From the NCBI RefSeq assembly GCF_007097485.1, contig NZ_VKDE01000020.1, positions 1-64,000 of the forward strand: 64,000 bases of DNA, read 5' to 3'. The stretch's first letter is position 1. Every line of letters starts with the position of its first letter. A model generated the notes under the pieces. That model saw only the letters and a list, made by a program, of their open reading frames with translations. It ran no database searches and was not told the DNA's origin. The DNA is from Carboxylicivirga sp. M1479 (GTDB taxonomy: Bacteria > Bacteroidota > Bacteroidia > Bacteroidales > Marinilabiliaceae). The position numbers and the translations under genes are program-made. Positions 1-64,000 of the stretch are shown here, piece by piece.

Positions 1-2
1 TG

Positions 3-83
3 ATTATAGGGCTTGAAATTGATTTGTTTCATGCTTTTAAGATACTAAATATCAGGCACATGAACAAACTAACTCAGCTGTAA
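3..83 (+). CDS. possible 3' end of a gene entering from the left (very uncertain)
   Basis: One forward frame is open from the first bases of the window to a TAA at 81-83 (26 codons) and is followed 17 bases later by a good terminator hairpin. That arrangement is what the tail of a rightward gene would look like. The peptide is too short to recognise, and an open frame of this length can occur by chance. Confidence 0.2.
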   Translation: MIGLEIDLFHAFKILNIRHMNKLTQL

Positions 84-100
84 TCAATTGATTATGAACG

Positions 101-138
101 AAAAAAGAGGGAATCCGTTTTTGGACACCCTCTTTTTT
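101..138. terminator. bidirectional rho-independent terminator
   Basis: An 11-bp perfect stem, A6-GAGGG (101-111) against CCCTC-T6 (128-138), closes a 16-base loop. The A-run and T-run flanks let it work in both directions. It would end a rightward transcript from outside the window and leftward transcription from the methylase gene. Confidence 0.8.
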
Positions 139-189
139 GTACGTTTAAATTTCGTTCTTATTGTCACTACTTGTCCAGATTTATCGGGA

Positions 190-262
190 TGGAACTCGCC
201 AAAACCGATCATACTCCTGAGCGCGAAGCAATTTTCATAGCTCGTTTCGTATAATAAAAATC
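190..262 (+). repeat. dispersed repeat, copy A
   Basis: The 15-mer TGGAACTCGCCAAAA at 190-204 recurs exactly at 44288-44302. Both copies are followed, after a diverged stretch, by a matching block (about 236-257 here, 44314-44335 there) of the form CAT-GCT-GTTTC-TAATAA. Two related copies lie near 20263 and 44186. All copies are intergenic. No terminal inverted repeats are visible, so the nature of the repeat is unknown. Confidence 0.55.
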
Positions 263-266
263 CTTT

Positions 267-794
267 CTATAGCATCTTACGAAAAAGCTCCCACAAAACA
301 ATACCAGCACTAACCGACACATTAAAAGAATGCTTGGTACCATACTGTGGAATTTCAATGCAAGCATCGCTTATATCGATTACTTTCTGCTGCACACCCT
401 TCACTTCATTCCCTAACACAATAGCAATCTTCTGCCCATTTTCTGGCGCAAAATCAAGCAACGAAGTGCTATTTTCAACTTGCTCCAAACAACATACGGT
501 CCACCCTTCATTTTGTAGAGCTCGAACGGCTTCTTCAGTATTTTCAGAATAGGACCAGTCTACAGATTCTTCGGCACCCAATGCTGTTTTATGAATTTCT
601 TTATTAGGTGGAGTGGCTGTAATACCGCATAAAATAATTTTCTCAACCTTCAAGGCATCAGAAGTTCTAAATACTGAACCAACATTATTTAGGCTTCGTA
701 CATTGTCCATCACAACAGCAATAGGCAGTTGAGTAGCATTTTTATATTCTTCAACAGTTAATCGATTGAGTTCGCTCGTTCTTAATTTTCTCAT
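267..794 (-). CDS. TrmH/SpoU-family RNA 2'-O-methyltransferase
   Basis: This 175-residue protein is a SPOUT-class, SAM-dependent ribose methylase acting on tRNA or rRNA. All three SpoU motifs are visible: NNVGSVFRT near residues 36-44 (motif 1), IVLGNEVKGV near 125-134 (motif 2) and the knot-forming segment IEIPQYGTKHSFNVSVS near 146-162 (motif 3). It is a minimal catalytic domain without the N-terminal substrate-binding domain found in RlmB, so it could be TrmL-like or another target class; the substrate cannot be told from sequence. The ATG at 794 follows a TATTTTTG promoter box on the same strand. It is divergent from sucC. Confidence 0.9.
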   Translation of the reverse strand: MRKLRTSELNRLTVEEYKNATQLPIAVVMDNVRSLNNVGSVFRTSDALKVEKIILCGITATPPNKEIHKTALGAEESVDWSYSENTEEAVRALQNEGWTVCCLEQVENSTSLLDFAPENGQKIAIVLGNEVKGVQQKVIDISDACIEIPQYGTKHSFNVSVSAGIVLWELFRKML

Positions 795-812
795 TCTGCT
801 TATTTTTTACAA

Positions 813-820
813 CAAAAATA
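813..820 (-). promoter_or_regulatory. Bacteroidota -7 promoter box for the TrmH-family gene
   Basis: On the minus strand this reads TATTTTTG, matching the Bacteroidota sigma-ABfr -7 consensus TAnnTTTG, 18 bases upstream of the ATG at 794. No clear -33 TTTG is seen. Confidence 0.5.
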
Positions 821-893
821 GCACTATTCCTGTTTTTATAGGTAATTGAATAATAATCGTACCCAACATTGGATTACTAAATCCCAAAAAATT

Positions 894-2084
894 ATGAATA
901 TACACGAATATCAAGGAAAGGAGATCCTTAAATCTTTTGGAGTAGCCATACAAGAAGGCATTGTTGCCGACTCTCCAGACAAAGCTATTGAAGCTGCTAA
1001 ACAACTGAACAAAGACACAGGAACAGAGTGGTGGGTTGTTAAAGCTCAAATTCATGCTGGAGGCCGTGGTAAAGGTGGTGGTGTTAAACTGGCAAAATCA
1101 TTAGATGAAGTAAAACAAAGAGCCACTGACATTATAGGGATGAACCTAGTAACTCATCAAACAGGGCCGTCGGGTAAATTAGTGAGTAAAGTACTTATTG
1201 CACAAGACGTGTATTATCCTGGTGAAACAGAAACGGATGAATTTTACATGAGCGTTTTATTAAACCGAGAAACGGGACGCAACATCATCATGTATTCGAC
1301 AGAAGGAGGAATGGACATTGAAGAGGTTGCAGAGAAAACACCTCATCTTATTCACAAAGAAGAAGTAGATGCAGGCATTGGGCTCCAAGGATTTCAAGCT
1401 AGAAAAATTGCTTTTAACCTGGGACTTTCTGGTAAGGCATTTAAAGAAATGACCAAGTTTGTGACTGCTTTGTATAAAGCATATGTATCAACAGACTCAT
1501 CCATGTTTGAAATTAACCCTGTTTTAAAAACATCTGATAATAAAATATTGGCCGTTGATGCCAAAGTAGATATTGATGACAATGCCCTTTTCCGTCATCC
1601 TGCTTATGCAGCAATGCGAGATCTTGCTGAGGAAGATCCTGCTGAAACAGAAGCAAGTAAAAGCAACCTTAACTTTGTTAAGCTGGATGGTAATGTGGGA
1701 TGTATGGTAAATGGTGCTGGTTTAGCAATGGCTACCATGGACATCATCAAACTGTCGGGTGGAGAGCCAGCTAACTTCCTAGACGTAGGAGGTGGTGCCA
1801 ACGCAACAACCGTTGAAGCTGGACTTAAAATCATCTTAAATGACCCTAATGTAAAGGCTATTCTTATTAATATTTTTGGAGGTATTGTTCGATGCGATCG
1901 TGTAGCCAATGGTGTGGTTGAAGCATACAAAAATATTGGCGAGATCAATATCCCAATTATCGTAAGATTACAAGGAACCAATGCCGAAGGCGGTAAGAAG
2001 ATTATAGATGAATCAGGCCTTAAGGTATTCTCTGCTATTACGCTTAAAGAAGCATCTGACTTGGTTCAGGAAATAGTGAACTAA
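894..2084 (+). CDS. sucC: succinate--CoA ligase (ADP-forming) beta subunit
   Basis: This is the beta subunit of succinyl-CoA synthetase in the TCA cycle, carrying the ATP-grasp nucleotide site and the succinate site; it works as a complex with SucD. The N-terminus MNIHEYQGKEILKSFGV is characteristic. Later come GGRGKGGGVK, the DVGGGAN segment near residues 300-306 and FGGIVRCDRVANG near 334-346. The ATG at 894 is chosen because it gives the family's normal N-terminus and length (396 residues); an upstream in-frame TTG at 846 would add 16 unrelated residues. sucD is not adjacent, and a strong terminator follows directly. Confidence 0.96.
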   Translation: MNIHEYQGKEILKSFGVAIQEGIVADSPDKAIEAAKQLNKDTGTEWWVVKAQIHAGGRGKGGGVKLAKSLDEVKQRATDIIGMNLVTHQTGPSGKLVSKVLIAQDVYYPGETETDEFYMSVLLNRETGRNIIMYSTEGGMDIEEVAEKTPHLIHKEEVDAGIGLQGFQARKIAFNLGLSGKAFKEMTKFVTALYKAYVSTDSSMFEINPVLKTSDNKILAVDAKVDIDDNALFRHPAYAAMRDLAEEDPAETEASKSNLNFVKLDGNVGCMVNGAGLAMATMDIIKLSGGEPANFLDVGGGANATTVEAGLKIILNDPNVKAILINIFGGIVRCDRVANGVVEAYKNIGEINIPIIVRLQGTNAEGGKKIIDESGLKVFSAITLKEASDLVQEIVN

Positions 2085-2102
2085 CAATTTAATACATAAA
2101 AC

Positions 2103-2136
2103 AAAGAGGGCTTATTTGTTGAAATAAGCCCTCTTT
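2103..2136. terminator. bidirectional terminator between sucC and arginine deiminase
   Basis: A perfect 15-bp stem (2103-2117 pairs with 2122-2136) closes the tetraloop GTTG. Each side starts or ends in A/T runs, so it can terminate both the rightward sucC and the leftward arcA transcripts, which converge here. Confidence 0.9.
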
Positions 2137-2156
2137 AATATTTTAAAAAGTGAGAA

Positions 2157-3419
2157 TTACCACTTAACAGGTTTACGTCGAATTGGCATACTCATACATC
2201 GAGCACCACCACCACCTCGCGACAATTCTGAGCCACCAATGGTTACCACATACTTTTCGTATTCACTTAAATTAATTTTTCCATCAATAACATCGTTGGC
2301 TTTAATAATTTCAAAGCCATTCTTATTCATTTCCTCCATGGTATATACATTACGTGCATAACCCAACACTTTTCCTGGGCCCATGGCAAAAAAGTTAGCC
2401 CCACTATGCCATTGTTCACGCTCTTGTGTCCAAATATCACTTGATCCGCCACAACAGATTGGCTTCATATCCATTCCTAATCCTTTAAGGCAAGAAACCA
2501 AGTTCTCTTTTTTCTCAATAGATTGAACTTCACCATTGTCTATCGTTATTAAAATAGTGCTATAGCGACTATCTTTCATAATTAGTGGTTCGTATACCAT
2601 ACAAGCATCCTTATCTAGGAATGTAAACACCATATCCAAGTGAATGAATGATTCTGGTGTATCAGGCAATTCTTGCACCACAACATAATGACGCTCTTTT
2701 TTATGCTTCAATTGATTAACTATGAAATCAATTCCTTGAGATGAAGTTCTGGCACTGCTTCCAATCACCAAAATGTCTTCACGAGCAATTTGAACATCTC
2801 CTCCCTCTATCATGGTTTCAGTTCCCACGTTATAGAAATTCAAAGGATTGACAGTTTGCGTTTTAAAACGAGCTGAATGATTAAAGATTGCCTCCATAAC
2901 AATGGCCTCACGCTCACGCACCTTATTCGCCATTTTCGAAATCAAAACCTTATCGTACATCGTTACACTGGCATCTCTTGTGAAAAAGAAGTTATGTAAG
3001 GGACGTAAAGAGTATCGATCATCAGACAAAAAAGTCGTAAGTGAGTCTGTTTTCAGGTTAACACCTTCAATCAGTTGACGAGCTAATTCTGGAGCCGGAA
3101 GATCAAGTAAATCTTCCTTGATGTTTAAAACCTGCTCATAAGTGCAAATTTTTTCAATGAGACTTAACTTGATTTTAGGCTGCTCTAAAATTTCAGCTAA
3201 AAGATTTTTAACCTGAAACGTTTGTGTTACCTTATCTAACACACCTGAAAATTGTCTATACTCCTCTACTGCAACCGACAGGTTCAGAATATCACTATAT
3301 AAAGCACGCTCCGCATTTGAAGGTGTCATATTCTCCACTTCCTTACCCGGTGTGTGTAATATTACACCTTCTAATTCTCCAATTTCGGAGAAAACACCTG
3401 TATCTATGGTTTTAATCAT
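2157..3419 (-). CDS. arcA: arginine deiminase
   Basis: Arginine deiminase hydrolyses arginine to citrulline and ammonia, the first step of the ADI pathway. The guanidino-modifying fold is recognisable: FTRDASV, then MIEGGDVQ, HLDMVFTFLD, and the C-terminal catalytic cysteine in GGARCMSMPI (Cys about 408 of 420), where family members have their nucleophile. The ATG at 3419 is preferred over an in-frame TTG two codons upstream. No ornithine carbamoyltransferase, carbamate kinase or arginine/ornithine antiporter lies nearby, so it is not in a classical arc operon. A TAAATTTG box lies 41 bases upstream. Confidence 0.93.
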   Translation of the reverse strand: MIKTIDTGVFSEIGELEGVILHTPGKEVENMTPSNAERALYSDILNLSVAVEEYRQFSGVLDKVTQTFQVKNLLAEILEQPKIKLSLIEKICTYEQVLNIKEDLLDLPAPELARQLIEGVNLKTDSLTTFLSDDRYSLRPLHNFFFTRDASVTMYDKVLISKMANKVREREAIVMEAIFNHSARFKTQTVNPLNFYNVGTETMIEGGDVQIAREDILVIGSSARTSSQGIDFIVNQLKHKKERHYVVVQELPDTPESFIHLDMVFTFLDKDACMVYEPLIMKDSRYSTILITIDNGEVQSIEKKENLVSCLKGLGMDMKPICCGGSSDIWTQEREQWHSGANFFAMGPGKVLGYARNVYTMEEMNKNGFEIIKANDVIDGKINLSEYEKYVVTIGGSELSRGGGGARCMSMPIRRKPVKW

Positions 3420-3459
3420 GGACAAATTGGTTTAATTTATTTGGTTATTCTTCTTGCCG

Positions 3460-3467
3460 CAAATTTA
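3460..3467 (-). promoter_or_regulatory. -7 promoter box for arginine deiminase
   Basis: The minus strand reads TAAATTTG, matching TAnnTTTG, 41 bases upstream of the ATG at 3419. No -33 TTTG is found at the expected distance. Confidence 0.45.
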
Positions 3468-3534
3468 AAAACCAAATGCAATTAAAAAAATGATAGAAGA
3501 CACTTCTTTAAATTCTTTAAAATAAGTTCGGTAT

Positions 3535-4752
3535 CTATGATGAAAACAATGAAAAACTCATTGCCGGTGGCAAAGGTAATTCCTGCTCAACTTTATCTTT
3601 ATTCCACCTTTCCATAAGGGCTTTTTGATAAGTCTTGGCACGCTCCTGATCATTAACAAATACGGCAGCCTTTAGGCTTTCATCCATATAGTACAAAAAG
3701 CGAGTAATGGCTCCGTGATGCTCTTCAACCTCAGTATCAACTCCGGGCACAACATCTTCGTAGGCTCCGGAGAAAAGGTATAAACCAAACACTTCTGTTT
3801 TTAATCGATAAGGTGGTAAAGTATGCGCCTGTGGCTTTTTAAGAATATTATATGCAGCCAATGCTCCCTGGTGTTCAGCTGCATGCCATAAACCAGTTAC
3901 AACTCCTCTCGCATGCTGAGCAACATCTCCAGCGGCTAAAATATCTTTATTACTGGTTTGCATATATTCATCCACCACAATACCATGTTCTACTTCCAAA
4001 CCAGCCTTTTTGCCCAAATCAATATTTGGCACTGCCCCTGTACATGCAACAATCACATCAAATTGATAAACCTGGCCTTGAAGATTAACCTTGTAAGCTC
4101 CATCAATATGTTGTATGGAGGAAACTGATACGCCTGATAGAAACTCAACTCCCTTTTGCAGCATGGCATCTTTCAGAGTAGCACTTATTTTTGGGGGAAA
4201 TAATTTCTGCAAAGGTAATTTCATTCTACTTGCCAAAATTACTTTCTTCCCTTTACGTATGAGCTGGTCAGCAGTTTCAATACCTTCAACCCCTCCTCCA
4301 ATTATTAAAAAACGATCTTTAGTTCCACTTTTTTCTAAGACACGCTCCACATCATGAGCATTCTGAACACCATGAATTTCCTTTTTCTCAACACCGCTGA
4401 TTTGAGGTATTACGGACACTGCTCCGGTAGAAATGAGCAGTTTATCATAGCTATACTCCACATTATTTCGTGTGCGTATTTTTTTAACTTCCTGATCAAC
4501 ATCAATCACTCTATCATAAATCAAGTCAACATTATTTTCTGAGTACCATTTCTCATCAGCAATTTTAAATTCATCCTTATCAAAACCACGCACCATATTT
4601 TTATTAATTTTTGTACGCTTGTAAGGCAGGCGATCCTCACCATTAATGAGCAATACTTTTCGCTTATCACCATGTGACCTCAAGGTTCGGATAAAACTAA
4701 TTGATGTAATACTCGCTCCTACGGCTATTATTGGGTAATTATTATATGACAT
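3535..4752 (-). CDS. FAD-dependent pyridine nucleotide-disulphide oxidoreductase
   Basis: This 405-residue flavoprotein has the layout of rubredoxin/ferredoxin reductases and nitrite-reductase-type FAD domains. It starts at residue 6 with a Rossmann beta strand (PIIAVGASITS), has a second NAD(P)H-binding motif IIGGGVEGIE near residues 150-159, and the C-terminal FAD motif ILAAGDVAQ near 270-278. It likely passes electrons from NAD(P)H to a small redox partner, which is not encoded next door. The first FAD motif is unusual: GASITS stands where GxGxxG/A is expected. The substrate is unknown. Confidence 0.8.
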   Translation of the reverse strand: MSYNNYPIIAVGASITSISFIRTLRSHGDKRKVLLINGEDRLPYKRTKINKNMVRGFDKDEFKIADEKWYSENNVDLIYDRVIDVDQEVKKIRTRNNVEYSYDKLLISTGAVSVIPQISGVEKKEIHGVQNAHDVERVLEKSGTKDRFLIIGGGVEGIETADQLIRKGKKVILASRMKLPLQKLFPPKISATLKDAMLQKGVEFLSGVSVSSIQHIDGAYKVNLQGQVYQFDVIVACTGAVPNIDLGKKAGLEVEHGIVVDEYMQTSNKDILAAGDVAQHARGVVTGLWHAAEHQGALAAYNILKKPQAHTLPPYRLKTEVFGLYLFSGAYEDVVPGVDTEVEEHHGAITRFLYYMDESLKAAVFVNDQERAKTYQKALMERWNKDKVEQELPLPPAMSFSLFSS

Positions 4753-4790
4753 ATCTCAATATTTATGGACTATTAAAAAACGATTATTAA

Positions 4791-4798
4791 TATCTTTG
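4791..4798 (+). promoter_or_regulatory. -7 promoter box upstream of the DUF2490 gene
   Basis: TATCTTTG matches TAnnTTTG, 58 bases upstream of the ATG at 4857. It may also serve the cytochrome genes that follow, although 55 bases separate the two units. No good -33 element is seen. Confidence 0.5.
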
Positions 4799-4856
4799 CA
4801 GCTATTATTGAATTATAACAATCCGAATACAATTGGGTTGAGTTTGTTTGAAAAGA

Positions 4857-5621
4857 ATGAAGAAGTATTTAACAATCTCCTTATTGTTTTTATTGGCTGC
4901 CAACGGTTTATTTGCACAGGTAGATTTAGATTTAGGACTTTTAGATGGAGATGGGGAACTCCGCACAATATATGTACAACGCCACCGCCTGAATGACCAA
5001 TACATTGTAAACCTCGATTTAGGGGCATACATTGGTTTGGGTAATAATATTTGGACACGTTGGGGGTACAGAGGAAGTATACTGCGGAATATTAATGATT
5101 TCTACAAGGTTGATTTGGGTTTTATGTATAATCGCGTTCATCTGTTCGACGAAATTGACGATGGTGAAACAAAGGAAAAGTTCGATCTAACCAGTCATGA
5201 GTTGCGCCCACACCAAACGCTTCATGTCAATTATCCGCGTTTTCAGTCTTCTGTTTTAAAACACCGCTTTCGTTTGGAAGAGCGCTTTTTTACCTATTCC
5301 GATAGTGATTATAGAAAATCAAAAGTTAGACTGCGATACAGGGTAATGCATAGTGCCCGTTTCGATGGCAAAACAATTACACCCAAATCACTATTTTATA
5401 GAGCATCGGCTGAATTTAATTTTAATATTTACCAGGAGGCAGAAGATGTATTTTGGGTTAGAGGCAGATACACGCTTGGACTTGGTTATCAATTTAGTGC
5501 AAAACTTAGTGCCGACATGAACTACTTTTACGAGCATACAAAAGTTGGAAAAGATTACGATCAAATTGTAACACACATATTCCATTTTGCCGTTAGGCAC
5601 ACAATTAATTGGAACAAATAA
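4857..5621 (+). CDS. DUF2490 family outer-membrane barrel protein
   Basis: This 254-residue protein has a signal peptide (MKKYLTISLLFLLAANGLFA, then Q) and amphipathic strands rich in aromatic and charged residues. Phrases such as RYRVMHSARFD and YNRVHLFDEI, with alternating Tyr/Arg/Phe, fit the DUF2490 beta-barrel family common in Bacteroidota outer membranes. The ATG at 4857 gives a clean signal peptide; an in-frame TTG at 4848 is less likely. Function is unknown. It precedes the cytochrome b module by 55 bases but has no evident link to it. Confidence 0.7.
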   Translation: MKKYLTISLLFLLAANGLFAQVDLDLGLLDGDGELRTIYVQRHRLNDQYIVNLDLGAYIGLGNNIWTRWGYRGSILRNINDFYKVDLGFMYNRVHLFDEIDDGETKEKFDLTSHELRPHQTLHVNYPRFQSSVLKHRFRLEERFFTYSDSDYRKSKVRLRYRVMHSARFDGKTITPKSLFYRASAEFNFNIYQEAEDVFWVRGRYTLGLGYQFSAKLSADMNYFYEHTKVGKDYDQIVTHIFHFAVRHTINWNK

Positions 5622-5676
5622 GCAGTAATATCGCTGTTAAAAAAAATGCTGTTATTTTAGCACTAAATTTAGAGGT

Positions 5677-6951
5677 ATGAACAAACCTGGTACACAAAAA
5701 GCGATTACAAAATTCTTATTGCATCTTCACCCGCCTAAGGTAAATGCGCAATCTATTAAGTACACCCGTACATTTGGCCTTGGAGGTATTGCTGCACTGC
5801 TTTTCGTACTGCTTTTTATAACAGGCATGTTGTTACGCTTTGTTTATGTTCCATCGGAGAAAGGAGCTTATGATTCTATCCTTTACTTGCAACAAGAAGT
5901 TATTTTTGGCCAATTATTACGTAACATGCACTATTGGTGCGGTATGCTATTGGTCATTGTTTCATTTTTGCATGTCATAAGGGTATTCTATAGTCAATCC
6001 ATTTTCAATGAGCGACGAAAGAATTGGCTGTATGGCTTGTTAATCATGTTCTTAGTAATCATGTCTAACTTTACAGGCTATTTGCTGCCTTGGGATCAAT
6101 TGGCATATTGGGCTGTTACCATAATGACCAACATGCTGAGCTACATACCTCTCATTGGTGATCCACTTGCTAATTTGGTGCGAGGCGGTGCCGAAGTAAA
6201 TGAAGGTACGCTACTCAGGTTTTATCATTTTCACACTGGTTTATTACCATTGTTGATGGTATTTCTAATGAGTATCCATTTTTGGTTAGTTCGAAAAGCA
6301 AAAGGTGTAACCGTTGCCGATTCATCAAAAAAAGAGATGGTACCTACCACCCCTCAATTAGTTTATAAAGAAATTGTTGTAGCTCTCTCTCTTATTTTAA
6401 TACTCATACTATTCTCAATGCTGATTGATGCTCCCCTACTAGAAAAAGCGAATCCTCTGGAGAGCCCTAACCCGAGCAAAGCTCCTTGGTATTTCATGGG
6501 TTTTCAGGAGTTATTACTACACATGCACCCAAGTTTTGGGATCTTTATTGTTCCGGTTATAGTAACAGCTTTTCTGATCTACATTCCGTTTGTAAAAGAT
6601 TTACAGGTGAATGTGGGAGTTTGGTTTAACACCAGTGTTGGAAAAAAAGTAACAATTTGGTCGGCCATATACTCTACAGTTTTTACAATGCTCATTATTG
6701 TTTCAACGGAGTACCTCTTAAAGTTTCAAAGTTGGATGCCCGATGCACCCGTTTTAATTACCACTGGCCTATTACCACTACTACTTTACGTGTTACCAAC
6801 TTTTGGTTTTATTTTAATGATGAAAAAACACCTAAAAGCTGGCAAACTAGAGTTAATTATTGGTTTAGTAAGCATATTGCTAACTGGTTATCTGGTAATG
6901 ACTGTTGTAGGAAGTTTAATGAGAGGTGAAGGCATGCATTTATTTGCATAA
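5677..6951 (+). CDS. cytochrome b (b6/subunit IV fused) of a bc-type quinol oxidoreductase
   Basis: This 424-residue membrane protein is the di-heme quinol-oxidising core of a Rieske/cytochrome b complex. Heme ligands are visible as H-x13-H (HYWCGMLLVIVSFLH) in helix B and H-x14-H (HTGLLPLLMVFLMSIH) in helix D; the x14 spacing is the b6 type. The C-terminal half carries the subunit-IV-like segment NPSKAPWYFMGFQELL, where the PEWY quinone-site motif is replaced by APWY. About eight hydrophobic helices are present in one chain. It is followed by Rieske and octaheme cytochrome c genes with 11-base spacing and then overlap, so they form one operon. The quinone is probably menaquinone (inference from the phylum). 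Confidence 0.9.
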   Translation: MNKPGTQKAITKFLLHLHPPKVNAQSIKYTRTFGLGGIAALLFVLLFITGMLLRFVYVPSEKGAYDSILYLQQEVIFGQLLRNMHYWCGMLLVIVSFLHVIRVFYSQSIFNERRKNWLYGLLIMFLVIMSNFTGYLLPWDQLAYWAVTIMTNMLSYIPLIGDPLANLVRGGAEVNEGTLLRFYHFHTGLLPLLMVFLMSIHFWLVRKAKGVTVADSSKKEMVPTTPQLVYKEIVVALSLILILILFSMLIDAPLLEKANPLESPNPSKAPWYFMGFQELLLHMHPSFGIFIVPVIVTAFLIYIPFVKDLQVNVGVWFNTSVGKKVTIWSAIYSTVFTMLIIVSTEYLLKFQSWMPDAPVLITTGLLPLLLYVLPTFGFILMMKKHLKAGKLELIIGLVSILLTGYLVMTVVGSLMRGEGMHLFA

Positions 6952-6962
6952 GCATACTATAT

Positions 6963-7436
6963 ATGGATATTATAAAAAAAATAACTCGTCGAAGCTTCAT
7001 TAAGAAAGCAATAATTACCCTTGTTTCTTTGGAGTTAGTATATGTGTTTGTCAACCTGCTTAAAAAAGGGGGAGAAACAAAAGTGTCGAGCAATTTATTT
7101 GCTGCTGGCGACATTGATCTATTCGAAAAAGGAAGAGTGTATCCGTTTAGTACCGAACGTTTTTATTTATCCCGATTGGATGATGGTGGTTTTTTAGCAA
7201 TCTCCACTAAGTGTACCCATTTAGGATGTACTGTACAGTTTAAAAACTCCGATAACAAATTCCTTTGTCCATGTCATGCATCAGCATTTAACAAGCATGG
7301 CGAGGTACTAGCTCCTCCAGCAACAAGCGCACTGGACCTTTACAATATCACCATCGAAAATGGAGAAATATTTGTAGATACTGCTACTCCTGTAAAACGA
7401 GCAAAATATAATAGCTCACAAATAACCTATGCTTAA
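6963..7436 (+). CDS. Rieske [2Fe-2S] protein
   Basis: This 157-residue Rieske subunit takes the first electron from quinol at the outer face of the cytoplasmic membrane. An N-terminal basic patch with TRRSFIKK precedes one membrane helix (about residues 15-33), a twin-arginine-like anchor. Cluster box I is CTHLGC (Cys84, His86, Cys89) and box II is CPCHASAF (Cys102, Cys104, His105), so both iron ligand pairs and the disulphide pair are intact; Ala replaces the usual Gly after the histidine. It lies 11 bases after cytochrome b, and its last 8 bases overlap the next gene. Confidence 0.93.
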   Translation: MDIIKKITRRSFIKKAIITLVSLELVYVFVNLLKKGGETKVSSNLFAAGDIDLFEKGRVYPFSTERFYLSRLDDGGFLAISTKCTHLGCTVQFKNSDNKFLCPCHASAFNKHGEVLAPPATSALDLYNITIENGEIFVDTATPVKRAKYNSSQITYA

Positions 7437-9747
7437 GATGATTAACACTCAAAAATACAACAACCTTATGCTGGCATTGGTGGGAGCTCTTATCTTGCTA
7501 TTTCCAGCTTACCTGCTAATCAAAACCTACTCAGATACAGACACAAGTACAGCCAATGCTGAACCTCAATTTGTTGGAGGCGACACTTGTATTGAGTGTC
7601 ACTTGCCTGAATACAACGATTGGAAAGGATCGCACCACGATAGAGCCATGGACGAAGCCAATGACTCAACGGTATTAGCTAACTTCAACAATGTTACCAT
7701 TGAGGGCAATGGCATGACACATCGTGCCTTTATGCAAGATGGTAAGTTTATGGTGAATACGGATGGTGAAAATGGCACCATGGAAGATTTTGAAATTAAA
7801 TATGTGTTTGGTTTTACGCCTCTTCAACAGTTTTTAGTGGAGTTTGATGGCGGCCGACTACAAACTCTACCTTTAACATGGAATACGCTTGATAGCGTTT
7901 GGTACCATATGGCAGATTCAACCTATGCCGATCAGGACATACACCACAACAACTGGTTGCACTGGACCAACCAGGCGCAAAACTGGAACAGCATGTGTGC
8001 CGATTGCCATTCAACTAACCTGCAGAAAAATTACGATCCACATACCGACACTTACAACACCACCTGGTCAGAAATTGACGTGAGCTGCGAGGCCTGTCAT
8101 GGACCATCGTCGAACCACCTTACTTGGGCTGCACTGCCGGAATATGCCCGTGATGATTTTGAAAACTACGGCTTACCCGTTAAAACAAGTGGTATTAACA
8201 ATGAACAATATGTAGATAACTGTGCCCGATGTCATTCGCGAAGAAGTTCCTTAAGTGATTTTGATTACAGCACCCAAAATATTCACAACCACATTATCCC
8301 CAATTTGCCGGATATACCAACCTGGCACTTAGATGGACAGATACAGGATGAAGATTACGTGTATGCCTCCTTTATCCAAAGTAAAATGTATACCAAGGAG
8401 CGAGAGGTACAGTGTAACGACTGCCACAATGTGCACAGTGGTCAACTATTATTTGGCGATGACTACAACAAATTGTGTCTTCAGTGCCACACCGCAGATG
8501 TATACGAAACCCCTGACCACCATTTCCATAAGACGGAAGGCATGCCAGGCGACGCTGTTATTTCAGATTCAGGAGTTAAATTTGATGTAGGATCTGGAAC
8601 ACTTTGCATTAATTGCCACATGCACGGACAATATTATATGGGTGTTGATTATCGTCGTGATCATAGTTTTAGAGTCCCTCGCCCCGATTTATCCATTAAA
8701 TATGATGTACCCAACGCCTGTAATCAATGCCATGCCGACAAGAGCAATCAGTGGTCGGAAAACTACATTACCAAATGGTACGGGGAAAGTAGAACCTATC
8801 ATTTTGCCCAGGCCTTTGATGATGCTCGCAATGGCGAAGCACATGCCTTAGGTCGTTTAAAAGGCATTATTAATGATGAATTGTATCCGCATAGCATACG
8901 TGCATTATCCATTCAGTACTTGGGTAACTTCTTTCAAGACTCATTGAAACACGAGGTGGAAAGCTATTTAAGCAACCTATACCCCGATATGCGCGTGGCG
9001 GCTATCAGATCTATTCAAGTGGCAGGTGAAGAAGACATCAATCTACTTTATCCAATGCTGGTTGACGATACAAAAGCGGTAAGAACAGAGGCAGCTCGTA
9101 TCCTATCTAGTTTGGGACTAGAGCAAATACCTCAGAAACACCAAAAGGCTTTTGACATAGCCATTTCGGAATATGAGCAGATACTTTTGTACAATGCCGA
9201 CTTCCCAATTGGTAAATTTAATCTGGCCAATTTCTATTACAACAAAGCAGAATACGGTCCGGCAGAGCAATTTTACCTTAAAGCTCTTAAGCAGGATGAA
9301 GAGTTACACTTTGTGAAATTAAACTTAGCTTACCTGTACAACCGCATTCAGAAAAATGACAAGGCGGCCTTACTTTTCGAAGACTACCTGAAACACGAGC
9401 CCACAGATGCACAAGCCAGGTATTCATACGGTTTATTACTTTCAGAAATGAAAAAGTATGATGCGTCTTTAAAACAACTGATAAGATCTCATAATTTGCA
9501 GCCAGAACGTGCTCGGGTAGCGCATAATATTGCTATGATGTTCGAATTCCAAGGGGATAAGGCTAACACCGAATTGTACTTAAAAAAGGAAATTGCAATT
9601 GTTAATGACTACAACAGTAATGCTGAATTACTTCGTTTTTACCTAAGCAACAAGATGACTGCTAAAGCTAAACCTTTGGCTATTCAAATGAACAAAACAT
9701 TCCCTGACGTCGCTGAATTAAAACAGGTAATCGAACAATTAAAATAA
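7429..9747 (+). CDS. octaheme cytochrome c with HEAT/TPR tail
   Basis: This 772-residue protein has one N-terminal membrane helix (about residues 13-33) acting as anchor or uncleaved signal. Eight CxxCH heme sites lie at about residues 54, 190, 220, 265, 329, 350, 393 and 431, resembling cytochrome c554-type multiheme proteins. A HEAT-like stretch (about 480-560) and TPR-like repeats (about 590-760, for example FNLANFYYNKAEYGPAEQFY) follow. It overlaps the Rieske gene by 8 bases, so translation is coupled. It probably replaces the mono-heme c1/f subunit as electron acceptor of the cytochrome b/Rieske core. Its terminal acceptor is unknown. An alternative ATG lies at 7438. Confidence 0.88.
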   Translation: MLKMINTQKYNNLMLALVGALILLFPAYLLIKTYSDTDTSTANAEPQFVGGDTCIECHLPEYNDWKGSHHDRAMDEANDSTVLANFNNVTIEGNGMTHRAFMQDGKFMVNTDGENGTMEDFEIKYVFGFTPLQQFLVEFDGGRLQTLPLTWNTLDSVWYHMADSTYADQDIHHNNWLHWTNQAQNWNSMCADCHSTNLQKNYDPHTDTYNTTWSEIDVSCEACHGPSSNHLTWAALPEYARDDFENYGLPVKTSGINNEQYVDNCARCHSRRSSLSDFDYSTQNIHNHIIPNLPDIPTWHLDGQIQDEDYVYASFIQSKMYTKEREVQCNDCHNVHSGQLLFGDDYNKLCLQCHTADVYETPDHHFHKTEGMPGDAVISDSGVKFDVGSGTLCINCHMHGQYYMGVDYRRDHSFRVPRPDLSIKYDVPNACNQCHADKSNQWSENYITKWYGESRTYHFAQAFDDARNGEAHALGRLKGIINDELYPHSIRALSIQYLGNFFQDSLKHEVESYLSNLYPDMRVAAIRSIQVAGEEDINLLYPMLVDDTKAVRTEAARILSSLGLEQIPQKHQKAFDIAISEYEQILLYNADFPIGKFNLANFYYNKAEYGPAEQFYLKALKQDEELHFVKLNLAYLYNRIQKNDKAALLFEDYLKHEPTDAQARYSYGLLLSEMKKYDASLKQLIRSHNLQPERARVAHNIAMMFEFQGDKANTELYLKKEIAIVNDYNSNAELLRFYLSNKMTAKAKPLAIQMNKTFPDVAELKQVIEQLK

Positions 9748-9784
9748 GAAGCGTTTTGTACTTACTACGCTTTAAGCCTTTTAC

Positions 9785-9825
9785 CACACAGGTTAGTATA
9801 GCTATTGCAATACTAACCCGTGTGT
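9785..9825 (+). terminator. strong hairpin after the cytochrome operon
   Basis: CACACAGGTTAGTAT (9785-9799) pairs with ATACTAACCCGTGTG (about 9810-9824) apart from one unpaired or mismatched position. The hairpin is long, but no U-run follows it on the plus strand, so it may be a processing or stability structure more than a classical terminator. Confidence 0.5.
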
Positions 9826-9859
9826 GCAAATAATCATGTTTTCGCCTCTTTAAAAAAGA

Positions 9860-9867
9860 TATATTTG
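9860..9867 (+). promoter_or_regulatory. -7 promoter box for the large M16 peptidase
   Basis: TATATTTG matches TAnnTTTG exactly. It lies 129 bases upstream of the ATG at 9997, implying a leader of about 120 bases. Confidence 0.5.
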
Positions 9868-9996
9868 TCTCCTAATAAGTGTAGAACCATCACTTATAAC
9901 CTGTCCCAATCAGGAAACCTTATTAGAGTAAAAACAAATAATATAAAATGCGCGTAGGCACTAGTATAAGTCTTACGCCAGGCGAAAATTGAATAC

Positions 9997-12810
9997 ATGA
10001 AAAAGTTACTATTTTTTGTATTTGCTTTATTTGTAATAAGCAGTACATCGAATGCACAGTACGACCTAAATGCTCCTGTGCCAGTTGACCCATCAATTAA
10101 AACAGGGGTGTTAGATAACGGTTTAACGTACTACATCCGTCATAATCAAGAACCAAAAGAGCGTGCTAGCTTTTACATCATTCAAAATGTTGGTGGTATT
10201 CTTGAGGATGATTCACAAGATGGATTAGCTCACTTTCTTGAGCACATGGCCTTTAACGGCACCGAGAATTTTCCTGGTAAAGGAGTTATCTCTACTTTAG
10301 AAAAGCATGGTATTGCTTTTGGTCGCAACATTAACGCCTACACTGCTCAGGACGAAACTGTTTATAACATTTCAAATGTTCCTGTAGCGCCTAATGGACT
10401 AATGGATACCTGCTTACTAATCTTACACGATTGGTCGAATTATTTATCGCTTGAGGAAGCAGAAATTGATTCTGAGAGAGGGGTAATTTCAGAAGAATGG
10501 CGTACACGTCGTGATGCCAGCTTTAGAACACGCAACCAAACAATGCCTGCATTGCTTAATAATTCGAAGTATGGCGAGCGCGATGTAATTGGAGAACTGG
10601 ATGTTATCAAAGGTTTTGAATACGATGAGTTACGTCGTTTTTACCACGACTGGTACCGCACAGATTTGCAAGCGATTGCCATTGTTGGTGATTTTGACGC
10701 AGCAGAAATGGAGCAAAAGGTAATTAAATTATTTTCAAAAATACCTGCTGTTGATAATCCTAAAGAACGCTACGAAGTAAAAGTTGAGCCTAAAGCAGAA
10801 ACAACTTTTAAACTTGCGTTAGACAAAGAAAGTACACGATCTAGTGTATCAATGTATGTACGTCACGAAGCAGAAGCTTCTTCCGATAAAAACCACAATA
10901 CATTAAAAACAAACTACAAGCGCACCCTTATCAGAACGATGATTGGTGCACGTATTAACGAGCTACTACAGAAAGGAAATCCTCCTTTTATTAATGGCTA
11001 TGTTAGTTTTTCAGATTACCCGCGTACAGTATCCTTATTAAGCATTGGTACAACAGCCAAAGAAAACGAGGAAGCATTGGCCTTTGAGTCGATATTAACT
11101 GAAGTTGAGCGTGTGAAACGTTTTGGATTTTCGGAGGGCGAACTTGAGCGTGCTAAAACTCAAATGCTAATGGGTTATGAGAATTACTACAAGCAACGCG
11201 ACAAAATTAACCACGATAGTTATTGTAAGGAAATTGCGAGTCTATATCTTGAAAACGTTCCAATGCCTGGCATTGAGTACGAATTTAAATTTGCTCAGTC
11301 GGTTATCCCAACAATCACAACTGATGAGTTAAAAGCTTATTTCAACAGTATGTACACGAAAGAGAACCGTGTAGTTATTATTTCTGGACCTGAAAAAGAA
11401 GGTGTAGAGCATTTGAATCAGGAAGAAGCGTTTGCCATTATTGAGAAGGTTGAGAATAATGACGCCATTACAGCCTATGTGGATGAAGTAGTAAGCTCAT
11501 CATTGGTTGAGGAATTACCAGTTGAAGGTAAAATTGTTTCAGAGCGTGCATTACCAGAATTTGATGCAGTTGAATGGACTTTAAATAACAATACAAAAGT
11601 TGTATACCGCTATGCTAACTATAACAAAAACCAGGTGGCATTAAGCAGTTACAGTAAAGGTGGTTCCTCCTTGTATGATGTAGCAGACCTTCCATCTGTT
11701 AACATGGCATCTGACTTTGTACCTGCCTTTGGAATTGGCAACTACGATGCTATTGCTTTGCAAAAAGCTTTAACGGGTAAAAATGCGAAAGTTCAGTTTA
11801 ACATCAGTGGTTTATCAGAATACATTAACGGAAGCTGCCGTACCGAAGATTTTGAAACGATGATGCAGCTGGCTTATTTACATTTTGAGCAGCCACGTTT
11901 TGACGAGGAAGCATACAATGCATTAATGAGTCGTTACAAGGCTTATGTAGCCAACATGGGTGACGACCCTAAAAAGATAATGCAGGACAGCATTAGCCAA
12001 ATTCGTTCAAATTACCACGAGCGTAATATTATTTTTGGCCCTGAATACCTGGAAAAAGTATCGTTCAACCGCATGGAGAAGATTTACAAAGAACGCTTTA
12101 ACAATGCATCGGACTTTACATTCTTTATTGTTGGTGACATAGAAAAAGATGCTGCTAAAGCTTTAGCAACTAAATATCTTGGTGCTATTTCATCAAACAA
12201 CACAAAAGAAAACTGGAGAGACAACAAGGTGAATGGTCCTGAAGGCATTACACAAAAGACTATTCCAGTAAAATTAGCAGAGCCGAAAGCAACTGTTCAA
12301 ATCATCTATAACAACGAATTGGATTACACGCCGGAAAACCGCATTGGTCTTTCATTTATCAGTGCTGTGCTTCGTTTGAGATATACAGAAAGCATCCGCG
12401 AAAAAGAAGGTGGAACATATGGCGTTGGTGTCAATGCATCAGCAAACCACTATCCACAGTCTAAAGGATCAGTTATGATTCAATTCGATTGCGACCCAGA
12501 ACGCAGCGGTGATCTAATACCATTAGTGTACGCCGAAATCGACAAAATGATCAAATCAGGTGCTACAACAGATGATTTAGATAAAACACGCAAAAACATT
12601 CTAAAAAGTCGTGCCGAAAGCAAAGACCAGAATTCTTACTGGATGGGTAACATTCGCAATTATTACGTGCATGGTGTTAACATGGACTTGGCATCTAACT
12701 ACGAAGAAATTGTAGAAAACATGAGCGCTAAAGACATTAAAAAGCTAGCGAAGAAATTCTTTAAGAAAGCTGATAAAATTGAAGTTACTTTTGTTCCTAA
12801 AGAGAACTAA
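9997..12810 (+). CDS. secreted M16 family zinc metalloprotease (pitrilysin-like)
   Basis: This 937-residue protein has a signal peptide (about 1-20, ending STSNAQ) and the inverted zinc motif HFLEH at residues 79-83 within GLAHFLEHMAFNGTENF. It has the full four-domain length of large M16 peptidases: the active N-terminal half, and a second M16-like half from about residue 520 (FDAVEWTLNNNTKVVYRY) without a zinc site. The C-terminal part carries the substrate-clamping REKEGGTYGVGV segment. It likely degrades peptides in the periplasm. It is monocistronic, with its own promoter box and a strong terminator. Confidence 0.93.
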   Translation: MKKLLFFVFALFVISSTSNAQYDLNAPVPVDPSIKTGVLDNGLTYYIRHNQEPKERASFYIIQNVGGILEDDSQDGLAHFLEHMAFNGTENFPGKGVISTLEKHGIAFGRNINAYTAQDETVYNISNVPVAPNGLMDTCLLILHDWSNYLSLEEAEIDSERGVISEEWRTRRDASFRTRNQTMPALLNNSKYGERDVIGELDVIKGFEYDELRRFYHDWYRTDLQAIAIVGDFDAAEMEQKVIKLFSKIPAVDNPKERYEVKVEPKAETTFKLALDKESTRSSVSMYVRHEAEASSDKNHNTLKTNYKRTLIRTMIGARINELLQKGNPPFINGYVSFSDYPRTVSLLSIGTTAKENEEALAFESILTEVERVKRFGFSEGELERAKTQMLMGYENYYKQRDKINHDSYCKEIASLYLENVPMPGIEYEFKFAQSVIPTITTDELKAYFNSMYTKENRVVIISGPEKEGVEHLNQEEAFAIIEKVENNDAITAYVDEVVSSSLVEELPVEGKIVSERALPEFDAVEWTLNNNTKVVYRYANYNKNQVALSSYSKGGSSLYDVADLPSVNMASDFVPAFGIGNYDAIALQKALTGKNAKVQFNISGLSEYINGSCRTEDFETMMQLAYLHFEQPRFDEEAYNALMSRYKAYVANMGDDPKKIMQDSISQIRSNYHERNIIFGPEYLEKVSFNRMEKIYKERFNNASDFTFFIVGDIEKDAAKALATKYLGAISSNNTKENWRDNKVNGPEGITQKTIPVKLAEPKATVQIIYNNELDYTPENRIGLSFISAVLRLRYTESIREKEGGTYGVGVNASANHYPQSKGSVMIQFDCDPERSGDLIPLVYAEIDKMIKSGATTDDLDKTRKNILKSRAESKDQNSYWMGNIRNYYVHGVNMDLASNYEEIVENMSAKDIKKLAKKFFKKADKIEVTFVPKEN

Positions 12811-12832
12811 GATATATCACACCTCATTATTA

Positions 12833-12860
12833 AAGGCAGCCCATGTGGCTGCCTTTTTTT
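12833..12860 (+). terminator. rho-independent terminator after the M16 peptidase
   Basis: A perfect 9-bp stem AAGGCAGCC/GGCTGCCTT (12833-12841 with 12847-12855) with a 5-base loop is followed by a run of Ts. Confidence 0.9.
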
Positions 12861-12893
12861 GGCTCTCAACTTTACCTCCAAGTTACTTTTTAA

Positions 12894-12901
12894 TACATTT
12901 G
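12894..12901 (+). promoter_or_regulatory. -7 promoter box upstream of the 12951 gene
   Basis: TACATTTG matches TAnnTTTG, 49 bases upstream of the ATG at 12951. A TTTA about 19 bases further upstream may be a weak -33 element. Confidence 0.45.
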
Positions 12902-12950
12902 TTTAATATCCATGTTTGTATAAACAGTTTTCCAACTTACACCATAGCTA

Positions 12951-13760
12951 ATGAGTCGATTACTACTACTCCTCCTACTTTTTTTGCCTGCCATTGGCTT
13001 AACTGCCCAGGAAGCAAGTGATCAAAGTTCCGACCAACCACTTAAGCTCGATCATGCCGAACCATTGTACATCGACCTCATCCGTGACTTAGGTGCCCAC
13101 AAAGGTGAAAAAGAATGGAATGTTGGCTTTGGCTTGTCGGATAATAAAACATTTGACAGCTATGAGTTTTTGGTAGAGTACGAGTGGGCTGTAGCCGATC
13201 GTTGGGGACTGGAGATTGAACTACCATTCTCATTTTACTCCCCCATAACGGGTATACCAAACGACTCTTTGCCAGCTAATAAACTAGAAAGTTTACAGCT
13301 AGCTACCCAATGGACCTTTTGGGTTAGTGAGCCACACCACACCTCAATGGCTTTGGGTTACATGCAGGAGTTTGAATTCTCTGATTTCAGAAATTTTGGT
13401 AATCCACTAATCGAAGGTGCTATATACAATCCTTTTCTGGTGGCTGCAAAAGGCTGGCAAAAATATTACCACACACTATTGTATACCGGACCAATACTCG
13501 TTCATCATTTTGACGATGCCCATTTGGACTTTATTTATGAATTACACGCCAACTTCCATTACATGATACCAGATAGCCATAATTTTGTTGGCCTAGAAAT
13601 AAATAATTACGTGGATAATGAACAGTGGGATTGCACGCTTCGTCCGCAGATGCGCCTGGATATTTCTAACGATATAAAAATTGGTATAGTAGCGGGTATA
13701 CCCATCACTCGCACAGAACAAGGACTTAGTATGTTTACCCGCTTAATTTGGGAGCCTTAA
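12951..13760 (+). CDS. outer-membrane barrel protein of the HAEPLYIDLIRDLG type
   Basis: This 269-residue protein has a signal peptide (about 1-19, LLLFLPAIGLTAQ). A conserved opening block, HAEPLYIDLIRDLGAHKGEK at about residues 35-54, is followed by strands of alternating hydrophobic residues ending in an aromatic-rich segment (MFTRLIWEP). I recognise the opening block as typical of an uncharacterised outer-membrane family found in Bacteroidota and proteobacteria; no function is known to me. It stands alone with its own promoter box. An inverted-repeat element begins 6 bases after its stop codon. Confidence 0.6.
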   Translation: MSRLLLLLLLFLPAIGLTAQEASDQSSDQPLKLDHAEPLYIDLIRDLGAHKGEKEWNVGFGLSDNKTFDSYEFLVEYEWAVADRWGLEIELPFSFYSPITGIPNDSLPANKLESLQLATQWTFWVSEPHHTSMALGYMQEFEFSDFRNFGNPLIEGAIYNPFLVAAKGWQKYYHTLLYTGPILVHHFDDAHLDFIYELHANFHYMIPDSHNFVGLEINNYVDNEQWDCTLRPQMRLDISNDIKIGIVAGIPITRTEQGLSMFTRLIWEP

Positions 13761-13765
13761 CCTAT

Positions 13766-14032
13766 TAACCTGAGTTCGACGTAAAATTTATTGCTCAGAT
13801 CGCTTATAAATATTGAGTTTTAAGGACTATTTGTGAAGGCATAGCGGGCTATGTCGAACGAATATGACGCAGAAAATCGATGTTTATAAGTGGATACATT
13901 AATCTTTTCATTAAATAATTGATCTACTGCTCTAAATTTAATCGCCATAGTTTACTATGCCTCAAAAATTTAGATTGTATATCAATCACTTAATGAAATC
14001 TGAAGTCTTAAATTTTAATCGAACTCAGGTTA
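13766..14032. repeat. MITE-like element with 14-bp perfect terminal inverted repeats
   Basis: TAACCTGAGTTCGA at 13766-13779 is the exact reverse complement of 14019-14032. The similarity continues inward: each arm has an AAAATTTA block, a TCAGAT block and, about 70 bases in, a small hairpin (GGCATAGCGGGCTATG at 13838-13853; the other arm has GCATAGTAAACTATG on its opposite strand). The element thus looks like two inverted copies of one unit. It has no coding capacity. Its right end contains the stop codon of the reductase gene at 14030. The 14-mer GCATAGCGGGCTAT recurs at 17789-17802. Confidence 0.65.
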
Positions 14033-14572
14033 TTTTCTGGTTCGTTTATAACGTACCTGTTGTACCTGATCAAGAAAAACAGAGGACGAAACCAACTCAA
14101 AATTTAAAGCTTGATCCAAGTCGCCAAATAACGAAGAACCACCACCTAGTAAAACAGGAATAGTCGTAAGAATAAGGTCGTCGATTAAATCTTCCTGCAA
14201 AAAGCTTTGGATGGTGTTTCCTCCATCGATATACAAATTGTGGTAATCCTGACCATGCACTTGCTTAAGTACCTCACTTAAGGAACCATTAACAAGCTGC
14301 ACTTTTCCAACATATTCTTCTGGTATTGTTTTTAAGGTACGACTGAGAACAAACACGGGCTTGCTATAGGGCCACGGACAATCAAAACCACAAACGGTTT
14401 CAAAAGTTGTACGTCCCATAATTATGGCATCCACCTCGTTCATAAATGCTCCATAACCCATATCCACCTGGTCAGTATTAGGAATACTATGCAACCAGTC
14501 TAAGCCTCCGTTTTTGTCCGCAATATAACCATCGAGGCTAGTGGCTATAAATACTTTATTTCGCTTTTCCAT
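14030..14572 (-). CDS. dihydrofolate-reductase-family (RibD C-terminal-like) protein
   Basis: This 180-residue protein has the DHFR/RibD-C fold: KVFIATSLDGYIADKNGGLDWL at the N-terminus (given here as the family opening), IIMGRTTFETV near residues 50-60, LYIDGGNTIQSFL near 113-125 and TTIPVLLGGGSSLFG near 136-150. It resembles the YwjB/YyaP group of NAD(P)H-dependent reductases whose substrate is not known, not true folate DHFR. Its stop codon falls inside the terminal inverted repeat of the element at 13766-14032, so its last codons could have been altered by insertion. Confidence 0.85.
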   Translation of the reverse strand: MEKRNKVFIATSLDGYIADKNGGLDWLHSIPNTDQVDMGYGAFMNEVDAIIMGRTTFETVCGFDCPWPYSKPVFVLSRTLKTIPEEYVGKVQLVNGSLSEVLKQVHGQDYHNLYIDGGNTIQSFLQEDLIDDLILTTIPVLLGGGSSLFGDLDQALNFELVSSSVFLDQVQQVRYKRTRK

Positions 14573-14624
14573 ACATCAATATTTCCGCTAAATGTATGAA
14601 GAAAAATAATCAATTGCTTCGCCA

Positions 14625-15482
14625 CTAAAGTTCAAAGATATACCCCACTGATAGATTGAATAAACTGCTTGGATCATATTCGTAAGCAGGATCAAGTGAG
14701 CGTGGCCTATTGAACACGTAACTTAGCTCAACATCAAAATTACGGATATTCAATATCAAGGGAATGCATAGTTCTGTATTCATCCAACCAAAAGCTGAAT
14801 GATAACTTAACTCACCATTGTTGCCTGTATGTTCCACCTCTTCCGAATCATAAAAAAAAGACAGCTCTGGTTCTAGTTTTAAACGATTGAAACGCCCCCA
14901 ATCAATTAAGGTGAACGACGAATACACTTCCCAGTTCAATGTTAGTTTGGAGTCACTGCCAAATAAATAGTTAAGTCCGGCCCTACAACCAAACCAGTTA
15001 AACTTTGTACTCATTCCCCAGTGTAAATTATTACTGTAGGTCGATGAAAAGTCAAAACCGTTGTTGAAACCAAAGTAACGACTATACGTCAGGTTGTATC
15101 TAAGCCAGTTGAGCTTTTTTAGTGCTTTTCCGTAGCCAAGCATAAAAGCGTTGTTGTAATTTGCATTGTTATTGGCACTAAACCAAGTACCCGAACTAGT
15201 ACCTAAACCCATAAAAAAACCATATGAGTTAAAGTAGGAAACCTGCCCCGACAGATAGTACTGCGGATCTCCCACCTCGCGACCTGCGTAATAAGTTCGG
15301 TTGCTATAACTACTATTGGCATACACAAAATGAAATGCCTTATCAGCTGCCACCTCCATGTAAAGCAATTCTTCTTCATCGTAGTACATAAGCTCATGCA
15401 ATACCGAGTCGACATAACTCTCTTGTGACATAACGGAAAAAGCATAAAACAAACTAAAAACAATTAGAATCAAAATTTTCAT
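14625..15482 (-). CDS. predicted outer-membrane beta-barrel protein
   Basis: This 285-residue protein has a signal peptide (MKILILIVFSLFYAFSVMSQ). The mature part has many alternating Tyr/Phe/Trp strands separated by Asn/Ser-rich turns, such as FMLGYGKALKKLNWLRYNLT, and ends in FNLSVGYIFEL, a C-terminal aromatic strand typical of outer-membrane barrels. I do not recognise the family. A palindromic repeat element lies upstream at 15553-15693. Confidence 0.6.
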   Translation of the reverse strand: MKILILIVFSLFYAFSVMSQESYVDSVLHELMYYDEEELLYMEVAADKAFHFVYANSSYSNRTYYAGREVGDPQYYLSGQVSYFNSYGFFMGLGTSSGTWFSANNNANYNNAFMLGYGKALKKLNWLRYNLTYSRYFGFNNGFDFSSTYSNNLHWGMSTKFNWFGCRAGLNYLFGSDSKLTLNWEVYSSFTLIDWGRFNRLKLEPELSFFYDSEEVEHTGNNGELSYHSAFGWMNTELCIPLILNIRNFDVELSYVFNRPRSLDPAYEYDPSSLFNLSVGYIFEL

Positions 15483-15552
15483 ATACGCTATATTTTGGGG
15501 GATAAGTGATGGAGAATTAAACTTAATTCAATGATTAGCTTATATCAGTAAC

Positions 15553-15693
15553 CAGGGAATTCGCTTTTAAGCGTTTTAACCACCTCCCCACTTCGTGGTA
15601 CTCCTCCTTGCCAAGGAGGAGAGGGATGAAAAACCGTCCCCTCCTGAATTTTAGGAGGGGTGGTATAATTAGTTTTAAAAGGCAATTTCCCTG
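15553..15693. repeat. nested palindromic repeat element
   Basis: The outer ends are imperfect inverted repeats (CAGGGAATTCGCTTTTAA at 15553-15570 against the complement of 15675-15693). Inside lie ACCAC/GTGGT arms at 15579-15599, a perfect hairpin CTCCTCCTTGCCAAGGAGGAG at 15601-15621 (21 bases, a near-perfect palindrome) and another at 15638-15660 with CCCCTCCT/AGGAGGGG arms. It has no coding potential. Elements with this pyrimidine/purine palindrome pattern occur as dispersed repeats in Bacteroidota genomes (general knowledge); only one copy is seen here. Confidence 0.6.
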
Positions 15694-15725
15694 TATCAGT
15701 AACAGGATGAGTAATGATAATGGGC

Positions 15726-15760
15726 AAAAAAAGTACAGGTAGTAGGCCTGTACTTTTTTT
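15726..15760 (-). terminator. terminator of the 26-residue-repeat protein gene
   Basis: A perfect 14-bp stem (15726-15739 with 15747-15760, A7-GTACAGG against CCTGTAC-T7) with a 7-base loop lies 21 bases beyond the stop codon at 15782. Confidence 0.85.
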
Positions 15761-15781
15761 TGTTGTTGAACACTTAAGGTA

Positions 15782-16492
15782 CTATGCGTTTTTTCTGTTT
15801 CTATTTTTGCGGGCACGTTGCTTGGCTTGCTTCTTCATGGCAGCTTTTTGCTCTTGTGTTAAGGTCTCTTTTACCGCCTCACGATTTTCTTTTAAAGATT
15901 CCATATTGGCTTTTCTTAACTCACGCTGCTCCTCGCTTAAACTGGCTCTTAGTGCTTCTTGCTTCTCCTTCTTACCCATTTCCTTGTCTTGCAAAATAGC
16001 CAACTGCTCTTCTGTCAGGCTCTCTTTAAAGGCATCACGATTAGCCTCCTTCTCCGTTCTGGCTGCAGCAATCAGCTCTTTTTGATCATCACTTAATGAT
16101 TCTCTTAGCTCTTTGCGCTGTTCCTTTTTATGGGCTTCAATAGCTTCTTTTTGCTCATCGCTTAAGGTGGCACGCAATGCCGCTCGGTTGGCTTCCACAC
16201 TTTCTTTATTAGCTTTTCGCATAGCTTTTTGCTCTTCGCTTAACGATGCTGCAAAAGCTTTCATTTTCTCTTGCTTGCTTAGTTCTTTATTATCTAAAAT
16301 AGCTAACTGCTCTTCGCTAAGGCTTGCTTTAAAAGCTTCGTGATTAGCTTTTTTCTCCTCTTTGCTAGCTGCAACCATTGCTTTTTGCTCTTCGCTTAAA
16401 ATTGGTCCTGTAGTTTCGTCCTGCGCACTGGCAACAGATGAATAAGACAATAACATAATAGCTGCTACAAATACTTTTAGAAAATTTTTCAT
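15782..16492 (-). CDS. secreted helical protein with eight LSEEQ-type repeats
   Basis: This 236-residue protein has a signal peptide (about 1-23, ASAQ). The rest is almost wholly charged alpha-helix built of repeats: the motif L-S/T-E/D-E/D-Q occurs eight times, with its Leu at about residues 32, 58, 84, 110, 133, 159, 185 and 211, a 26-residue period with one 23-residue step. A longer double unit including EEQLAIL-KE also repeats. It is loosely like LTXXQ/Spy-type periplasmic helical proteins, but no exact family is recognised. The C-terminus is a basic tail (KKQAKQRARKNRNRK). It may act as a periplasmic or surface chaperone or spacer (inference). Confidence 0.7.
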   Translation of the reverse strand: MKNFLKVFVAAIMLLSYSSVASAQDETTGPILSEEQKAMVAASKEEKKANHEAFKASLSEEQLAILDNKELSKQEKMKAFAASLSEEQKAMRKANKESVEANRAALRATLSDEQKEAIEAHKKEQRKELRESLSDDQKELIAAARTEKEANRDAFKESLTEEQLAILQDKEMGKKEKQEALRASLSEEQRELRKANMESLKENREAVKETLTQEQKAAMKKQAKQRARKNRNRKNA

Positions 16493-16857
16493 GATGCTTA
16501 TCTTTTAAAATAATTAACAATGTGTGTTTGCATACATACCGCCGTTGCAGCTTTTCACCCTACCTGAAAAAGCACAACAATTTTAAATCATAAGCATACA
16601 TTGTAGCTAAATGACTGATCCGATGAAATTAAGAACATGAATATTTTTTCATCAAAGCGATTCTCTAGTAATCGACAATACCATCCCAAAAACCTTTCGG
16701 ATCTATGGAGCATGGCCTCAATTTTTTTTCATTTTTTTTTGCCCGACAGAAGCTTAAAAATCATAATTATACACATTGATGTAACTATGCGCAACAGCTG
16801 TAACGTCTTGTATAGGGGCAAATTATACTTTTAATTTGTATCAAAATTAATAACACA
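16493..16857. other. intergenic region without a supported gene
   Basis: This 365-base region separates the leftward repeat-protein gene and the rightward VOC gene, so both promoters should lie here. A TAATTTG sequence at 16832-16838, 20 bases before the VOC start, is a shortened -7 box with a TTG about 21 bases upstream. T-rich runs occur near 16713-16740. A short open frame at 16637-16834 has no convincing features. Confidence 0.4.
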
Positions 16858-17457
16858 ATGATGAACAAATTTTCAACCCTTGCTGTTTTCCTTTTAGTGT
16901 TTTCGGCTTTTGGGTATTCACAAACAAAAAGAGATATGAGTAATTTAAATGAACCAGTAAAAACGTATCCTAAAACATTTTCTCACATTGGCATTACTGT
17001 ACCTGATATTGAAGCAGCGGTAAAGTTCTACACCGAGGTACTGGGATTTTATGTTATTATGGAGCCGACATTAGTAAAAGAAGAAAATGAAACGGCTATT
17101 GGCCAAATGTGTATTGATGTTTTTGGAGAAGGTTGGGAAACATTTAAAATCGCTCATCTTTCAACTGGCGATAAAATTGGTTTCGAAATTTTTGAGTTTA
17201 ATGAGAGTAAAGAATTGAAGCCAAATTTTGAACCATTTCGCTCAGGCCTGTTTCACTTTTCGATACAAGACCCCGATGTAGAAGGCCTTGTTAAGAAGAT
17301 TGTAGACGCTGGTGGTAAACAACGTATGCCTATTAGGGAATACTACCCTGGCGAAAAACCATACCGTATGTGTTATGTTGAAGACCCATTTGGTACTGTA
17401 TTCGAAATCTACTCTCACTCATACGAACTACACTACTCGCAGGGTGCGTATAAGTGA
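16858..17457 (+). CDS. exported VOC-family (glyoxalase-like) protein
   Basis: This 199-residue protein has a signal peptide (about 1-21, ending FGYSQ) followed by one vicinal-oxygen-chelate domain: FSHIGITVPDIEAAVKFYTE near residues 40-59 and the closing YVEDPFGTVFEIYSHSYE near 174-191. VOC domains bind a metal and act as glyoxalases, dioxygenases or resistance proteins. Two module halves of about 70 residues are present. The export signal is unusual for a glyoxalase and points to a periplasmic role. It converges with an HxlR-type regulator, overlapping by 25 bases. Confidence 0.82.
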   Translation: MMNKFSTLAVFLLVFSAFGYSQTKRDMSNLNEPVKTYPKTFSHIGITVPDIEAAVKFYTEVLGFYVIMEPTLVKEENETAIGQMCIDVFGEGWETFKIAHLSTGDKIGFEIFEFNESKELKPNFEPFRSGLFHFSIQDPDVEGLVKKIVDAGGKQRMPIREYYPGEKPYRMCYVEDPFGTVFEIYSHSYELHYSQGAYK

Positions 17458-17792
17458 TTTTGTTTGGCAAAATCTTGTCCCCATTTATTCAATTCAAGAA
17501 TGATGGGGATTATTGATTTTCCCTCCTCCGTTAAATCATACTCTACCTTTGGCGGCGTAACCGGATAAATGGTTCTTTTAACCAGCTTATCGTTTTCCAA
17601 TGCTCGTATGGAATAGGTAAACATGCGGTTGGAGATATCGGCAATGCTCTTTTGCAATTCTCCCGATCGCTGAGCACCATCTTTTAAATGGTAAAGAATC
17701 AAACTCTTATACTTATCGCCTATTAAATGAAGTGCAAAAGCCAGTGAGCACTTAAACTTCTTATCTTGATATTTTATTATCTCTGAATGCAT
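17433..17792 (-). CDS. HxlR-family winged-helix transcriptional regulator
   Basis: This 119-residue protein has the typical HxlR/DUF24 pattern: CSLAFALHLIGDKYKSLILYHL near residues 15-36 (Cys15 in the redox/aldehyde-sensing position), then GELQKSIADISNRMFTYSIRAL near 45-66 and EYDLTEEGKSIIPIILEL in the wing region. HxlR proteins often sense aldehydes or quinones and control nearby oxidoreductases or glyoxalases, so control of the convergent VOC gene is plausible but not shown. The 3' ends overlap by 25 bases. Its start codon lies inside a 14-base sequence also found in the repeat at 13839-13852. Confidence 0.88.
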   Translation of the reverse strand: MHSEIIKYQDKKFKCSLAFALHLIGDKYKSLILYHLKDGAQRSGELQKSIADISNRMFTYSIRALENDKLVKRTIYPVTPPKVEYDLTEEGKSIIPIILELNKWGQDFAKQNHLYAPCE

Positions 17793-17901
17793 AGCGGGCT
17801 ATTTTTCATACTAAAATAACCACAATTAAGCGACAAAAGCATCTTTTAGCATTTTTTGTGCTTAAGCCACGTAGGCACTAACTTTAATTCAATACTAAAA
17901 A

Positions 17902-17927
17902 AGCCCTGCAGTTTGTACTACAGGGCT
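17902..17927 (-). terminator. terminator of the DUF6261-like gene
   Basis: AGCCCTG (17902-17908) pairs with CAGGGCT (17921-17927), and the stem extends to about 10 bp with one mismatch. On the minus strand it is followed by a T-run. Confidence 0.75.
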
Positions 17928-17948
17928 CACAACTTATCTCCTGCTTTA

Positions 17949-18668
17949 TTATTGTTCTGCTTCTACTTTTGTACTGCGGTTTCTTACGGTGGTATTGTTT
18001 TCGGCAATACGATTGGCAGTAAACTGTGTTAACTCCGTGTAAACATCGGCATTCACCTTGCTCATAACAAAAAGGTAAGGCACCAAATCGTCATTTAGCA
18101 AGGCAAACAAACGTTTTTTAATAAGCGAAGCCGAATCTAATTCCTTACGCTCGTCTTTCACCGAATAGTAAGCATTTTGCTTGGCATTAAAATTATCCAC
18201 AGCCGTTTCGAGTTGCATAAAACGCTGCTCGCAACCAGGTAACTGAACCACACAAGCCTGGTAATCTCCTGTTTTGCTTTCACCTAAAAGAGAGGCCAAC
18301 AAAGGGTATTCCTCGCGGTAGCTCTTGCTCTTAACCTCAAGGCCATATTTTTCGAGCATTTTAAAAAGCAGCTCTGCCGCACCGGCTATTGCTCCATCAG
18401 GATGACAGGTATAACCTTTCACCAAACCATGTAACAAGGTAAAAGTACGATCGGTAACATCGTCTAACTCACTAAGATCTGACTCTACCGAATCGCGCAT
18501 AATGGCAATACTCAATTGCTCATTCAAACTAATCGCACGCTCAAAAGCCGATTTCACGTAGGCATCGTTGCTGTAATCGTTTTTCTGATATTCATCAATT
18601 ATTTGCTGTAACAGGCCATTCACCTCGCTCACGCGGGTATTGCCTTTTATTCTGGGTATTTTGTTCAT
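17949..18668 (-). CDS. DUF6261-like family protein of unknown function
   Basis: This 239-residue protein has no signal peptide or membrane helix. It is predicted all-helical, with heptad-like stretches (NEQLSIAIMRDSVESDLSE; FMQLETAVDNFNAKQNAYY). The size and the pattern R-x-S-E-V-N-GLLQQ at the N-terminus, the middle 'DRTFTLLHGLVKGY' and the C-terminal helical hairpin resemble the Bacteroidota-restricted DUF6261 family, as far as I can judge without a search. Function is unknown. The striking neighbour is the array of short palindromes at 18729-18945, immediately upstream and probably in or near its leader. Confidence 0.5.
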   Translation of the reverse strand: MNKIPRIKGNTRVSEVNGLLQQIIDEYQKNDYSNDAYVKSAFERAISLNEQLSIAIMRDSVESDLSELDDVTDRTFTLLHGLVKGYTCHPDGAIAGAAELLFKMLEKYGLEVKSKSYREEYPLLASLLGESKTGDYQACVVQLPGCEQRFMQLETAVDNFNAKQNAYYSVKDERKELDSASLIKKRLFALLNDDLVPYLFVMSKVNADVYTELTQFTANRIAENNTTVRNRSTKVEAEQ

Positions 18669-18728
18669 TGCATTAAAATTGTAGGTTATACTTGATTTAG
18701 TTATGTGGAGATAAGTTGTGAAGCTTCA

Positions 18729-18945
18729 ATACCATTGGTATCGACACTTTTTTATTTTTTTACCGATATCGTTTGATATCGGGCGGTTTACTCTTTGGAA
18801 AGCTCGATACAGATTGTATCGGCACTTTTTAATAGTGAAAAGCAACACTACAAAGTGATATCGATGATTTTTGCCTTGTTTTTGGCAAATACCAGATGAT
18901 ATTGGGCGTTCTATTGCTTGGCCAAGACGATACCGCTGGTATCGG
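18729..18945. repeat. array of six short covarying palindromes
   Basis: Six hairpin-like units occur about every 34-48 bases. Four are clear: ATACC-ATT-GGTAT (18729-18741), CCGATATC-GTTT-GATATCGG (18763-18782), CGATACA-GAT-TGTATCG (18805-18821) and CGATACC-GCT-GGTATCG (18928-18944). Two near 18853-18866 and 18889-18903 are degenerate. Arms differ between units yet stay complementary. A longer block (18775-18824 and 18898-18948) repeats with a 123-base offset. Several units are followed by CA-TTTTT-like sequence. An open frame on the minus strand (18726-19034) runs through the array and merely reflects the repeats. The rest of the 683-base gap to 19351 holds only the terminator at 19222-19274. 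Confidence 0.7.
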
Positions 18946-19221
18946 TCAATTTTGTTACAATAACACCATTTATTAGTAGATCGAATGCTTGACAACAAAA
19001 GAAAAGCATCATAAAGTAGTTTAGCTGTATTCATATTAATTGCATGGGCTTATATATGATAGATGCAAAACAGCCTATAAACTCTTTATGGAAAAGGCAT
19101 TATTTTATCATTGCTTGACGAACCTTTGGTTTTAATGGATAAATGATGGGTGGCGTGTGACTAATATTAAACACCTATAATTGAGATTGATTTAAATTTT
19201 AAAATGCAGGATAATAAAAAA

Positions 19222-19274
19222 AGGGAGTTTAAAAACTCAATGATAGCATGTATCATCAAGCTTTTAAACTCCCT
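19222..19274 (-). terminator. terminator of the outer-membrane protein gene at 19352
   Basis: AGGGAGTTTAAAA (19222-19234) pairs with TTTTAAACTCCCT (19262-19274). An inner TGATA/TATCA stem (19241-19255) makes a two-tier hairpin. A T-run follows on the minus strand. Confidence 0.8.
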
Positions 19275-19351
19275 CTTAAATTTGTAATATCTGACACCAC
19301 ACAATCGTTTTACCGCCTTGGTATCACTCGTGCGTGGCTAACGATCTATAC

Positions 19352-20233
19352 TTAAAAGCGCAAGCCTATATTCACCATAAAACCACTCATTTTGGTGGTG
19401 CCCATTTCCATTAGGCTACCTGAACTTAACTCACTAATTGGCGCATTATTAATTCGGTTAACAAAAGGAGATGTTTGCTTTTCGGTAAAATCTCCACTGC
19501 CTAAATAATAGATACCCTCAATAAAAAAGGATGTTTTACGACTCGGAAAAACAATTCCTCCGCCCACAAAAGGCTCAAAAGTATCGGTCCATGTTATGTC
19601 GCCACTTTCGTTAGTATATCGGTTGCTATAGAACCCTTGCTGGTACAAATTATCCACCAACAAATCCCACTGGGCATAGTAGCCGTGATTTGTCATTAGG
19701 CCGGAGCTATTATAGCTTGCTGTTAAAGCATGACGATACTCCATACCTCCCTTTGCAAAAAACTCCCAGTTACCTGCAAAAGCATTTAGCTTTAGGGCAA
19801 TTGGCACATTTAATAAGGTTAAATCCTGTGTTTCCACCATATCGCTTGATGCAAAACGATACTCCACATTATCGCCCTCAGAGTCAACTCCGTTTTGTGT
19901 CGTACTATAAGCGTCAATACTGCCTTCAAAAGACCCCATAAAATACGATGCCCCTGTTTCAATGGCTACATATTTAATTGGACGATATTCGATGAAGAAA
20001 CCAAAGTTTAAGGGCATAACGGTAAGCGCTTCATAATTATTAAAGTCGTTTTCCCACATCATTTGACCTCCACCGGCTTTAAGTCCCCAGTACACTTTCT
20101 TATAGCGTTTGTCGGGTTTTATTTCTTTGCTTTTGCTTGAGGAAGTCTCTTGCCCTGCTGTGCTTACATTTTGTGCACTCACCATGGTGGTGAAGAGCAA
20201 GCAAGAAAAAACAATATATAGTATATTTTTCAT
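19352..20233 (-). CDS. predicted outer-membrane beta-barrel protein
   Basis: This 293-residue protein starts at the ATG at 20233, which gives a clean signal peptide (MKNILYIVFSCLLFTTMVSA, then Q). Upstream in-frame ATGs up to 20350 would add 39 residues translated from a dispersed repeat and are rejected. The mature part has a linker (KSKEIKPDKRYKK) followed by barrel-like strands (YWGLKAGGGQMMW, FGFFIEYRPIKYVAIETGAS) and ends in MSGFMVNIGLRF, a typical OmpW/porin-like last strand of the outer-membrane beta-barrel superfamily. Function is unknown. Confidence 0.65.
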   Translation of the reverse strand: MKNILYIVFSCLLFTTMVSAQNVSTAGQETSSSKSKEIKPDKRYKKVYWGLKAGGGQMMWENDFNNYEALTVMPLNFGFFIEYRPIKYVAIETGASYFMGSFEGSIDAYSTTQNGVDSEGDNVEYRFASSDMVETQDLTLLNVPIALKLNAFAGNWEFFAKGGMEYRHALTASYNSSGLMTNHGYYAQWDLLVDNLYQQGFYSNRYTNESGDITWTDTFEPFVGGGIVFPSRKTSFFIEGIYYLGSGDFTEKQTSPFVNRINNAPISELSSGSLMEMGTTKMSGFMVNIGLRF

Positions 20234-20250
20234 GAGTCTAAAATTTGTGT

Positions 20251-20376
20251 TTATTGGCCATATGGAACTCTCAAATAAATTTTTATTCATCAAACTTTCA
20301 CGCTCAAACGTATTCATGAATACTTCGTATTTCATCCGCCTATGTGTCAATTTGGATAATCAAAATCACATTTTCG
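20251..20376 (+). repeat. dispersed repeat, copy B
   Basis: TGGAACTCTCAAATAAATTT at 20263-20282 recurs exactly at 44186-44205. A second shared block follows in both: here at 20334-20375 (form ATCCGCCTATGTGTCAATTTGGATAATCAAA), there at 44210-44251 at about 80 percent by eye. The copy here is longer by some 47 bases between the blocks. It lies upstream of the outer-membrane protein start at 20233. Confidence 0.6.
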
Positions 20377-20404
20377 TTCCACAGTGATCTTTATAAAGAC
20401 AGGC

Positions 20405-20427
20405 CCTTGGTACCTTTTATACCAAGG
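20405..20427 (-). terminator. terminator of the giant beta-helix protein gene
   Basis: A perfect 8-bp stem CCTTGGTA/TACCAAGG (20405-20412 with 20420-20427) with a 7-base loop lies 19 bases beyond the stop codon. The following minus-strand sequence is only moderately T-rich. Confidence 0.6.
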
Positions 20428-20445
20428 ATCCTCTCCTTCAATAAT

Positions 20446-23400
20446 TTATTTCTGAATAATTATTTTCCGTTTTTCAATTAAACCTTCAGACTGAACTTCG
20501 AGTATATACACCCCTGGTTTTACATTGGTATGCTCATAGTCAATTACAAAGGTATTTTCGTAGGTGTGCTGTGCCACAAGGCTTCCTCCCATGCTGTAAA
20601 GTCTAACCTGTGTTTTCTCCTTTTGCTCAGGTAATTTTATCACCACATTTTGGTTTCGCTGCACCGGGTTAGGCATCACTTTCACATTTTTGAGTCCTCC
20701 ATTGGCCAACTCCAAGGTATCGGAGTAAACAGTACAGCCAGACACCAAATCAGTAGCAGTAACATACACTTCTCCTGATTTGCTTACCAAATTCAGGTAT
20801 TGTGCATCACCGGCTTCTTGGTTGTTGACGTACCATGTATAATCGCTAAAATTCTGCTGACTATTATCGATGAACAAGATATCATCCCACTTATCTTTCA
20901 GTACAATTTCGCTGCTTGATCTTGGGCTTATAACAACATCTTTGGTTACTACATTGTCGCACATATCATTTACTACCATGGTAAAAGTACCAGCTTTATC
21001 TTCTGTAAAACGATGAATCCATAATTGAGATTCGTAATACGAATGCTTATAAACAGTATCGGCTGCCATCCAGGTATAATTTTCTAAATAATCACCTTCC
21101 AATTCAACCAACAAATCAATATCAGCGAACAAACATGCGGATAATGTTGTTTGCTCTGGTTTAATTACCGCCGGCTTACAACTGCGTATGCTAAACTGCA
21201 AATGCACAGCTTCTGTTGGAATTTTACTATTGTTGACAAACTGCACCGCTTCTGATGGAATATCTACCGTATATGTTTGATCAAAATCCAACTCTTTGTC
21301 ATAATCCCAAATTATAAGCGTATCACCACTTTCATTCAATCGCGGATAAAGGTACCCCGCATTTGGTGAAATAGTTATTGACTGACGACTGATGTCTTTA
21401 ATTGGTTTATTAAAGGCTATTTTAAGGTGAGTACTGTAATCTACTTCACTGGATTCATGAGTTGGTGTAGAACCTGTCACTTCAACTTTACCAAGTTGGT
21501 AAACACCAATTTCAAAAGCTCCAATATCAACTTGAGAGTAAAAAGTACGACGTTCATTTTTATGCAAATCCATGTAAGCATAACCTGGCAAGGACAAATC
21601 ATCTCCTTGGTCGAAGCATGAACTGTACATTCCCAATCGGTAATCGCGCTCTTCAACATCAATAAAATCAGGATCACCTGACACGTTTTCAACACCATCG
21701 TAACCACCTTCTATACACGAATAAGTAGCCGCTGCTTCACTTAACTGCGTTCCTTCGTTGGCATAAATGATCGTGTTAATAATGTTACCCGGCGATTGAA
21801 CTCCTCCTGAATTAGCTGTTACCGTGGCATTCACCATGGTCAAATTCGACGCGGCATCACCAAATACCACCTGAGCTCCTTTATTATTATCAATTTGTGT
21901 ATTGTATATAAATGCCTCACTCGTGGTATTATAAACAGCAGCTCCGTTGGTGGCAGCGTTATCCGAAACAAAGCAATTCAGCAGTTTGTAATTGGCATGC
22001 TTGGCATACAAGGCACCGCCATTACCTTCTTCTGCATTGGCTGATGTTAAGGTCACACCGTCGATTAGTACTCCTTCAACCGGTGCTTCGCTTGTACCAA
22101 GCACTTTAATTAAGGTATTGGTATTATCATCGGTACTGCCTTTGGTGCCAATATCGCCGCTTATTATGGTTTTACCCTTGGAGCTATAGCGAGAGCCTCG
22201 CTGCGTTTCGTTACCCTCAAAACCACCATAGATAGCACGATAAGAACCTAGCATTAATGACTCGGTTTTATCGTCGCTGGCACTAACTGTGTACTCACCA
22301 TTGGCTACCCAAATTTCATCACCCTTAATTGAGTTATCAAGAGCCTCCTGAATACTTCCATAAGCCTTATCCCAGGATGTTCCATCGCCCGATGAGCCAA
22401 GTTTAACGTGTAGTGGCGTCTCTCCGCCTACGTAAAAAGTAGCCGTATCGGACCAATAGGTGTATGATTCGGTTTGTACACCAACCCGCCATTGATAGCC
22501 TTTGCGGTGTTCATAATTAAACGACATAAAACCCCAATATCCAATACCATCATACTCTTCATAAACATTGTCCTCATCATCAACATCCCAAACCTTAAAG
22601 CTCATGCTATATGGGCTTGTATCCATTAAGTTAGGATTAGGACTTACACCATCGATATCAGCCCCTAAAGTCCAGGTATAACCTAACACACCCGTTGGGC
22701 GTTCAGGTGTTTTATCAGCCGGACGAACCTGTTTCGGATAAGAAGCTTCATAGGCTCCCATATCAACAAGACCCCAGCTTACACGACCAATACCATCCAA
22801 ATCTTTACGGCATTGTTCTGGTATATAATCGTTACTTCCATTATTGATACATGGCGACGTAATCTTTAAACGATAATTCGCATTTTCGGCATCAACAAAT
22901 AAAGGATCAATATGCACGCTATTCATTTCATCTACAGATGTGTTATAGCTCCCTTCCGGAATGCATGAATTGTAAAGTTTCCCTCTAAGGTAGTAGTCAT
23001 AACTGGCGTCGTTGGATGTGTTATTCCACAAAATGCAGTTAAACAAATTTATTTTACCCTTGTAATTAGCGTATATAACACTAGAATTATTTGCTCGATT
23101 ATTAACAACGGTTGAATTATACACCGAAATTTCATTTTCATTGGCATAAATACCTCCATAAAAATCTCCATTATTATTGGTAATTAATGAATTTATAATT
23201 TCGGTAAAGCCTCTGGATGTAACACCTCCACCATTTGCAGCATAGTTGTTTCTAACAACCGTGTTATTAAGAACAAGATACCCTTGCTTATGAAATACAC
23301 CACCGCCAACTATGTTATCTCCTTGGCCTCCAGTAATGGTTAAACCATCAATAATTAAAGTGTCTTTTTTAGAAAAATTAGTTTCTATAACACGATAACT

Positions 23401-26400
23401 GTTATCTGCTGGCGCACCCGCCAGACCTATATCTGCACTTAAAATCGTTTTTTCAGTGCTGCCGCTTCTATCTTCAAGGTATACTTCATTACCCTTAAAG
23501 CCACCATAAATCGTCAGTCCTTTAGTAATCCTAAAAAACTCATCCCTATCATCAGTAGTACTGGTAAAATAGGTTCCTTCAGCTATCCAAATTTCATCTC
23601 CTCGCACAGCTTCATCAATGGCAGCTTGCAAGCTACCAAAAGCATATGCCCAACGATCGCCCCAACCAGACGATCCCTCTTTAACTTTAATAGCATATTC
23701 GTGAGTGACAACAAAGCTGCCAATTGGAGATGGATAGGTCTCTTCTCCATTAACAGCCACCACGCGCCACTGGTACTCATTACCATTATCCAAGGCCACA
23801 GTATGGCTTAATTCTGTAATAGCATCAACAGATATTACGTTATCTTCAGTGGTCCAGTATTCTAATCTAAAATGATCATACTCCGGAACAGCATAACCTT
23901 CGGGCCACTGCCACTCAAAGGTTACATCGGTGCCTAAAAACACGCCCTTTACAATACTGTCATTGCTTAGGTTGGTAATCATAGGTGTTATCACACCACC
24001 TTCGAAACAACCCATATCTACCACATCGTTTATAATACGGTCCTTACCGGCCAAGTCGAATAACATATCGATTGGAATAGAGTCGTTTACGCCTGCATCA
24101 ATACCCAAAGAAGTTATATTAAGCCTAAAGTCCTTATTATCTGCATCGATAAACAAAGGTGAAGCAACAATATTTCCATCTCCATCATATGATTGACCCA
24201 ATATGGAATACCTGGCCTTTACACCATACACGTCATCACTATTATCGTATCCAGTATTGCCCCAAATAATTGAGTTAACAACTTCTAATCCATTATTTGA
24301 GTTATACGACGCGACTCCACCTCCTCGGCCTCCTTTATTAGCATATACAACGGAGTTTAAAACCTGCGTTTTTCCATTATTATGAAACAAGGCCCCGCCA
24401 TAACTATTGGATGAGTTGTTGTGAATCAATTGCGAATTTTGAATATACAAGTGGGCTCCATTATTATATATAGCCCCCCCTTCATCATCAGAAAAATTAT
24501 CTGAAACAATTGTATTTCGAAGGAATAGAACGCCATTTTGAGCAAATATTGCTCCAGCATACCTATTATTTGTTGACCAAAGATTGGCATAGCCTTCCGT
24601 AATACTAATACCATCAATAATAGTTGTATCTGATAATAATGTTTCAAGATAAACCACATGGGAACTGTTATCACTTGCTTTATCAAGGTCGCCAATGTTA
24701 CCACTGAAAATAGTTGGATTGCTCTGCCAGTCTCTTTCTGGCAAGGTAGATTCAGTGCCCTTAAAGCCTCCATAAATAGCTATGCTTTTATCAATAGCGA
24801 ACGATTGATAACGATCACTCTCGGCTGGCTTATATGTTCCTGCAGCCACCCACAATTCATCTCCTCCAACGGCCATTGCGATGGCTTCATTTACATCTCC
24901 CAAAGCAGAAGCCCAGCTTGTACCGTCACCAGTTTGTCCTTCTTGAACATAAATTGGATGCAAGTGAGGCAACGAAAATGAACGTTTTAAACCAATAACA
25001 GGTTGCTCATTTTTAACATGGGCAATCACTCGCCATTCAACTTTTTGCCCAACATCAAATGTGACACTGGTTTTTAATGCACTAATATCATCTACTTTTG
25101 CATAGCTACCATTGTTATACCAGTATTCAATTGAATAACTCTCAACATCAGGAATTGTTACGTTCGTACCCCACTCCCACTCAAACTCCACATTTATGCT
25201 TGCAGTTTCGTTTGTAATTATTTGTCCTGCTTTTGGATAAACAATTATCGGAGTAAGCACACCACCCTCACAGATGCCTAAATCAACGTTATTTTCCAAT
25301 CGTGCATTACCATAGTAATCCTTAGTAATATCTTCCGGTAACTTTTCATTGTCACCAGCATCAATGGCGTGTGATAGATAGTGCAAGCGGTAATCTCCAT
25401 TCTCCATATCAATAAACAATGGATCCGAATTAATCTCATCACTTGAACGTCCTTGAACACATGAATTGAAAACTGATATATTGCTGGTTGCAGAACTTTC
25501 TATCTTGTTATTCCAGAAAATACTATTGGCCACGGTGCCATTGCCGATAATAATTCTATCGCTCGTATTATTAACAAATACACAATTCACAATATCATTT
25601 TCGCCATCATATGCTTCAATCACATCATCGTAATGACTTGTATTATTTCTAAATATCGTATTATAACATTCCAATCGAACCTCACTTGCAATAGCCGATC
25701 CCTGACCAGCCGTGTTGTACTCAAAAATACAATTGAGAACCTTTGAAGCACCTTCGCTACTATAAATACCTCCACCCAAACTGTAGGAATAGCTATCTCT
25801 AAGTGTTAAACCATCGAATACAACCGGACGAATACTTTTTAAACTACACTTAAATAATTGTATCGAATTATCAGCCTCTTCTAAAGGATCACCAATATTA
25901 CCACTTATAATGGTTGGATGCGATCGCCAATTACGATCTTCTAGTGCTGTTTCGTCACCTGCAAAACCACCGTATAAGTAAATAGCAGATTGAATGCTAA
26001 AGTTCACATTCCTATCGTCATCATCTGTTGGGTAATAGGTTCCTTCTGCTATCCACAACTCATCGCCTTCAACAGCAACAGACAAAGCTTCTTGCATAGT
26101 GCCAAAAGCATTTTCCCAACTCGATCCATCTCCATTAGCTCCCGATTTCACATAAATTGGCTGATCATTAACAATTGAAAAATAAGAAACAGGTGAATAA
26201 TTGATGATACCGTTATCTAAAACAACTCCTGCTCGCCAATTGTATTCTATTTTAGCACTTAAAGAAAGTGTTGTTGTTAAGTCACTCTCTGTAACTACTT
26301 TTACCTTGTTACCTCCGGCAGGCCAATACTCAACAAAATATTGCGTGATGGCGTAACTTGGAACTTCCCCATCCCAGCCTGCTTTAAACTCAATCTCACA

Positions 26401-28764
26401 GCTACTTTCTGTCGTTTTAATAACTTCGTATAGTGATGGACTCAATATAAGCGGACATTTCACGCCGCCCTCATAGGCACCCATATCTACTTCATCGCCT
26501 TGTATTCGGGTATTTCCATAATAATCAAGAAGTGCATCTTCCGGAACAAACTCTTTGCTCCCTTTTCCAATATATGGCGATCGGCTATTTAATCGGAAAT
26601 CGTCCATCTCATGGTTCACAAAGGAAGGATCTCCAATGTCCATATTATTTCGACTAGAATTAAACCAGGTAAATTCAAAAGCCGAATAATCAACATCGCC
26701 CTTAATAGAAACATCATTATAACGATTGGTTTCATTAAAAGACAAACAGTTATATACTTTCATATAATCATTATAGCCTTCTTCATATACCGAAGATCCA
26801 CCATTTGCCACATTACCTACAAAGGTACAATTAACAACAAAGCCAGTTCCCGACTCTAAGCTAATCGCTCCTCCATAACTAACCATTGATTTATTATTTT
26901 TGAATATCGAATTAAACACAGTAACATCACCACCTTGAATGGAAATTCCCGCTCCAGAACTATAACTTTGATTATCTTTTACCAAGCAGTTTCTCACTGT
27001 CACATCGCCATCTAACACAAGCATCCCTCCGCCTTTGTGAGCAATACTCCCATCCTTGGCGTACACATCTTGTAGAATTAATCCGTCGAAAACAACAATT
27101 CCCTCTGCATTTACCCTAAACAGTTGCAAGGAGTTATCATCAATAATAGACTCTACACCAATATCTCCACTAATAATAGATCTATTTTTAATATAATCTC
27201 TTTCGCTTAAAGCACTCTCATTTCCAGCAAAACCACCGTACAACGTAATGTTATTACGTATTTCAAAGCGCTGTGCTCTAATGTCAGCGTCACTAGGTTT
27301 ATAAACACCTGCAGCTATCCATATCTCATCTCCATCCACACTCGTATTTATGGCTTCATTTAAGTTGCCATAAGCGTTAGCCCAGGAGCTACCGTCTCCT
27401 GTGCCTCCTGTTTTAACATAAATCGATCCACTCTGACGTATAGAAAACGTGGTTACCCTGGAGTAATTAATAGTTCCATCGCTCAACTCAAGTCCCAGGC
27501 GCCAAAATACTTTTTTACCTTTTGAAAAGCTTGTTGTATAGGATAAGTTACTATTGATATCAACGCTATTGATGTTTTCCTCATCACTCCAATATTCAAT
27601 AAAATAACGCTCTACTGTGTAAGGCATTGCTTCTGTCCATTCAGCCTGTAAGGTAACATTAAGCGTTTCCCCCGTCACCACAAAAGCATGTTGATCAGCT
27701 GGCGTACTATTAACAGGCACCACAACAGCACCTTCAAAAGGCCCTAAATCAATCGTTTCGTTCAACACACGGGCATTACCAGCATAGTCAGTTGAACTAA
27801 CCAATTGGTGTGCAATATTACCAGTATCAATGGCCTCAGAACCAATCAGCAATCTAAAATCATAATTTGCAATATCAACAAACCCAGCATCCTTGCTCAT
27901 CAAAACATTATCCAAATCAACACTACCACTAATAGTTAATTTGGGCGATGTATTGAAATCACTTAAAACCACAATGGAGTTAGTTACTAAACAATCGTAA
28001 CCATCGGCATATATTTCCGCGTAGCAATTTTGATAGTTATCACTCACCTGATTTTTGTACCATAGACAGTTATAGAATTTCGATTCACAATCATAACTCA
28101 AGTATGAAGCTCCCCCATTGAGAGCCTGATTATTAATAAAAAAACAGTTAACAATATTAGGATTTGCACCATTCACTGTAGCCAAAGCTCCACCGAAACG
28201 TGACGATTGATTGTCCTTAAAAACAACATTAGCAATAAATGGTGAAGCATTATCAATGAAAAGTCCACCGCCGTTGCGTTCAGACCAGCTAGGGTTATTA
28301 TTGTAACCTCCTTCTATAGATACTCCATTGAGGATACAATTTTTATCAATAACATTATATTCTGAACCAATGGCTTTAACTACGGTATACGAATTGTCTG
28401 TCGCATCGTTTGTTACACCAATATCCCCGCTAAGAATAACTTTATGTTTTTGCCAATTACGTTCTTCTAACGTTGACTCTGTACCATTAAAGCCTCCATA
28501 AAGCTGAACATTTGGTTTTAATTCAAAAGTAGCATACCTATCACCAATCTCACTTGGTAAGTACACTCCCTCTGCAAGCCATATCTGGTCACCACTAAAT
28601 GACTCGGATAGTGCAAGTTGAAGGCTGGTGTAAACATTTGTTTTAGTTTGCCATGCATTACTCACGAGGTTCGGTTTCACATACCGAACTGTTGAAAATG
28701 CACTTAACGAAATAAAGCCTAGCAGTATTAAAACCACCAGACTACGCAAGTAGATGTTTTTCAT
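20446..28764 (-). CDS. giant six-module beta-helix surface protein with type IX sorting domain
   Basis: This 2772-residue exported protein (signal peptide about 1-25) has six similar modules, each opening with GDGSSW-A-G-L-EAI and [IL]W[IVL]A-G-Y followed by [LI]YGGF-G-E. Each then folds as a parallel beta-helix of N-N-A/G-rich turns and closes with 'DxGxxEGG'. Five Fn3-like linkers (FxIEYW motif) separate the modules. After module six come an Ig-like SbsA/Big_5-type domain (about 2300-2400), a PKD-like segment and a type IX sorting domain (VMPNPVQRNQNVVIKL ... GVYILEVQSEGLIEKRKIIIQK, the last about 75 residues). It should be secreted by T9SS and anchored at the surface; an adhesin or polysaccharide-binding role is inferred. 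No T9SS machinery is nearby. Confidence 0.85.
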   Translation of the reverse strand: MKNIYLRSLVVLILLGFISLSAFSTVRYVKPNLVSNAWQTKTNVYTSLQLALSESFSGDQIWLAEGVYLPSEIGDRYATFELKPNVQLYGGFNGTESTLEERNWQKHKVILSGDIGVTNDATDNSYTVVKAIGSEYNVIDKNCILNGVSIEGGYNNNPSWSERNGGGLFIDNASPFIANVVFKDNQSSRFGGALATVNGANPNIVNCFFINNQALNGGASYLSYDCESKFYNCLWYKNQVSDNYQNCYAEIYADGYDCLVTNSIVVLSDFNTSPKLTISGSVDLDNVLMSKDAGFVDIANYDFRLLIGSEAIDTGNIAHQLVSSTDYAGNARVLNETIDLGPFEGAVVVPVNSTPADQHAFVVTGETLNVTLQAEWTEAMPYTVERYFIEYWSDEENINSVDINSNLSYTTSFSKGKKVFWRLGLELSDGTINYSRVTTFSIRQSGSIYVKTGGTGDGSSWANAYGNLNEAINTSVDGDEIWIAAGVYKPSDADIRAQRFEIRNNITLYGGFAGNESALSERDYIKNRSIISGDIGVESIIDDNSLQLFRVNAEGIVVFDGLILQDVYAKDGSIAHKGGGMLVLDGDVTVRNCLVKDNQSYSSGAGISIQGGDVTVFNSIFKNNKSMVSYGGAISLESGTGFVVNCTFVGNVANGGSSVYEEGYNDYMKVYNCLSFNETNRYNDVSIKGDVDYSAFEFTWFNSSRNNMDIGDPSFVNHEMDDFRLNSRSPYIGKGSKEFVPEDALLDYYGNTRIQGDEVDMGAYEGGVKCPLILSPSLYEVIKTTESSCEIEFKAGWDGEVPSYAITQYFVEYWPAGGNKVKVVTESDLTTTLSLSAKIEYNWRAGVVLDNGIINYSPVSYFSIVNDQPIYVKSGANGDGSSWENAFGTMQEALSVAVEGDELWIAEGTYYPTDDDDRNVNFSIQSAIYLYGGFAGDETALEDRNWRSHPTIISGNIGDPLEEADNSIQLFKCSLKSIRPVVFDGLTLRDSYSYSLGGGIYSSEGASKVLNCIFEYNTAGQGSAIASEVRLECYNTIFRNNTSHYDDVIEAYDGENDIVNCVFVNNTSDRIIIGNGTVANSIFWNNKIESSATSNISVFNSCVQGRSSDEINSDPLFIDMENGDYRLHYLSHAIDAGDNEKLPEDITKDYYGNARLENNVDLGICEGGVLTPIIVYPKAGQIITNETASINVEFEWEWGTNVTIPDVESYSIEYWYNNGSYAKVDDISALKTSVTFDVGQKVEWRVIAHVKNEQPVIGLKRSFSLPHLHPIYVQEGQTGDGTSWASALGDVNEAIAMAVGGDELWVAAGTYKPAESDRYQSFAIDKSIAIYGGFKGTESTLPERDWQSNPTIFSGNIGDLDKASDNSSHVVYLETLLSDTTIIDGISITEGYANLWSTNNRYAGAIFAQNGVLFLRNTIVSDNFSDDEGGAIYNNGAHLYIQNSQLIHNNSSNSYGGALFHNNGKTQVLNSVVYANKGGRGGGVASYNSNNGLEVVNSIIWGNTGYDNSDDVYGVKARYSILGQSYDGDGNIVASPLFIDADNKDFRLNITSLGIDAGVNDSIPIDMLFDLAGKDRIINDVVDMGCFEGGVITPMITNLSNDSIVKGVFLGTDVTFEWQWPEGYAVPEYDHFRLEYWTTEDNVISVDAITELSHTVALDNGNEYQWRVVAVNGEETYPSPIGSFVVTHEYAIKVKEGSSGWGDRWAYAFGSLQAAIDEAVRGDEIWIAEGTYFTSTTDDRDEFFRITKGLTIYGGFKGNEVYLEDRSGSTEKTILSADIGLAGAPADNSYRVIETNFSKKDTLIIDGLTITGGQGDNIVGGGVFHKQGYLVLNNTVVRNNYAANGGGVTSRGFTEIINSLITNNNGDFYGGIYANENEISVYNSTVVNNRANNSSVIYANYKGKINLFNCILWNNTSNDASYDYYLRGKLYNSCIPEGSYNTSVDEMNSVHIDPLFVDAENANYRLKITSPCINNGSNDYIPEQCRKDLDGIGRVSWGLVDMGAYEASYPKQVRPADKTPERPTGVLGYTWTLGADIDGVSPNPNLMDTSPYSMSFKVWDVDDEDNVYEEYDGIGYWGFMSFNYEHRKGYQWRVGVQTESYTYWSDTATFYVGGETPLHVKLGSSGDGTSWDKAYGSIQEALDNSIKGDEIWVANGEYTVSASDDKTESLMLGSYRAIYGGFEGNETQRGSRYSSKGKTIISGDIGTKGSTDDNTNTLIKVLGTSEAPVEGVLIDGVTLTSANAEEGNGGALYAKHANYKLLNCFVSDNAATNGAAVYNTTSEAFIYNTQIDNNKGAQVVFGDAASNLTMVNATVTANSGGVQSPGNIINTIIYANEGTQLSEAAATYSCIEGGYDGVENVSGDPDFIDVEERDYRLGMYSSCFDQGDDLSLPGYAYMDLHKNERRTFYSQVDIGAFEIGVYQLGKVEVTGSTPTHESSEVDYSTHLKIAFNKPIKDISRQSITISPNAGYLYPRLNESGDTLIIWDYDKELDFDQTYTVDIPSEAVQFVNNSKIPTEAVHLQFSIRSCKPAVIKPEQTTLSACLFADIDLLVELEGDYLENYTWMAADTVYKHSYYESQLWIHRFTEDKAGTFTMVVNDMCDNVVTKDVVISPRSSSEIVLKDKWDDILFIDNSQQNFSDYTWYVNNQEAGDAQYLNLVSKSGEVYVTATDLVSGCTVYSDTLELANGGLKNVKVMPNPVQRNQNVVIKLPEQKEKTQVRLYSMGGSLVAQHTYENTFVIDYEHTNVKPGVYILEVQSEGLIEKRKIIIQK

Positions 28765-28805
28765 TTAGTTAAAAATATCAAGGTTTAGAATCAAAAAAAA
28801 CGACA

Positions 28806-28813
28806 CAAATATA
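28806..28813 (-). promoter_or_regulatory. -7 promoter box for the giant surface protein
   Basis: The minus strand reads TATATTTG, an exact TAnnTTTG match, 42 bases upstream of the ATG at 28764. Confidence 0.55.
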
Positions 28814-28940
28814 CATTTGTTACGTAAAGTAGACTTATACGCCATTACATTCAAATAGTTAGTTGAATCATAACCAAATAAGGCATTACGCTTTATCATA
28901 TAAGAAAAACCACTAATAACCAATCACATATGGAATTCTT

Positions 28941-28980
28941 TAAAATAGAAACCTAATCTATTTAGACCTTTTCTATTTTA
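28941..28980. repeat. 11-bp AT-rich inverted repeat in the 28765-29097 gap
   Basis: TAAAATAGAAA (28941-28951) is the exact complement of TTTCTATTTTA (28970-28980). The gap is the divergent promoter region between the giant gene and elbB. Besides this hairpin and the -7 box at 28806 I see only a weak resemblance to the dispersed repeat (CATATGGAATTCT at 28927-28939). No gene is present. Confidence 0.4.
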
Positions 28981-29097
28981 TATATTTTGATAAACAATCA
29001 TCTCCAGTGGATAAACTCAAGAAAAAGCATCTTACGCCAATAGTTTCATGCATCATCAAAATGATGTATTTTTATAACTCAACAAATCAAATATACC

Positions 29098-29754
29098 ATG
29101 ACAACAAAAAAACAAACAGCTGTTATCCTTTCGGGATGTGGCGTATACGATGGTGCGGAAATACATGAATCAGTTTTAACATTACTGGCAATAGCCAAGC
29201 AAGGAGCTGATTACACCATTTTTGCACCTGATGTGGAGCAGTACCATGTAATAAACCACCTTAAGGGTGAGCCGGTTAATGAGAAGCGAAATGTTTTAGT
29301 TGAGTCGGCTCGTATTGCACGTGGTGCAATTAAACCACTAAGCGAATATAAAGCAGCTGATTTTGACGCACTTATTTTACCTGGTGGCTTTGGCGCTGCC
29401 AAAAATCTAAGTTCGGTAGCTTTTGAGGGCCCTAACTGTAGTGTTGAGGCAGAAACAGAGCGCGCCGTGAAAGAAACGCATGCAGCCAACAAACCCATTG
29501 GTGCACTTTGCATTTCCCCTGCGGTGATTGCAAAAATTTTAGGCGAAGTAACGGTCACTATCGGTACAGACGAAGGTACAGCACAAGCCATTGAAAACAT
29601 GGGAGCCAACCACATGACTACCAATCATGGCGAAGTAATAATTGATGAAGCAAATAAAATTGCCACCACTCCATGTTACATGCTAGATGCTAATATTATT
29701 CAAATTGCAGAAGGTGCCGACAATGTGGTTAAAGCAGTTTTAGAAATGGCATAA
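29098..29754 (+). CDS. elbB: ElbB-type isoprenoid-biosynthesis-associated DJ-1/PfpI glyoxalase
   Basis: This 218-residue member of the DJ-1/PfpI class I glutamine-amidotransferase-like superfamily has the ElbB signature: SGCGVYDGAEIHES near residues 12-25, ALILPGGFGAAKNL near 91-104 and the nucleophile-elbow cysteine in IGALCISPAVIAK near 134-146. E. coli ElbB has weak glyoxalase activity; the name refers to an early link with isoprenoid synthesis, but its real role is unsettled. The length matches the family. It is monocistronic with a bidirectional terminator behind it. Confidence 0.93.
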   Translation: MTTKKQTAVILSGCGVYDGAEIHESVLTLLAIAKQGADYTIFAPDVEQYHVINHLKGEPVNEKRNVLVESARIARGAIKPLSEYKAADFDALILPGGFGAAKNLSSVAFEGPNCSVEAETERAVKETHAANKPIGALCISPAVIAKILGEVTVTIGTDEGTAQAIENMGANHMTTNHGEVIIDEANKIATTPCYMLDANIIQIAEGADNVVKAVLEMA

Positions 29755-29780
29755 CAACAGTTACTCCAAATATAATTCAT

Positions 29781-29815
29781 AAAAAAAGGTTGCAACTAAC
29801 GCTGCAACCTTTTTT
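29781..29815. terminator. bidirectional terminator between elbB and glutamine synthetase
   Basis: A7-GGTTGCA (29781-29794) pairs with TGCAACC-T6 (29803-29815) around an 8-base loop. The A and T runs allow termination of both convergent genes. Confidence 0.9.
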
Positions 29816-29836
29816 AGTGTAGATTTTTTGGACTTA

Positions 29837-32026
29837 TTATCTATTAAATAATAACTCACGGTATTTTGGTAATGGCCACATCTCATTGTCAACAATAAGT
29901 TCCAACTTATCAATGTGGTAACGAATATCATCAAGGTAAGGACGCACCTGCTTGTCGTAAGCATAGGCTTTTTCCGTTTCATCCTCAATTACATTGCATT
30001 TCTTACGATCTTCAATCATCTCCGCTACTTTAGCTTTGATGGTTGAAATATGATTTGAAATTGTTTTGATCAATTCTTTACGAGCACCAGCCAGTTCGTT
30101 AAATTCTTTCTCGTCAAAGATATCACGCATACCCTGTACATTGTGTATCAATTCTGTTTGATACTGAATCGCAGTAGGTACAATGTGATTAATGGCTAAG
30201 TCACCAAGAACACGTGCTTCGATCTGAATCTTTTTGGTGAATTTCTCCATCTCAACTTCAACACGAGCTTCTAACTCACGCTCAGACATGATTCCTGTAT
30301 CAACTAAGCTCTCTTTAGATGTTTTATCTAAATACTTAGACAATGATTCTGGCACAGAAGTAATGTTCGTCAAGCCACGCTTAGCTGCTTCATCTTTCCA
30401 TTCATCAGAATAACCATCACCATTAAAGCGCACTGGATTTGATTCCAATATCACTTTCTTAATTGTCTGGAAGATGGCTTCATCTTTCTTAACACCACTT
30501 TCAATTAAAGCGTCAACATCCTTTTTAAATTCTGTCAACTGAACAGCCATAGCTGCACTCAATGCGGTTAAAGGAGCAGCACAGTTAGCAGTAGAACCTA
30601 CAGCACGGAATTCGAAACGATTACCAGTAAAGGCAAATGGCGACGTTCGGTTACGGTCAGTGTTATCCAAAAGAATTTCAGGAATACGACCAATACCTAA
30701 CTTTAAGGCTGTTTTTTCATCTGGCGACATTTTCTGATCTGTAATACGCTCAGCAAGATTATCTAAAGTATCGGCTATTTGCGAACCTGTAAACACAGAA
30801 ATAATAGCTGGCGGTGCCTCGTTGGCTCCCAAACGGTGACTGTTAGATGCAGTTAAAATAGTAGCACGTAACAAATCCTGATTTTTATATACAGCGGCAA
30901 TTGCATTAACAACAAACGTTAAGAACTGTAGGTTACCCTTAGGATTCTTACCTGGGGCTAATAATACAACACCCGTATCTGTTTGCAAGGACCAGTTGTT
31001 ATGTTTACCAGAACCGTTGATGCCAGCAAATGGCTTTTCATGAAGCAACACTTCAAACTTATGACGACGCGCGATACGCTTCATCAAATCCATTACTAAC
31101 TGGTTATGGTCATTGGCAAGGTTTGCTTCAGCATAAATTGGCGCTAACTCAAACTGGTTTGGCGCTACCTCGTTATGACGAGTCTTAACTGGGACACCAT
31201 GCTTATGTGATTCTATTTCTAACTCAATCATAAACTTAGACACACGCTCAGGAATAGACCCAAAGTAGTGATCGTCTAACTGCTGATCTTTCGATGATGA
31301 GTGCCCCATCAAGGTACGACCAGTAATCATTAAGTCAGGACGCGCCTGATATAAAGCTTGATCAATTAAGAAATACTCTTGCTCCCAACCTAAGTTAGTA
31401 TGCACTTTCTTAACATCTTTGTCGAAATATTGTGCCACACCAACAGCTGCCTTATCAACAACCGAAAGTGCTTTTAAAAATGGTGTTTTATAATCTAAAG
31501 CTTCACCAGTATACGATATAAATACCGTAGGTATACATAGTGTAGTACCCATAATAAATGCAGGCGACGAAACATCCCAGGCTGTATAACCACGTGCCTC
31601 AAATGTCTGACGGATACCACCGTTAGGGAAAGATGAAGCATCAGGCTCTTGCTGTGCAAGTAATTTACCCGAAAAGGCCTCTATCATCGTATCGTTATCA
31701 CCATAATCAATAAAGCCGTCATGCTTTTCTGCTGTTCCATCGGTTAATGGCTGAAACCAGTGTGTATAATGTGTTGCACCGTGTTCCATAGCCCATGCTT
31801 TCATACCAGAAGCAACTGTATCAGCTATTTTTCGGTCAATCGACTCTCCTTTATCCATAGCAACCTTAACAGCTTTGTAAGCATCGCCTGATAAGTATTT
31901 TGCCATTGAGTCTTTGTTAAAGACTAAATCACCATAATAATCTGTTGCTTTTGTAGAAGGGAAAATCACTTCTTTTGGCTCTCTGTTCATTAATTCAGCT
32001 AGCGCTTGAAATCTTAATTTTGCCAT
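29837..32026 (-). CDS. glnN: glutamine synthetase type III
   Basis: This 729-residue protein has the GSIII length, far longer than GSI. It makes glutamine from glutamate, ammonia and ATP. The N-terminal GSIII signature region (RIPTVFISYTGEALDYKTP-type, about residues 160-180) is followed by the catalytic core with KPFAGINGSGKHNNWSL near 328-344, NSHRLGANEAPPAIISVF near 398-415 and NRTSPFAFTGNRFEFRAVGS near 459-478. The C-terminal about 200 residues are helical, as in Bacteroides GlnN. It is monocistronic, with a TATTTTTG promoter box 33 bases upstream of the ATG. No PII or ammonium transporter genes are adjacent. Confidence 0.96.
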   Translation of the reverse strand: MAKLRFQALAELMNREPKEVIFPSTKATDYYGDLVFNKDSMAKYLSGDAYKAVKVAMDKGESIDRKIADTVASGMKAWAMEHGATHYTHWFQPLTDGTAEKHDGFIDYGDNDTMIEAFSGKLLAQQEPDASSFPNGGIRQTFEARGYTAWDVSSPAFIMGTTLCIPTVFISYTGEALDYKTPFLKALSVVDKAAVGVAQYFDKDVKKVHTNLGWEQEYFLIDQALYQARPDLMITGRTLMGHSSSKDQQLDDHYFGSIPERVSKFMIELEIESHKHGVPVKTRHNEVAPNQFELAPIYAEANLANDHNQLVMDLMKRIARRHKFEVLLHEKPFAGINGSGKHNNWSLQTDTGVVLLAPGKNPKGNLQFLTFVVNAIAAVYKNQDLLRATILTASNSHRLGANEAPPAIISVFTGSQIADTLDNLAERITDQKMSPDEKTALKLGIGRIPEILLDNTDRNRTSPFAFTGNRFEFRAVGSTANCAAPLTALSAAMAVQLTEFKKDVDALIESGVKKDEAIFQTIKKVILESNPVRFNGDGYSDEWKDEAAKRGLTNITSVPESLSKYLDKTSKESLVDTGIMSERELEARVEVEMEKFTKKIQIEARVLGDLAINHIVPTAIQYQTELIHNVQGMRDIFDEKEFNELAGARKELIKTISNHISTIKAKVAEMIEDRKKCNVIEDETEKAYAYDKQVRPYLDDIRYHIDKLELIVDNEMWPLPKYRELLFNR

Positions 32027-32058
32027 AGTATTTTATTTTTTTATCGAATCAGCATTGG

Positions 32059-32066
32059 CAAAAATA
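32059..32066 (-). promoter_or_regulatory. -7 promoter box for glutamine synthetase
   Basis: The minus strand reads TATTTTTG, matching TAnnTTTG, giving a predicted leader of about 26 bases. The rest of the 302-base gap to 32328 holds the terminator at 32237-32265 and nothing else I can identify. Confidence 0.5.
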
Positions 32067-32236
32067 TACTTTTTTACATACGAAGCATCATTTTTAAGCC
32101 CTAAATTGAATATTTTTCCATTTTTTATTGATAAAAGGTGATTTTTCAATGGTCAATATTGATTTTTATGCGTTTTCACCAATAAACACCCCGTTTTTAA
32201 TCATGTAACTATTTCTAATTCCAAAAGACAATAAAA

Positions 32237-32265
32237 AAGCCACCCACTATTTTAGCGGATGGCTT
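32237..32265 (-). terminator. terminator of the M20 dipeptidase gene
   Basis: AAGCCA/TGGCTT arms (32237-32242 with 32260-32265) extend inward with two mismatches. On the minus strand the hairpin is followed by a T6 run. Confidence 0.75.
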
Positions 32266-32328
32266 CTTAAATAAAATACATTTTTTTCAGGAGACACCCA
32301 TCAGGTAACCTCCCATTTTAAAATATTA

Positions 32329-33699
32329 TTATTTTTCCATTTCAGAAAAATACTTGTAAAAATAAGGTATTGTATTGATACCATTAAAAAACTGCTCCAA
32401 TGGGAAGTTTTCATTTGGAGAGTGAATAGCATCAGCTTCTAAACCAAAGCCCATTAGAACAGACTTAACTCCTAAGATTTGTTCAAAAGTAGATATAATA
32501 GGAATAGATCCACCACTACGAACAGGCACTGGACGGGCGCCATAAACTTCCTCACATGCTTTTTCAGCAGCCTGGTATGCAGGCAAGTCAATTGGACAAC
32601 CATAAGCTTGGCCACCATGCAAGTGTTTTACCTTCACCTTCACACTCTTTGGCGCTATCGATTCAAAGTGCTTACTAAATAAATCTGCTATCTTCAAATG
32701 ATCTTGATCTGGCACCAGGCGAGATGAAATCTTAGCATATGCTTCTGAAGGCAAAACGGTTTTAGCACCTTCTCCAGTATAACCGCCCCAGATTCCACAA
32801 ATATCAAATGAAGGACGAATACCAGTACGCTCATTGGTAGAATATCCTTTTTCACCTGCTAACTCCTCAACATCTAAGGCTTTTTTATACTCCTCTTCGC
32901 TAAATGGCGCTTTAGCCATCATCGCACGCTCATCATCCGACACTTTAATCACATCATCGTAGAAGCCAGGAACGGTAATACTTCCGTTCTCATCCACCAT
33001 CTGTGTTATCATCTTAGCTAATACATTTATTGGGTTCGCCACTGCACCACCAAACAAACCAGAGTGAAGATCACGATTAGGACCTGTCACTTCTACTTCC
33101 CAGAAACAAAGACCACGCAAACCAGTAGTAATGGTTGGAACATCCGGAGCTATCATTCCTGTATCAGAAACCAAGATCACATCGGACTTAAGCAACTCTT
33201 TGTTATCCTCACAAAACTTAGGCAAACTTGGAGAACCAACTTCTTCTTCTCCTTCAATTAAAAACTTAACGTTACACTTTAACTGATTGGTTTTCACTAA
33301 GTATTCAAAGGCCTTTGTATGCATAAAACCTTGCCCTTTATCATCATCAGCACCACGCGCATAAATTTTACCGTCGCGCACCTCAGGTTCAAATGGAGGG
33401 GATTTCCATAACTCTAATGGTTCAGCTGGCTGAACATCGTAGTGAGCATAAACTAAAACTGTTTGATAAGATGGATCTAATATTTTTTCTCCGTAAACAA
33501 CAGGATTACCTTCTGTCTCCATAATAACGGCCTTATCTGCACCACCATCAAGCAACAACTGCTTCCATTGCTCTGCACATTTGTACATATCATCTTTATG
33601 CTCAGGTTTTGAACTAATTGATGGGATACGAATCAAGCCAAATAATTCTTCAAGGAAACGATCCTTATTGTCTTCGATGTATTGTTTTAAATCTTGCAT
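32329..33699 (-). CDS. M20 family dipeptidase
   Basis: This 456-residue di-zinc peptidase of the M20A (carnosinase/CNDP-like) group has no signal peptide and is cytoplasmic. Zinc ligands and active-site residues are visible in order: VLVYAHYDVQPAEP near residues 82-95, YARGADDDKGQ near 112-122, IEGEEEVGSPS near 148-158, ILVSDTG near 175-181 and the final His in AIHSPNE near 431-437. The lid domain sits between about 190 and 350. It hydrolyses dipeptides, probably late in peptide catabolism. It is monocistronic. The ATG at 33699 gives the normal N-terminus. Confidence 0.93.
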   Translation of the reverse strand: MQDLKQYIEDNKDRFLEELFGLIRIPSISSKPEHKDDMYKCAEQWKQLLLDGGADKAVIMETEGNPVVYGEKILDPSYQTVLVYAHYDVQPAEPLELWKSPPFEPEVRDGKIYARGADDDKGQGFMHTKAFEYLVKTNQLKCNVKFLIEGEEEVGSPSLPKFCEDNKELLKSDVILVSDTGMIAPDVPTITTGLRGLCFWEVEVTGPNRDLHSGLFGGAVANPINVLAKMITQMVDENGSITVPGFYDDVIKVSDDERAMMAKAPFSEEEYKKALDVEELAGEKGYSTNERTGIRPSFDICGIWGGYTGEGAKTVLPSEAYAKISSRLVPDQDHLKIADLFSKHFESIAPKSVKVKVKHLHGGQAYGCPIDLPAYQAAEKACEEVYGARPVPVRSGGSIPIISTFEQILGVKSVLMGFGLEADAIHSPNENFPLEQFFNGINTIPYFYKYFSEMEK

Positions 33700-33820
33700 G
33701 ATATTATTATTAATTTTATTTTCAGATTGAAAAATACGTATCTAATTACCCATTTGCAAGGATAAACAACATGCTTTACAACAAGCCTCTTACAAATTGA
33801 TAAAACTCATTAAAAGAAGA

Positions 33821-33851
33821 AGCGGCAATCCGAATTGTTCGAATTGCCGCT
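33821..33851 (-). terminator. terminator of yebC
   Basis: A 9-bp stem AGCGGCAAT/ATTGCCGCT (33821-33829 with 33843-33851) has an inner CGAA/TTCG helix, 24 bases beyond the yebC stop, with a T-rich tail on the minus strand. Confidence 0.8.
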
Positions 33852-33874
33852 CTATATTTTTTAATGAAGTACGC

Positions 33875-34585
33875 CTATTTAATATTATTAAATACGTTCG
33901 TTACATCATCGTCCTCTTCAAATTTAGCCAATAGCTTTTCAATATCAACCATTTGTTCTTCACTCAATTCCTTTGTATCCTGAGGGATACGCTCAAATTC
34001 AGCCTTTTCAATTTCAAAACTGTTGTCCTCAAGGTATTTCTGAATAGGTCCAAACCCTTCGAAATCACCATAAATAAAGATAAACCCTTCGTCCTCAAAT
34101 ATCTCCTGAACACCTGCATCAATCAATTCCAACTCCAACTCTTCCAAGTCAACGCCATCTTTCATCAACACTTTAAAATTGCATTTGTGCTCAAACATAT
34201 AATCTACACAACCAGAGGTTCCCAATGAACCACCCATCTTATTAAAGTAAGAACGTACATTAGCAACAGTACGGGTTGTATTATCGGTTGCCGTTTCTAC
34301 CATAAAAGCTGTTCCAAAAGGTCCATAGCCCTCATAAACTACCTCCTTATAATCGGCTGTATCTTTACTAGTCGCTTTTTTGATGGCACGCTCAACATTA
34401 TCCTTAGGCATGTTAGCTGCTTTGGCATTCTGTATTAGAACACGTAAACGCGAGTTTGCATGAGGATCAGGACCGCCATCCTTAACAGCAATCGTAATTT
34501 GTTTACCAATTTTCGTAAATGTCTTAGCCATCGTACCCCAACGCTTCAGTTTTGAGGCTTTTCTGTATTCAAATGCGCGTCCCAT
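33875..34585 (-). CDS. yebC: YebC/PmpR family protein
   Basis: This 236-residue protein belongs to the YebC/PmpR (TACO1) family, known both as a DNA-binding regulator and, more recently, as a ribosome factor helping translate proline-rich stretches. The N-terminal signature is complete: MGRAFEYRKASKLKRWGTMAK, then GPDPHANSRLRVLIQNAKAANMPKDNVERAIKKA (about residues 38-71), YEGYGPFGTAF near 85-95 and NKMGGSLGTSGCV. The C-terminal domain is acidic. A TAAATTTG promoter box lies 36 bases upstream. No Holliday-junction (ruvC) gene is adjacent. Confidence 0.95.
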   Translation of the reverse strand: MGRAFEYRKASKLKRWGTMAKTFTKIGKQITIAVKDGGPDPHANSRLRVLIQNAKAANMPKDNVERAIKKATSKDTADYKEVVYEGYGPFGTAFMVETATDNTTRTVANVRSYFNKMGGSLGTSGCVDYMFEHKCNFKVLMKDGVDLEELELELIDAGVQEIFEDEGFIFIYGDFEGFGPIQKYLEDNSFEIEKAEFERIPQDTKELSEEQMVDIEKLLAKFEEDDDVTNVFNNIK

Positions 34586-34620
34586 TATTCTGTAATAAAA
34601 TTCATACTTATATTATATCG

Positions 34621-34628
34621 CAAATTTA
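34621..34628 (-). promoter_or_regulatory. -7 promoter box for yebC
   Basis: The minus strand reads TAAATTTG, matching TAnnTTTG, 36 bases upstream of the ATG at 34585. Confidence 0.5.
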
Positions 34629-34727
34629 TAAGCCTTTTTTGATTAATCTATATTTCACCTGTTTAAATTTATTTTCTTTTGCCTAATGATACTCCTCTTC
34701 TATCGGAATACAATTGACTTATTTTAT

Positions 34728-34735
34728 TACTTTTG
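34728..34735 (+). promoter_or_regulatory. -7 promoter box for the small gene at 34758
   Basis: TACTTTTG matches TAnnTTTG, 22 bases before the ATG at 34758, implying a leader of about 16 bases. Confidence 0.5.
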
Positions 34736-34757
34736 CACTCGTAATCACGACTTCTGA

Positions 34758-35012
34758 ATGGCTAAAAAGGCAAAAAAAGATCATCAAAAAGTTTTATCAC
34801 GCGAAAAAGCTCTAAAGCGTCAGCATAGAGCTACATTTTTGCTTAACGAAAAAGAAAAAGAGGCCGTTAATGTTTATTGCAAGAAGTATAAAATTGGAAA
34901 CAAATCAAAGTTTATGCGCGAGGCAGTTATGCGGGTTGTTATGGAACAATTCTTGGATGATTACCCGACGTTATTTGAGAAACAAGATTTGGATCGCTTA
35001 ATAAGTGATTAA
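34758..35012 (+). CDS. small basic protein, possibly ribbon-helix-helix
   Basis: This 84-residue protein starts with a strongly basic tail (KKAKKDHQKVLSREKALKRQ) followed by a compact pattern RATFLLNEKEKEAVNVYCKK...GNKSKFMREAVMRVV. The order of a short strand, a helix, then 'G-N-KSKF-REA' and a second helix resembles ribbon-helix-helix DNA-binding domains of the MobC/CopG kind. Function is unknown. It is convergent with the curli lipoprotein gene, ending 14 bases from it, and has its own promoter box. A real gene is likely from the promoter, codon pattern and sensible domain shape. Confidence 0.65.
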   Translation: MAKKAKKDHQKVLSREKALKRQHRATFLLNEKEKEAVNVYCKKYKIGNKSKFMREAVMRVVMEQFLDDYPTLFEKQDLDRLISD

Positions 35013-35026
35013 TAGCAACAAGCTAT

Positions 35027-36511
35027 CTATCTCCATTCTGGCATCTCGGCATTCTCGAAATACAATTCACGATTACTACCATCGACATCCATTACATATA
35101 TGTCTTTCTGTCCTGTTCCGGTATTAGATGTATTAACAAATATCATTTGCGATCCATCAGGCGAGTATATTGGCTGTAAATCATTAGTACCATTTACTTT
35201 ATTACCTCCCGAGAGATCAACCACTTCACCACTTGAAATATTATAGGTATAAATTCTCGAATCAAACATACGCCCATAAGGATCATCCACATTGGCATTA
35301 TCATGGGTATAAACAACATGCTTCCCATCTATACTAAATGACGGCCACTCGGTACGCCCGTCGGCATTATCAACTATTAAAGTCTGATCACTACCATCGT
35401 GATTCATTAAATACACTTCACTATCGTAAATGTTGACACCACGAGTTTGCACTACAATTTTATTAGAGTGTTGAGTCCAATCAACAAAAACATAATTACG
35501 CCCTGCCGGTGCAGTTGAAACAGAAAATAAACCACTACCATCTTTATTTATTCGATAGAGTTTATCGTAGTGACAGAACAAAACCTGATCACCCGTTGGA
35601 GACCAGCAGAAACCAGCACCTGAGTGATGATTACCATCAACTGGCAAAGGTGAAATCCTTTTAGTAACCTGATCCTCTCCATAGGTTAGGAAGATGTAAT
35701 TTTGAGAATTATAAGTTGCAGAATAGATCACCTCGTCAGTTACTGGGTTCGCTCTTGGAAAACGATTCAAAATAGTCTCATTGGTCATTCGGTGTCTCGA
35801 ACCTGCTTGCTCTATAGAAAGGTATATTTGTGCATCATCAGGATTAACAAACATGAATGGCAAACTCGAGCTACTAATCGTTCTAAAGTTCCAAAAGTCG
35901 CTTTGACCTATCTTCTCGTCGTTTTTTTTTGCTACAACAGTCCAAGAATGGTTTTTCGAATAACTTAAATTTTCGGCTACATAGAATGTATCCACTAAAT
36001 CTTCTACATAAATTACTGGATCAACCGATTCTGGTGTACGTACTGTTAACTCAAAATTGATGTCGCTTGAATCACTTACTCCAGAATACCCCCAAGAGAA
36101 AGTGATTGGAACTCCAACTTCATCTTCATTTTGAGCAGGTATTGGACTATCAAATTTAACTGTATTCGCAGCTAAATCCCCATCCTCTAATTGCATTATA
36201 ATTTCTGTTACCTCATTGGGTCTAACTTTAACAGCCAAAGAAGAATTTGCATACTCGTGCTTTGAAGCCGATACTACGTAATCCCCTTCCTCTAACTCAT
36301 CTAAAGTAAATCGACCATTAACATCAGTCTTTACAGAGCGACTAGCAGGATTAGTGGTAATTAAGGCTCCCTCTAATGGCATCCCTTCTACCTTACTCTC
36401 AATAACACCACTTATAGTTCCATAACTCTTGTTTTCAATGCCATCCTCACAAGAGGTTATCAAAAACAACGCTGCGACAATTACACAACTACTTAAAATA
36501 TATTTTATCAT
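35027..36511 (-). CDS. lipoprotein with carboxypeptidase-regulatory-like domain and PD40-type propeller
   Basis: This 494-residue protein has a lipoprotein signal with Cys21 in ITSCEDG. Next is a carboxypeptidase-regulatory-like domain (about 33-105, GTISGVIE ... DVNGRFTLDELEEGDYVV), an Fn3-like strand region (about 120-210) and a six-bladed-like TolB/PD40 propeller (about 225-494) with blade signatures SPTGDQVLF, SIDGKHVVYTHDN and SPDGSQMIFVN. It lies 8 bases after csgG in the same direction and is therefore probably the last gene of the curli unit. It may bind cell-wall or fibre components at the outer membrane (inference). Confidence 0.8.
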   Translation of the reverse strand: MIKYILSSCVIVAALFLITSCEDGIENKSYGTISGVIESKVEGMPLEGALITTNPASRSVKTDVNGRFTLDELEEGDYVVSASKHEYANSSLAVKVRPNEVTEIIMQLEDGDLAANTVKFDSPIPAQNEDEVGVPITFSWGYSGVSDSSDINFELTVRTPESVDPVIYVEDLVDTFYVAENLSYSKNHSWTVVAKKNDEKIGQSDFWNFRTISSSSLPFMFVNPDDAQIYLSIEQAGSRHRMTNETILNRFPRANPVTDEVIYSATYNSQNYIFLTYGEDQVTKRISPLPVDGNHHSGAGFCWSPTGDQVLFCHYDKLYRINKDGSGLFSVSTAPAGRNYVFVDWTQHSNKIVVQTRGVNIYDSEVYLMNHDGSDQTLIVDNADGRTEWPSFSIDGKHVVYTHDNANVDDPYGRMFDSRIYTYNISSGEVVDLSGGNKVNGTNDLQPIYSPDGSQMIFVNTSNTGTGQKDIYVMDVDGSNRELYFENAEMPEWR

Positions 36512-36519
36512 TTGATCTA

Positions 36520-37911
36520 TTATTTACGTTTTAGCAAAGTTTTCTTATACCAGCCACTACCTATTTGATAACTAACACCAATATTTCCCTCCCATAACAT
36601 ATCGTTATAACTTCCTCGTACTAAACCATCCAAATCATCTCTAGCAAAGTACTTGTTACCAATCGCCACATTAATCTTCACTCTTTTGGATAGAACATAA
36701 TCAAAGCCAAAGGTTCCGCTGCCATATGAATAGGTATTTTTCACGGCAGTGTCATCTGCCATATACTTATTCGTAAGCACTCCATATCCAATAGATAAAT
36801 AGGGGCTCACTCTTTCATTTGGCAACAAATCAAAACGAAAAGATGGTGTATAGCTTAGAAATTGATTATTTCCAATCACATCACTATCTAACTGGCCATA
36901 GTTTACTTCTTGATTAAAGGAAATAACAGGCGATAATCTTAAGTTCACATTTAATCCAGCCGTATAGCCCGCATTAGATCCTTCAATATCAACATCTGAA
37001 TACGCAAAGCCACTCACCAAACCAATAGATAACATACTTTCTCTATCATCGAAACGACGTCCTAAATGATCAATTTCAGCATTCTCCTTTTTTTCACTTA
37101 AATAATCATTAGCTACTTGCTCAATATACGCCACATTGCCACTTGAATTCCATAAACCATCAACAATCCCCTCAACAACTAAACCATAAACTGCCTTTTC
37201 AATAGCCTCTGTTACTGCCATTTCAGAGGGTTCGTTATAGGTTATACCTGTTTCAGCTTCTAAGAGGCGCTTAAACTTGACATACCTAAAAACTGAGAAA
37301 TCTATTTTTTGAGATAAAATAGATTTAGTACTATATACAGTTTTTAAGATTTCCCCATTTTTAGTAGATACAGCTCTCAGATAAATACTAACCCGATCTT
37401 CACGATACTGCCCTGACGCTCCCGCACCAAAATATCTCAGGCCAGCACCACCTGTACGTACGTTTGTTTCGTATGAAATAATACCACCTTCCAAGATAAT
37501 ACCTGCAAATAACAAAGGACTCAAGGCAGTTTGCCCCTTACCCTCGTACGCGGCTAAAGTATTTGTAATAATCTGTCTCTCTGCGCTTAAGTTCCCAAGA
37601 TTCTCTCTTTCCAGTGGTCTAAACCAGCCTGATTCCTCCAATGATCGAATAAGAATAGTAGTAGCTCCTTGGGTTACAGCTGTTGACCAACTTGAGCCAT
37701 ATTCTGTCGGCTTATACTGACCTGTTTGGTCTCTAAATTTATAAACAGCAGCAACCAACTTTTCTTGGGGCGGAGGCAAGCTTTTTAGCTCAGCATGAAA
37801 AGGTGTTTCAGCACCCAAGCGCGCAGGCTCAGTTTTTTGAGTCTGATGAATTGTTGGACTACACCCCCAAACGAGTACAACAACCAATATCTGTGCGAGG
37901 TATATTCTCAT
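36520..37911 (-). CDS. csgG: CsgG curli secretion channel with C-terminal beta-barrel extension
   Basis: CsgG forms the nonameric outer-membrane pore that exports curlin subunits. The lipobox cysteine is Cys17 (VWGCSP). The CsgG core (about residues 40-260) shows VAAVYKFRDQTGQYKP, GATTILIRSLEESGWF, FAGIILEGGIISYETN, GASGQYREDRVSIYLRAV and AVYGLVVEGIVDGLW, all closely CsgG-like. E. coli CsgG has 277 residues; this one has 463. The extra about 180 residues (from about 285) look like an eight-strand OmpA/OmpW-type barrel (SIGLVSGFAYSDV ... GNIGVSYQIGSGW). The gene lies between csgF and the lipoprotein gene. Confidence 0.93.
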   Translation of the reverse strand: MRIYLAQILVVVLVWGCSPTIHQTQKTEPARLGAETPFHAELKSLPPPQEKLVAAVYKFRDQTGQYKPTEYGSSWSTAVTQGATTILIRSLEESGWFRPLERENLGNLSAERQIITNTLAAYEGKGQTALSPLLFAGIILEGGIISYETNVRTGGAGLRYFGAGASGQYREDRVSIYLRAVSTKNGEILKTVYSTKSILSQKIDFSVFRYVKFKRLLEAETGITYNEPSEMAVTEAIEKAVYGLVVEGIVDGLWNSSGNVAYIEQVANDYLSEKKENAEIDHLGRRFDDRESMLSIGLVSGFAYSDVDIEGSNAGYTAGLNVNLRLSPVISFNQEVNYGQLDSDVIGNNQFLSYTPSFRFDLLPNERVSPYLSIGYGVLTNKYMADDTAVKNTYSYGSGTFGFDYVLSKRVKINVAIGNKYFARDDLDGLVRGSYNDMLWEGNIGVSYQIGSGWYKKTLLKRK

Positions 37912-37974
37912 TCTAAAAATCTTTATTTTTTCTTTCTATCTACCAATTCAGACATCGCCAAACAGGTAATACTT

Positions 37975-38376
37975 CTAGTTATTTGGAACAGTAACACTTG
38001 TCTGTCCACCATTCACAACATCTAAGATCGAAACATTAACACCTTCAGCTCCTTCTCCAACTTGAATATGGTAATCACCAACATCATATACCCCTGGTTG
38101 TAAATCACCATCACCAAATTGATCTTGTACTAACTTTCGGCTTAGTTGATACAAAATTTGCCTATTTAAATCCTCTTGAAAACTAGCTAAAGGATCATCA
38201 TTAGTTATCGCATCAGGATCTTTAAATGTATCCTGCGCTTGCGCCTGACTTAATAACCAAGAATAATTGTAAGTATCTCCTCCAAATGCTGGGTTTATAG
38301 GCTTATAAACAAAATCCTGAGAATAAGCGGTCATACCAAATAACAAACCCAAACCAACTAATACCAATAACTTCAT
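37975..38376 (-). CDS. csgF: CsgF curli assembly factor
   Basis: This 133-residue protein with a signal peptide (about 1-19, ending AYSQ) starts its mature part with the CsgF hallmark DFVYKPINPAFGG, the segment that in E. coli plugs into the CsgG pore and forms its second constriction. N-Y-S-W-LL-SQAQAQ follows. CsgF links secretion to nucleation at the cell surface. ATG 38376 is used; an in-frame TTG two codons upstream is unlikely. It sits 11 bases after csgE and 63 bases before csgG. Confidence 0.93.
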   Translation of the reverse strand: MKLLVLVGLGLLFGMTAYSQDFVYKPINPAFGGDTYNYSWLLSQAQAQDTFKDPDAITNDDPLASFQEDLNRQILYQLSRKLVQDQFGDGDLQPGVYDVGDYHIQVGEGAEGVNVSILDVVNGGQTSVTVPNN

Positions 38377-38387
38377 ATCCAATTGTT

Positions 38388-38915
38388 TTACTTATCGTTT
38401 TGCAGTTTTTTCTGCTGCTCAATAATGGCCCTTTGGGCAATAATTTCCTTATATATCTGCTGCTGCACAATACTCACAGCTACTTTTGCCATTGCCTCCA
38501 CTTCATCATATCGTCGCCTCATCATTTGCTGATATAACAATTGCTCCCTTAAATACACTTCAATAACCGTATTATTTAACTGAAACGGTCTCTCCTTCAC
38601 TTTTACGTAATAATTACGATACCCTTTTGGCTTTTGCCAATACGAAAAAAACAGTTCATAAAACTCGCGACCAGACTTTGACATGGTTTCATCCATGATG
38701 ATTCCGTCAATTTCTAAAGTCGCTGGTTTTACAAGCTGTTGTTTTCTATTCTTCTCGGCTTCTTTAACCTGCCGATCATATTCTTTTACTAAATCAATTA
38801 TCGCCTGTGGCACCTCTTTTCTTACACTATCCTGCTCCGTAGAGTCATTACTCTGACACAGCGCAAAACTTTTTATAAGAAAACTATACAAGACAATTAC
38901 TATCCATTTATACAT
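38388..38915 (-). CDS. csgE: CsgE curli secretion specificity factor
   Basis: This 175-residue periplasmic protein has a signal peptide (about 1-20, ending FALCQ). CsgE caps CsgG from inside and delivers curlin subunits. Family-specific sequence is present: EIDGIIMDETMSKSGREFYE near residues 67-86, FFSYWQKPKGYRNYYVKVKERP and NTVIEVYLREQ, followed by a C-terminal helical tail rich in Gln and Glu. It starts 5 bases after the 225-residue curlin gene, so the two are likely co-transcribed. Confidence 0.9.
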   Translation of the reverse strand: MYKWIVIVLYSFLIKSFALCQSNDSTEQDSVRKEVPQAIIDLVKEYDRQVKEAEKNRKQQLVKPATLEIDGIIMDETMSKSGREFYELFFSYWQKPKGYRNYYVKVKERPFQLNNTVIEVYLREQLLYQQMMRRRYDEVEAMAKVAVSIVQQQIYKEIIAQRAIIEQQKKLQNDK

Positions 38916-38920
38916 ACATA

Positions 38921-39598
38921 TCAGCGATGTTCGACACTTGCTTTTGCAGCATTACCCGTTTGCTTAATGTCTATTCCCCTATAACCAAAATACTGATTAT
39001 ATTCTAATTCATGTCCATTACCTTGTTGAACAACAGTTGTTGGCTGCTTATTTACATCCACAATATAATGACCACCTACCACTTTATTACCATTACCTTG
39101 TTGGCGAATATTTACATCATAATTAGAGCCTAGAGTATTTGTTGTAACAGAATTCCCTTTCCCTTTTTGTTGGATCGTAATATCATTCTTAGAACCCAAC
39201 GCAATTGTATTCTTAATGGAATTACCGTTACCTCTTTGGGATAAACTAATATGATTATCATTTCCTAGCAACACATTATTAGTAATAGAATTTTGTTTTC
39301 CACGCTGCTGAACATTAACATTATTTTGATGCCCAACACTAACGCTTTCTACTTTATTTCCATTACCTTTTTGCAATACAGCGGTAACATTTTCATGACC
39401 ATACTGATCAATAAAAGCTTCATGTCCTGTGTTTTGCTGGGAAACAACAACTGAATTATTAGTTCCTACTTGTTGAATAAAAGCAAGATTTCCCCGCTCT
39501 TCTTTTTGATGCCCTTTATTTTTTGGCTCATCCTTAGACTGTGCCGATAATAAACCAAGCACTAGCACAAATGATAGTAGAAAATATACTCTTTTCAT
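38921..39598 (-). CDS. curlin-repeat protein, minor/nucleator type
   Basis: This 225-residue secreted protein (signal peptide about 1-20, LGLLSAQ) has about eight curlin strand-turn repeats of the form x-I-x-x-Q-x-G-x-x-N-x-V (QQKGKGNSV, SQRGNGNSI, RQQGNGNKV). The repeats are Lys/Arg-rich and less regular than in the two larger curlins, and the tail (YRGIDIKQTGNAAKASVEHR) is basic. These traits recall CsgB, the nucleator, so a minor or nucleating role is inferred. It lies directly before csgE, and is separated from the larger curlin genes by a terminator. Confidence 0.75.
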   Translation of the reverse strand: MKRVYFLLSFVLVLGLLSAQSKDEPKNKGHQKEERGNLAFIQQVGTNNSVVVSQQNTGHEAFIDQYGHENVTAVLQKGNGNKVESVSVGHQNNVNVQQRGKQNSITNNVLLGNDNHISLSQRGNGNSIKNTIALGSKNDITIQQKGKGNSVTTNTLGSNYDVNIRQQGNGNKVVGGHYIVDVNKQPTTVVQQGNGHELEYNQYFGYRGIDIKQTGNAAKASVEHR

Positions 39599-39666
39599 GG
39601 CATCGTTTCTTTTATGAGTTAATAAAATTACTAAAAAAAACTACTTACAATAAAAAGTTTGATAAC

Positions 39667-39682
39667 CTACAGTAAACTGTAG
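39667..39682. promoter_or_regulatory. perfect 16-base palindrome upstream of the 225-residue curlin gene
   Basis: CTACAGTAAACTGTAG is a 7-bp perfect inverted repeat with a 2-base centre, 69 bases upstream of the start at 39598. It could be an operator for the csgE/F/G half of the locus or a transcript hairpin. No -7 box with good spacing is visible nearby. Confidence 0.4.
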
Positions 39683-39714
39683 ATGAACAAAGAAATTTCC
39701 ATTATAAATAAAAA

Positions 39715-39743
39715 ATTGAAGGAGCAAAATCTGCTCCTTCAAT
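39715..39743 (-). terminator. intra-cluster terminator after the 587-residue curlin gene
   Basis: A perfect 12-bp stem ATTGAAGGAGCA/TGCTCCTTCAAT (39715-39726 with 39732-39743), followed by a T-run on the minus strand, lies 15 bases beyond the stop codon at 39758. It would lower expression of the following nucleator and export genes relative to the fibre subunits. Confidence 0.85.
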
Positions 39744-39757
39744 TACTTTTATAGAAC

Positions 39758-41521
39758 CTATGGCTGCACTACATTTCCACTTTGAAGTACTGTAGCCGAA
39801 TGATTTGAACCTGTTTGAGAAATAGTTCCCATATGACCACCATTACCTGTTTGGTCAACTAAGGCATTATTATTACCACCAAATTGTTGAGTAATAATAG
39901 CAGTATGATCATCACCTGACTGCTGAACCATAGCGGTACTTCCTGATTGTAGATACTGGCTAATTTGAGCATCTAAATTAGAACCACCAGCTACACCTTG
40001 AATACCTTGGTAAATAGTTGCATCATTGCCACCACCTAGAGTTTGTAAAATACCAGCTGTTGAACCTTCAACACCCCATCTTTGCCATACATATGCTTCT
40101 GACTCATTTTCCATTGCCTGTGCAACACCAGCAATGTTACCATCACCAACCTGCTGAATAGTTATTTTCGACTTGTAAGTCATCAGTTGACCAGTAATTG
40201 CTAAGTTATCATCACCGGCTTGAATAACTGCTGTTCTAGACATTTCTGACATGGCTTGGCCAACTAGGGCTACTGAAGTTTCTCCAGTTTGACGTACACC
40301 TGCATAATTTTTAGAACCACCATACTGACCAATTGCTGCAACGTTCAATTCAGAACCATCCAATTGCTTAACAACAGCTTTATTACCATAACCATCAACT
40401 TGACCTACAGCAGCCACACTTGCAACACCAAACTGCTCAACATCTGCTACCTCAAACGAACCAGTTTGCGTTACAACACCAGCATTATAAAGACCTTTTT
40501 GATGCACAGTTACATCACCATCATTACCTGACTGATTAACCCATGCAACTGCAGAGTATCCTAACAAAGCTTCTCCACCTTCTGCATCTTGAGTTACTTT
40601 TGCTGTATTATTTGTTCCTGTCTGATCAACCCATGCTCCTAATAAATTACCATTCTGCTCAATAAGTGCATCGTGAGATTCTCCACTTTGAGAAATAGAG
40701 CCTAAGTTATCTAAATCACTTTTTCCCCAATTGGTTTGCTGATCAATCTTTGCTACGTTTGACTCTCCAACTTGAGTAATACCAGCATAGTTATCACTTT
40801 CAGTTTGAATAGTTTCTGCATCATTACCTGTACCAGTTTGGCTAATTTCAGTTACATTACCACCTTGAACTCCATTTTTATCCTGGTAAACACGAGCATC
40901 ATTTGATTCACCATCCTGATAAACAGTAGCATCTTGACCATCACCTTTTTGATACACATCAGCATCATTGCTTAAACCCATTTGATCAACATCAGCGACA
41001 TTTTCACTACCACTTTGCCAAACATAAGAATCATTTGCTTCCCCATCTTGATAAATATCAGACATATTCAAATTGCCATCCTGTAGAGTTTTGGCAACAT
41101 TACCTTCTCCATCTTGATAAATTGTAGATGTATTTTCAACATCTCTTTTACCAATATTGCTCTCTTGATCAATTTCAGCAACATTAGACGTTCCCATCTG
41201 AGTAATATAACCTTTGTTATCATCTTCCGACTGAAGAATTGTGGCATCATTACCAATTCCTTCTTGAGTTACGTTACCAACATTACCACCAGCAACCGTT
41301 GCAATATCTTGTGAAACCAAAGCAGTATTAGATGTACCTGTTTGCACAACCTCTGACTGCTGAAAATCACCAGCTTGGTTCACATCAGCTTGATTAAGAT
41401 CACCCGACTGAGTAATTGTACCAACATGATTAACACCACTTTGAACTACATTTCCATTGTTTTGTGCGAAAGCAACAACTGCTAAAGCGCTAAGCGCCAC
41501 ACTAAAGAGTAACTTTTTCAT
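39758..41521 (-). CDS. long curlin-repeat fibre subunit (CsgA-like, about 47 strand units)
   Basis: This 587-residue secreted amyloid-type protein has a signal peptide (about 1-19, VVAFAQ). The rest is curlin repeats with the pattern x-V-x-Q-x-G-x-x-N-x-A, about 47 strand-turn units of some 11 residues, equal to about 23 full curlin repeats, against five in E. coli CsgA. Residues about 78-140 and 220-282 are near copies (the units around SQTGTGNDA and WGKSDLDNLG), showing duplication of a large block. Gln and Asn ladder residues are well kept. The start at 41521 gives a normal signal peptide. It lies 43 bases after the 261-residue curlin gene. Confidence 0.88.
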   Translation of the reverse strand: MKKLLFSVALSALAVVAFAQNNGNVVQSGVNHVGTITQSGDLNQADVNQAGDFQQSEVVQTGTSNTALVSQDIATVAGGNVGNVTQEGIGNDATILQSEDDNKGYITQMGTSNVAEIDQESNIGKRDVENTSTIYQDGEGNVAKTLQDGNLNMSDIYQDGEANDSYVWQSGSENVADVDQMGLSNDADVYQKGDGQDATVYQDGESNDARVYQDKNGVQGGNVTEISQTGTGNDAETIQTESDNYAGITQVGESNVAKIDQQTNWGKSDLDNLGSISQSGESHDALIEQNGNLLGAWVDQTGTNNTAKVTQDAEGGEALLGYSAVAWVNQSGNDGDVTVHQKGLYNAGVVTQTGSFEVADVEQFGVASVAAVGQVDGYGNKAVVKQLDGSELNVAAIGQYGGSKNYAGVRQTGETSVALVGQAMSEMSRTAVIQAGDDNLAITGQLMTYKSKITIQQVGDGNIAGVAQAMENESEAYVWQRWGVEGSTAGILQTLGGGNDATIYQGIQGVAGGSNLDAQISQYLQSGSTAMVQQSGDDHTAIITQQFGGNNNALVDQTGNGGHMGTISQTGSNHSATVLQSGNVVQP

Positions 41522-41563
41522 GATTATTTGTTTTAGGTAAAACATTAATTATTAAATATTTAT

Positions 41564-42349
41564 TTATTGTTTTTGCTCTACTAAAGCATTATTTCTATTT
41601 CCAATTTGTATCGTTGTACTTTTATTTCTATCTCCTTGCTGATCAATATTCGCCACATTACCCTCTCCTAGCTGAAGAGCATTCATCATATTGCCGGCTC
41701 CTTTTTTCTGCACAACACTTGCCTTATTGGATACTCCTATTTGAGTGACATTAGCCTCCTGGCTCTTTCCATATTGATCAATGTCAGCCATATTACCTTT
41801 ACCACCTTGATAAAGGGCAGCTTTACTATTAACTACGTCTCCACTTCCCATTTGATAGATATCACCAACATTATCCTCTCCCACCTGGGTAATAAAGACC
41901 TGGTTACCTCGGTAATACTGTTTTACTTTTGCTTTATTGGCAACTCCTCCTTGAATAATTGTGGTTTCATTACCTCCTCTATTGTATCGATCTTTTTGAA
42001 TCAACTCTACTTCGTTACCAACACCTACTTGCAAAACATTATTACGATTACCTACTCCCTCTTGCTTCACATTAAGCAAATTCATCTGACCAACTTGTGA
42101 CTGAAGACTTACGTTATTATTCCCACTACTATTAACTTCAGCAACATTGCTTTTTCCATATTGAAGGGTAGTGTTCTGGTTAGCATCTCCACTCTGAAAA
42201 AGGTTAGCCATATTTAAAGTACCAATCTGAGCATTTACTAATTGGTTGTTAGTACCTTTTTGCTCTACACGTGAAGAGTTAGATACTTGAGAATATCCAA
42301 CTTGCGACAAGAGCATAAGACTTAATATTAATAATGTGTGTTGTTTCAT
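41564..42349 (-). CDS. curlin-repeat fibre subunit (first gene of the curli unit)
   Basis: This 261-residue secreted protein has a signal peptide (MKQHTLLILSLMLLSQVGYS, then Q) and about twenty curlin strand-turn units (VEQKGTNNQ, LFQSGDANQ, IDQYGKSQEA, ALQLGEGNVA). The most regular units are at the C-terminus. The ATG at 42349 is chosen for the clean signal peptide; in-frame ATGs further up would place the start inside the promoter region. A near-consensus sigma-54 promoter lies 33-48 bases upstream, and the 587-residue curlin follows in the same unit. Confidence 0.85.
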   Translation of the reverse strand: MKQHTLLILSLMLLSQVGYSQVSNSSRVEQKGTNNQLVNAQIGTLNMANLFQSGDANQNTTLQYGKSNVAEVNSSGNNNVSLQSQVGQMNLLNVKQEGVGNRNNVLQVGVGNEVELIQKDRYNRGGNETTIIQGGVANKAKVKQYYRGNQVFITQVGEDNVGDIYQMGSGDVVNSKAALYQGGKGNMADIDQYGKSQEANVTQIGVSNKASVVQKKGAGNMMNALQLGEGNVANIDQQGDRNKSTTIQIGNRNNALVEQKQ

Positions 42350-42381
42350 TTCTGAAATCATTTTTAGGTTGCTTGTCATAT

Positions 42382-42397
42382 AACAACAGATGTGCCA
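42382..42397 (-). promoter_or_regulatory. sigma-54 (-24/-12) promoter of the curli unit
   Basis: The minus strand reads TGGCACA-TCTG-TTGTT. The sigma-54 consensus is TGGCACR-N4-TTGCW, so the -24 element is exact and the -12 element differs at one base (T for C). The predicted start of transcription is near 42371, giving a leader of about 22 bases before the ATG at 42349. The adjacent NtrC-type activator gene supports the reading. Confidence 0.65.
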
Positions 42398-42463
42398 ATA
42401 CATTCATTAGACTGATTAATAGATACATAGCCAAAGTAAAGCAAGAATGAGTACTATACAACC

Positions 42464-42477
42464 GACCATTTTTGGTC
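42464..42477. promoter_or_regulatory. possible activator binding palindrome (UAS) upstream of the curli promoter
   Basis: GACCATTTTTGGTC is a 5-bp-arm inverted repeat centred about 100 bases upstream of the predicted sigma-54 start site, the usual place for an NtrC-type enhancer. The same core, read on the other strand, forms the terminator at 42778-42795. A second inverted repeat, ATCACAT/ATGTGAT (42505-42511 with 42525-42531), lies slightly further upstream. The rest of the 448-base gap (42350-42797) holds no gene. Confidence 0.4.
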
Positions 42478-42777
42478 ATCATCCAAAAAAACATGCAATC
42501 CAAAATCACATTAAATACCTATATATGTGATGCTTAAAATTGTAAAATAACACAATCAGCTTTCTGACCTAAATCGGCCACTACCTACTTTATTTATTAA
42601 TTACAGAGGAAAAATTCAACTAATCCATTTTTTCAGCAAAACGTAAAATAGGATAGAAACACTCTATTCAAAGACTAAAATGGAAATTTTATTGACGAAT
42701 GAACTTGCACAAAACAAAGAGTAAAAAAGACCATTCTAGACTGTAGTGATCTCCACATTTTTTGGGACAAAAAAAAA

Positions 42778-42795
42778 GCGACCAAAAATGGTCGC
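42778..42795 (-). terminator. terminator of the response-regulator gene
   Basis: A perfect 7-bp stem GCGACCA/TGGTCGC with an A4 loop, followed on the minus strand by a T-run, starts 3 bases beyond the stop at 42798. Confidence 0.8.
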
Positions 42796-42797
42796 CT

Positions 42798-44156
42798 CTA
42801 TTCTATTCCGTGTTTTTTAAGCTTTCGATTGAGAGCTTGCCGTGTAATATTGAGCTTTTCAGCAGTATGGGTTTTATTATGACTACAGGCTTTCATCGCC
42901 TTCAGAATAGTTTCCTTCTCCACGGTTTCCAAGCTATAATCATACCCATCACCAATGCCATTATTAGTCTGTTCGGTAAAATTTAAATGCTGTGCTTTTA
43001 TTACATTAGAGTCACACATTAATATGGCACGTTCAATTAAGTTTTTAAGCTCTCGAATATTCCCAGGATAATGATGATTTACCAACAAATTCATTGCTTT
43101 TGAGTGCATACTAACAATTCCTTTGCTATGAGTCTCGGAAAACAACCGAACAAAATGATTTACTAAAACAGGAATATCTTCATTTCGCTCACGCAATGGG
43201 GGAATATGAATATGAAAGGAATTTAATCGATGGTACAAGTCTAAACGAAACTGACCATCTTCAATCATTTTTTTCAAATCCTTATTCGTGGCACACACAA
43301 TTCGCGTATCAACATTAATAACATCATGTGATCCAATCCGTGTTACTTTACGCTCATCTAAAACTCGCAGCAACTTAGATTGCAAAGCCAAATTCATATC
43401 TCCAATTTCATCAAGAAATAAGGTTCCTCCGTTAGCTCTCTCAAACCACCCTTCATGATTCGCTAAAGCACCTGTAAAAGCACCTTTTTGATAGCCAAAA
43501 AATTCACTCTCAAATAAAGAATCCGGTATGGCAGTACAATTAACTGGATAAAATGGTGTACCACTTCTCTCACTCATACTATGAATACCGCGTGCAATCA
43601 ACTCCTTACCACTACCACTTTCTCCTGTTATCATTACGGAGGTTGCATCTGCTTGCGCTACCCTTTTCATTAAGGTATTTATTTCTTTAATCGACTGACT
43701 AACACCTATAAACTCGATCCCCCAATGTGCTTCAAACTTTTTTCTAGACTCCTCTAATTGACGATCAGCCACATAGTTTTTAACACGAAACTGCTTATAA
43801 CTCTCACACTTTTCAATTGCAGCCCTTATATCTTTAGCTCTAAATGGTTTTTCAATATAATCGCGAACACCTAACTTAACAGATGCAATGGCATTTTTAA
43901 CACTGGCTTGCCCTGTAATTATAATCCCTTCAATATCAACATATCGCTCTTTAAGGTCTTGAAAAATAGACAAGCCATCTTTACCAGCCAGATTTATATC
44001 GAGAATAGCTAACTTGGGAGTACGCTCCAGCTTGGTAGCAACAAATTGATCCCACGACTCAAAAGCGCAAACTTCAACACCATCAAGCAAAATACTTTCC
44101 TTAATCTCTTGCCTAAGCTCTACTTCATCCTCAAATAGCAATATTGAATATTTCAT
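42798..44156 (-). CDS. NtrC-family sigma-54-dependent response regulator
   Basis: This 452-residue protein has three domains. The receiver (1-120) has acidic pair Glu9-Asp10, phospho-acceptor Asp53 (AILDINLAGKDG) and Lys103. The AAA+ domain (about 148-385) has Walker A GESGSGKE at 178-185 and the sigma-54 contact loop GAFTGA at 225-230, with Walker B near GGTLFLDEIGDM. A Fis-type HTH (about 410-452, ending TRQALNRKLKKHGIE) binds DNA. It should activate sigma-54 promoters when phosphorylated, most likely by the kinase just upstream. The curli unit begins 449 bases downstream, with a matching promoter. Confidence 0.95.
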   Translation of the reverse strand: MKYSILLFEDEVELRQEIKESILLDGVEVCAFESWDQFVATKLERTPKLAILDINLAGKDGLSIFQDLKERYVDIEGIIITGQASVKNAIASVKLGVRDYIEKPFRAKDIRAAIEKCESYKQFRVKNYVADRQLEESRKKFEAHWGIEFIGVSQSIKEINTLMKRVAQADATSVMITGESGSGKELIARGIHSMSERSGTPFYPVNCTAIPDSLFESEFFGYQKGAFTGALANHEGWFERANGGTLFLDEIGDMNLALQSKLLRVLDERKVTRIGSHDVINVDTRIVCATNKDLKKMIEDGQFRLDLYHRLNSFHIHIPPLRERNEDIPVLVNHFVRLFSETHSKGIVSMHSKAMNLLVNHHYPGNIRELKNLIERAILMCDSNVIKAQHLNFTEQTNNGIGDGYDYSLETVEKETILKAMKACSHNKTHTAEKLNITRQALNRKLKKHGIE

Positions 44157-44170
44157 GTGATTATATTTTG

Positions 44171-44252
44171 TTTTTTATTGCCACATGGAACTCTCAAATA
44201 AATTTAATCATCCTCCTGTGTGAAAATTTAGATAATCAAATTTACATGGTCA
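44171..44252 (+). repeat. dispersed repeat, copy C
   Basis: It carries the 20-mer shared with copy B (44186-44205) and the second shared block at 44210-44251 (form ATCCTCCTGTGTGAAAATTTAGATAATCAAA). The block spacing is about 47 bases shorter than in copy B. It lies just upstream of the response-regulator start, in the gap between the kinase and regulator genes. Confidence 0.6.
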
Positions 44253-44274
44253 TTTCATCTGTTTATAATTTTGT

Positions 44275-44336
44275 TTTAATTGCCATATGGAACTCGCCAA
44301 AATCATTTATTCTCATGGCTTGTTTCATAATAATCT
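44275..44336 (+). repeat. dispersed repeat, copy D
   Basis: It opens with TTTTAATTGCCATATGGAAC, like copy C (TTTTTATTGCCACATGGAAC), and then follows the copy A version (exact 15-mer at 44288-44302 and the block at 44314-44335). Copies C and D are direct repeats about 102 bases apart and fill most of the 299-base gap 44157-44455, which has no gene. Confidence 0.6.
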
Positions 44337-44455
44337 AGCAATTACCAGTCATCGCTTTATCACTTCACATTGCAAATCTTCTTTTTACTCTTTGGCGACA
44401 ATATTCTTAATGATAAAATTTAACTGGTTATGGTTCGTTGATTTGCTTAGTATAA

Positions 44456-45928
44456 TTACTGATCAATTTCTTTAATCATAGGGAACGAGAGTGTTGTTTT
44501 AAAATATTTTCCATAAATAGAGTCAACACTTAGTGCCCCATTCATTTTACGCATGAGATTGTTAATAATAAACAAGCCTAAACCCGTTCCGCCGATATCC
44601 TTTTTTGTTGTGAAGAATGGCTTGAAAACATTCTCAACATCTTCACTTTTAACGCCCAAGCCATTATCGATAAAAACAATCTTTATTAAATCATCTTCAA
44701 TCTTAAATACAACTTTAAGCTTTGGCTTAAATCCTGATTCTGCAGCTTTTTTCAGCTGTAAAGACTGCAAACTGTTGGTTAGAAGATTTACAAAAACCTG
44801 TTCTAATTCATTCTCCGAACCATTGATCTTAATGTCATCCAAATGACTTACGACCAAAATTAAGCCATCAACTTGCATATACCTGACATCTTCTAAAGCA
44901 CAATTCAGCACCTTACGAACATTCACAAGGTCATCTCTACGATCTGGCACTGTTGAAAATAATTTCATCTCATCAATAATACCTCGCATACGAGAAATTT
45001 GCCTTTGAATCTGCTCTGTCTTTGACATTAAATAGGCCTCATCAACTTCCCCTCTACTCCAACGATCAATCATATTATCAATCTTCAGGCTTAAATGCGT
45101 TAAGGGCTGATTAAGCTCGTGGAAAATACCAGAAGCTATTTCGCCCAAGGATTCCAAGCGGTTTTTCTGAAGAAGTTTTATTTCATAGGATTTATTGATT
45201 TCAAACTCATCCTGCACCTGCTTTCTTAATTCCTGATTCTGATCTTCTAAATTTTGTTGAACCTCGATGAACTGCGTTAAGTCTTTTATGGCAGCTAAGT
45301 ATAACTTATCATTCGTCAGCTCTAAGGGTATCAAGTTCAATAAAAACGTTTGATTATTCTCAGTTCCTTTAAAATGGCAAAGCACTGCTCTACTGTTAGC
45401 ATCAGACTCAGTCATTTTTAAATAATCAAACTTCTCTGGAGAAAGTACATTCGTTTTTATAACGTCCTGAATATACACCGGCATTACAACTACAGGACTA
45501 TCAATAAAGAAATCAATAAACAAGCGGTTAAAACGACTTATTTCGCCGTCTTTTTTAACAATCGCAATAGGATAAGGCAGCTTATCAATTGAAATACTCC
45601 CTTTTAACTTATCCTGCGGCTTTATATTTCCTTTTATTTCACACGCTCCGCCTTCATTCAAAACAAAAGAACACTCAACAAGGGCTAACTGACCTTTAAC
45701 ACAAATTGTTAGGTCCTTAACAAAAGGCCCATCCTCACTCTTCAGAAACTCCTTGTACATATCTAACAAAGCAGGCACAAGCTTTGCACTCCTTTGCTCA
45801 TCAGGGATGGCAGAACACCAAGGTACATTCTCTCGAATAGAAGACATTTTTCCATTATTATCAATTATATAATAGAATGCTTCCAAGGGGAACGATTCGG
45901 CACTAATTAAGTGATCATTTAGATACAT
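44456..45928 (-). CDS. soluble sensor histidine kinase, partner of the NtrC-type regulator
   Basis: This 490-residue protein has no membrane helix. Two PAS-like regions are suggested at about residues 10-100 and 112-222 (the second with IAIVKKDGEISRFNRLFIDF), then a coiled coil (about 223-258, Gln/Glu-rich). The kinase core has the H-box GIFHELNQPLTHLSLK with His270, the N-box NELEQVFVNLLTNSLQSL, and G boxes FIDNGLGV and GGTGLGLFIINNLM. It resembles NtrB/AtoS-type kinases that work with sigma-54 activators. It lies upstream of the regulator gene in the same direction, with 299 bases between. The signal sensed is unknown. Confidence 0.92.
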   Translation of the reverse strand: MYLNDHLISAESFPLEAFYYIIDNNGKMSSIRENVPWCSAIPDEQRSAKLVPALLDMYKEFLKSEDGPFVKDLTICVKGQLALVECSFVLNEGGACEIKGNIKPQDKLKGSISIDKLPYPIAIVKKDGEISRFNRLFIDFFIDSPVVVMPVYIQDVIKTNVLSPEKFDYLKMTESDANSRAVLCHFKGTENNQTFLLNLIPLELTNDKLYLAAIKDLTQFIEVQQNLEDQNQELRKQVQDEFEINKSYEIKLLQKNRLESLGEIASGIFHELNQPLTHLSLKIDNMIDRWSRGEVDEAYLMSKTEQIQRQISRMRGIIDEMKLFSTVPDRRDDLVNVRKVLNCALEDVRYMQVDGLILVVSHLDDIKINGSENELEQVFVNLLTNSLQSLQLKKAAESGFKPKLKVVFKIEDDLIKIVFIDNGLGVKSEDVENVFKPFFTTKKDIGGTGLGLFIINNLMRKMNGALSVDSIYGKYFKTTLSFPMIKEIDQ

Positions 45929-46083
45929 ACAAATAACATCATCTGTTCATTGAACAAATAAAAGTATGTCGAATAAATTAATAATACAGGAAAAATTGAT
46001 TTACGGCTACTTTCCTAAGACTATCGTAGAATTTTCTTAGACAAACAATCAATCTAAAGGTACTTAATAATAACTAAAGCTCT

Positions 46084-46572
46084 CTAAAATGGCAATTGCT
46101 TAACCCAGTTTCGAATTCTTGAATCGGACAAATCAGGCTCATTATCTTCATCTAAAGCCAGACCAACAAATTCCTCTCCGATTACGGCTTCCGATTCTGA
46201 GAAATCATATCCTTCGATAGAGGTTTTTCCTACGACATTCCAGCCTTTATCAACCAGCAACTGATATAACTTACCCATTCCATTACAGAAAGTATCCGGA
46301 TAAGTATGCTGATCTCCCAAGCCAAAGAGTGCAAAGGTTTTTTGCGACATATCCAAAGACAACAAAAGGTCAACAAACAACTCAAAATCATCTTGTAAAT
46401 TACCTATACCCCAAGTTGATGTGCCTAATATCAAATGATCATATTTGAGCAACTGACTTCCCAATAAGTCATTAACAGGAAGACAATCGGCATGAGGTAA
46501 TTCCTTACTGATTTTTTCAGCAATAAACTGTGTATTACCAAGAGAAGAACCAAATAAAATTGCTGTTTGCAT
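46084..46572 (-). CDS. fldA: flavodoxin
   Basis: This 162-residue protein is a long-chain flavodoxin. The FMN phosphate loop is LFGSSLGNTQFIAEKI near residues 6-21 (usual form GSxTGNT; here SSLGNT). The isoalloxazine loops are STWGIGNLQDDFELF near 52-66 and FGLGDQHTYPDTFCNGMG near 84-101. It ferries low-potential electrons and often replaces ferredoxin under iron limitation. It stands alone between the histidine kinase and the methyltransferase; a CTAAGA/TCTTAG hairpin (46015-46040) past the stop may terminate it. Confidence 0.93.
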   Translation of the reverse strand: MQTAILFGSSLGNTQFIAEKISKELPHADCLPVNDLLGSQLLKYDHLILGTSTWGIGNLQDDFELFVDLLLSLDMSQKTFALFGLGDQHTYPDTFCNGMGKLYQLLVDKGWNVVGKTSIEGYDFSESEAVIGEEFVGLALDEDNEPDLSDSRIRNWVKQLPF

Positions 46573-46629
46573 ATTTTCAAATATTATGTCGCATTTAGAT
46601 ATTGAAACACCAATCTGCTAAAAAGGTTC

Positions 46630-47274
46630 TTATTTTTTACGAATCATAAAGATACCATCTCTAAAAGGTAGAATCACTTTCTCTACCCGGGCATCATTTT
46701 TAACCATTTTATTAAAGGCCAATATCTCTTGAGTATAAGCATCATTCGGCGGTACTTCCTGAACAACCTTGCCATCCCAAAGGATATTATCAGCCAAAAT
46801 ATAGCCTCCATTATTTAACTTATCCAGCACCAAATCGTAATAAGCACTATACTGTCGTTTATCTCCATCCATAAACACCAGGTCATACTTCTTATCCAAG
46901 TGGGGAATTACATCAAGAGCACTGCCAATATGCAGGTTAATGACTTGCTGCATTTCTGCTTTTTCAATAAAGGAACGAATAAATGGTTCATTTTCATCAT
47001 TTAGCTCAATGGTGTCAATACACGCATCCTTATTGTTCATCCCCAAAGACATACTAATAGCCGAATATCCAGTAAATGTGCCTATTTCCAACACATTTAC
47101 AGGCTTAATCATTTGACAAAGCATTTTTAGAATTTGGCCTTGTAAATGCCCGCTTAACATGCGAGGCTGTAACATTTTTATATGCGTTTGCCTATTCAAC
47201 TCTTTTAACAACTCATGCTCCTCGTCAATGTGCTCCAGTATGTATTGCTCCAGGTCGATTGATAAATTAGTCAT
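46630..47274 (-). CDS. class I SAM-dependent O-methyltransferase
   Basis: This 214-residue protein is of the caffeoyl-CoA/catechol O-methyltransferase-like family (methyltransf_3). The SAM motif I is VLEIGTFTGYSAISM near residues 61-75; then DTIELNDEN, the metal-binding DLVFMDGDKRQYSAYYD near 132-148 and GGYILADNILWDGKV near 157-171. In bacteria these methylate catechol-like or tRNA hydroxyl substrates (TrmR is one relative); the substrate here is unknown. It lies 2 bases after the M16 peptidase gene in the same direction, so they form one operon. Confidence 0.9.
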   Translation of the reverse strand: MTNLSIDLEQYILEHIDEEHELLKELNRQTHIKMLQPRMLSGHLQGQILKMLCQMIKPVNVLEIGTFTGYSAISMSLGMNNKDACIDTIELNDENEPFIRSFIEKAEMQQVINLHIGSALDVIPHLDKKYDLVFMDGDKRQYSAYYDLVLDKLNNGGYILADNILWDGKVVQEVPPNDAYTQEILAFNKMVKNDARVEKVILPFRDGIFMIRKK

Positions 47275-47276
47275 GA

Positions 47277-48497
47277 CTACTTATAAATTAAATATGATAG
47301 TTTGTTAGGGTTAAATATTTCGTTGGCCACATCCTGTAAATCCTGAGCAGTGATGCTATCAATTTTTCGATACACATCTTCCAATGGATCAACTTGATTG
47401 TACAGCAAGTAACTTTTTCCGATGGCCAACATTAAGTTTTCACGATTATCATTTGAAATGGCTATTTGACCTTTCATTTGCCTCATTGCTTTATGCAACT
47501 GCAGGCTACCCAACTGTTTGTCGCGAAGATTTTTCAACTCACGATCGATGATATTAAATGATCGAATCAGGTTCTCTTCATCCGTTCCGAAGTAAATATT
47601 AAAAACGCCTGTTCCATAATAAGGCACATAGCTAGATTCAACATTATAAGCTATTCCATTCTTCTCACGCAAGGATAAGTTGAGCCTTGAATTCATACCT
47701 GGCCCACCCAATAAATTATTTAACAAATGAAGATGCAAACGCTTATCGTGCTTAAAGTCATAAGCCACATTCCCCATAATCACATGACACTGATGTGTAT
47801 CCTTTTCGAAAGTTTGGGACTCGGGAACATATGTTTTTACTGGCGGACGCTTATAGGATCTTACATTCTCCTCAACCTGTCCAAAATATTTTTCAAGCCA
47901 CTTGATAATCTTTTTAAAGGACACATCCCCAACAGTACAAAAAACCATTTGATCGGTATTGTAGTTCTTTTTCATGAACTGACGGATCATGGCTTCATCA
48001 AACTTCTTTAATTGCTGTTCGGTGCCTAAGATATTTCGCCCCATGGGGTCATTCTTAAACAGCATCTCTTCAAATTCATCAAAAATAAGCTCTGCAGGAC
48101 TATCTTTATATGAGTTTATTTCATCTACAATAACTTCTTTTTCTTTGGCCAATTCCTTTTCCGGGAAAACAGAATTAAAGGTTATATCATGAATTAACTC
48201 AATGGCTCTTTCAAAATCTTCTTTTAAGAAAGAAGCATAAATACAGGTCTCTTCCTTGGTGGTATATGCATTTAACTCTCCACCCACATCATCTAATCGA
48301 CTTAAAACATGGTAAGCTTTTCGCTTTTTTGTGCCTTTAAAAATAACATGCTCGATAAAATGTGCCATACCGTGCTCCTCCACTTCTTCGTCACGAGAAC
48401 CCGTATTAATTGTCAGACCACAATAAGCTACAGCCGACTTATCTTGCTTATGAATGATGCGAATGCCATTTGGCAGAGTATGTATTTGATATTCCAT
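47277..48497 (-). CDS. M16 family zinc peptidase (processing-peptidase type)
   Basis: This 406-residue cytoplasmic peptidase has no signal peptide. It carries the inverted zinc motif HFIEH at about residues 46-50 within GMAHFIEHVIFKGTKKR, and the later Glu in the EKEVIVDEINSYKDSP region. It is of the PqqL/YmxG (mitochondrial processing peptidase-like) short class, which works as a dimer. The C-terminal half has SRLNLSLREKNGIAYNVES. ATG 48497 is preferred; an in-frame TTG at 48518 would add seven residues. A TATTTTTG promoter box lies 19 bases upstream. Confidence 0.92.
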   Translation of the reverse strand: MEYQIHTLPNGIRIIHKQDKSAVAYCGLTINTGSRDEEVEEHGMAHFIEHVIFKGTKKRKAYHVLSRLDDVGGELNAYTTKEETCIYASFLKEDFERAIELIHDITFNSVFPEKELAKEKEVIVDEINSYKDSPAELIFDEFEEMLFKNDPMGRNILGTEQQLKKFDEAMIRQFMKKNYNTDQMVFCTVGDVSFKKIIKWLEKYFGQVEENVRSYKRPPVKTYVPESQTFEKDTHQCHVIMGNVAYDFKHDKRLHLHLLNNLLGGPGMNSRLNLSLREKNGIAYNVESSYVPYYGTGVFNIYFGTDEENLIRSFNIIDRELKNLRDKQLGSLQLHKAMRQMKGQIAISNDNRENLMLAIGKSYLLYNQVDPLEDVYRKIDSITAQDLQDVANEIFNPNKLSYLIYK

Positions 48498-48515
48498 TAA
48501 TTTTTTTTGAGGGTG

Positions 48516-48523
48516 CAAAAATA
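48516..48523 (-). promoter_or_regulatory. -7 promoter box for the M16 peptidase/methyltransferase operon
   Basis: The minus strand reads TATTTTTG, matching TAnnTTTG, just upstream of the ATG at 48497. If used as placed, the leader is about 10-12 bases. Confidence 0.4.
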
Positions 48524-48586
48524 CTAAACATCAGGCAAATTCACACACTTGACAAAAAAAAGCAACACTAAAATTTAAAAAATATT

Positions 48587-48616
48587 TTTGCGGTCTAAAA
48601 TCTTTGCCTATATTTG
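48587..48616 (+). promoter_or_regulatory. Bacteroidota promoter (-33/-7) of the tRNA-Phe genes
   Basis: TTTG at 48587-48590 and TATATTTG at 48609-48616 are separated by 18 bases, an almost ideal TTTG-N19-TAnnTTTG promoter. It lies about 60 bases upstream of the first tRNA-Phe. Confidence 0.75.
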
Positions 48617-48676
48617 CACCGCATTTCGGAGGAAATGTTGCTAAAAGCCCCAATACGTGGGGTGTTTGCGAAGATT

Positions 48677-48752
<76 letters not shown>

Positions 48753-48776
48753 GTCATAAGGCTGATTTTAGGGTTT

Positions 48777-48806
48777 ATTAATAAGCTGTGGGGACAGCTT
48801 ATTAAT
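48777..48806 (+). other. perfect 13-bp hairpin between the two tRNA-Phe genes
   Basis: ATTAATAAGCTGT (48777-48789) pairs perfectly with ACAGCTTATTAAT (48794-48806) around a GGGG loop. There is no U-run after it, so it is more likely a processing or stability element than a terminator. Confidence 0.7.
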
Positions 48807-48859
48807 CCAAGGGTAAAGGGTTATTGTTTATGTTATTTTTACTTCGGTGAAAGTAACTG

Positions 48860-48932
48860 GGTGCCATAGCTCAGTTGGTAGAGCAATGGACTGAAAATCC
48901 ATGTGTCCCTGGTTCGATTCCAGGTGGCACCA
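48860..48932 (+). tRNA. tRNA-Phe (GAA), copy 2
   Basis: It is identical to copy 1 except for one anticodon-stem pair: the stem is ATGGA/TCCAT here instead of ACGGA/TCCGT, so a C-G pair became T-A with pairing kept. After the discriminator A the sequence is CCCA, so CCA is not encoded precisely and must be added or trimmed. Confidence 0.97.
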
Positions 48933-48944
48933 CCCAAGCAATAG

Positions 48945-48977
48945 AAAAGGGAGTAACGAAAGTTATTCCCTTTTTTT
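48945..48977 (+). terminator. terminator after the tRNA-Phe pair
   Basis: AAAAGGGAGTAAC (48945-48957) pairs with GTTATTCCCTTTT (48962-48974), one G-T wobble, capped by a GAAA (GNRA) loop and followed by Ts. Confidence 0.9.
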
Positions 48978-49033
48978 GTATCTAAAAATTCATCATTGAT
49001 TAGGATCAGAAGGATCAGAACCAAATTCTGGGT

Positions 49034-49342
49034 CTAGGCATAAATTTTACAGAGTCTATACAGGAAAAACTTCACATCGCTCACACCTCTAAACTGCCGA
49101 CGAAATTCTTTGATTTTAGCATTAAATGATTCTGCGGCTGCATTGGTGCTTCTGCCATTAAAATAATTGATAATGGTATCGCGATGCGCTTCAAAGGTGC
49201 GTCTTATTGTGGTAAAAGCATCTTGAATCAGATCTCGTTTAATTATAATTTGATTGGTATCACACAAATTAAACTCCAAGCTTTCTTCGGTACTTCTTTG
49301 ATGCTTGGTTGGGTCTTCATCGGGTCTGCTTCGTACCTGCAT
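49034..49342 (-). pseudogene. 3' fragment of a DDE transposase (ISL3-like, Bacteroidota type)
   Basis: About 100 residues remain. The C-terminal block TIINYFNGRSTNAAAESFNA and FRRQFRGVSDVKFFLYRLCKIYA-type ending are the typical end of Bacteroidota ISL3-like transposases, with the 'R-S-T-N-AAAESFN-KIK' motif that includes the last catalytic acidic residue. The N-terminal three quarters are missing. The sequence before it (49331-49352) has an 11-base tandem repeat, TCGTACCTGCA twice, and the stretch to 49483 holds no intact gene. This is a dead insertion-sequence remnant. No inverted repeats or target duplication can be defined. Confidence 0.75.
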
Positions 49343-49483
49343 CGTACCTGCATCGGTACAACTACGCTCCCAGCGAGGTTATACCGGAGCAGACCACTAA
49401 ATGGTACGGAGCAGTTAGTACGTAAGGGCGACACACCCAACTACAACAACCACTATTAGGATAACAATAAACATTTTGAAGTT

Positions 49484-50551
49484 CTACTCGATGCGGATAC
49501 CATCATTCGCTGTATTATAAATTGCTGCTTCATCAAAAGAGGTCATTTTATTTAACATCGCTACAGAACCTTTAATTATCGAATAGGCAACAGCCGATCC
49601 AGTACCTTCTCCTAATCGAAATCCAAGATCAAGAATGGGCTCTCCCTGAAGAAAATCAACCATTTTCTTGTGCCCCTGCTCCTGCGACTGGTGAGAAAAA
49701 AATGCATAATCAACCACCAAAGGATCAATAGCGTGCGCCACTAGCAAGGCTGAAGTTGTTATAAAACCATCGGTAATAATCAACATCTTTCTTGCCGCAG
49801 CCTCCAGCATACCTCCTGCTATCGTTGCGATTTCCAGGCCACCAAAGCGCGCTAAATTAACAATGGGATCATCACTTATTCCATGCTTCTGAATGGCTTC
49901 TTTTAACACTCTGGCTTTCTTCTTCACTCCTTCTACATTCAAGCCAGAGCCAGGCCCAACACATTCTTCTATTGGATAATTAGCAAAGACCGATAATAAT
50001 GCAGAAGCAGGAGAAGTATTACCAATACCCATCTCTCCAAAACCAACTACATTTGTGCCCTCCAAAGCCAAGCTAGCCACAATTTGTCTACCGTTTTCGA
50101 TAGCAAGCAAACACTCTTCAATTGTCATGGCTGGCTCGTGCAAAAAATTACGAGTCCCTTTTCGCACTTTGGCGTCAATCAAATTCGGATGCGGTTTAAA
50201 ATCAAAATCAACCCCAGCATCCACGACCTTTAGCTCAAAGCCATATTCACTGGAAAAGAGCCCAATGCCCCCACCTCCGTTTAGGAAATTCAAACACTGC
50301 TGCCATGTTATTTCAACAGGACAAGGACTAACTCCTTCTTCACAAATATGATGATCAGATGCCACCGTAAGCATACTTGGCTTGCTTAGCACCGGATTTA
50401 GCGAGCCTTGAATTAAACCTACGCGCTTGGCTATTTGCTCCATTTGTCCTAGCGATCCAATGGGTTTTGCTTTTTGATCAAGTTTATATTGTAAAGCCTC
50501 AGCCAATGACTCTTGAAGTGGCTCGACGTTAAGGTTATTTAATTTTATCAT
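49484..50551 (-). CDS. cobT: nicotinate-nucleotide--dimethylbenzimidazole phosphoribosyltransferase
   Basis: CobT makes alpha-ribazole phosphate for the lower ligand of cobalamin. The 355-residue length is normal. Visible motifs: KAKPIGSLGQMEQIA near the N-terminus, VASDHHICEEGVSPCP, the NFLNGGGGIGLF loop, GFGEMGIGNTSPASALLS near residues 170-187 and LDLGFRLGEGTGSAVAYSII near the C-terminus with the catalytic Glu. The start at 50551 overlaps the cbiB stop as TAATG; an in-frame ATG at 50569 is also possible. It is the last gene of the unit; the transposase remnant follows in the direction of transcription. Confidence 0.95.
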   Translation of the reverse strand: MIKLNNLNVEPLQESLAEALQYKLDQKAKPIGSLGQMEQIAKRVGLIQGSLNPVLSKPSMLTVASDHHICEEGVSPCPVEITWQQCLNFLNGGGGIGLFSSEYGFELKVVDAGVDFDFKPHPNLIDAKVRKGTRNFLHEPAMTIEECLLAIENGRQIVASLALEGTNVVGFGEMGIGNTSPASALLSVFANYPIEECVGPGSGLNVEGVKKKARVLKEAIQKHGISDDPIVNLARFGGLEIATIAGGMLEAAARKMLIITDGFITTSALLVAHAIDPLVVDYAFFSHQSQEQGHKKMVDFLQGEPILDLGFRLGEGTGSAVAYSIIKGSVAMLNKMTSFDEAAIYNTANDGIRIE

Positions 50552-51495
50552 TACGTTAGAGTTATCCATTTAATTGCGATACACAACAATACACTTACCA
50601 ATGTTACCAAATGATTGATACGTGCCGTTTTTTGCGCATCGTTCAGTATAATTTCACGATCACTATTCCCAATAAATGGTTTGTTGAGCACTTGCCCATG
50701 ATAAGTATTGGGCCCGCCAAAGCGTACATTTAAGATTCCGGCTAAAGCAGCCTCGGGAAAACCTGCATTTGGACTACTATGCTTATGACCATATTTGAAC
50801 ACAAAGCGAAAGCCATTTATGGAACCGCCCAGAACCACCATCAATAAGGCGGTAATGCGCGCAGGAATGTAATTAGCAATATCATCGATGTAAGCTGCTA
50901 TTTTCCCGAATAAGAAATACTGCTCATTTTTATAGCCTATCATTGAATCTAGTGTGTTAATCATTTTATAGGCCATCATACCAGGGATGCCCAACAACGC
51001 AAACCAGAAAATGGGCGCCACAACGCCATCACTTAAATTTTCAGCCATTGTTTCAAGACTTGCTTTTTTTATCTGTTGCTCTGTTAATTGCGAAGTATCA
51101 CGTCCAACTATTCGAGCCAATTGCTTACGCCCAGCTTCTAAGCCATCGTTATTTAAAACCTTAAAAACCGCGACTCCTTCCCTTATTAAAGTTCTATTGG
51201 CCAGGCCATAAAAAAAGAACAGACCAGTTAACAAACTGTACAAAGCAACCGAATGCAGCAAACTATAATGCATTAGCACTTGAAAAAACACAAAAACAAA
51301 ACCTATTAGTATTAAACTAACCAAGGCCCCTTTTATCAAGCGCCATCGCCCATAATTAAACTGATTATTTGAGCAAGTAATCATCCTACCAAAGTAAACA
51401 ATTGGGTGCGGCAAAGAAATGGGATCTCCAACTAGCAAATCAAGTATATATGCAATAAAAACGGCGATTATCAAGCCAATTACATGCTCTTCCAT
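50551..51495 (-). CDS. cbiB: adenosylcobinamide-phosphate synthase
   Basis: CbiB (CobD in Pseudomonas naming) joins aminopropanol phosphate to adenosylcobyric acid. It is a 314-residue integral membrane protein with about five hydrophobic helices. Family motifs: DLLVGDPISLPHPIVYFGR near residues 19-37, AENLSDGVVAPIFWFALLG near 150-168, KMINTLDSMIGYKNEQYFLFG near 176-196 and SPNAGFPEAALAGILNVRFGG near 236-256. Both ends overlap neighbours by one base as TAATG, so the operon is translationally coupled. Confidence 0.95.
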   Translation of the reverse strand: MEEHVIGLIIAVFIAYILDLLVGDPISLPHPIVYFGRMITCSNNQFNYGRWRLIKGALVSLILIGFVFVFFQVLMHYSLLHSVALYSLLTGLFFFYGLANRTLIREGVAVFKVLNNDGLEAGRKQLARIVGRDTSQLTEQQIKKASLETMAENLSDGVVAPIFWFALLGIPGMMAYKMINTLDSMIGYKNEQYFLFGKIAAYIDDIANYIPARITALLMVVLGGSINGFRFVFKYGHKHSSPNAGFPEAALAGILNVRFGGPNTYHGQVLNKPFIGNSDREIILNDAQKTARINHLVTLVSVLLCIAIKWITLT

Positions 51496-52523
51496 TAGGC
51501 AAAAATTTCGTTAAAAGCATTAACCAAAAGTGCATTAGAAGCCCGCGTTAAACTGGCTACCCGAATATGGTATTCGCTTAATGTTCTAAAATTGGATGCA
51601 TCTCGAATTAACAAACCATACTTCTCAACCAACAAGTGCTTTAACTCAGCTGCCTTCATGGGTGTTTTTAATAAAAAGAAACCCGTTGAGGAACCCTGCA
51701 CTTCTACCTGATCAATGGTATTTAATTCAAGCATTAACTCGCGCGATAAGCTCAAATATTGCAAAAGGCTATCTTCTGATATCAATGGATTCTTTAGCGA
51801 AAACTCTCCTGCCTTTAAGGCCAAACTGTTAACCGACCATGGCGGACGATAAAGTGCAATTTTTTGAACAACACTCTGGTGCCCCATTACATAACCCAAA
51901 CGCAAACCTGGCAAGCAATAATTCTTGGTCATTGATTTCAAAATCAAGAGATTCTTATACTTGCCTATATATGCACTTAAAGTTACCTCTTCCATACAAA
52001 AATCAGCATAAGCCTCATCAATAACGAATAAGGTTTGTGGGTTTTGCTTTATAATACTCAATAAAACATCGCGACCAAACACTTGTCCCGTGGGATTATT
52101 TGGGTTACACAACCACATTAGGCCTTCGGGTGTATTCATCGACTCGGCGATAAAACCAGCACCACAATAACTAATATGGTGCTCAAATATTTGACATGCA
52201 TGCTCGTACTCCGAAAAGGTAGGAGTAACAATGCGACTCGATGCTTTTTGGTAAGCCTGGGCAATTAGGTAAATTGCCTCTGCCGTGCCATTACACAGCA
52301 CAATTTGATCGGAGGAAACATGCCAATTGTCGGCCAATTGCTCTGTTAACGATTCTCCATGCAGTTGCGGATAATTGGCAACACAATCTATTTCTGCTTG
52401 TAAAAGCTGTATTACTTTCGGATGCGGCCCCAAATACCAGGTATTGGTACTGAAATCTGCTTTAATTTCATTGGTATATCGATAAGCATCGTTACCGTGG
52501 GTAAACTGCCCTAAGTTACTCAT
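51495..52523 (-). CDS. cobD: PLP-dependent threonine-phosphate decarboxylase-like enzyme
   Basis: This 342-residue class I/II aminotransferase-fold protein makes (R)-1-amino-2-propanol phosphate from threonine phosphate for the cobalamin nucleotide loop. Motifs: MSNLGQFTHGNDAYRY at the start, LCNGTAEAIYLIAQAY, MWLCNPNNPTGQVFGRD, FVIDEAYADF, and the PLP lysine in LKSMTKNYCLPGLRLGY. It resembles histidinol-phosphate aminotransferase; the cobalamin context favours CobD. ATG 52523 is chosen because it overlaps the cobQ stop as ATGAGTAA and gives the family N-terminus. Other in-frame ATGs lie up to 52556. Confidence 0.88.
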   Translation of the reverse strand: MSNLGQFTHGNDAYRYTNEIKADFSTNTWYLGPHPKVIQLLQAEIDCVANYPQLHGESLTEQLADNWHVSSDQIVLCNGTAEAIYLIAQAYQKASSRIVTPTFSEYEHACQIFEHHISYCGAGFIAESMNTPEGLMWLCNPNNPTGQVFGRDVLLSIIKQNPQTLFVIDEAYADFCMEEVTLSAYIGKYKNLLILKSMTKNYCLPGLRLGYVMGHQSVVQKIALYRPPWSVNSLALKAGEFSLKNPLISEDSLLQYLSLSRELMLELNTIDQVEVQGSSTGFFLLKTPMKAAELKHLLVEKYGLLIRDASNFRTLSEYHIRVASLTRASNALLVNAFNEIFA

Positions 52524-53997
52524 CTGCATTAAGCCTTGCATTTTCATAAATTGCATTTACATTGATATGCTTTCTTAAATGGTCGGCCAAGCGGTTATAT
52601 TCATGATCCTTAAATTCGGCATATGAAAACTCCTTAACTTTCTCATTTGTATATGGCAACAATACTCGGTCGATAACATTTTTATTATCTAATACACCAT
52701 GCATATAAGTCCCCCAGCACTTATCAGAGTGATAAATACCATCGGTATGACCATCATTGGTTTTAATTAAGGGTTGCGCAGAAGCCGCAACTTCGCTTAG
52801 CCCCATATGAATTTCGTAACCACTACATAAGGAGTCATCGCTAAGAAATTTAAACTGCTGCTGAACAGTTTTCTTATCCTTGGTAATGACAGTTTTTAAA
52901 GGAAGTAAACCTATTCCCTCAATATGCTTTACAGATCCCTCTATCTCGTCAGGATCAGATATTTCAATACCCATCATTTGATAACCTCCACAAATACCCA
53001 GCACCGTTTTCCCATTCTCGTGCATTGACTTTAACAAGGGAGGTATATTTTTTTCCTTTATAAAGAGTAAATCCTTGATGGTACTTTTTGAACCTGGCAA
53101 TATTACAATATCTGCCTTTTGAATCTGTTCAACATCATCGGAATAGAAAAGATGAGCTCGCTTATCAAAACCCAAAGCATTAAAATCGGTAAAATTGGAC
53201 ATCTGAGGTAATTTCACAACAGCTACATTCACTTTGCCCTCAATGGCGTAGCTATTTCGCGTGTCAATAACAACGGAATCTTCGTCTTCGATATAAATAT
53301 CTTTGAAGTATGGAACGACTCCTACAACTGGCACACCCGTCAGGTTTTCAATCATATTTCGGCCCTCATCAAACAAACGCACATCGCCACGAAACTTATT
53401 GATAACAATACCTTTTATAAGCTTTCGCTCTTCATCATCTAACAACATAATGGAGCCATAAACACTGGCAAAAACACCACCTCTATCAATATCAGCTACC
53501 AAATACACATCAGCACCAGCTCGTGCCGCCATGCGCATATTAACAATATCGCGTTTCTTAAGATTTAATTCCGAAATGGATCCTGCTCCCTCCATCACAA
53601 TGGGCGAATAACAGCTACTTAATCGTTCAAAAGCAGCAAAAGCCTCATCAAACAAGCGTGCATTATCATCCTTGCGAAAGTACTCATAGGCCGAACGGTT
53701 ACCCACTGGCTTACCATTCAGTATTACTTGGGACATCATTTCTCCACTCGGCTTAAGTAATACTGGGTTCATGTCGGTTTGACAGGCAATACCACAAGCC
53801 TCAGCCTGAGTTGCCTGCGCACGACCAATTTCACAGCCATCGGGCGTAGCATAACTATTCAACGACATGTTTTGTGCCTTAAACGGTGCTGGCTTATAAC
53901 CATCTTGCGTTAGAATACGGCAAAACCCAGCGTTAACAACGCTTTTACCAGCATCAGAGCATGTACCAACAAACATAATTGGCTTTAGCTTTCTCAT
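52516..53997 (-). CDS. cobQ: cobyric acid synthase
   Basis: CobQ/CbiP amidates four side-chain carboxylates of adenosylcobyrinic diamide using glutamine. The 493 residues comprise an ATP-binding DTB-synthetase-like domain (MFVGTCSDAGKSVVNAGFCR near residues 8-27, with the modified P-loop; AQNMSLNSYATPDG near 40-53) and a class I amidotransferase domain with Cys in VLGICGGYQMMG near 325-336 and the His/Glu pair in YMHGVLDN. It is the first gene of the four-gene unit. A TATATTTG promoter box lies about 24 bases upstream. No cobalamin riboswitch is evident in the short upstream region. Confidence 0.96.
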   Translation of the reverse strand: MRKLKPIMFVGTCSDAGKSVVNAGFCRILTQDGYKPAPFKAQNMSLNSYATPDGCEIGRAQATQAEACGIACQTDMNPVLLKPSGEMMSQVILNGKPVGNRSAYEYFRKDDNARLFDEAFAAFERLSSCYSPIVMEGAGSISELNLKKRDIVNMRMAARAGADVYLVADIDRGGVFASVYGSIMLLDDEERKLIKGIVINKFRGDVRLFDEGRNMIENLTGVPVVGVVPYFKDIYIEDEDSVVIDTRNSYAIEGKVNVAVVKLPQMSNFTDFNALGFDKRAHLFYSDDVEQIQKADIVILPGSKSTIKDLLFIKEKNIPPLLKSMHENGKTVLGICGGYQMMGIEISDPDEIEGSVKHIEGIGLLPLKTVITKDKKTVQQQFKFLSDDSLCSGYEIHMGLSEVAASAQPLIKTNDGHTDGIYHSDKCWGTYMHGVLDNKNVIDRVLLPYTNEKVKEFSYAEFKDHEYNRLADHLRKHINVNAIYENARLNADE

Positions 53998-54020
53998 TTA
54001 AAAAGGGGTTAAAATTTTGC

Positions 54021-54028
54021 CAAATATA
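54021..54028 (-). promoter_or_regulatory. -7 promoter box for the cobalamin operon
   Basis: The minus strand reads TATATTTG, an exact TAnnTTTG match, 24 bases upstream of the cobQ ATG. The implied leader is about 17 bases, too short for a riboswitch. Confidence 0.55.
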
Positions 54029-54179
54029 GCAATTATAAGCAGTTCGATAACATCAAAACAAAAGACATTACTAGTAGCTATAAACATTTAAGAAGCTCTT
54101 TTTTTTAGACTAATTGTTTAAACATTATTAAACAAAGAATTATATTTAAACCCGTTTGTAACCTCATCCAAGCAAAATC

Positions 54180-55172
54180 ATGAGTACAGAGCAAAGCCCT
54201 ATTGAACCAGAACTTTTATCTTGCCAAAATTGCGAACATCAGTTTGTTGGGAAATTCTGTCCCAATTGCGGCCAGTCGGTTAAAGAACTGGAACGCCCCA
54301 TTCGTTTTATGATTGCGGATTTTATGGGCACCATAATTACCTTTGATACCCGCTTAGTTAAAACCCTGGTAACCATTCTTTTTAAACCAGGCTTTTTAAC
54401 CATTGACTTTTTAGCTGGACGACGTGCTCGCTACATGCCACCGTTTCGCTTTTACCTCTTCATCAGTTTTGTTATGTTCCTGTTGATGTCGGTAATAACC
54501 AACAAATCCATACACAATGGTAATACCAATATAATTGGCGATACAACTAATACAAAAGAGGAAATCACGGCTGTTGTTGACTCAATAAAAAACAGCAACG
54601 ACTCTATTTATGTTGCCACACGAGAAGCTATTACCAGTGAATTGGATAGCAGCAACATAAGCATGGAAGACATTGACTCGGTAGATAACTTTATGTCATC
54701 ATTTGAAAATGTGATGGACCAAGTGGAAGACAAAGAATCGAAGTATGCCAAAACCGTTAAAATGATTCGGGAGTACCCAGAATTATACATCAATAAACTG
54801 TATCAATTCATCTCTTGGTCACTCTTTTTATTCATGCCTATTTTTGCATTTTTCCTATGGATATCATTTTATCGAACTAAAAAACTTTTTATTGGACACC
54901 TGATTTTCTCACTAAACATCCATTCATTTATTTTTACAATAACGGCCATTGTTATGGTGGCCAACCTCATTTTTACCAACTACTCCATTGCATGGATTAG
55001 GTACCTATACCTGCTGGTGCCAATTTATCAGGTTATTGGTGCCAGACGCTTATATCAGCGAAAATGGCGAAACACATTTTTTAAAATGACTTTTGTTTGG
55101 ATGATGTACGGCTTTGTTTGGATTTTAGGTCTGATTATTATTGCGACCCTCTCGTTTTTTGGTCTAAATTAA
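54180..55172 (+). CDS. DUF3667 family membrane protein with N-terminal zinc ribbon
   Basis: This 330-residue protein begins with a zinc-ribbon-like pair (LSCQNCEHQFVGKFCPNCGQ, residues about 13-32), then the DUF3667 signature TFDTRLVKTLVTILFKPGFL and FLAGRRARYMPPFRFYLFIS. Four to five membrane helices follow: about 94-110, 210-228, 237-262, 264-282 and 305-327. An acidic loop (about 120-200) lies between the first and second. Function is unknown; the family is common in Bacteroidota. It is divergent from cobQ. Confidence 0.85.
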   Translation: MSTEQSPIEPELLSCQNCEHQFVGKFCPNCGQSVKELERPIRFMIADFMGTIITFDTRLVKTLVTILFKPGFLTIDFLAGRRARYMPPFRFYLFISFVMFLLMSVITNKSIHNGNTNIIGDTTNTKEEITAVVDSIKNSNDSIYVATREAITSELDSSNISMEDIDSVDNFMSSFENVMDQVEDKESKYAKTVKMIREYPELYINKLYQFISWSLFLFMPIFAFFLWISFYRTKKLFIGHLIFSLNIHSFIFTITAIVMVANLIFTNYSIAWIRYLYLLVPIYQVIGARRLYQRKWRNTFFKMTFVWMMYGFVWILGLIIIATLSFFGLN

Positions 55173-55277
55173 TAAGCTCACATACAAATACGCTGAAGAA
55201 AATATTACGATGACCAACTCAGAGAGTAATTCAACAGCTGTACAATAAATTTCAAATCTACTTTTCAGCTATTTTTC

Positions 55278-55285
55278 TATCTTTG
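55278..55285 (+). promoter_or_regulatory. -7 promoter box for the DUF3109 gene
   Basis: TATCTTTG matches TAnnTTTG, 29 bases before the ATG at 55315. Confidence 0.5.
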
Positions 55286-55314
55286 CACCTCAAAAATTAA
55301 AAGACAAAATTTAG

Positions 55315-55899
55315 ATGATTCAGATTGACGATAAGATAATTAGCACTGATATATTTGAAAAACGATTTGTTTGCAATCTGGACAAGTGCAAAGGAGAGTG
55401 TTGTGTTGAAGGCGAATCAGGCGCTCCGCTTGAGGATGAAGAAACAAGCATTCTGGAAGAAATATACGAGATTGTTAAACCATATCTGAAACCCAAAGCC
55501 ATTGAAGAAGTTGAGAAACAAGGGAAGTGGGTTATCGATTCTGACGGCGACAAGGTAACACCAATCATTAATGGCAAAGAATGCGTCTATACCTATTTTG
55601 ATGAAGATGGAGTATGCAAATGTGCCATTGACAAAGCCCACCAGGAAGGTTTGATTGATTTTAAAAAACCGATCTCTTGTCATTTATATCCTATCCGCAT
55701 TACAAAATACCCAGACTTTGAAGGCTTAAACTACCACAGTTGGCATTTATGTGGACCAGCACGCGAATTAGGAACTAATTTGGGTGTTCCAATTTATAAA
55801 TTTCTGAAAGAGCCATTAATCAGAAGGTATGGACAAGCTTTTTATGATGAAATGGAAGATGTGGAACAAACACTAAGACAACAAGGTATTCTTAAATAA
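55315..55899 (+). CDS. DUF3109 family protein (cysteine-rich, metal-binding)
   Basis: This 194-residue soluble protein has the family's cysteine pattern: FVCNLDKCKGECCVEGESGAP near residues 18-38, NGKECVYTYFDEDGVCKCAID near 85-105, KKPISCHLYPIRI near 116-128 and WHLCGPA near 143-149. About ten cysteines and conserved histidines suggest a zinc or iron-sulphur site, related to the YkgJ CxxCxxxC-type proteins. The function is unknown. It follows its own TATCTTTG promoter box. Confidence 0.88.
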   Translation: MIQIDDKIISTDIFEKRFVCNLDKCKGECCVEGESGAPLEDEETSILEEIYEIVKPYLKPKAIEEVEKQGKWVIDSDGDKVTPIINGKECVYTYFDEDGVCKCAIDKAHQEGLIDFKKPISCHLYPIRITKYPDFEGLNYHSWHLCGPARELGTNLGVPIYKFLKEPLIRRYGQAFYDEMEDVEQTLRQQGILK

Positions 55900-55945
55900 A
55901 TTATCACCCACAATTAATAGTGCATTTTAAGATTAGGGTCTTTAA

Positions 55946-56014
55946 TTGAGCGGAGTTGTAATGGCTTAAAAACGATTCTGACTATCAGGACACCACCACT
56001 TCAACTCTACTCAA
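55946..56014. repeat. imperfect inverted repeat in an intergenic spacer
   Basis: TTGAGCGGAGTTG (55946-55958) and CAACTCTACTCAA (56002-56014) are complementary at 11 of 13 positions; with flanks the imperfect similarity runs about 24 bases. The 43-base interior has no clear feature. It may be a terminator remnant or a small palindromic repeat. Confidence 0.35.
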
Positions 56015-56074
56015 TAATACGAATATGAACTATTATTCCTATCGCTTATTTGTCTTTTTTACATCAAGTAAACC

Positions 56075-57073
56075 TTACTTAATAGGTATATAAATAGCCG
56101 TTAACCAGTTGGCAGGATCAGTTTCTTTAGTTGGGTCATTAAGGTACAATTCTATCGGATCGATTTTTTTATTGGCTTTTAACTTTTTATAACGCAAATA
56201 ACTGTAAGCTGCTGCCCAAGCATTACCCAAATGCTCGTAATCACCCTTAAAACTAACCTTTACCGCTTTAATACCAGGATAAATTCCACGCTTAAACTCA
56301 TCGCCACATTCTACCTCGTGTTTCAATGGCACTCCTGATGAATAATTACAATCGGGTTTAGTAAAATCAAATTGATGGTAGATAGAAAAAGCCCAATCGT
56401 GCTCTATACTTTCACTTTCACAAAGTGTATTTATTTGCCCAAAAGCTTCTTTCATACTTGACCCCACGTCAGCCATTAAGCAGGTTTTATTAATGGCTAC
56501 ATAATTGAAACTCTCCAATTCATCAACTCCATTTATTGTTATTTCGGAATCAATTTTCCCTTTCTCAATTTGGTCTTTAATCATTTTTAAACCACGCTCG
56601 TAGTCCATACCAATCCATGGCTCCATCTGTTTGGCCATAAATTTTAAAAAGAAAGGCATGGCCCCTTTCATACCCCACGTAATTTCGCAGCCACTCTCAA
56701 GCTCTTTAAATTGCCAATAAACATCAGACTTTGATTTAAATGGCTTGATAAAACGTATTTGCTGGTTGATATGCTCATTTTCTTTCAAAGCAATATGCTC
56801 AATTTCACCTGATCCCACCAAGCTACCTACCCAACTATTAATAGCTCCAACTCCTTTGCCGTTGTTGGATATTTTAACGTCGGCCTCTGCCTCCATACAC
56901 AACCAAGGAGACCAACTTCTCCAACTATTAAAATCTGAAATTAATTGATAAGCTTTCTCTTTAGAAGTGTCAACTGCAATACTTCGTTTGACATGGTAGT
57001 TGCCATTTATACTTAACAACCAACCAAAAGCAACAATTAGTATTACTCCTATAATTCCCAATACTATTTCCAT
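56075..57073 (-). CDS. SRPBCC domain protein fused to GyrI-like effector-binding domain
   Basis: This 332-residue protein has an N-terminal membrane helix (about 2-22). An SRPBCC/START-like polyketide-cyclase domain (about 28-160, with AYQLISDFNSWRSWSPW and GVGAINSWVGSLVGSGEI) comes next, then a GyrI/AraC effector-binding-like domain (about 175-332, with HLGNAWAAAYSYLRYKKLK and ending DPTKETDPANWLTAIYIPIK). Such fusions are common in Bacteroidota; they bind hydrophobic ligands, with no known enzymatic role. It is monocistronic. Confidence 0.85.
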   Translation of the reverse strand: MEIVLGIIGVILIVAFGWLLSINGNYHVKRSIAVDTSKEKAYQLISDFNSWRSWSPWLCMEAEADVKISNNGKGVGAINSWVGSLVGSGEIEHIALKENEHINQQIRFIKPFKSKSDVYWQFKELESGCEITWGMKGAMPFFLKFMAKQMEPWIGMDYERGLKMIKDQIEKGKIDSEITINGVDELESFNYVAINKTCLMADVGSSMKEAFGQINTLCESESIEHDWAFSIYHQFDFTKPDCNYSSGVPLKHEVECGDEFKRGIYPGIKAVKVSFKGDYEHLGNAWAAAYSYLRYKKLKANKKIDPIELYLNDPTKETDPANWLTAIYIPIK

Positions 57074-57192
57074 GATGTTTGGTTTAAAGAATCAATAATC
57101 ACCTAATATATTGAAGTTTGAAATACAAATCAACTACTCGCATGCTCACTTAAGAGCATCGATTCGGATCATCAAAATCCAAAAAACACTTT

Positions 57193-58719
57193 CTAATACC
57201 ACAATTGCACTGGCGAACTTATGCTTTCTTCAACATTGCTCTCATTCAACACAGCTACACGAATCAAATAATCTTTTCTTAACTGGCTATCCTTTTTAGG
57301 CAACTTGTATTTTGTATCGTATGTTACATCCATAATAAATTCAGGGTTATCTGGATTAAAAGCCTCAAACGGCCGATGACAATAAATAACATACTTAATT
57401 GGCTTTTTCGAATTATCATCATCCGTTTTCCAACGAATAGTGCGAGCATTGGCTTTTAACTTATAAATACTTCGCGTTTGCTTTTGAGTAGCCACACTTT
57501 TATACTTTGGCAACAAAGATGGATGCTTGTAGAAGTCATTGACTAAGGTATCTTGCAAACCTAATAAATCACGCTTAAAATGTTTGTAACTAAAATAAAC
57601 GCTTCCATGCACATGCGAGTGCTCTCGCAAAATTTCTATTTGCTGAGGTAATTGCTGACGATTTTGCCAATCGGGTTTATCACTCCCTACCTTATAAATA
57701 CTATGTCCGATAAATATGGGTACTTCAAATGAATTATCACTCCACCACTTTACTAAATGCGTGTAATTGGCCACTGGATTATTAGTACCCCAATACAACT
57801 GAGGAACAACGTAATCAAGCCATCCGTTTTTCATCCAATGCAAAACGTCAGCATGCAAGCCATCGTAATTGGTAACACCTGCCTTAGTTGCCGATCCCCT
57901 ATCATCATCAGAAGAATTACGCCAAACGCCAAATGGACTAACCCCAAATTTTACCCATGGTTTTTCCGATTGAATACTTTTTTGTAAAGACTCTATCGTA
58001 CGATTAACGTTATCGCGCCTCCAAGCATTAATATCATCAAAATGAGATGCCCCATATTTCTGATAGCTCGTTGAGTCAGCAAACTCCTGCCCTGCAATTG
58101 GATACGGATAGAAATAATCATCCATATGAATTCCATCAATATCATATTTGCGAACCAACTCTTTCACAACACGATTAATATGTTGTAAGCACCATTGTTC
58201 CCCTGGATTGTAATAAAGTTTATTCCCATATTCGATAAACATATCAGGATACTGATAATACGGATACTTTTCTCCTAAGGGTTGTTTTAAATTCATGGAT
58301 GCACGATAAGGATTTATCCAGGCATGCAGCTCCAAACCAACTTCATGGCATTTTTCAATCCAGAATGCCAAAGGATCATATTTAGGATTTTTACCTGCCT
58401 CGCCAGTGAGCACTGCACTCCAAGGCTCATATTCAGACTCATAAAGCACATCAGAAGATGGCCTCACTTGCAAAAAAACAGTATTTAACCCCAACTGCTT
58501 ACAGTGCTGAATAATAGACTCCGCCTCTCTCTTTTGCTCCTTTACTTTTAAGCCAGGCTTACTGGGCCAGTCGATATTAGCCACCGTTGCCACCCACACA
58601 CCTCTCATCTCATACTTTGGATTAAACTCCTGATTTTGAGCATTGAGAAACATCACATTGATAAGTAAACTAATAAAAAGAAAACTAATGAGTTTACGAG
58701 CCACACTGAAGTTAGTCAT
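57193..58719 (-). CDS. GHL10-type glycoside-hydrolase-like exported protein (DUF187/YngK family)
   Basis: This 508-residue exported protein (signal peptide about 1-27, VMFLNAQ) has the GHL10 TIM-barrel: MRGVWVATVANIDWPSKPGL near residues 38-57, GLNTVFLQVRPSSDVLYESEYEPWS near 77-102, GLELHAWINPYRA near 128-140, DGIHMDDYFYP near 195-205 (likely acidic catalytic residues) and VPQLYWGTNNPVANY. A C-terminal Fn3/Ig-like region follows from about 400. It probably cleaves a glycan at the cell surface or in the periplasm; the substrate is not known. It is divergent from the hybrid kinase gene. Confidence 0.9.
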   Translation of the reverse strand: MTNFSVARKLISFLFISLLINVMFLNAQNQEFNPKYEMRGVWVATVANIDWPSKPGLKVKEQKREAESIIQHCKQLGLNTVFLQVRPSSDVLYESEYEPWSAVLTGEAGKNPKYDPLAFWIEKCHEVGLELHAWINPYRASMNLKQPLGEKYPYYQYPDMFIEYGNKLYYNPGEQWCLQHINRVVKELVRKYDIDGIHMDDYFYPYPIAGQEFADSTSYQKYGASHFDDINAWRRDNVNRTIESLQKSIQSEKPWVKFGVSPFGVWRNSSDDDRGSATKAGVTNYDGLHADVLHWMKNGWLDYVVPQLYWGTNNPVANYTHLVKWWSDNSFEVPIFIGHSIYKVGSDKPDWQNRQQLPQQIEILREHSHVHGSVYFSYKHFKRDLLGLQDTLVNDFYKHPSLLPKYKSVATQKQTRSIYKLKANARTIRWKTDDDNSKKPIKYVIYCHRPFEAFNPDNPEFIMDVTYDTKYKLPKKDSQLRKDYLIRVAVLNESNVEESISSPVQLWY

Positions 58720-58865
58720 ATTGAATTATTTGAATAGCCAAAAATAATAAAGGCCTGCGAATAATAAACTTCTGGCAGATAATTCTGTTTTAATGAAACC
58801 ACGGTTTTTTAGGCACTCAAATGTTATTATCTTTATAAATTGATTAATCAATAAACAAATCTTTT

Positions 58866-61800
58866 ATGGGGCATTTTCGGTTAAGAGGGATGGCCAACAC
58901 GATTCAAAAGAAAGTAGTCATTGCATTTGTAATTATCATATTACTTATGTCGGTGGTTTCTTTCCTAAGTATCAGAGGTATTCGCCGTTTATCATATGTT
59001 GTTGACAGCACTGAACAAGTTAACCGCCTTCAGGATAACATCTACCACCTTCGTTTAAACGAAAAGCGGGCCATTATATCGGGAGATACGGCATTAATCC
59101 ATAATGTAGATTCTTTAACCCTAAGTATTAGTAATCGCCTACAACTCATAAGCCAATCAGAAGCTAATGCCAAGACAAAAAAAACATTGGCCCCAATGTT
59201 GGATCACATAACGGCATTTAATAAAGATTTTAAATTATATGCACAGTTACACAATTACCGAAATAGACTAACCTATTTAACCGACAGTATCTATTCTGTT
59301 ATCGAGAGTGAAGAGATAAGGCAAAAGACTTTACTGAACGAATGGTTTAACAAAGAAAAGCTTGCTCATGCCCAAGCAATAGAGCACTACAATAAAGCCC
59401 ATTCAAACCTTATTGCCATTCGATCAATGCAAACCCGTATTGAAGTAGATAATATGGGAACTGCTCGCAGCGATTCAATCGAGGCTTGGTTCGACAGCTC
59501 TTTGAACATCACATTCATCATTGAAAATCAGGTTAACAATACAGATGTAAGAAGCTACATGAAACGGTTCAGAGCCGATCTGCGCCACTACGAACAAACC
59601 ATATTGCGCACCATTGACTTGGTTAATAACATAAAGAATGTACAAAAATCCTTAAGACAGAATGCGCTTATCCTGCAGCAGAATGCTGAGTTAGCTTCAT
59701 CTACACAATCTCAAATGCTAAATAAATGGGGAGAGCTGAGTCTCAACTTCCTGGTTATCCTCGTAATCATTGCCATAGTTGCCGGCTTTTTGGTCTTACG
59801 CTTTTTTGTATTCACAATTACCTCTGATGAGCGCAAACGAAGACATGCCGAAAATGCCATTGAAGACAACAGACGACTACTAGATGACATCATCAATAAC
59901 TCAAAAGCATTAATTCATGTTACCGATGTGGATGGACGCTACTCATTGGTTAACCAAATTTGGTGCGATGAAGTAGGACTTAAGGAAGAGGATGTGGTTG
60001 GCAAGAAAGGAGAAGAGTTATTTTCCAAACACTTGGTAGATAACTCGCGTGAGCTAGACCTGCAAGTAATAAACAGTGGTGTACCCATCCATTACGAAGA
60101 AGAAATTGAACTGAGAAATGGCAAGCGCTACTTTTTATCCAACAAATTCCCAATTCGCAATAAACACGGTGAGGTTCAAGCTATTTGTGGCATATCTACT
60201 GATATTACTGAGTTAAACAAAGCCTTGCGTGAATTAGAAAAAAGTAGAGAAAATTACAGAAACATTGTAACCAATGTACCCGGTATTGTATACACGGGAA
60301 TGGTCGATGACAGCCGTACAATGCTGTTCCTGAGCAGTGGATTTAATAAGGTAACAGGCTTCGAAGCCGAAAACTTCCTAGATGGTGTTCAATCCTTTAC
60401 CAATTTAATTTTTGAAAATGATCGGGAACGCGTGCTCGACACAATTAAGCAGGCTGTCAGGCGCAACCATTCTTATGAGGTTGAATACCGCATTGCTGAT
60501 GTAAGAGGCGAAATGAGGTGGCTGCACGAAAAGGGCATGTCAGTGAAACAAAGCGATGGAGGTCATTTCTTACAGGGTGTAATGATCGATGTTACAGCCA
60601 CTAAAGAAGCTATCTCAGAAGTTATGATGCGTGATCGTTTTTTGGAGGGTGTGGCAGAAGCTGTTAAAGAGCTCATTGTCAATCAAAATTCTGATAAAGC
60701 CATTCAAAAATCCTTGCGCATAGTTGCTCAAAGTGCCATGGTAGACCATGCTTTTATATTTAAAAACGATGCAACAGACGGTAAATTACAACCGAGCACA
60801 TCTCATATTTACGAGTGGCAAAAAGACCATATAAAACCAATAGATCGTCCTGGGTTACAAACTATCAAATACAGTGAAATAGGCTCTCGTTGGTTTCATT
60901 TCTTATCCGACAAAAAGGACATAAGTGGTTTTAAAGATGACTTTATAGAAGAGGAGCAATTTTTATTTAACGAGTTAAACCTCGAAAATCTATTAGTGGT
61001 TCCAGTTTTTGCAAGAGATACATTTTGGGGCTTCATAGGCTTTGGCAACACTCAAAAAGCCATTCCTTGGGTTGAATCGCACCGTGCCATATTCAGAGCC
61101 TACACCGTTACACTTGGCATAGCCATTGCTAAAGAAAAAGATGCTGTTCTACTTAAAGAAGCAAAAGATGATGCTGAGGCAGCTACCAGAGCAAAGAGTG
61201 ACTTCCTGGCCAGAATGAGTCATGAAATAAGAACGCCAATGAATGCCATTGTTGGCTGGACACACTTGGCTATTGAGAAAGAAATAAACCCTAGTCAGGC
61301 CGATTACCTAAAAAAAATACAAGGAAGCTCCAAAGCATTACTTGGCATTATTAATGACATTTTAGATTTCTCAAAAATTGAAGCTGGTAAACTTGCTCTT
61401 GAAAGCATCGACTATGATCTGGAGCAGGTTTTCGATGACTTAAGCAACATGGTGGCTTATAAAGCCCATGAGAAAGGTCTTAATTTTATTTACGCATTAC
61501 ACGCCGATGTTCCTTTAAACCTCGTTGGCGATCCTCTAAGAATATCTCAAATACTTGTCAACCTCGTTAACAATGCCATCAAATTTACTAATCAGGGTGA
61601 AATTGTAACAAGCGTACTCGTATTACAAGAAGATGACAATGAAGTTGAGCTACTTTTCGAAGTTAAAGATTCAGGCATTGGGATAAAAGAAGAGTTGCAA
61701 GAGTACTTATTTGATTCCTTTTCTCAGGCCGATGTTTCAACAACGCGTAAATATGGTGGCACAGGCTTAGGTTTGGCAATTTGTAAGCGTCTATCAGAAT

Positions 61801-63197
61801 TAATGGATGGCCGAATTTGGGTTGAAAGTGAGTATGGACAAGGAAGCTCTTTCTTCTTTACCATGAAAGCAGGAAAGCAAAAAGCTCAAAAGCGCGATTT
61901 ACTATTACCTCCTGCAGACCTGGAGCAGAAGCATGTGTTAGTAGTGGATAACCATCCAACAACATCTTCAATTATTAAAGACATGCTTGAACTACTCAAG
62001 TTCAGAGTTACTTTAGTACGAAGAAATGATTCGGCCATATTAAAACTGGTTGAAAGTCATCAAGATGATTCCATTGACTTGATAATTGCCGACTGGAACA
62101 TACAAGGCAATAAATTCAACCATGTGGTACAGGAGCTCTATGTGAACAATACCAAGAAAATACCTATTCTGGTACTCATCAGTGCATTCGGTCAGGATCG
62201 TGATCTGGAGCAATTTATAAAAAACAAAAACGTAGGCTCAATCATTAAACCTATTAACTTTTCAACCTTGCACGATGCCTGTTTGGAAGCCTTTGGTAAG
62301 GAAAAAACAAAATCGGCTTGGCGCAAAAAAGAACCAGGTCTCTACTTGAATGAACTACGCAAACAACAAGATGTTAAAATACTACTGGTAGAAGATAACG
62401 AAACCAACAAACAAATTGGAATAGAATTACTTGAACTGGCTGGCATTAACGTAGAGGTAGTGTCTAATGGCCAAGAGGCTATTGACATTGTACGCAATAA
62501 CGGCAGCGATTATTTCGACTTGGTTTTGATGGATATACAAATGCCAGTGATGGACGGATTTGATGCAACCAAAGGAATTCTGGCAATGGAAGAACATGCT
62601 GCCTTGCCAATTATTGCTATGACGGCAGATGCCATTGGAGGCATGAAGAAGAAATTTCTTAACGCAGGCATGGTGGATATGATTGCCAAGCCAATTGATC
62701 CTGAGCAGGTTTTCAAGAAAATATTACGATGGATTGAAAAAAGAAGAGGTAAAAAGGGCTATAAGCGCCAACCGATAACTATTAAAGAAGAACCTATAAT
62801 AGTTGAAATAAACAACACAGAAAATGATCTGCCACAAATTAAAGGCATTCATGTGCACGATGGAGTAAAACGTTTTGCCAATCGTTGGGATTTCTTCAAA
62901 CGTCTGTTACAGCGTTTTTATGTCGATCACGTGAATTTCATAGACGAGTTCAACAATGTACGCGAGTCGGATCGTGAAGTTGCAGAACGGATGTTGCATT
63001 CATTCAAGGGTATTTCGGGAACCATCTCAGCACCTAAGCTCTATGAGTTAGCTATTCAATCAGAACAGTCGTTTAAAAATGAAAAACCAGAATTTAGTCA
63101 ATATTTTAAAGAATTAAATCAAGAATTAGAAACCATTTTACAGGAATTGAGTACAAATAAAGCAGTTGATGTTGAGGGGTTTGAGAAACCAAAATAA
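58866..63197 (+). CDS. hybrid sensor histidine kinase with two receivers and an Hpt domain
   Basis: A 1443-residue membrane phosphorelay protein. Helix one (about 17-36) and helix two (about 296-322) flank a periplasmic helical sensor (about 37-295). Then come two PAS domains (about 335-455 and 465-580, the second with [22 protein letters not shown]-type core), a GAF-like domain (about 595-750), HisKA with His786 ([13 protein letters not shown]), HATPase_c ([16 protein letters not shown]), a divergent receiver with Asp1076 (IADWNIQG), a canonical receiver with Asp1223 ([13 protein letters not shown]) and an Hpt with His1378 ([10 protein letters not shown]). No DNA-binding partner is adjacent. 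An alternative ATG at 58890 would remove eight residues. Confidence 0.93.
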
Positions 63198-63202
63198 TAT
63201 CT

Positions 63203-64000
63203 ATGCAGTTAAAATTAAAACTAGTATTATCAAGCGTTTTATTACTTGTATTATTTTCTTGTGAGGAACAAGTTCCGATAGGCAAACCGCTGTTCTCATT
63301 TAATTTTAATGAAAACCTGATGAATAAGGGCATGGCTAAAACAGCCATTTACGGCCCGCAGCAGGTAAGCTATAGCGTAGAACAAGCAGACACGTGTTTA
63401 GACTTATCCCTTTCGGCTAAGAACAGACATGCGCTAACCATCAAATTAAACGACAATTTTTCTCTGAGCGACTACCCTGGTTACACGGTTGCTTTTTGGG
63501 TAAAAAAGCATCCTCAGGATACAGAGAACTATACCATACTCGACCAAACTGAAACCGTTGAAAGACAAAGTAAAGGCTGGCGCATTAATGTACAAAAAAA
63601 CGGTGCATGGGAATGGTGGTTTTCAGATGGAATACAGAATTGGCACTACCAACCAACTGCAAAGCAAAAGATAAACGATGGGCGTTGGCATCACATTGCT
63701 TACTCTTACAATGCTGATTCTAAAGAAGCACGTTTTTATTATAACGGACTGAATGTCTCCGTTTACTCCATGTCCGAAAACCAATTTGCTATAAAAGGAA
63801 ACGAACTACACATTGGCACAAGTCATCCAAACCAAGGTAACAAAGAACTGTTCAATGGAAAAATAGACCAATTATCTGTCTGGTCAAGGGTCATTAACCA
63901 GCATGAAATAAAAAAGCTTTACAAACAGAAATCGAATAAAAAAATTACCCAACAAACACTCAAGAAGTCATTTAAAGTAATGACCTGGAACTTATGGGAC
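63203..64000 (+). CDS. lipoprotein with LamG domain and start of an endonuclease/exonuclease/phosphatase domain (cut by window end)
   Basis: The open frame begins at ATG 63203, 5 bases after the kinase stop, and stays open for 266 codons to the last base. A lipoprotein signal has Cys20 (LVLFSCEEQ). A LamG/concanavalin-like domain covers about residues 28-240 (YTVAFWVKKHPQDTENYTIL, NDGRWHHIAYSYNADS, FNGKIDQLSVWSRVINQHEI). The last residues FKVMTWNLWD are the opening strand of an endonuclease/exonuclease/phosphatase domain. It is probably an exported nuclease or phosphodiesterase bound to a carbohydrate module. The tight spacing suggests co-transcription with the kinase. Confidence 0.8.
   Translation, partial: MQLKLKLVLSSVLLLVLFSCEEQVPIGKPLFSFNFNENLMNKGMAKTAIYGPQQVSYSVEQADTCLDLSLSAKNRHALTIKLNDNFSLSDYPGYTVAFWVKKHPQDTENYTILDQTETVERQSKGWRINVQKNGAWEWWFSDGIQNWHYQPTAKQKINDGRWHHIAYSYNADSKEARFYYNGLNVSVYSMSENQFAIKGNELHIGTSHPNQGNKELFNGKIDQLSVWSRVINQHEIKKLYKQKSNKKITQQTLKKSFKVMTWNLWD

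Follow-up and report, generated by a model that had tools for sequence, protein, structure and literature searches.

A predicted sigma-54-dependent kinase–regulator–curli module in Carboxylicivirga and its near kin

Curli are amyloid surface fibers. In the Enterobacteriaceae, the csgBAC operon is controlled by CsgD, a dedicated regulator encoded along with the curli genes, and we propose a comparable arrangement for the locus described here; however, CsgD is characterized as a FixJ/LuxR-type protein in the portion of PMC3535384 drawn upon, whereas the neighbor of curli in the present case is an NtrC-type AAA+ protein accompanied by a -24/-12 promoter. According to the part of Dueholm et al. 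considered here, Bacteroidetes other than Spirosoma lack csgD, and other modes of regulation may operate in some genera (PMC3521004). Hence, while the NtrC-type neighbor bears out the first-pass annotation of this DNA, which set the locus apart from the known CsgD control, the contrast is less novel than was stated. A further likeness is to the PrsK/PrsR–RpoN system of PEP-CTERM genes and flocs, which, in the excerpted text of PMC9850573, combines an RpoN-dependent aggregation gene, a TGGCAC -24 motif and a probable kinase/Fis-type regulator pair, as we propose here. The PrsR system targets PEP-CTERM proteins, as against curli in the present proposal, and the kinase of our locus is without a membrane segment by hydropathy; moreover, the best NCBIfam match of our regulator is indeed PrsR (TIGR02915), but its 376.3 bits fall below the curated cut-off of 502.6 bits, so that by this cut-off it is not a PrsR. 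In E. coli, deletion of rpoN lowered curli in a screen, with no direct promoter described in the sections of PMC5745457 used here. As for surveys of the sigma-54 regulon, curli go untreated in the main text as far as it was available, appearing only in a reference of PMC3162934 and without mention in the available part of PMC12316311. Our searches for literature on curli and sigma-54 in Bacteroidetes, and on Carboxylicivirga and curli, returned nothing, and a description of the curli circuit proposed below was likewise not found in the literature searched (subscription papers being mostly outside its scope).

The window, i.e., the whole stretch of 64,000 nucleotides analyzed here, thus brings together known parts in a combination for which we found no curli description. 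We consider it very probable that they constitute a self-contained module of Carboxylicivirga and its near kin, in which a kinase, an NtrC-type regulator and sigma-54 act on curli. The parts themselves are observed directly, as are their conservation, the constancy of their spacing and the way they occur or are missing together in relatives, and all this supports the following mechanism as a prediction. The soluble histidine kinase would phosphorylate the neighboring NtrC-type regulator, which would then bind GACC-N6-GGTC palindromes above the curlins, principally one centered about -99 from the predicted start and additionally others near -201 and -415. DNA looping would bring the regulator to the sigma-54 polymerase held at the -24/-12 element, and its GAFTGA loop would open this polymerase for transcription to begin. 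The curlin–csgEFG operon, probably a single transcript, would be transcribed only when the kinase is active. The first-pass annotation had also viewed curli as a sigma-54 regulon under the adjacent regulator; this stands as a sequence-based prediction in light of the fixed spacing in 9/9 loci, the GAFTGA motif and rpoN (one match in this genome and present in 14/14 genomes of the genus), with the off-consensus -12 speaking against it. The choice of this particular activator draws on linkage and joint loss, since the genome holds other NtrC-type activators.

Table 1. Positions of the kinase, regulator, curli genes and predicted regulatory elements in the window.
Feature	Position	Strand	Basis or remark
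Histidine kinase, soluble (HisKA + HATPase_c), probable cognate sensor	44456..45928	-	Pfam; HisKA just below cut-off
NtrC-type response regulator (REC–sigma-54 AAA+ with GAFTGA–Fis HTH), proposed activator	42798..44156	-	Pfam and alignment
Site 3, palindrome GACCATTTTTGGTC	42780..42793	-	-396 from -24 TGG; exact copy at -389 to -396 in 8/9 loci
Conserved block in the regulator–curli intergenic region	42644..42710	-	aligned in 7 loci, in another comparison 5
Site 2, degenerate palindrome GGCCGATTTAGGTC	42566..42579	-	-182; at most 1 mismatch at -181/-182 in 5/9 loci, exact at -173 in L066
Site 1, palindrome GACCAAAAATGGTC (plus strand GACCATTTTTGGTC), proposed main activator site	42464..42477	-	-80 from -24 TGG; center about -99 from predicted start
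Candidate sigma-54 promoter of the curli operon, TTGGCAC-ATCTG-TTGTT	42382..42398	-	TGG, A and TTG invariant in 9/9 loci
Predicted transcription start	42371 (about)	-	spacing from -12; leader of 22 bases
First curlin, MKQHT start	41564..42349	-	PF07012 2.3e-23; MKQHT start in 5/9 loci
Second, large curlin	39758..41521	-	PF07012 6.2e-55
Third curlin	38921..39598	-	PF07012 1.9e-15
CsgE	38388..38915	-	PF10627 7.3e-21
CsgF	37975..38376	-	PF10614 6e-40
CsgG with C-terminal OMP beta-barrel-like domain	36520..37911	-	PF03783 1.4e-63, PF13505 2.4e-7
CarboxypepD_reg/PD40 protein, closing the conserved cassette ahead of yebC	35027..36511	-	Pfam; gene order

The curli (nucleation–precipitation) system is complete in the window, with curlin repeats, CsgG, CsgE and CsgF all detected above the cut-offs of their four Pfam models, and a scan of the 10 proteins encoded from 35027 to 46572 yielded no LuxR-type (GerE) match of the kind found in CsgD. 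The adjacent regulator had been read as possessing GAFTGA and a Fis-HTH, which Pfam and alignment uphold: PF00158, PF00072 and PF02954 are all above cut-off, defining it as an NtrC-type enhancer-binding protein, and its best solved chain is 4l4u of the NtrC family. Its own genome has seven NtrC-type matches with an E of 1e-60 or better, this regulator among them. The kinase retains an intact H-box (FHELNQP), shows no sensor domain by Pfam and has a top Kyte–Doolittle mean over 19 residues of 1.51, i.e., no predicted membrane segment. The two genes are separated by 299 bases (44157-44455), as against under 100 bases in most fetched relatives, and this gap contains two near-identical pieces, attgccacatggaactc and attgccatatggaactc.

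Among 71 genomes of the family, we recovered 10 orthologues of the regulator including that of the window (each scoring at least 549 bits, and the next-best match 374), with 58-87% identity among relatives. Our comparison set comprises the window and the nine other orthologue loci, eight of which precede curlin genes, giving nine curli-linked loci in all. Of the eight curli-linked relatives fetched, seven keep the order kinase–regulator–curlin–csgE–csgF–csgG; in the remaining one, L058, the contig breaks off within a curlin, and the CsgEFG genes are on another contig of the same genome (L115). In the window and L059-L063, the curli cassette is closely followed by yebC. The named records with a close relative of the regulator (7/23 loci, 59-87%) are from Carboxylicivirga species, a Saccharicrinis MAG, a Bacteroidales MAG and Marinilabiliaceae JC017.

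Read directly from the window, the minus strand at 42398-42382 is TTGGCACATCTGTTGTT, which precedes the ATG of the first curlin (42349-42347) by 32 bases; a longer ORF start of this curlin at 42403 would overlap the element. We used as the criterion for a sigma-54 promoter GG at -24 and GC at -12 with a 10-base spacing between them, and, as the first-pass annotation had it, the element departs from this at a single point: the -24 is perfect, the spacing is right and the -12 is GT in place of GC. The base following TTG is T in four, C in two and A in three of the nine curli-linked loci, and in the three relatives where the -12 dinucleotide is accordingly GA, function is less sure. TTGGCACN5TTGYW has a single exact match in the whole window, but allowing up to two mismatches yields 22 places as against 26.8 expected from shuffles, so that loose -24/-12 matches in the window carry no meaning; likewise, the 6 exact matches in the whole genome versus 4 for a reversed control pattern mean that a lone promoter site is not significant on its own. 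With loose matches at the level of shuffles and the genome counts of both motifs near or below control (for the palindromes, see below), single-genome statistics were dropped as support and, their counts being at chance level, relatives were used instead.

On the minus strand at 42477-42464 is GACCAAAAATGGTC, which starts 80 bases above the -24 element. This is the GACCA-N4-TGGTC palindrome that had been placed about 100 bases further up, and its center indeed falls about 99 bases above the predicted start. Across the nine loci it is exact at -79/-80 in seven and has two mismatches in L060 and L061. GACCAN4TGGTC is found exactly twice in the window, the second copy (site 3), which was absent from the first-pass annotation, being also the stem of the regulator's terminator hairpin with nine T after the stem on the minus strand. 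In the genome, the exact motif is rare and not enriched (6 versus 4 in the control), and the wider GACCRN4YGGTC gives 6 versus 14. Within the nine intergenic regions, exact GACC-N6-GGTC is seen 18 times as against 0.01 expected in shuffles, with clusters at -80, -182 and -395. The predicted enhancer would hence be a set of about three palindromes, one of them within the terminator of the regulator, all of which we treat as candidate activator sites. Activator sites for sigma-54 lie upstream, commonly 80-200 bases above the start, and the palindromes centered at about -99 and -201, which are conserved sites predicted from sequence only, are within this commonly seen range. The stretch from the regulator stop to the -395 palindrome is longer by about 540 bases in L059 and L062, with the distance from palindrome to promoter unchanged; these extra bases open with a second terminator-like palindrome. 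The same intergenic region also has a conserved block of about 60 bases (42644-42710; TGCAAGTTCATTCGTCAATAAAA...ATTTTAGTC...TTCTATCC on the minus strand), roughly 270-340 above the predicted start; no Rfam match up to E 1 was obtained anywhere in 42300-44500, this block included. In a narrow look for further targets of the regulator, the four other exact GACCAN4TGGTC sites of the genome (L022, L023, L024 and L027) showed no convincing -24/-12 within 350 bases downstream, with one weak TGGCAATACTTCTTGT match alongside L024.

The case for the promoter and the palindrome as functional elements is carried by their conservation. In 9/9 curli-linked loci, the first curlin is preceded by TGGYAY-N5-TTG, with a GACC-N6-GGTC-like palindrome starting 79-80 bases above the T of this element, although the nine loci, being related, are not independent. 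In ungapped columns, the TGG, A and TTG do not vary, nor do the two A that come next, and each of the two elements has a mean identity of 0.67 as against 0.41 elsewhere. In dinucleotide shuffles of the nine intergenic regions, a -24/-12-like element in place was recovered in 0 to 22 of 4000, and one with a palindrome (up to two mismatches) 79-80 bases upstream in 0/4000 for every locus, the pattern used having been widened after inspection of the nine loci from a stricter first version that found 4/9. Thus, conservation at a fixed spacing places both elements above chance. The distance to the curlin ATG is 149 bases in L058, since the first curlin there is of another type.

The genus itself provides a natural series of presence and absence. 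The regulator and CsgF are both found in 7/14 genomes (in G309, on separate contigs), whereas in 5/14 the site is empty, with the flavodoxin gene directly followed by yebC. One genome (G310) keeps the kinase and regulator, with the latter directly followed by yebC: CsgF is absent from this genome, and the fetched 17-kb stretch has no curlin match, no exact palindrome and no -24/-12 on the operon strand. GAFTGA is intact in 9/10 orthologues, namely all nine that precede curlin genes, and the sole altered version, GAFNGA, is that of G310. For PspF, the GAFTGA Thr is reported to be crucial to the contact with sigma-54; most proteins of this kind are severely impaired by changes to the motif, some NorR variants remaining active (PMC2941729, for the portion available). 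The G310 regulator has also evolved faster: with L063 as outgroup, it has 76 unique changes versus 20 in the protein of the window (p 7e-9), and p is 0.0043 or lower in all 15 relative-rate tests, as against no rate excess in 15/15 tests of its kinase (p 0.19 or higher). It is changed at 28 of 185 positions that are invariant in the other nine, with 25 of these in residues 156-367; however, the leave-one-out control gives 0-2 for the six nearest orthologues, 11/196 for L063, 28/213 for L065 and 43/228 for L066, and, as the distant L065 and L066 are comparable, only the rate test and GAFNGA single out G310. The genes flanking this locus are as conserved as in its peers and rpoN is still present; the estimated contamination of G310 is 6%, and the argument for loss rests on single genomes. 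In another genome (G304), curli and the regulator are absent from the site, and the orphan kinase that remains carries Tyr in place of the phospho-acceptor His. As the outgroups have the cassette, we infer loss rather than gain. Over the 71 family genomes, both regulator and CsgF are present in 9, the regulator only in 1, CsgF only in 6 and neither in 55 (Fisher p 6e-7, uncorrected for kinship). Kinase, regulator and curli genes hence appear to be kept or lost together, and the stages of this series (curli absent and the regulator motif altered, only a kinase lacking its histidine, and nothing left) point to the purpose of the regulator.

Six genomes of the family possess CsgF without the regulator. 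No NtrC-type match was found in the fetched stretches of the 11 near curli loci lacking the regulator; setting aside three without a curlin ORF (L071, L109 and L110), an intergenic -24/-12 on the operon strand precedes the curlins in 0/8, and all six -24/-12 matches in the 11 loci lie within ORFs. In five curli loci of sister genera, the same curlin–csgEFG cassette has a response-regulator gene just upstream, as in the window, but these regulators are of the REC-LytTR type (L067, L111, L112 and L113 by Pfam; L114, whose ORFs are near-identical to those of L067, by eye) and, unlike here, there is no -24/-12 before the curlins. An AraC-type hybrid is encoded upstream in L068. In G305, a second csgE–csgF–csgG set (L109, G305:C11:60000-77000) has neither a curlin ORF nor an NtrC-type match in the fetched stretch. 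Further afield in the phylum, we fetched 40 of 49 other genomes with a CsgF match, omitting nine at E 1.9e-6 or worse. Curlin-like ORFs are present in 37 of these 40 loci (none in L173, L193 or L206), and a -24/-12 element directly before a curlin ORF in 0/37. The operon strand of the phylum loci has six intergenic -24/-12-like matches, none of them directly preceding a curlin ORF; those of L203 and L173 lie 47 bases before a 157-residue ORF and 27 bases before a 239-residue ORF, respectively. An NtrC-type gene is seen in one of the 40 stretches (L188), on the opposite strand.

Against this backdrop, we weighed other accounts of the same observations. A true sigma-54 promoter could be driven by one or more other activators of the genome, with the neighboring regulator only modulating its output, and the other NtrC-type matches of the genome, six of them with an E of 1e-60 or better, are at hand for such a role. 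Yet the tight linkage in nine loci, the joint absence in the genus, the alteration of GAFTGA only where CsgF is gone and the position of the conserved palindromes between the regulator and curli together render this improbable. Curli might instead be expressed from a primary-sigma promoter, with the -24/-12 match being accidental and the palindromes serving another protein. The primary-sigma promoter motif of Bacteroidota is of the TAnnTTTG type, and this word is present in the intergenic region of 3/9 loci, which, along with single-genome statistics at chance level, would favor such a reading; however, these words do not coincide in position (lying -29, -196 and -158 from the ATG), whereas the -24/-12 core is invariant in 9/9, and we accord this account a very slight chance.

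We are equally disinclined to believe that the palindromes are mostly terminators or attenuators as opposed to activator sites. The -395 palindrome is a terminator stem followed by a T-run in the window and six relatives, and site 1 has nine T after it in L066 and five in L060. Nevertheless, site 1 is without such a T-run in the other seven loci and lies upstream of the predicted start, L065 has both its palindrome copies without a T-run, and an exact distance to the next promoter is needless for a terminator. A hybrid possibility, which we view as unlikely, is that the hairpin terminating the regulator also serves as a distant activator site, at a constant -395 from the curli promoter. If true, binding of the regulator could tune both the end of its own transcript and the firing of curli, and the kinase, regulator, sigma-54 promoter and amyloid genes would form one inheritable all-or-none cassette. 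The preferred reading, with the neighboring regulator as activator of a sigma-54 promoter, offers a concrete candidate circuit with predicted sites for curli regulation outside the CsgD lineages, in marine Bacteroidota that include several named strains. Were it to hold, amyloid fibers would join the surface structures that have been placed under sigma-54 (PMC3162934, in the part drawn upon).

Finally, the GT at -12 calls for comparison with other promoters. The E. coli pspA promoter reads TTGGCACGCAAATTGTA and, like the curli promoter here, combines a perfect -24 with GT at -12 (TTGTA). Its activator, PspF, responds to membrane stress and, unlike the regulator of our locus, lacks a receiver domain. 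By analogy with such promoters, TTGTT at -12 would probably be acceptable for sigma-54. Within the genus, we also came across multicopy putative small-RNA genes, each with a core AGATTTTTTTCATAGATTTGGGTTAGGTTA and a terminator-like hairpin (L018, at G000:C65:156511-156527 on the minus strand; L019, at G000:C65:181105-181121 on the plus strand; L221, L222 and L209-L220), which give weak Rfam matches to the Bacteroidetes FopS family, below the gathering score. All 18 copies viewed in the genus have a sigma-54-like -24/-12 just upstream, where TTG is followed by C in 11 copies, by G in 4, by T in 2 and by A in 1, i.e., a non-C at -12 in 7/18; this is a biased sample, as 15 of the 18 were found with a pattern or query containing the promoter, and their use of sigma-54 is itself presumptive. 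In other genera of the family, none of 18 matches to the core has a -24/-12 by the same pattern (20 stretches, five of them without a core match). Perhaps these genes are FopS-like paralogues that have moved under sigma-54. Elsewhere in the genome, TTGGCACTGATGTTGTA (L016, G000:C43:119071-119087, minus strand) lies about 30 bases before an ORF for a 245-residue membrane protein, rhomboid-like by eye, and is a candidate for another sigma-54 promoter of the TTGT type.
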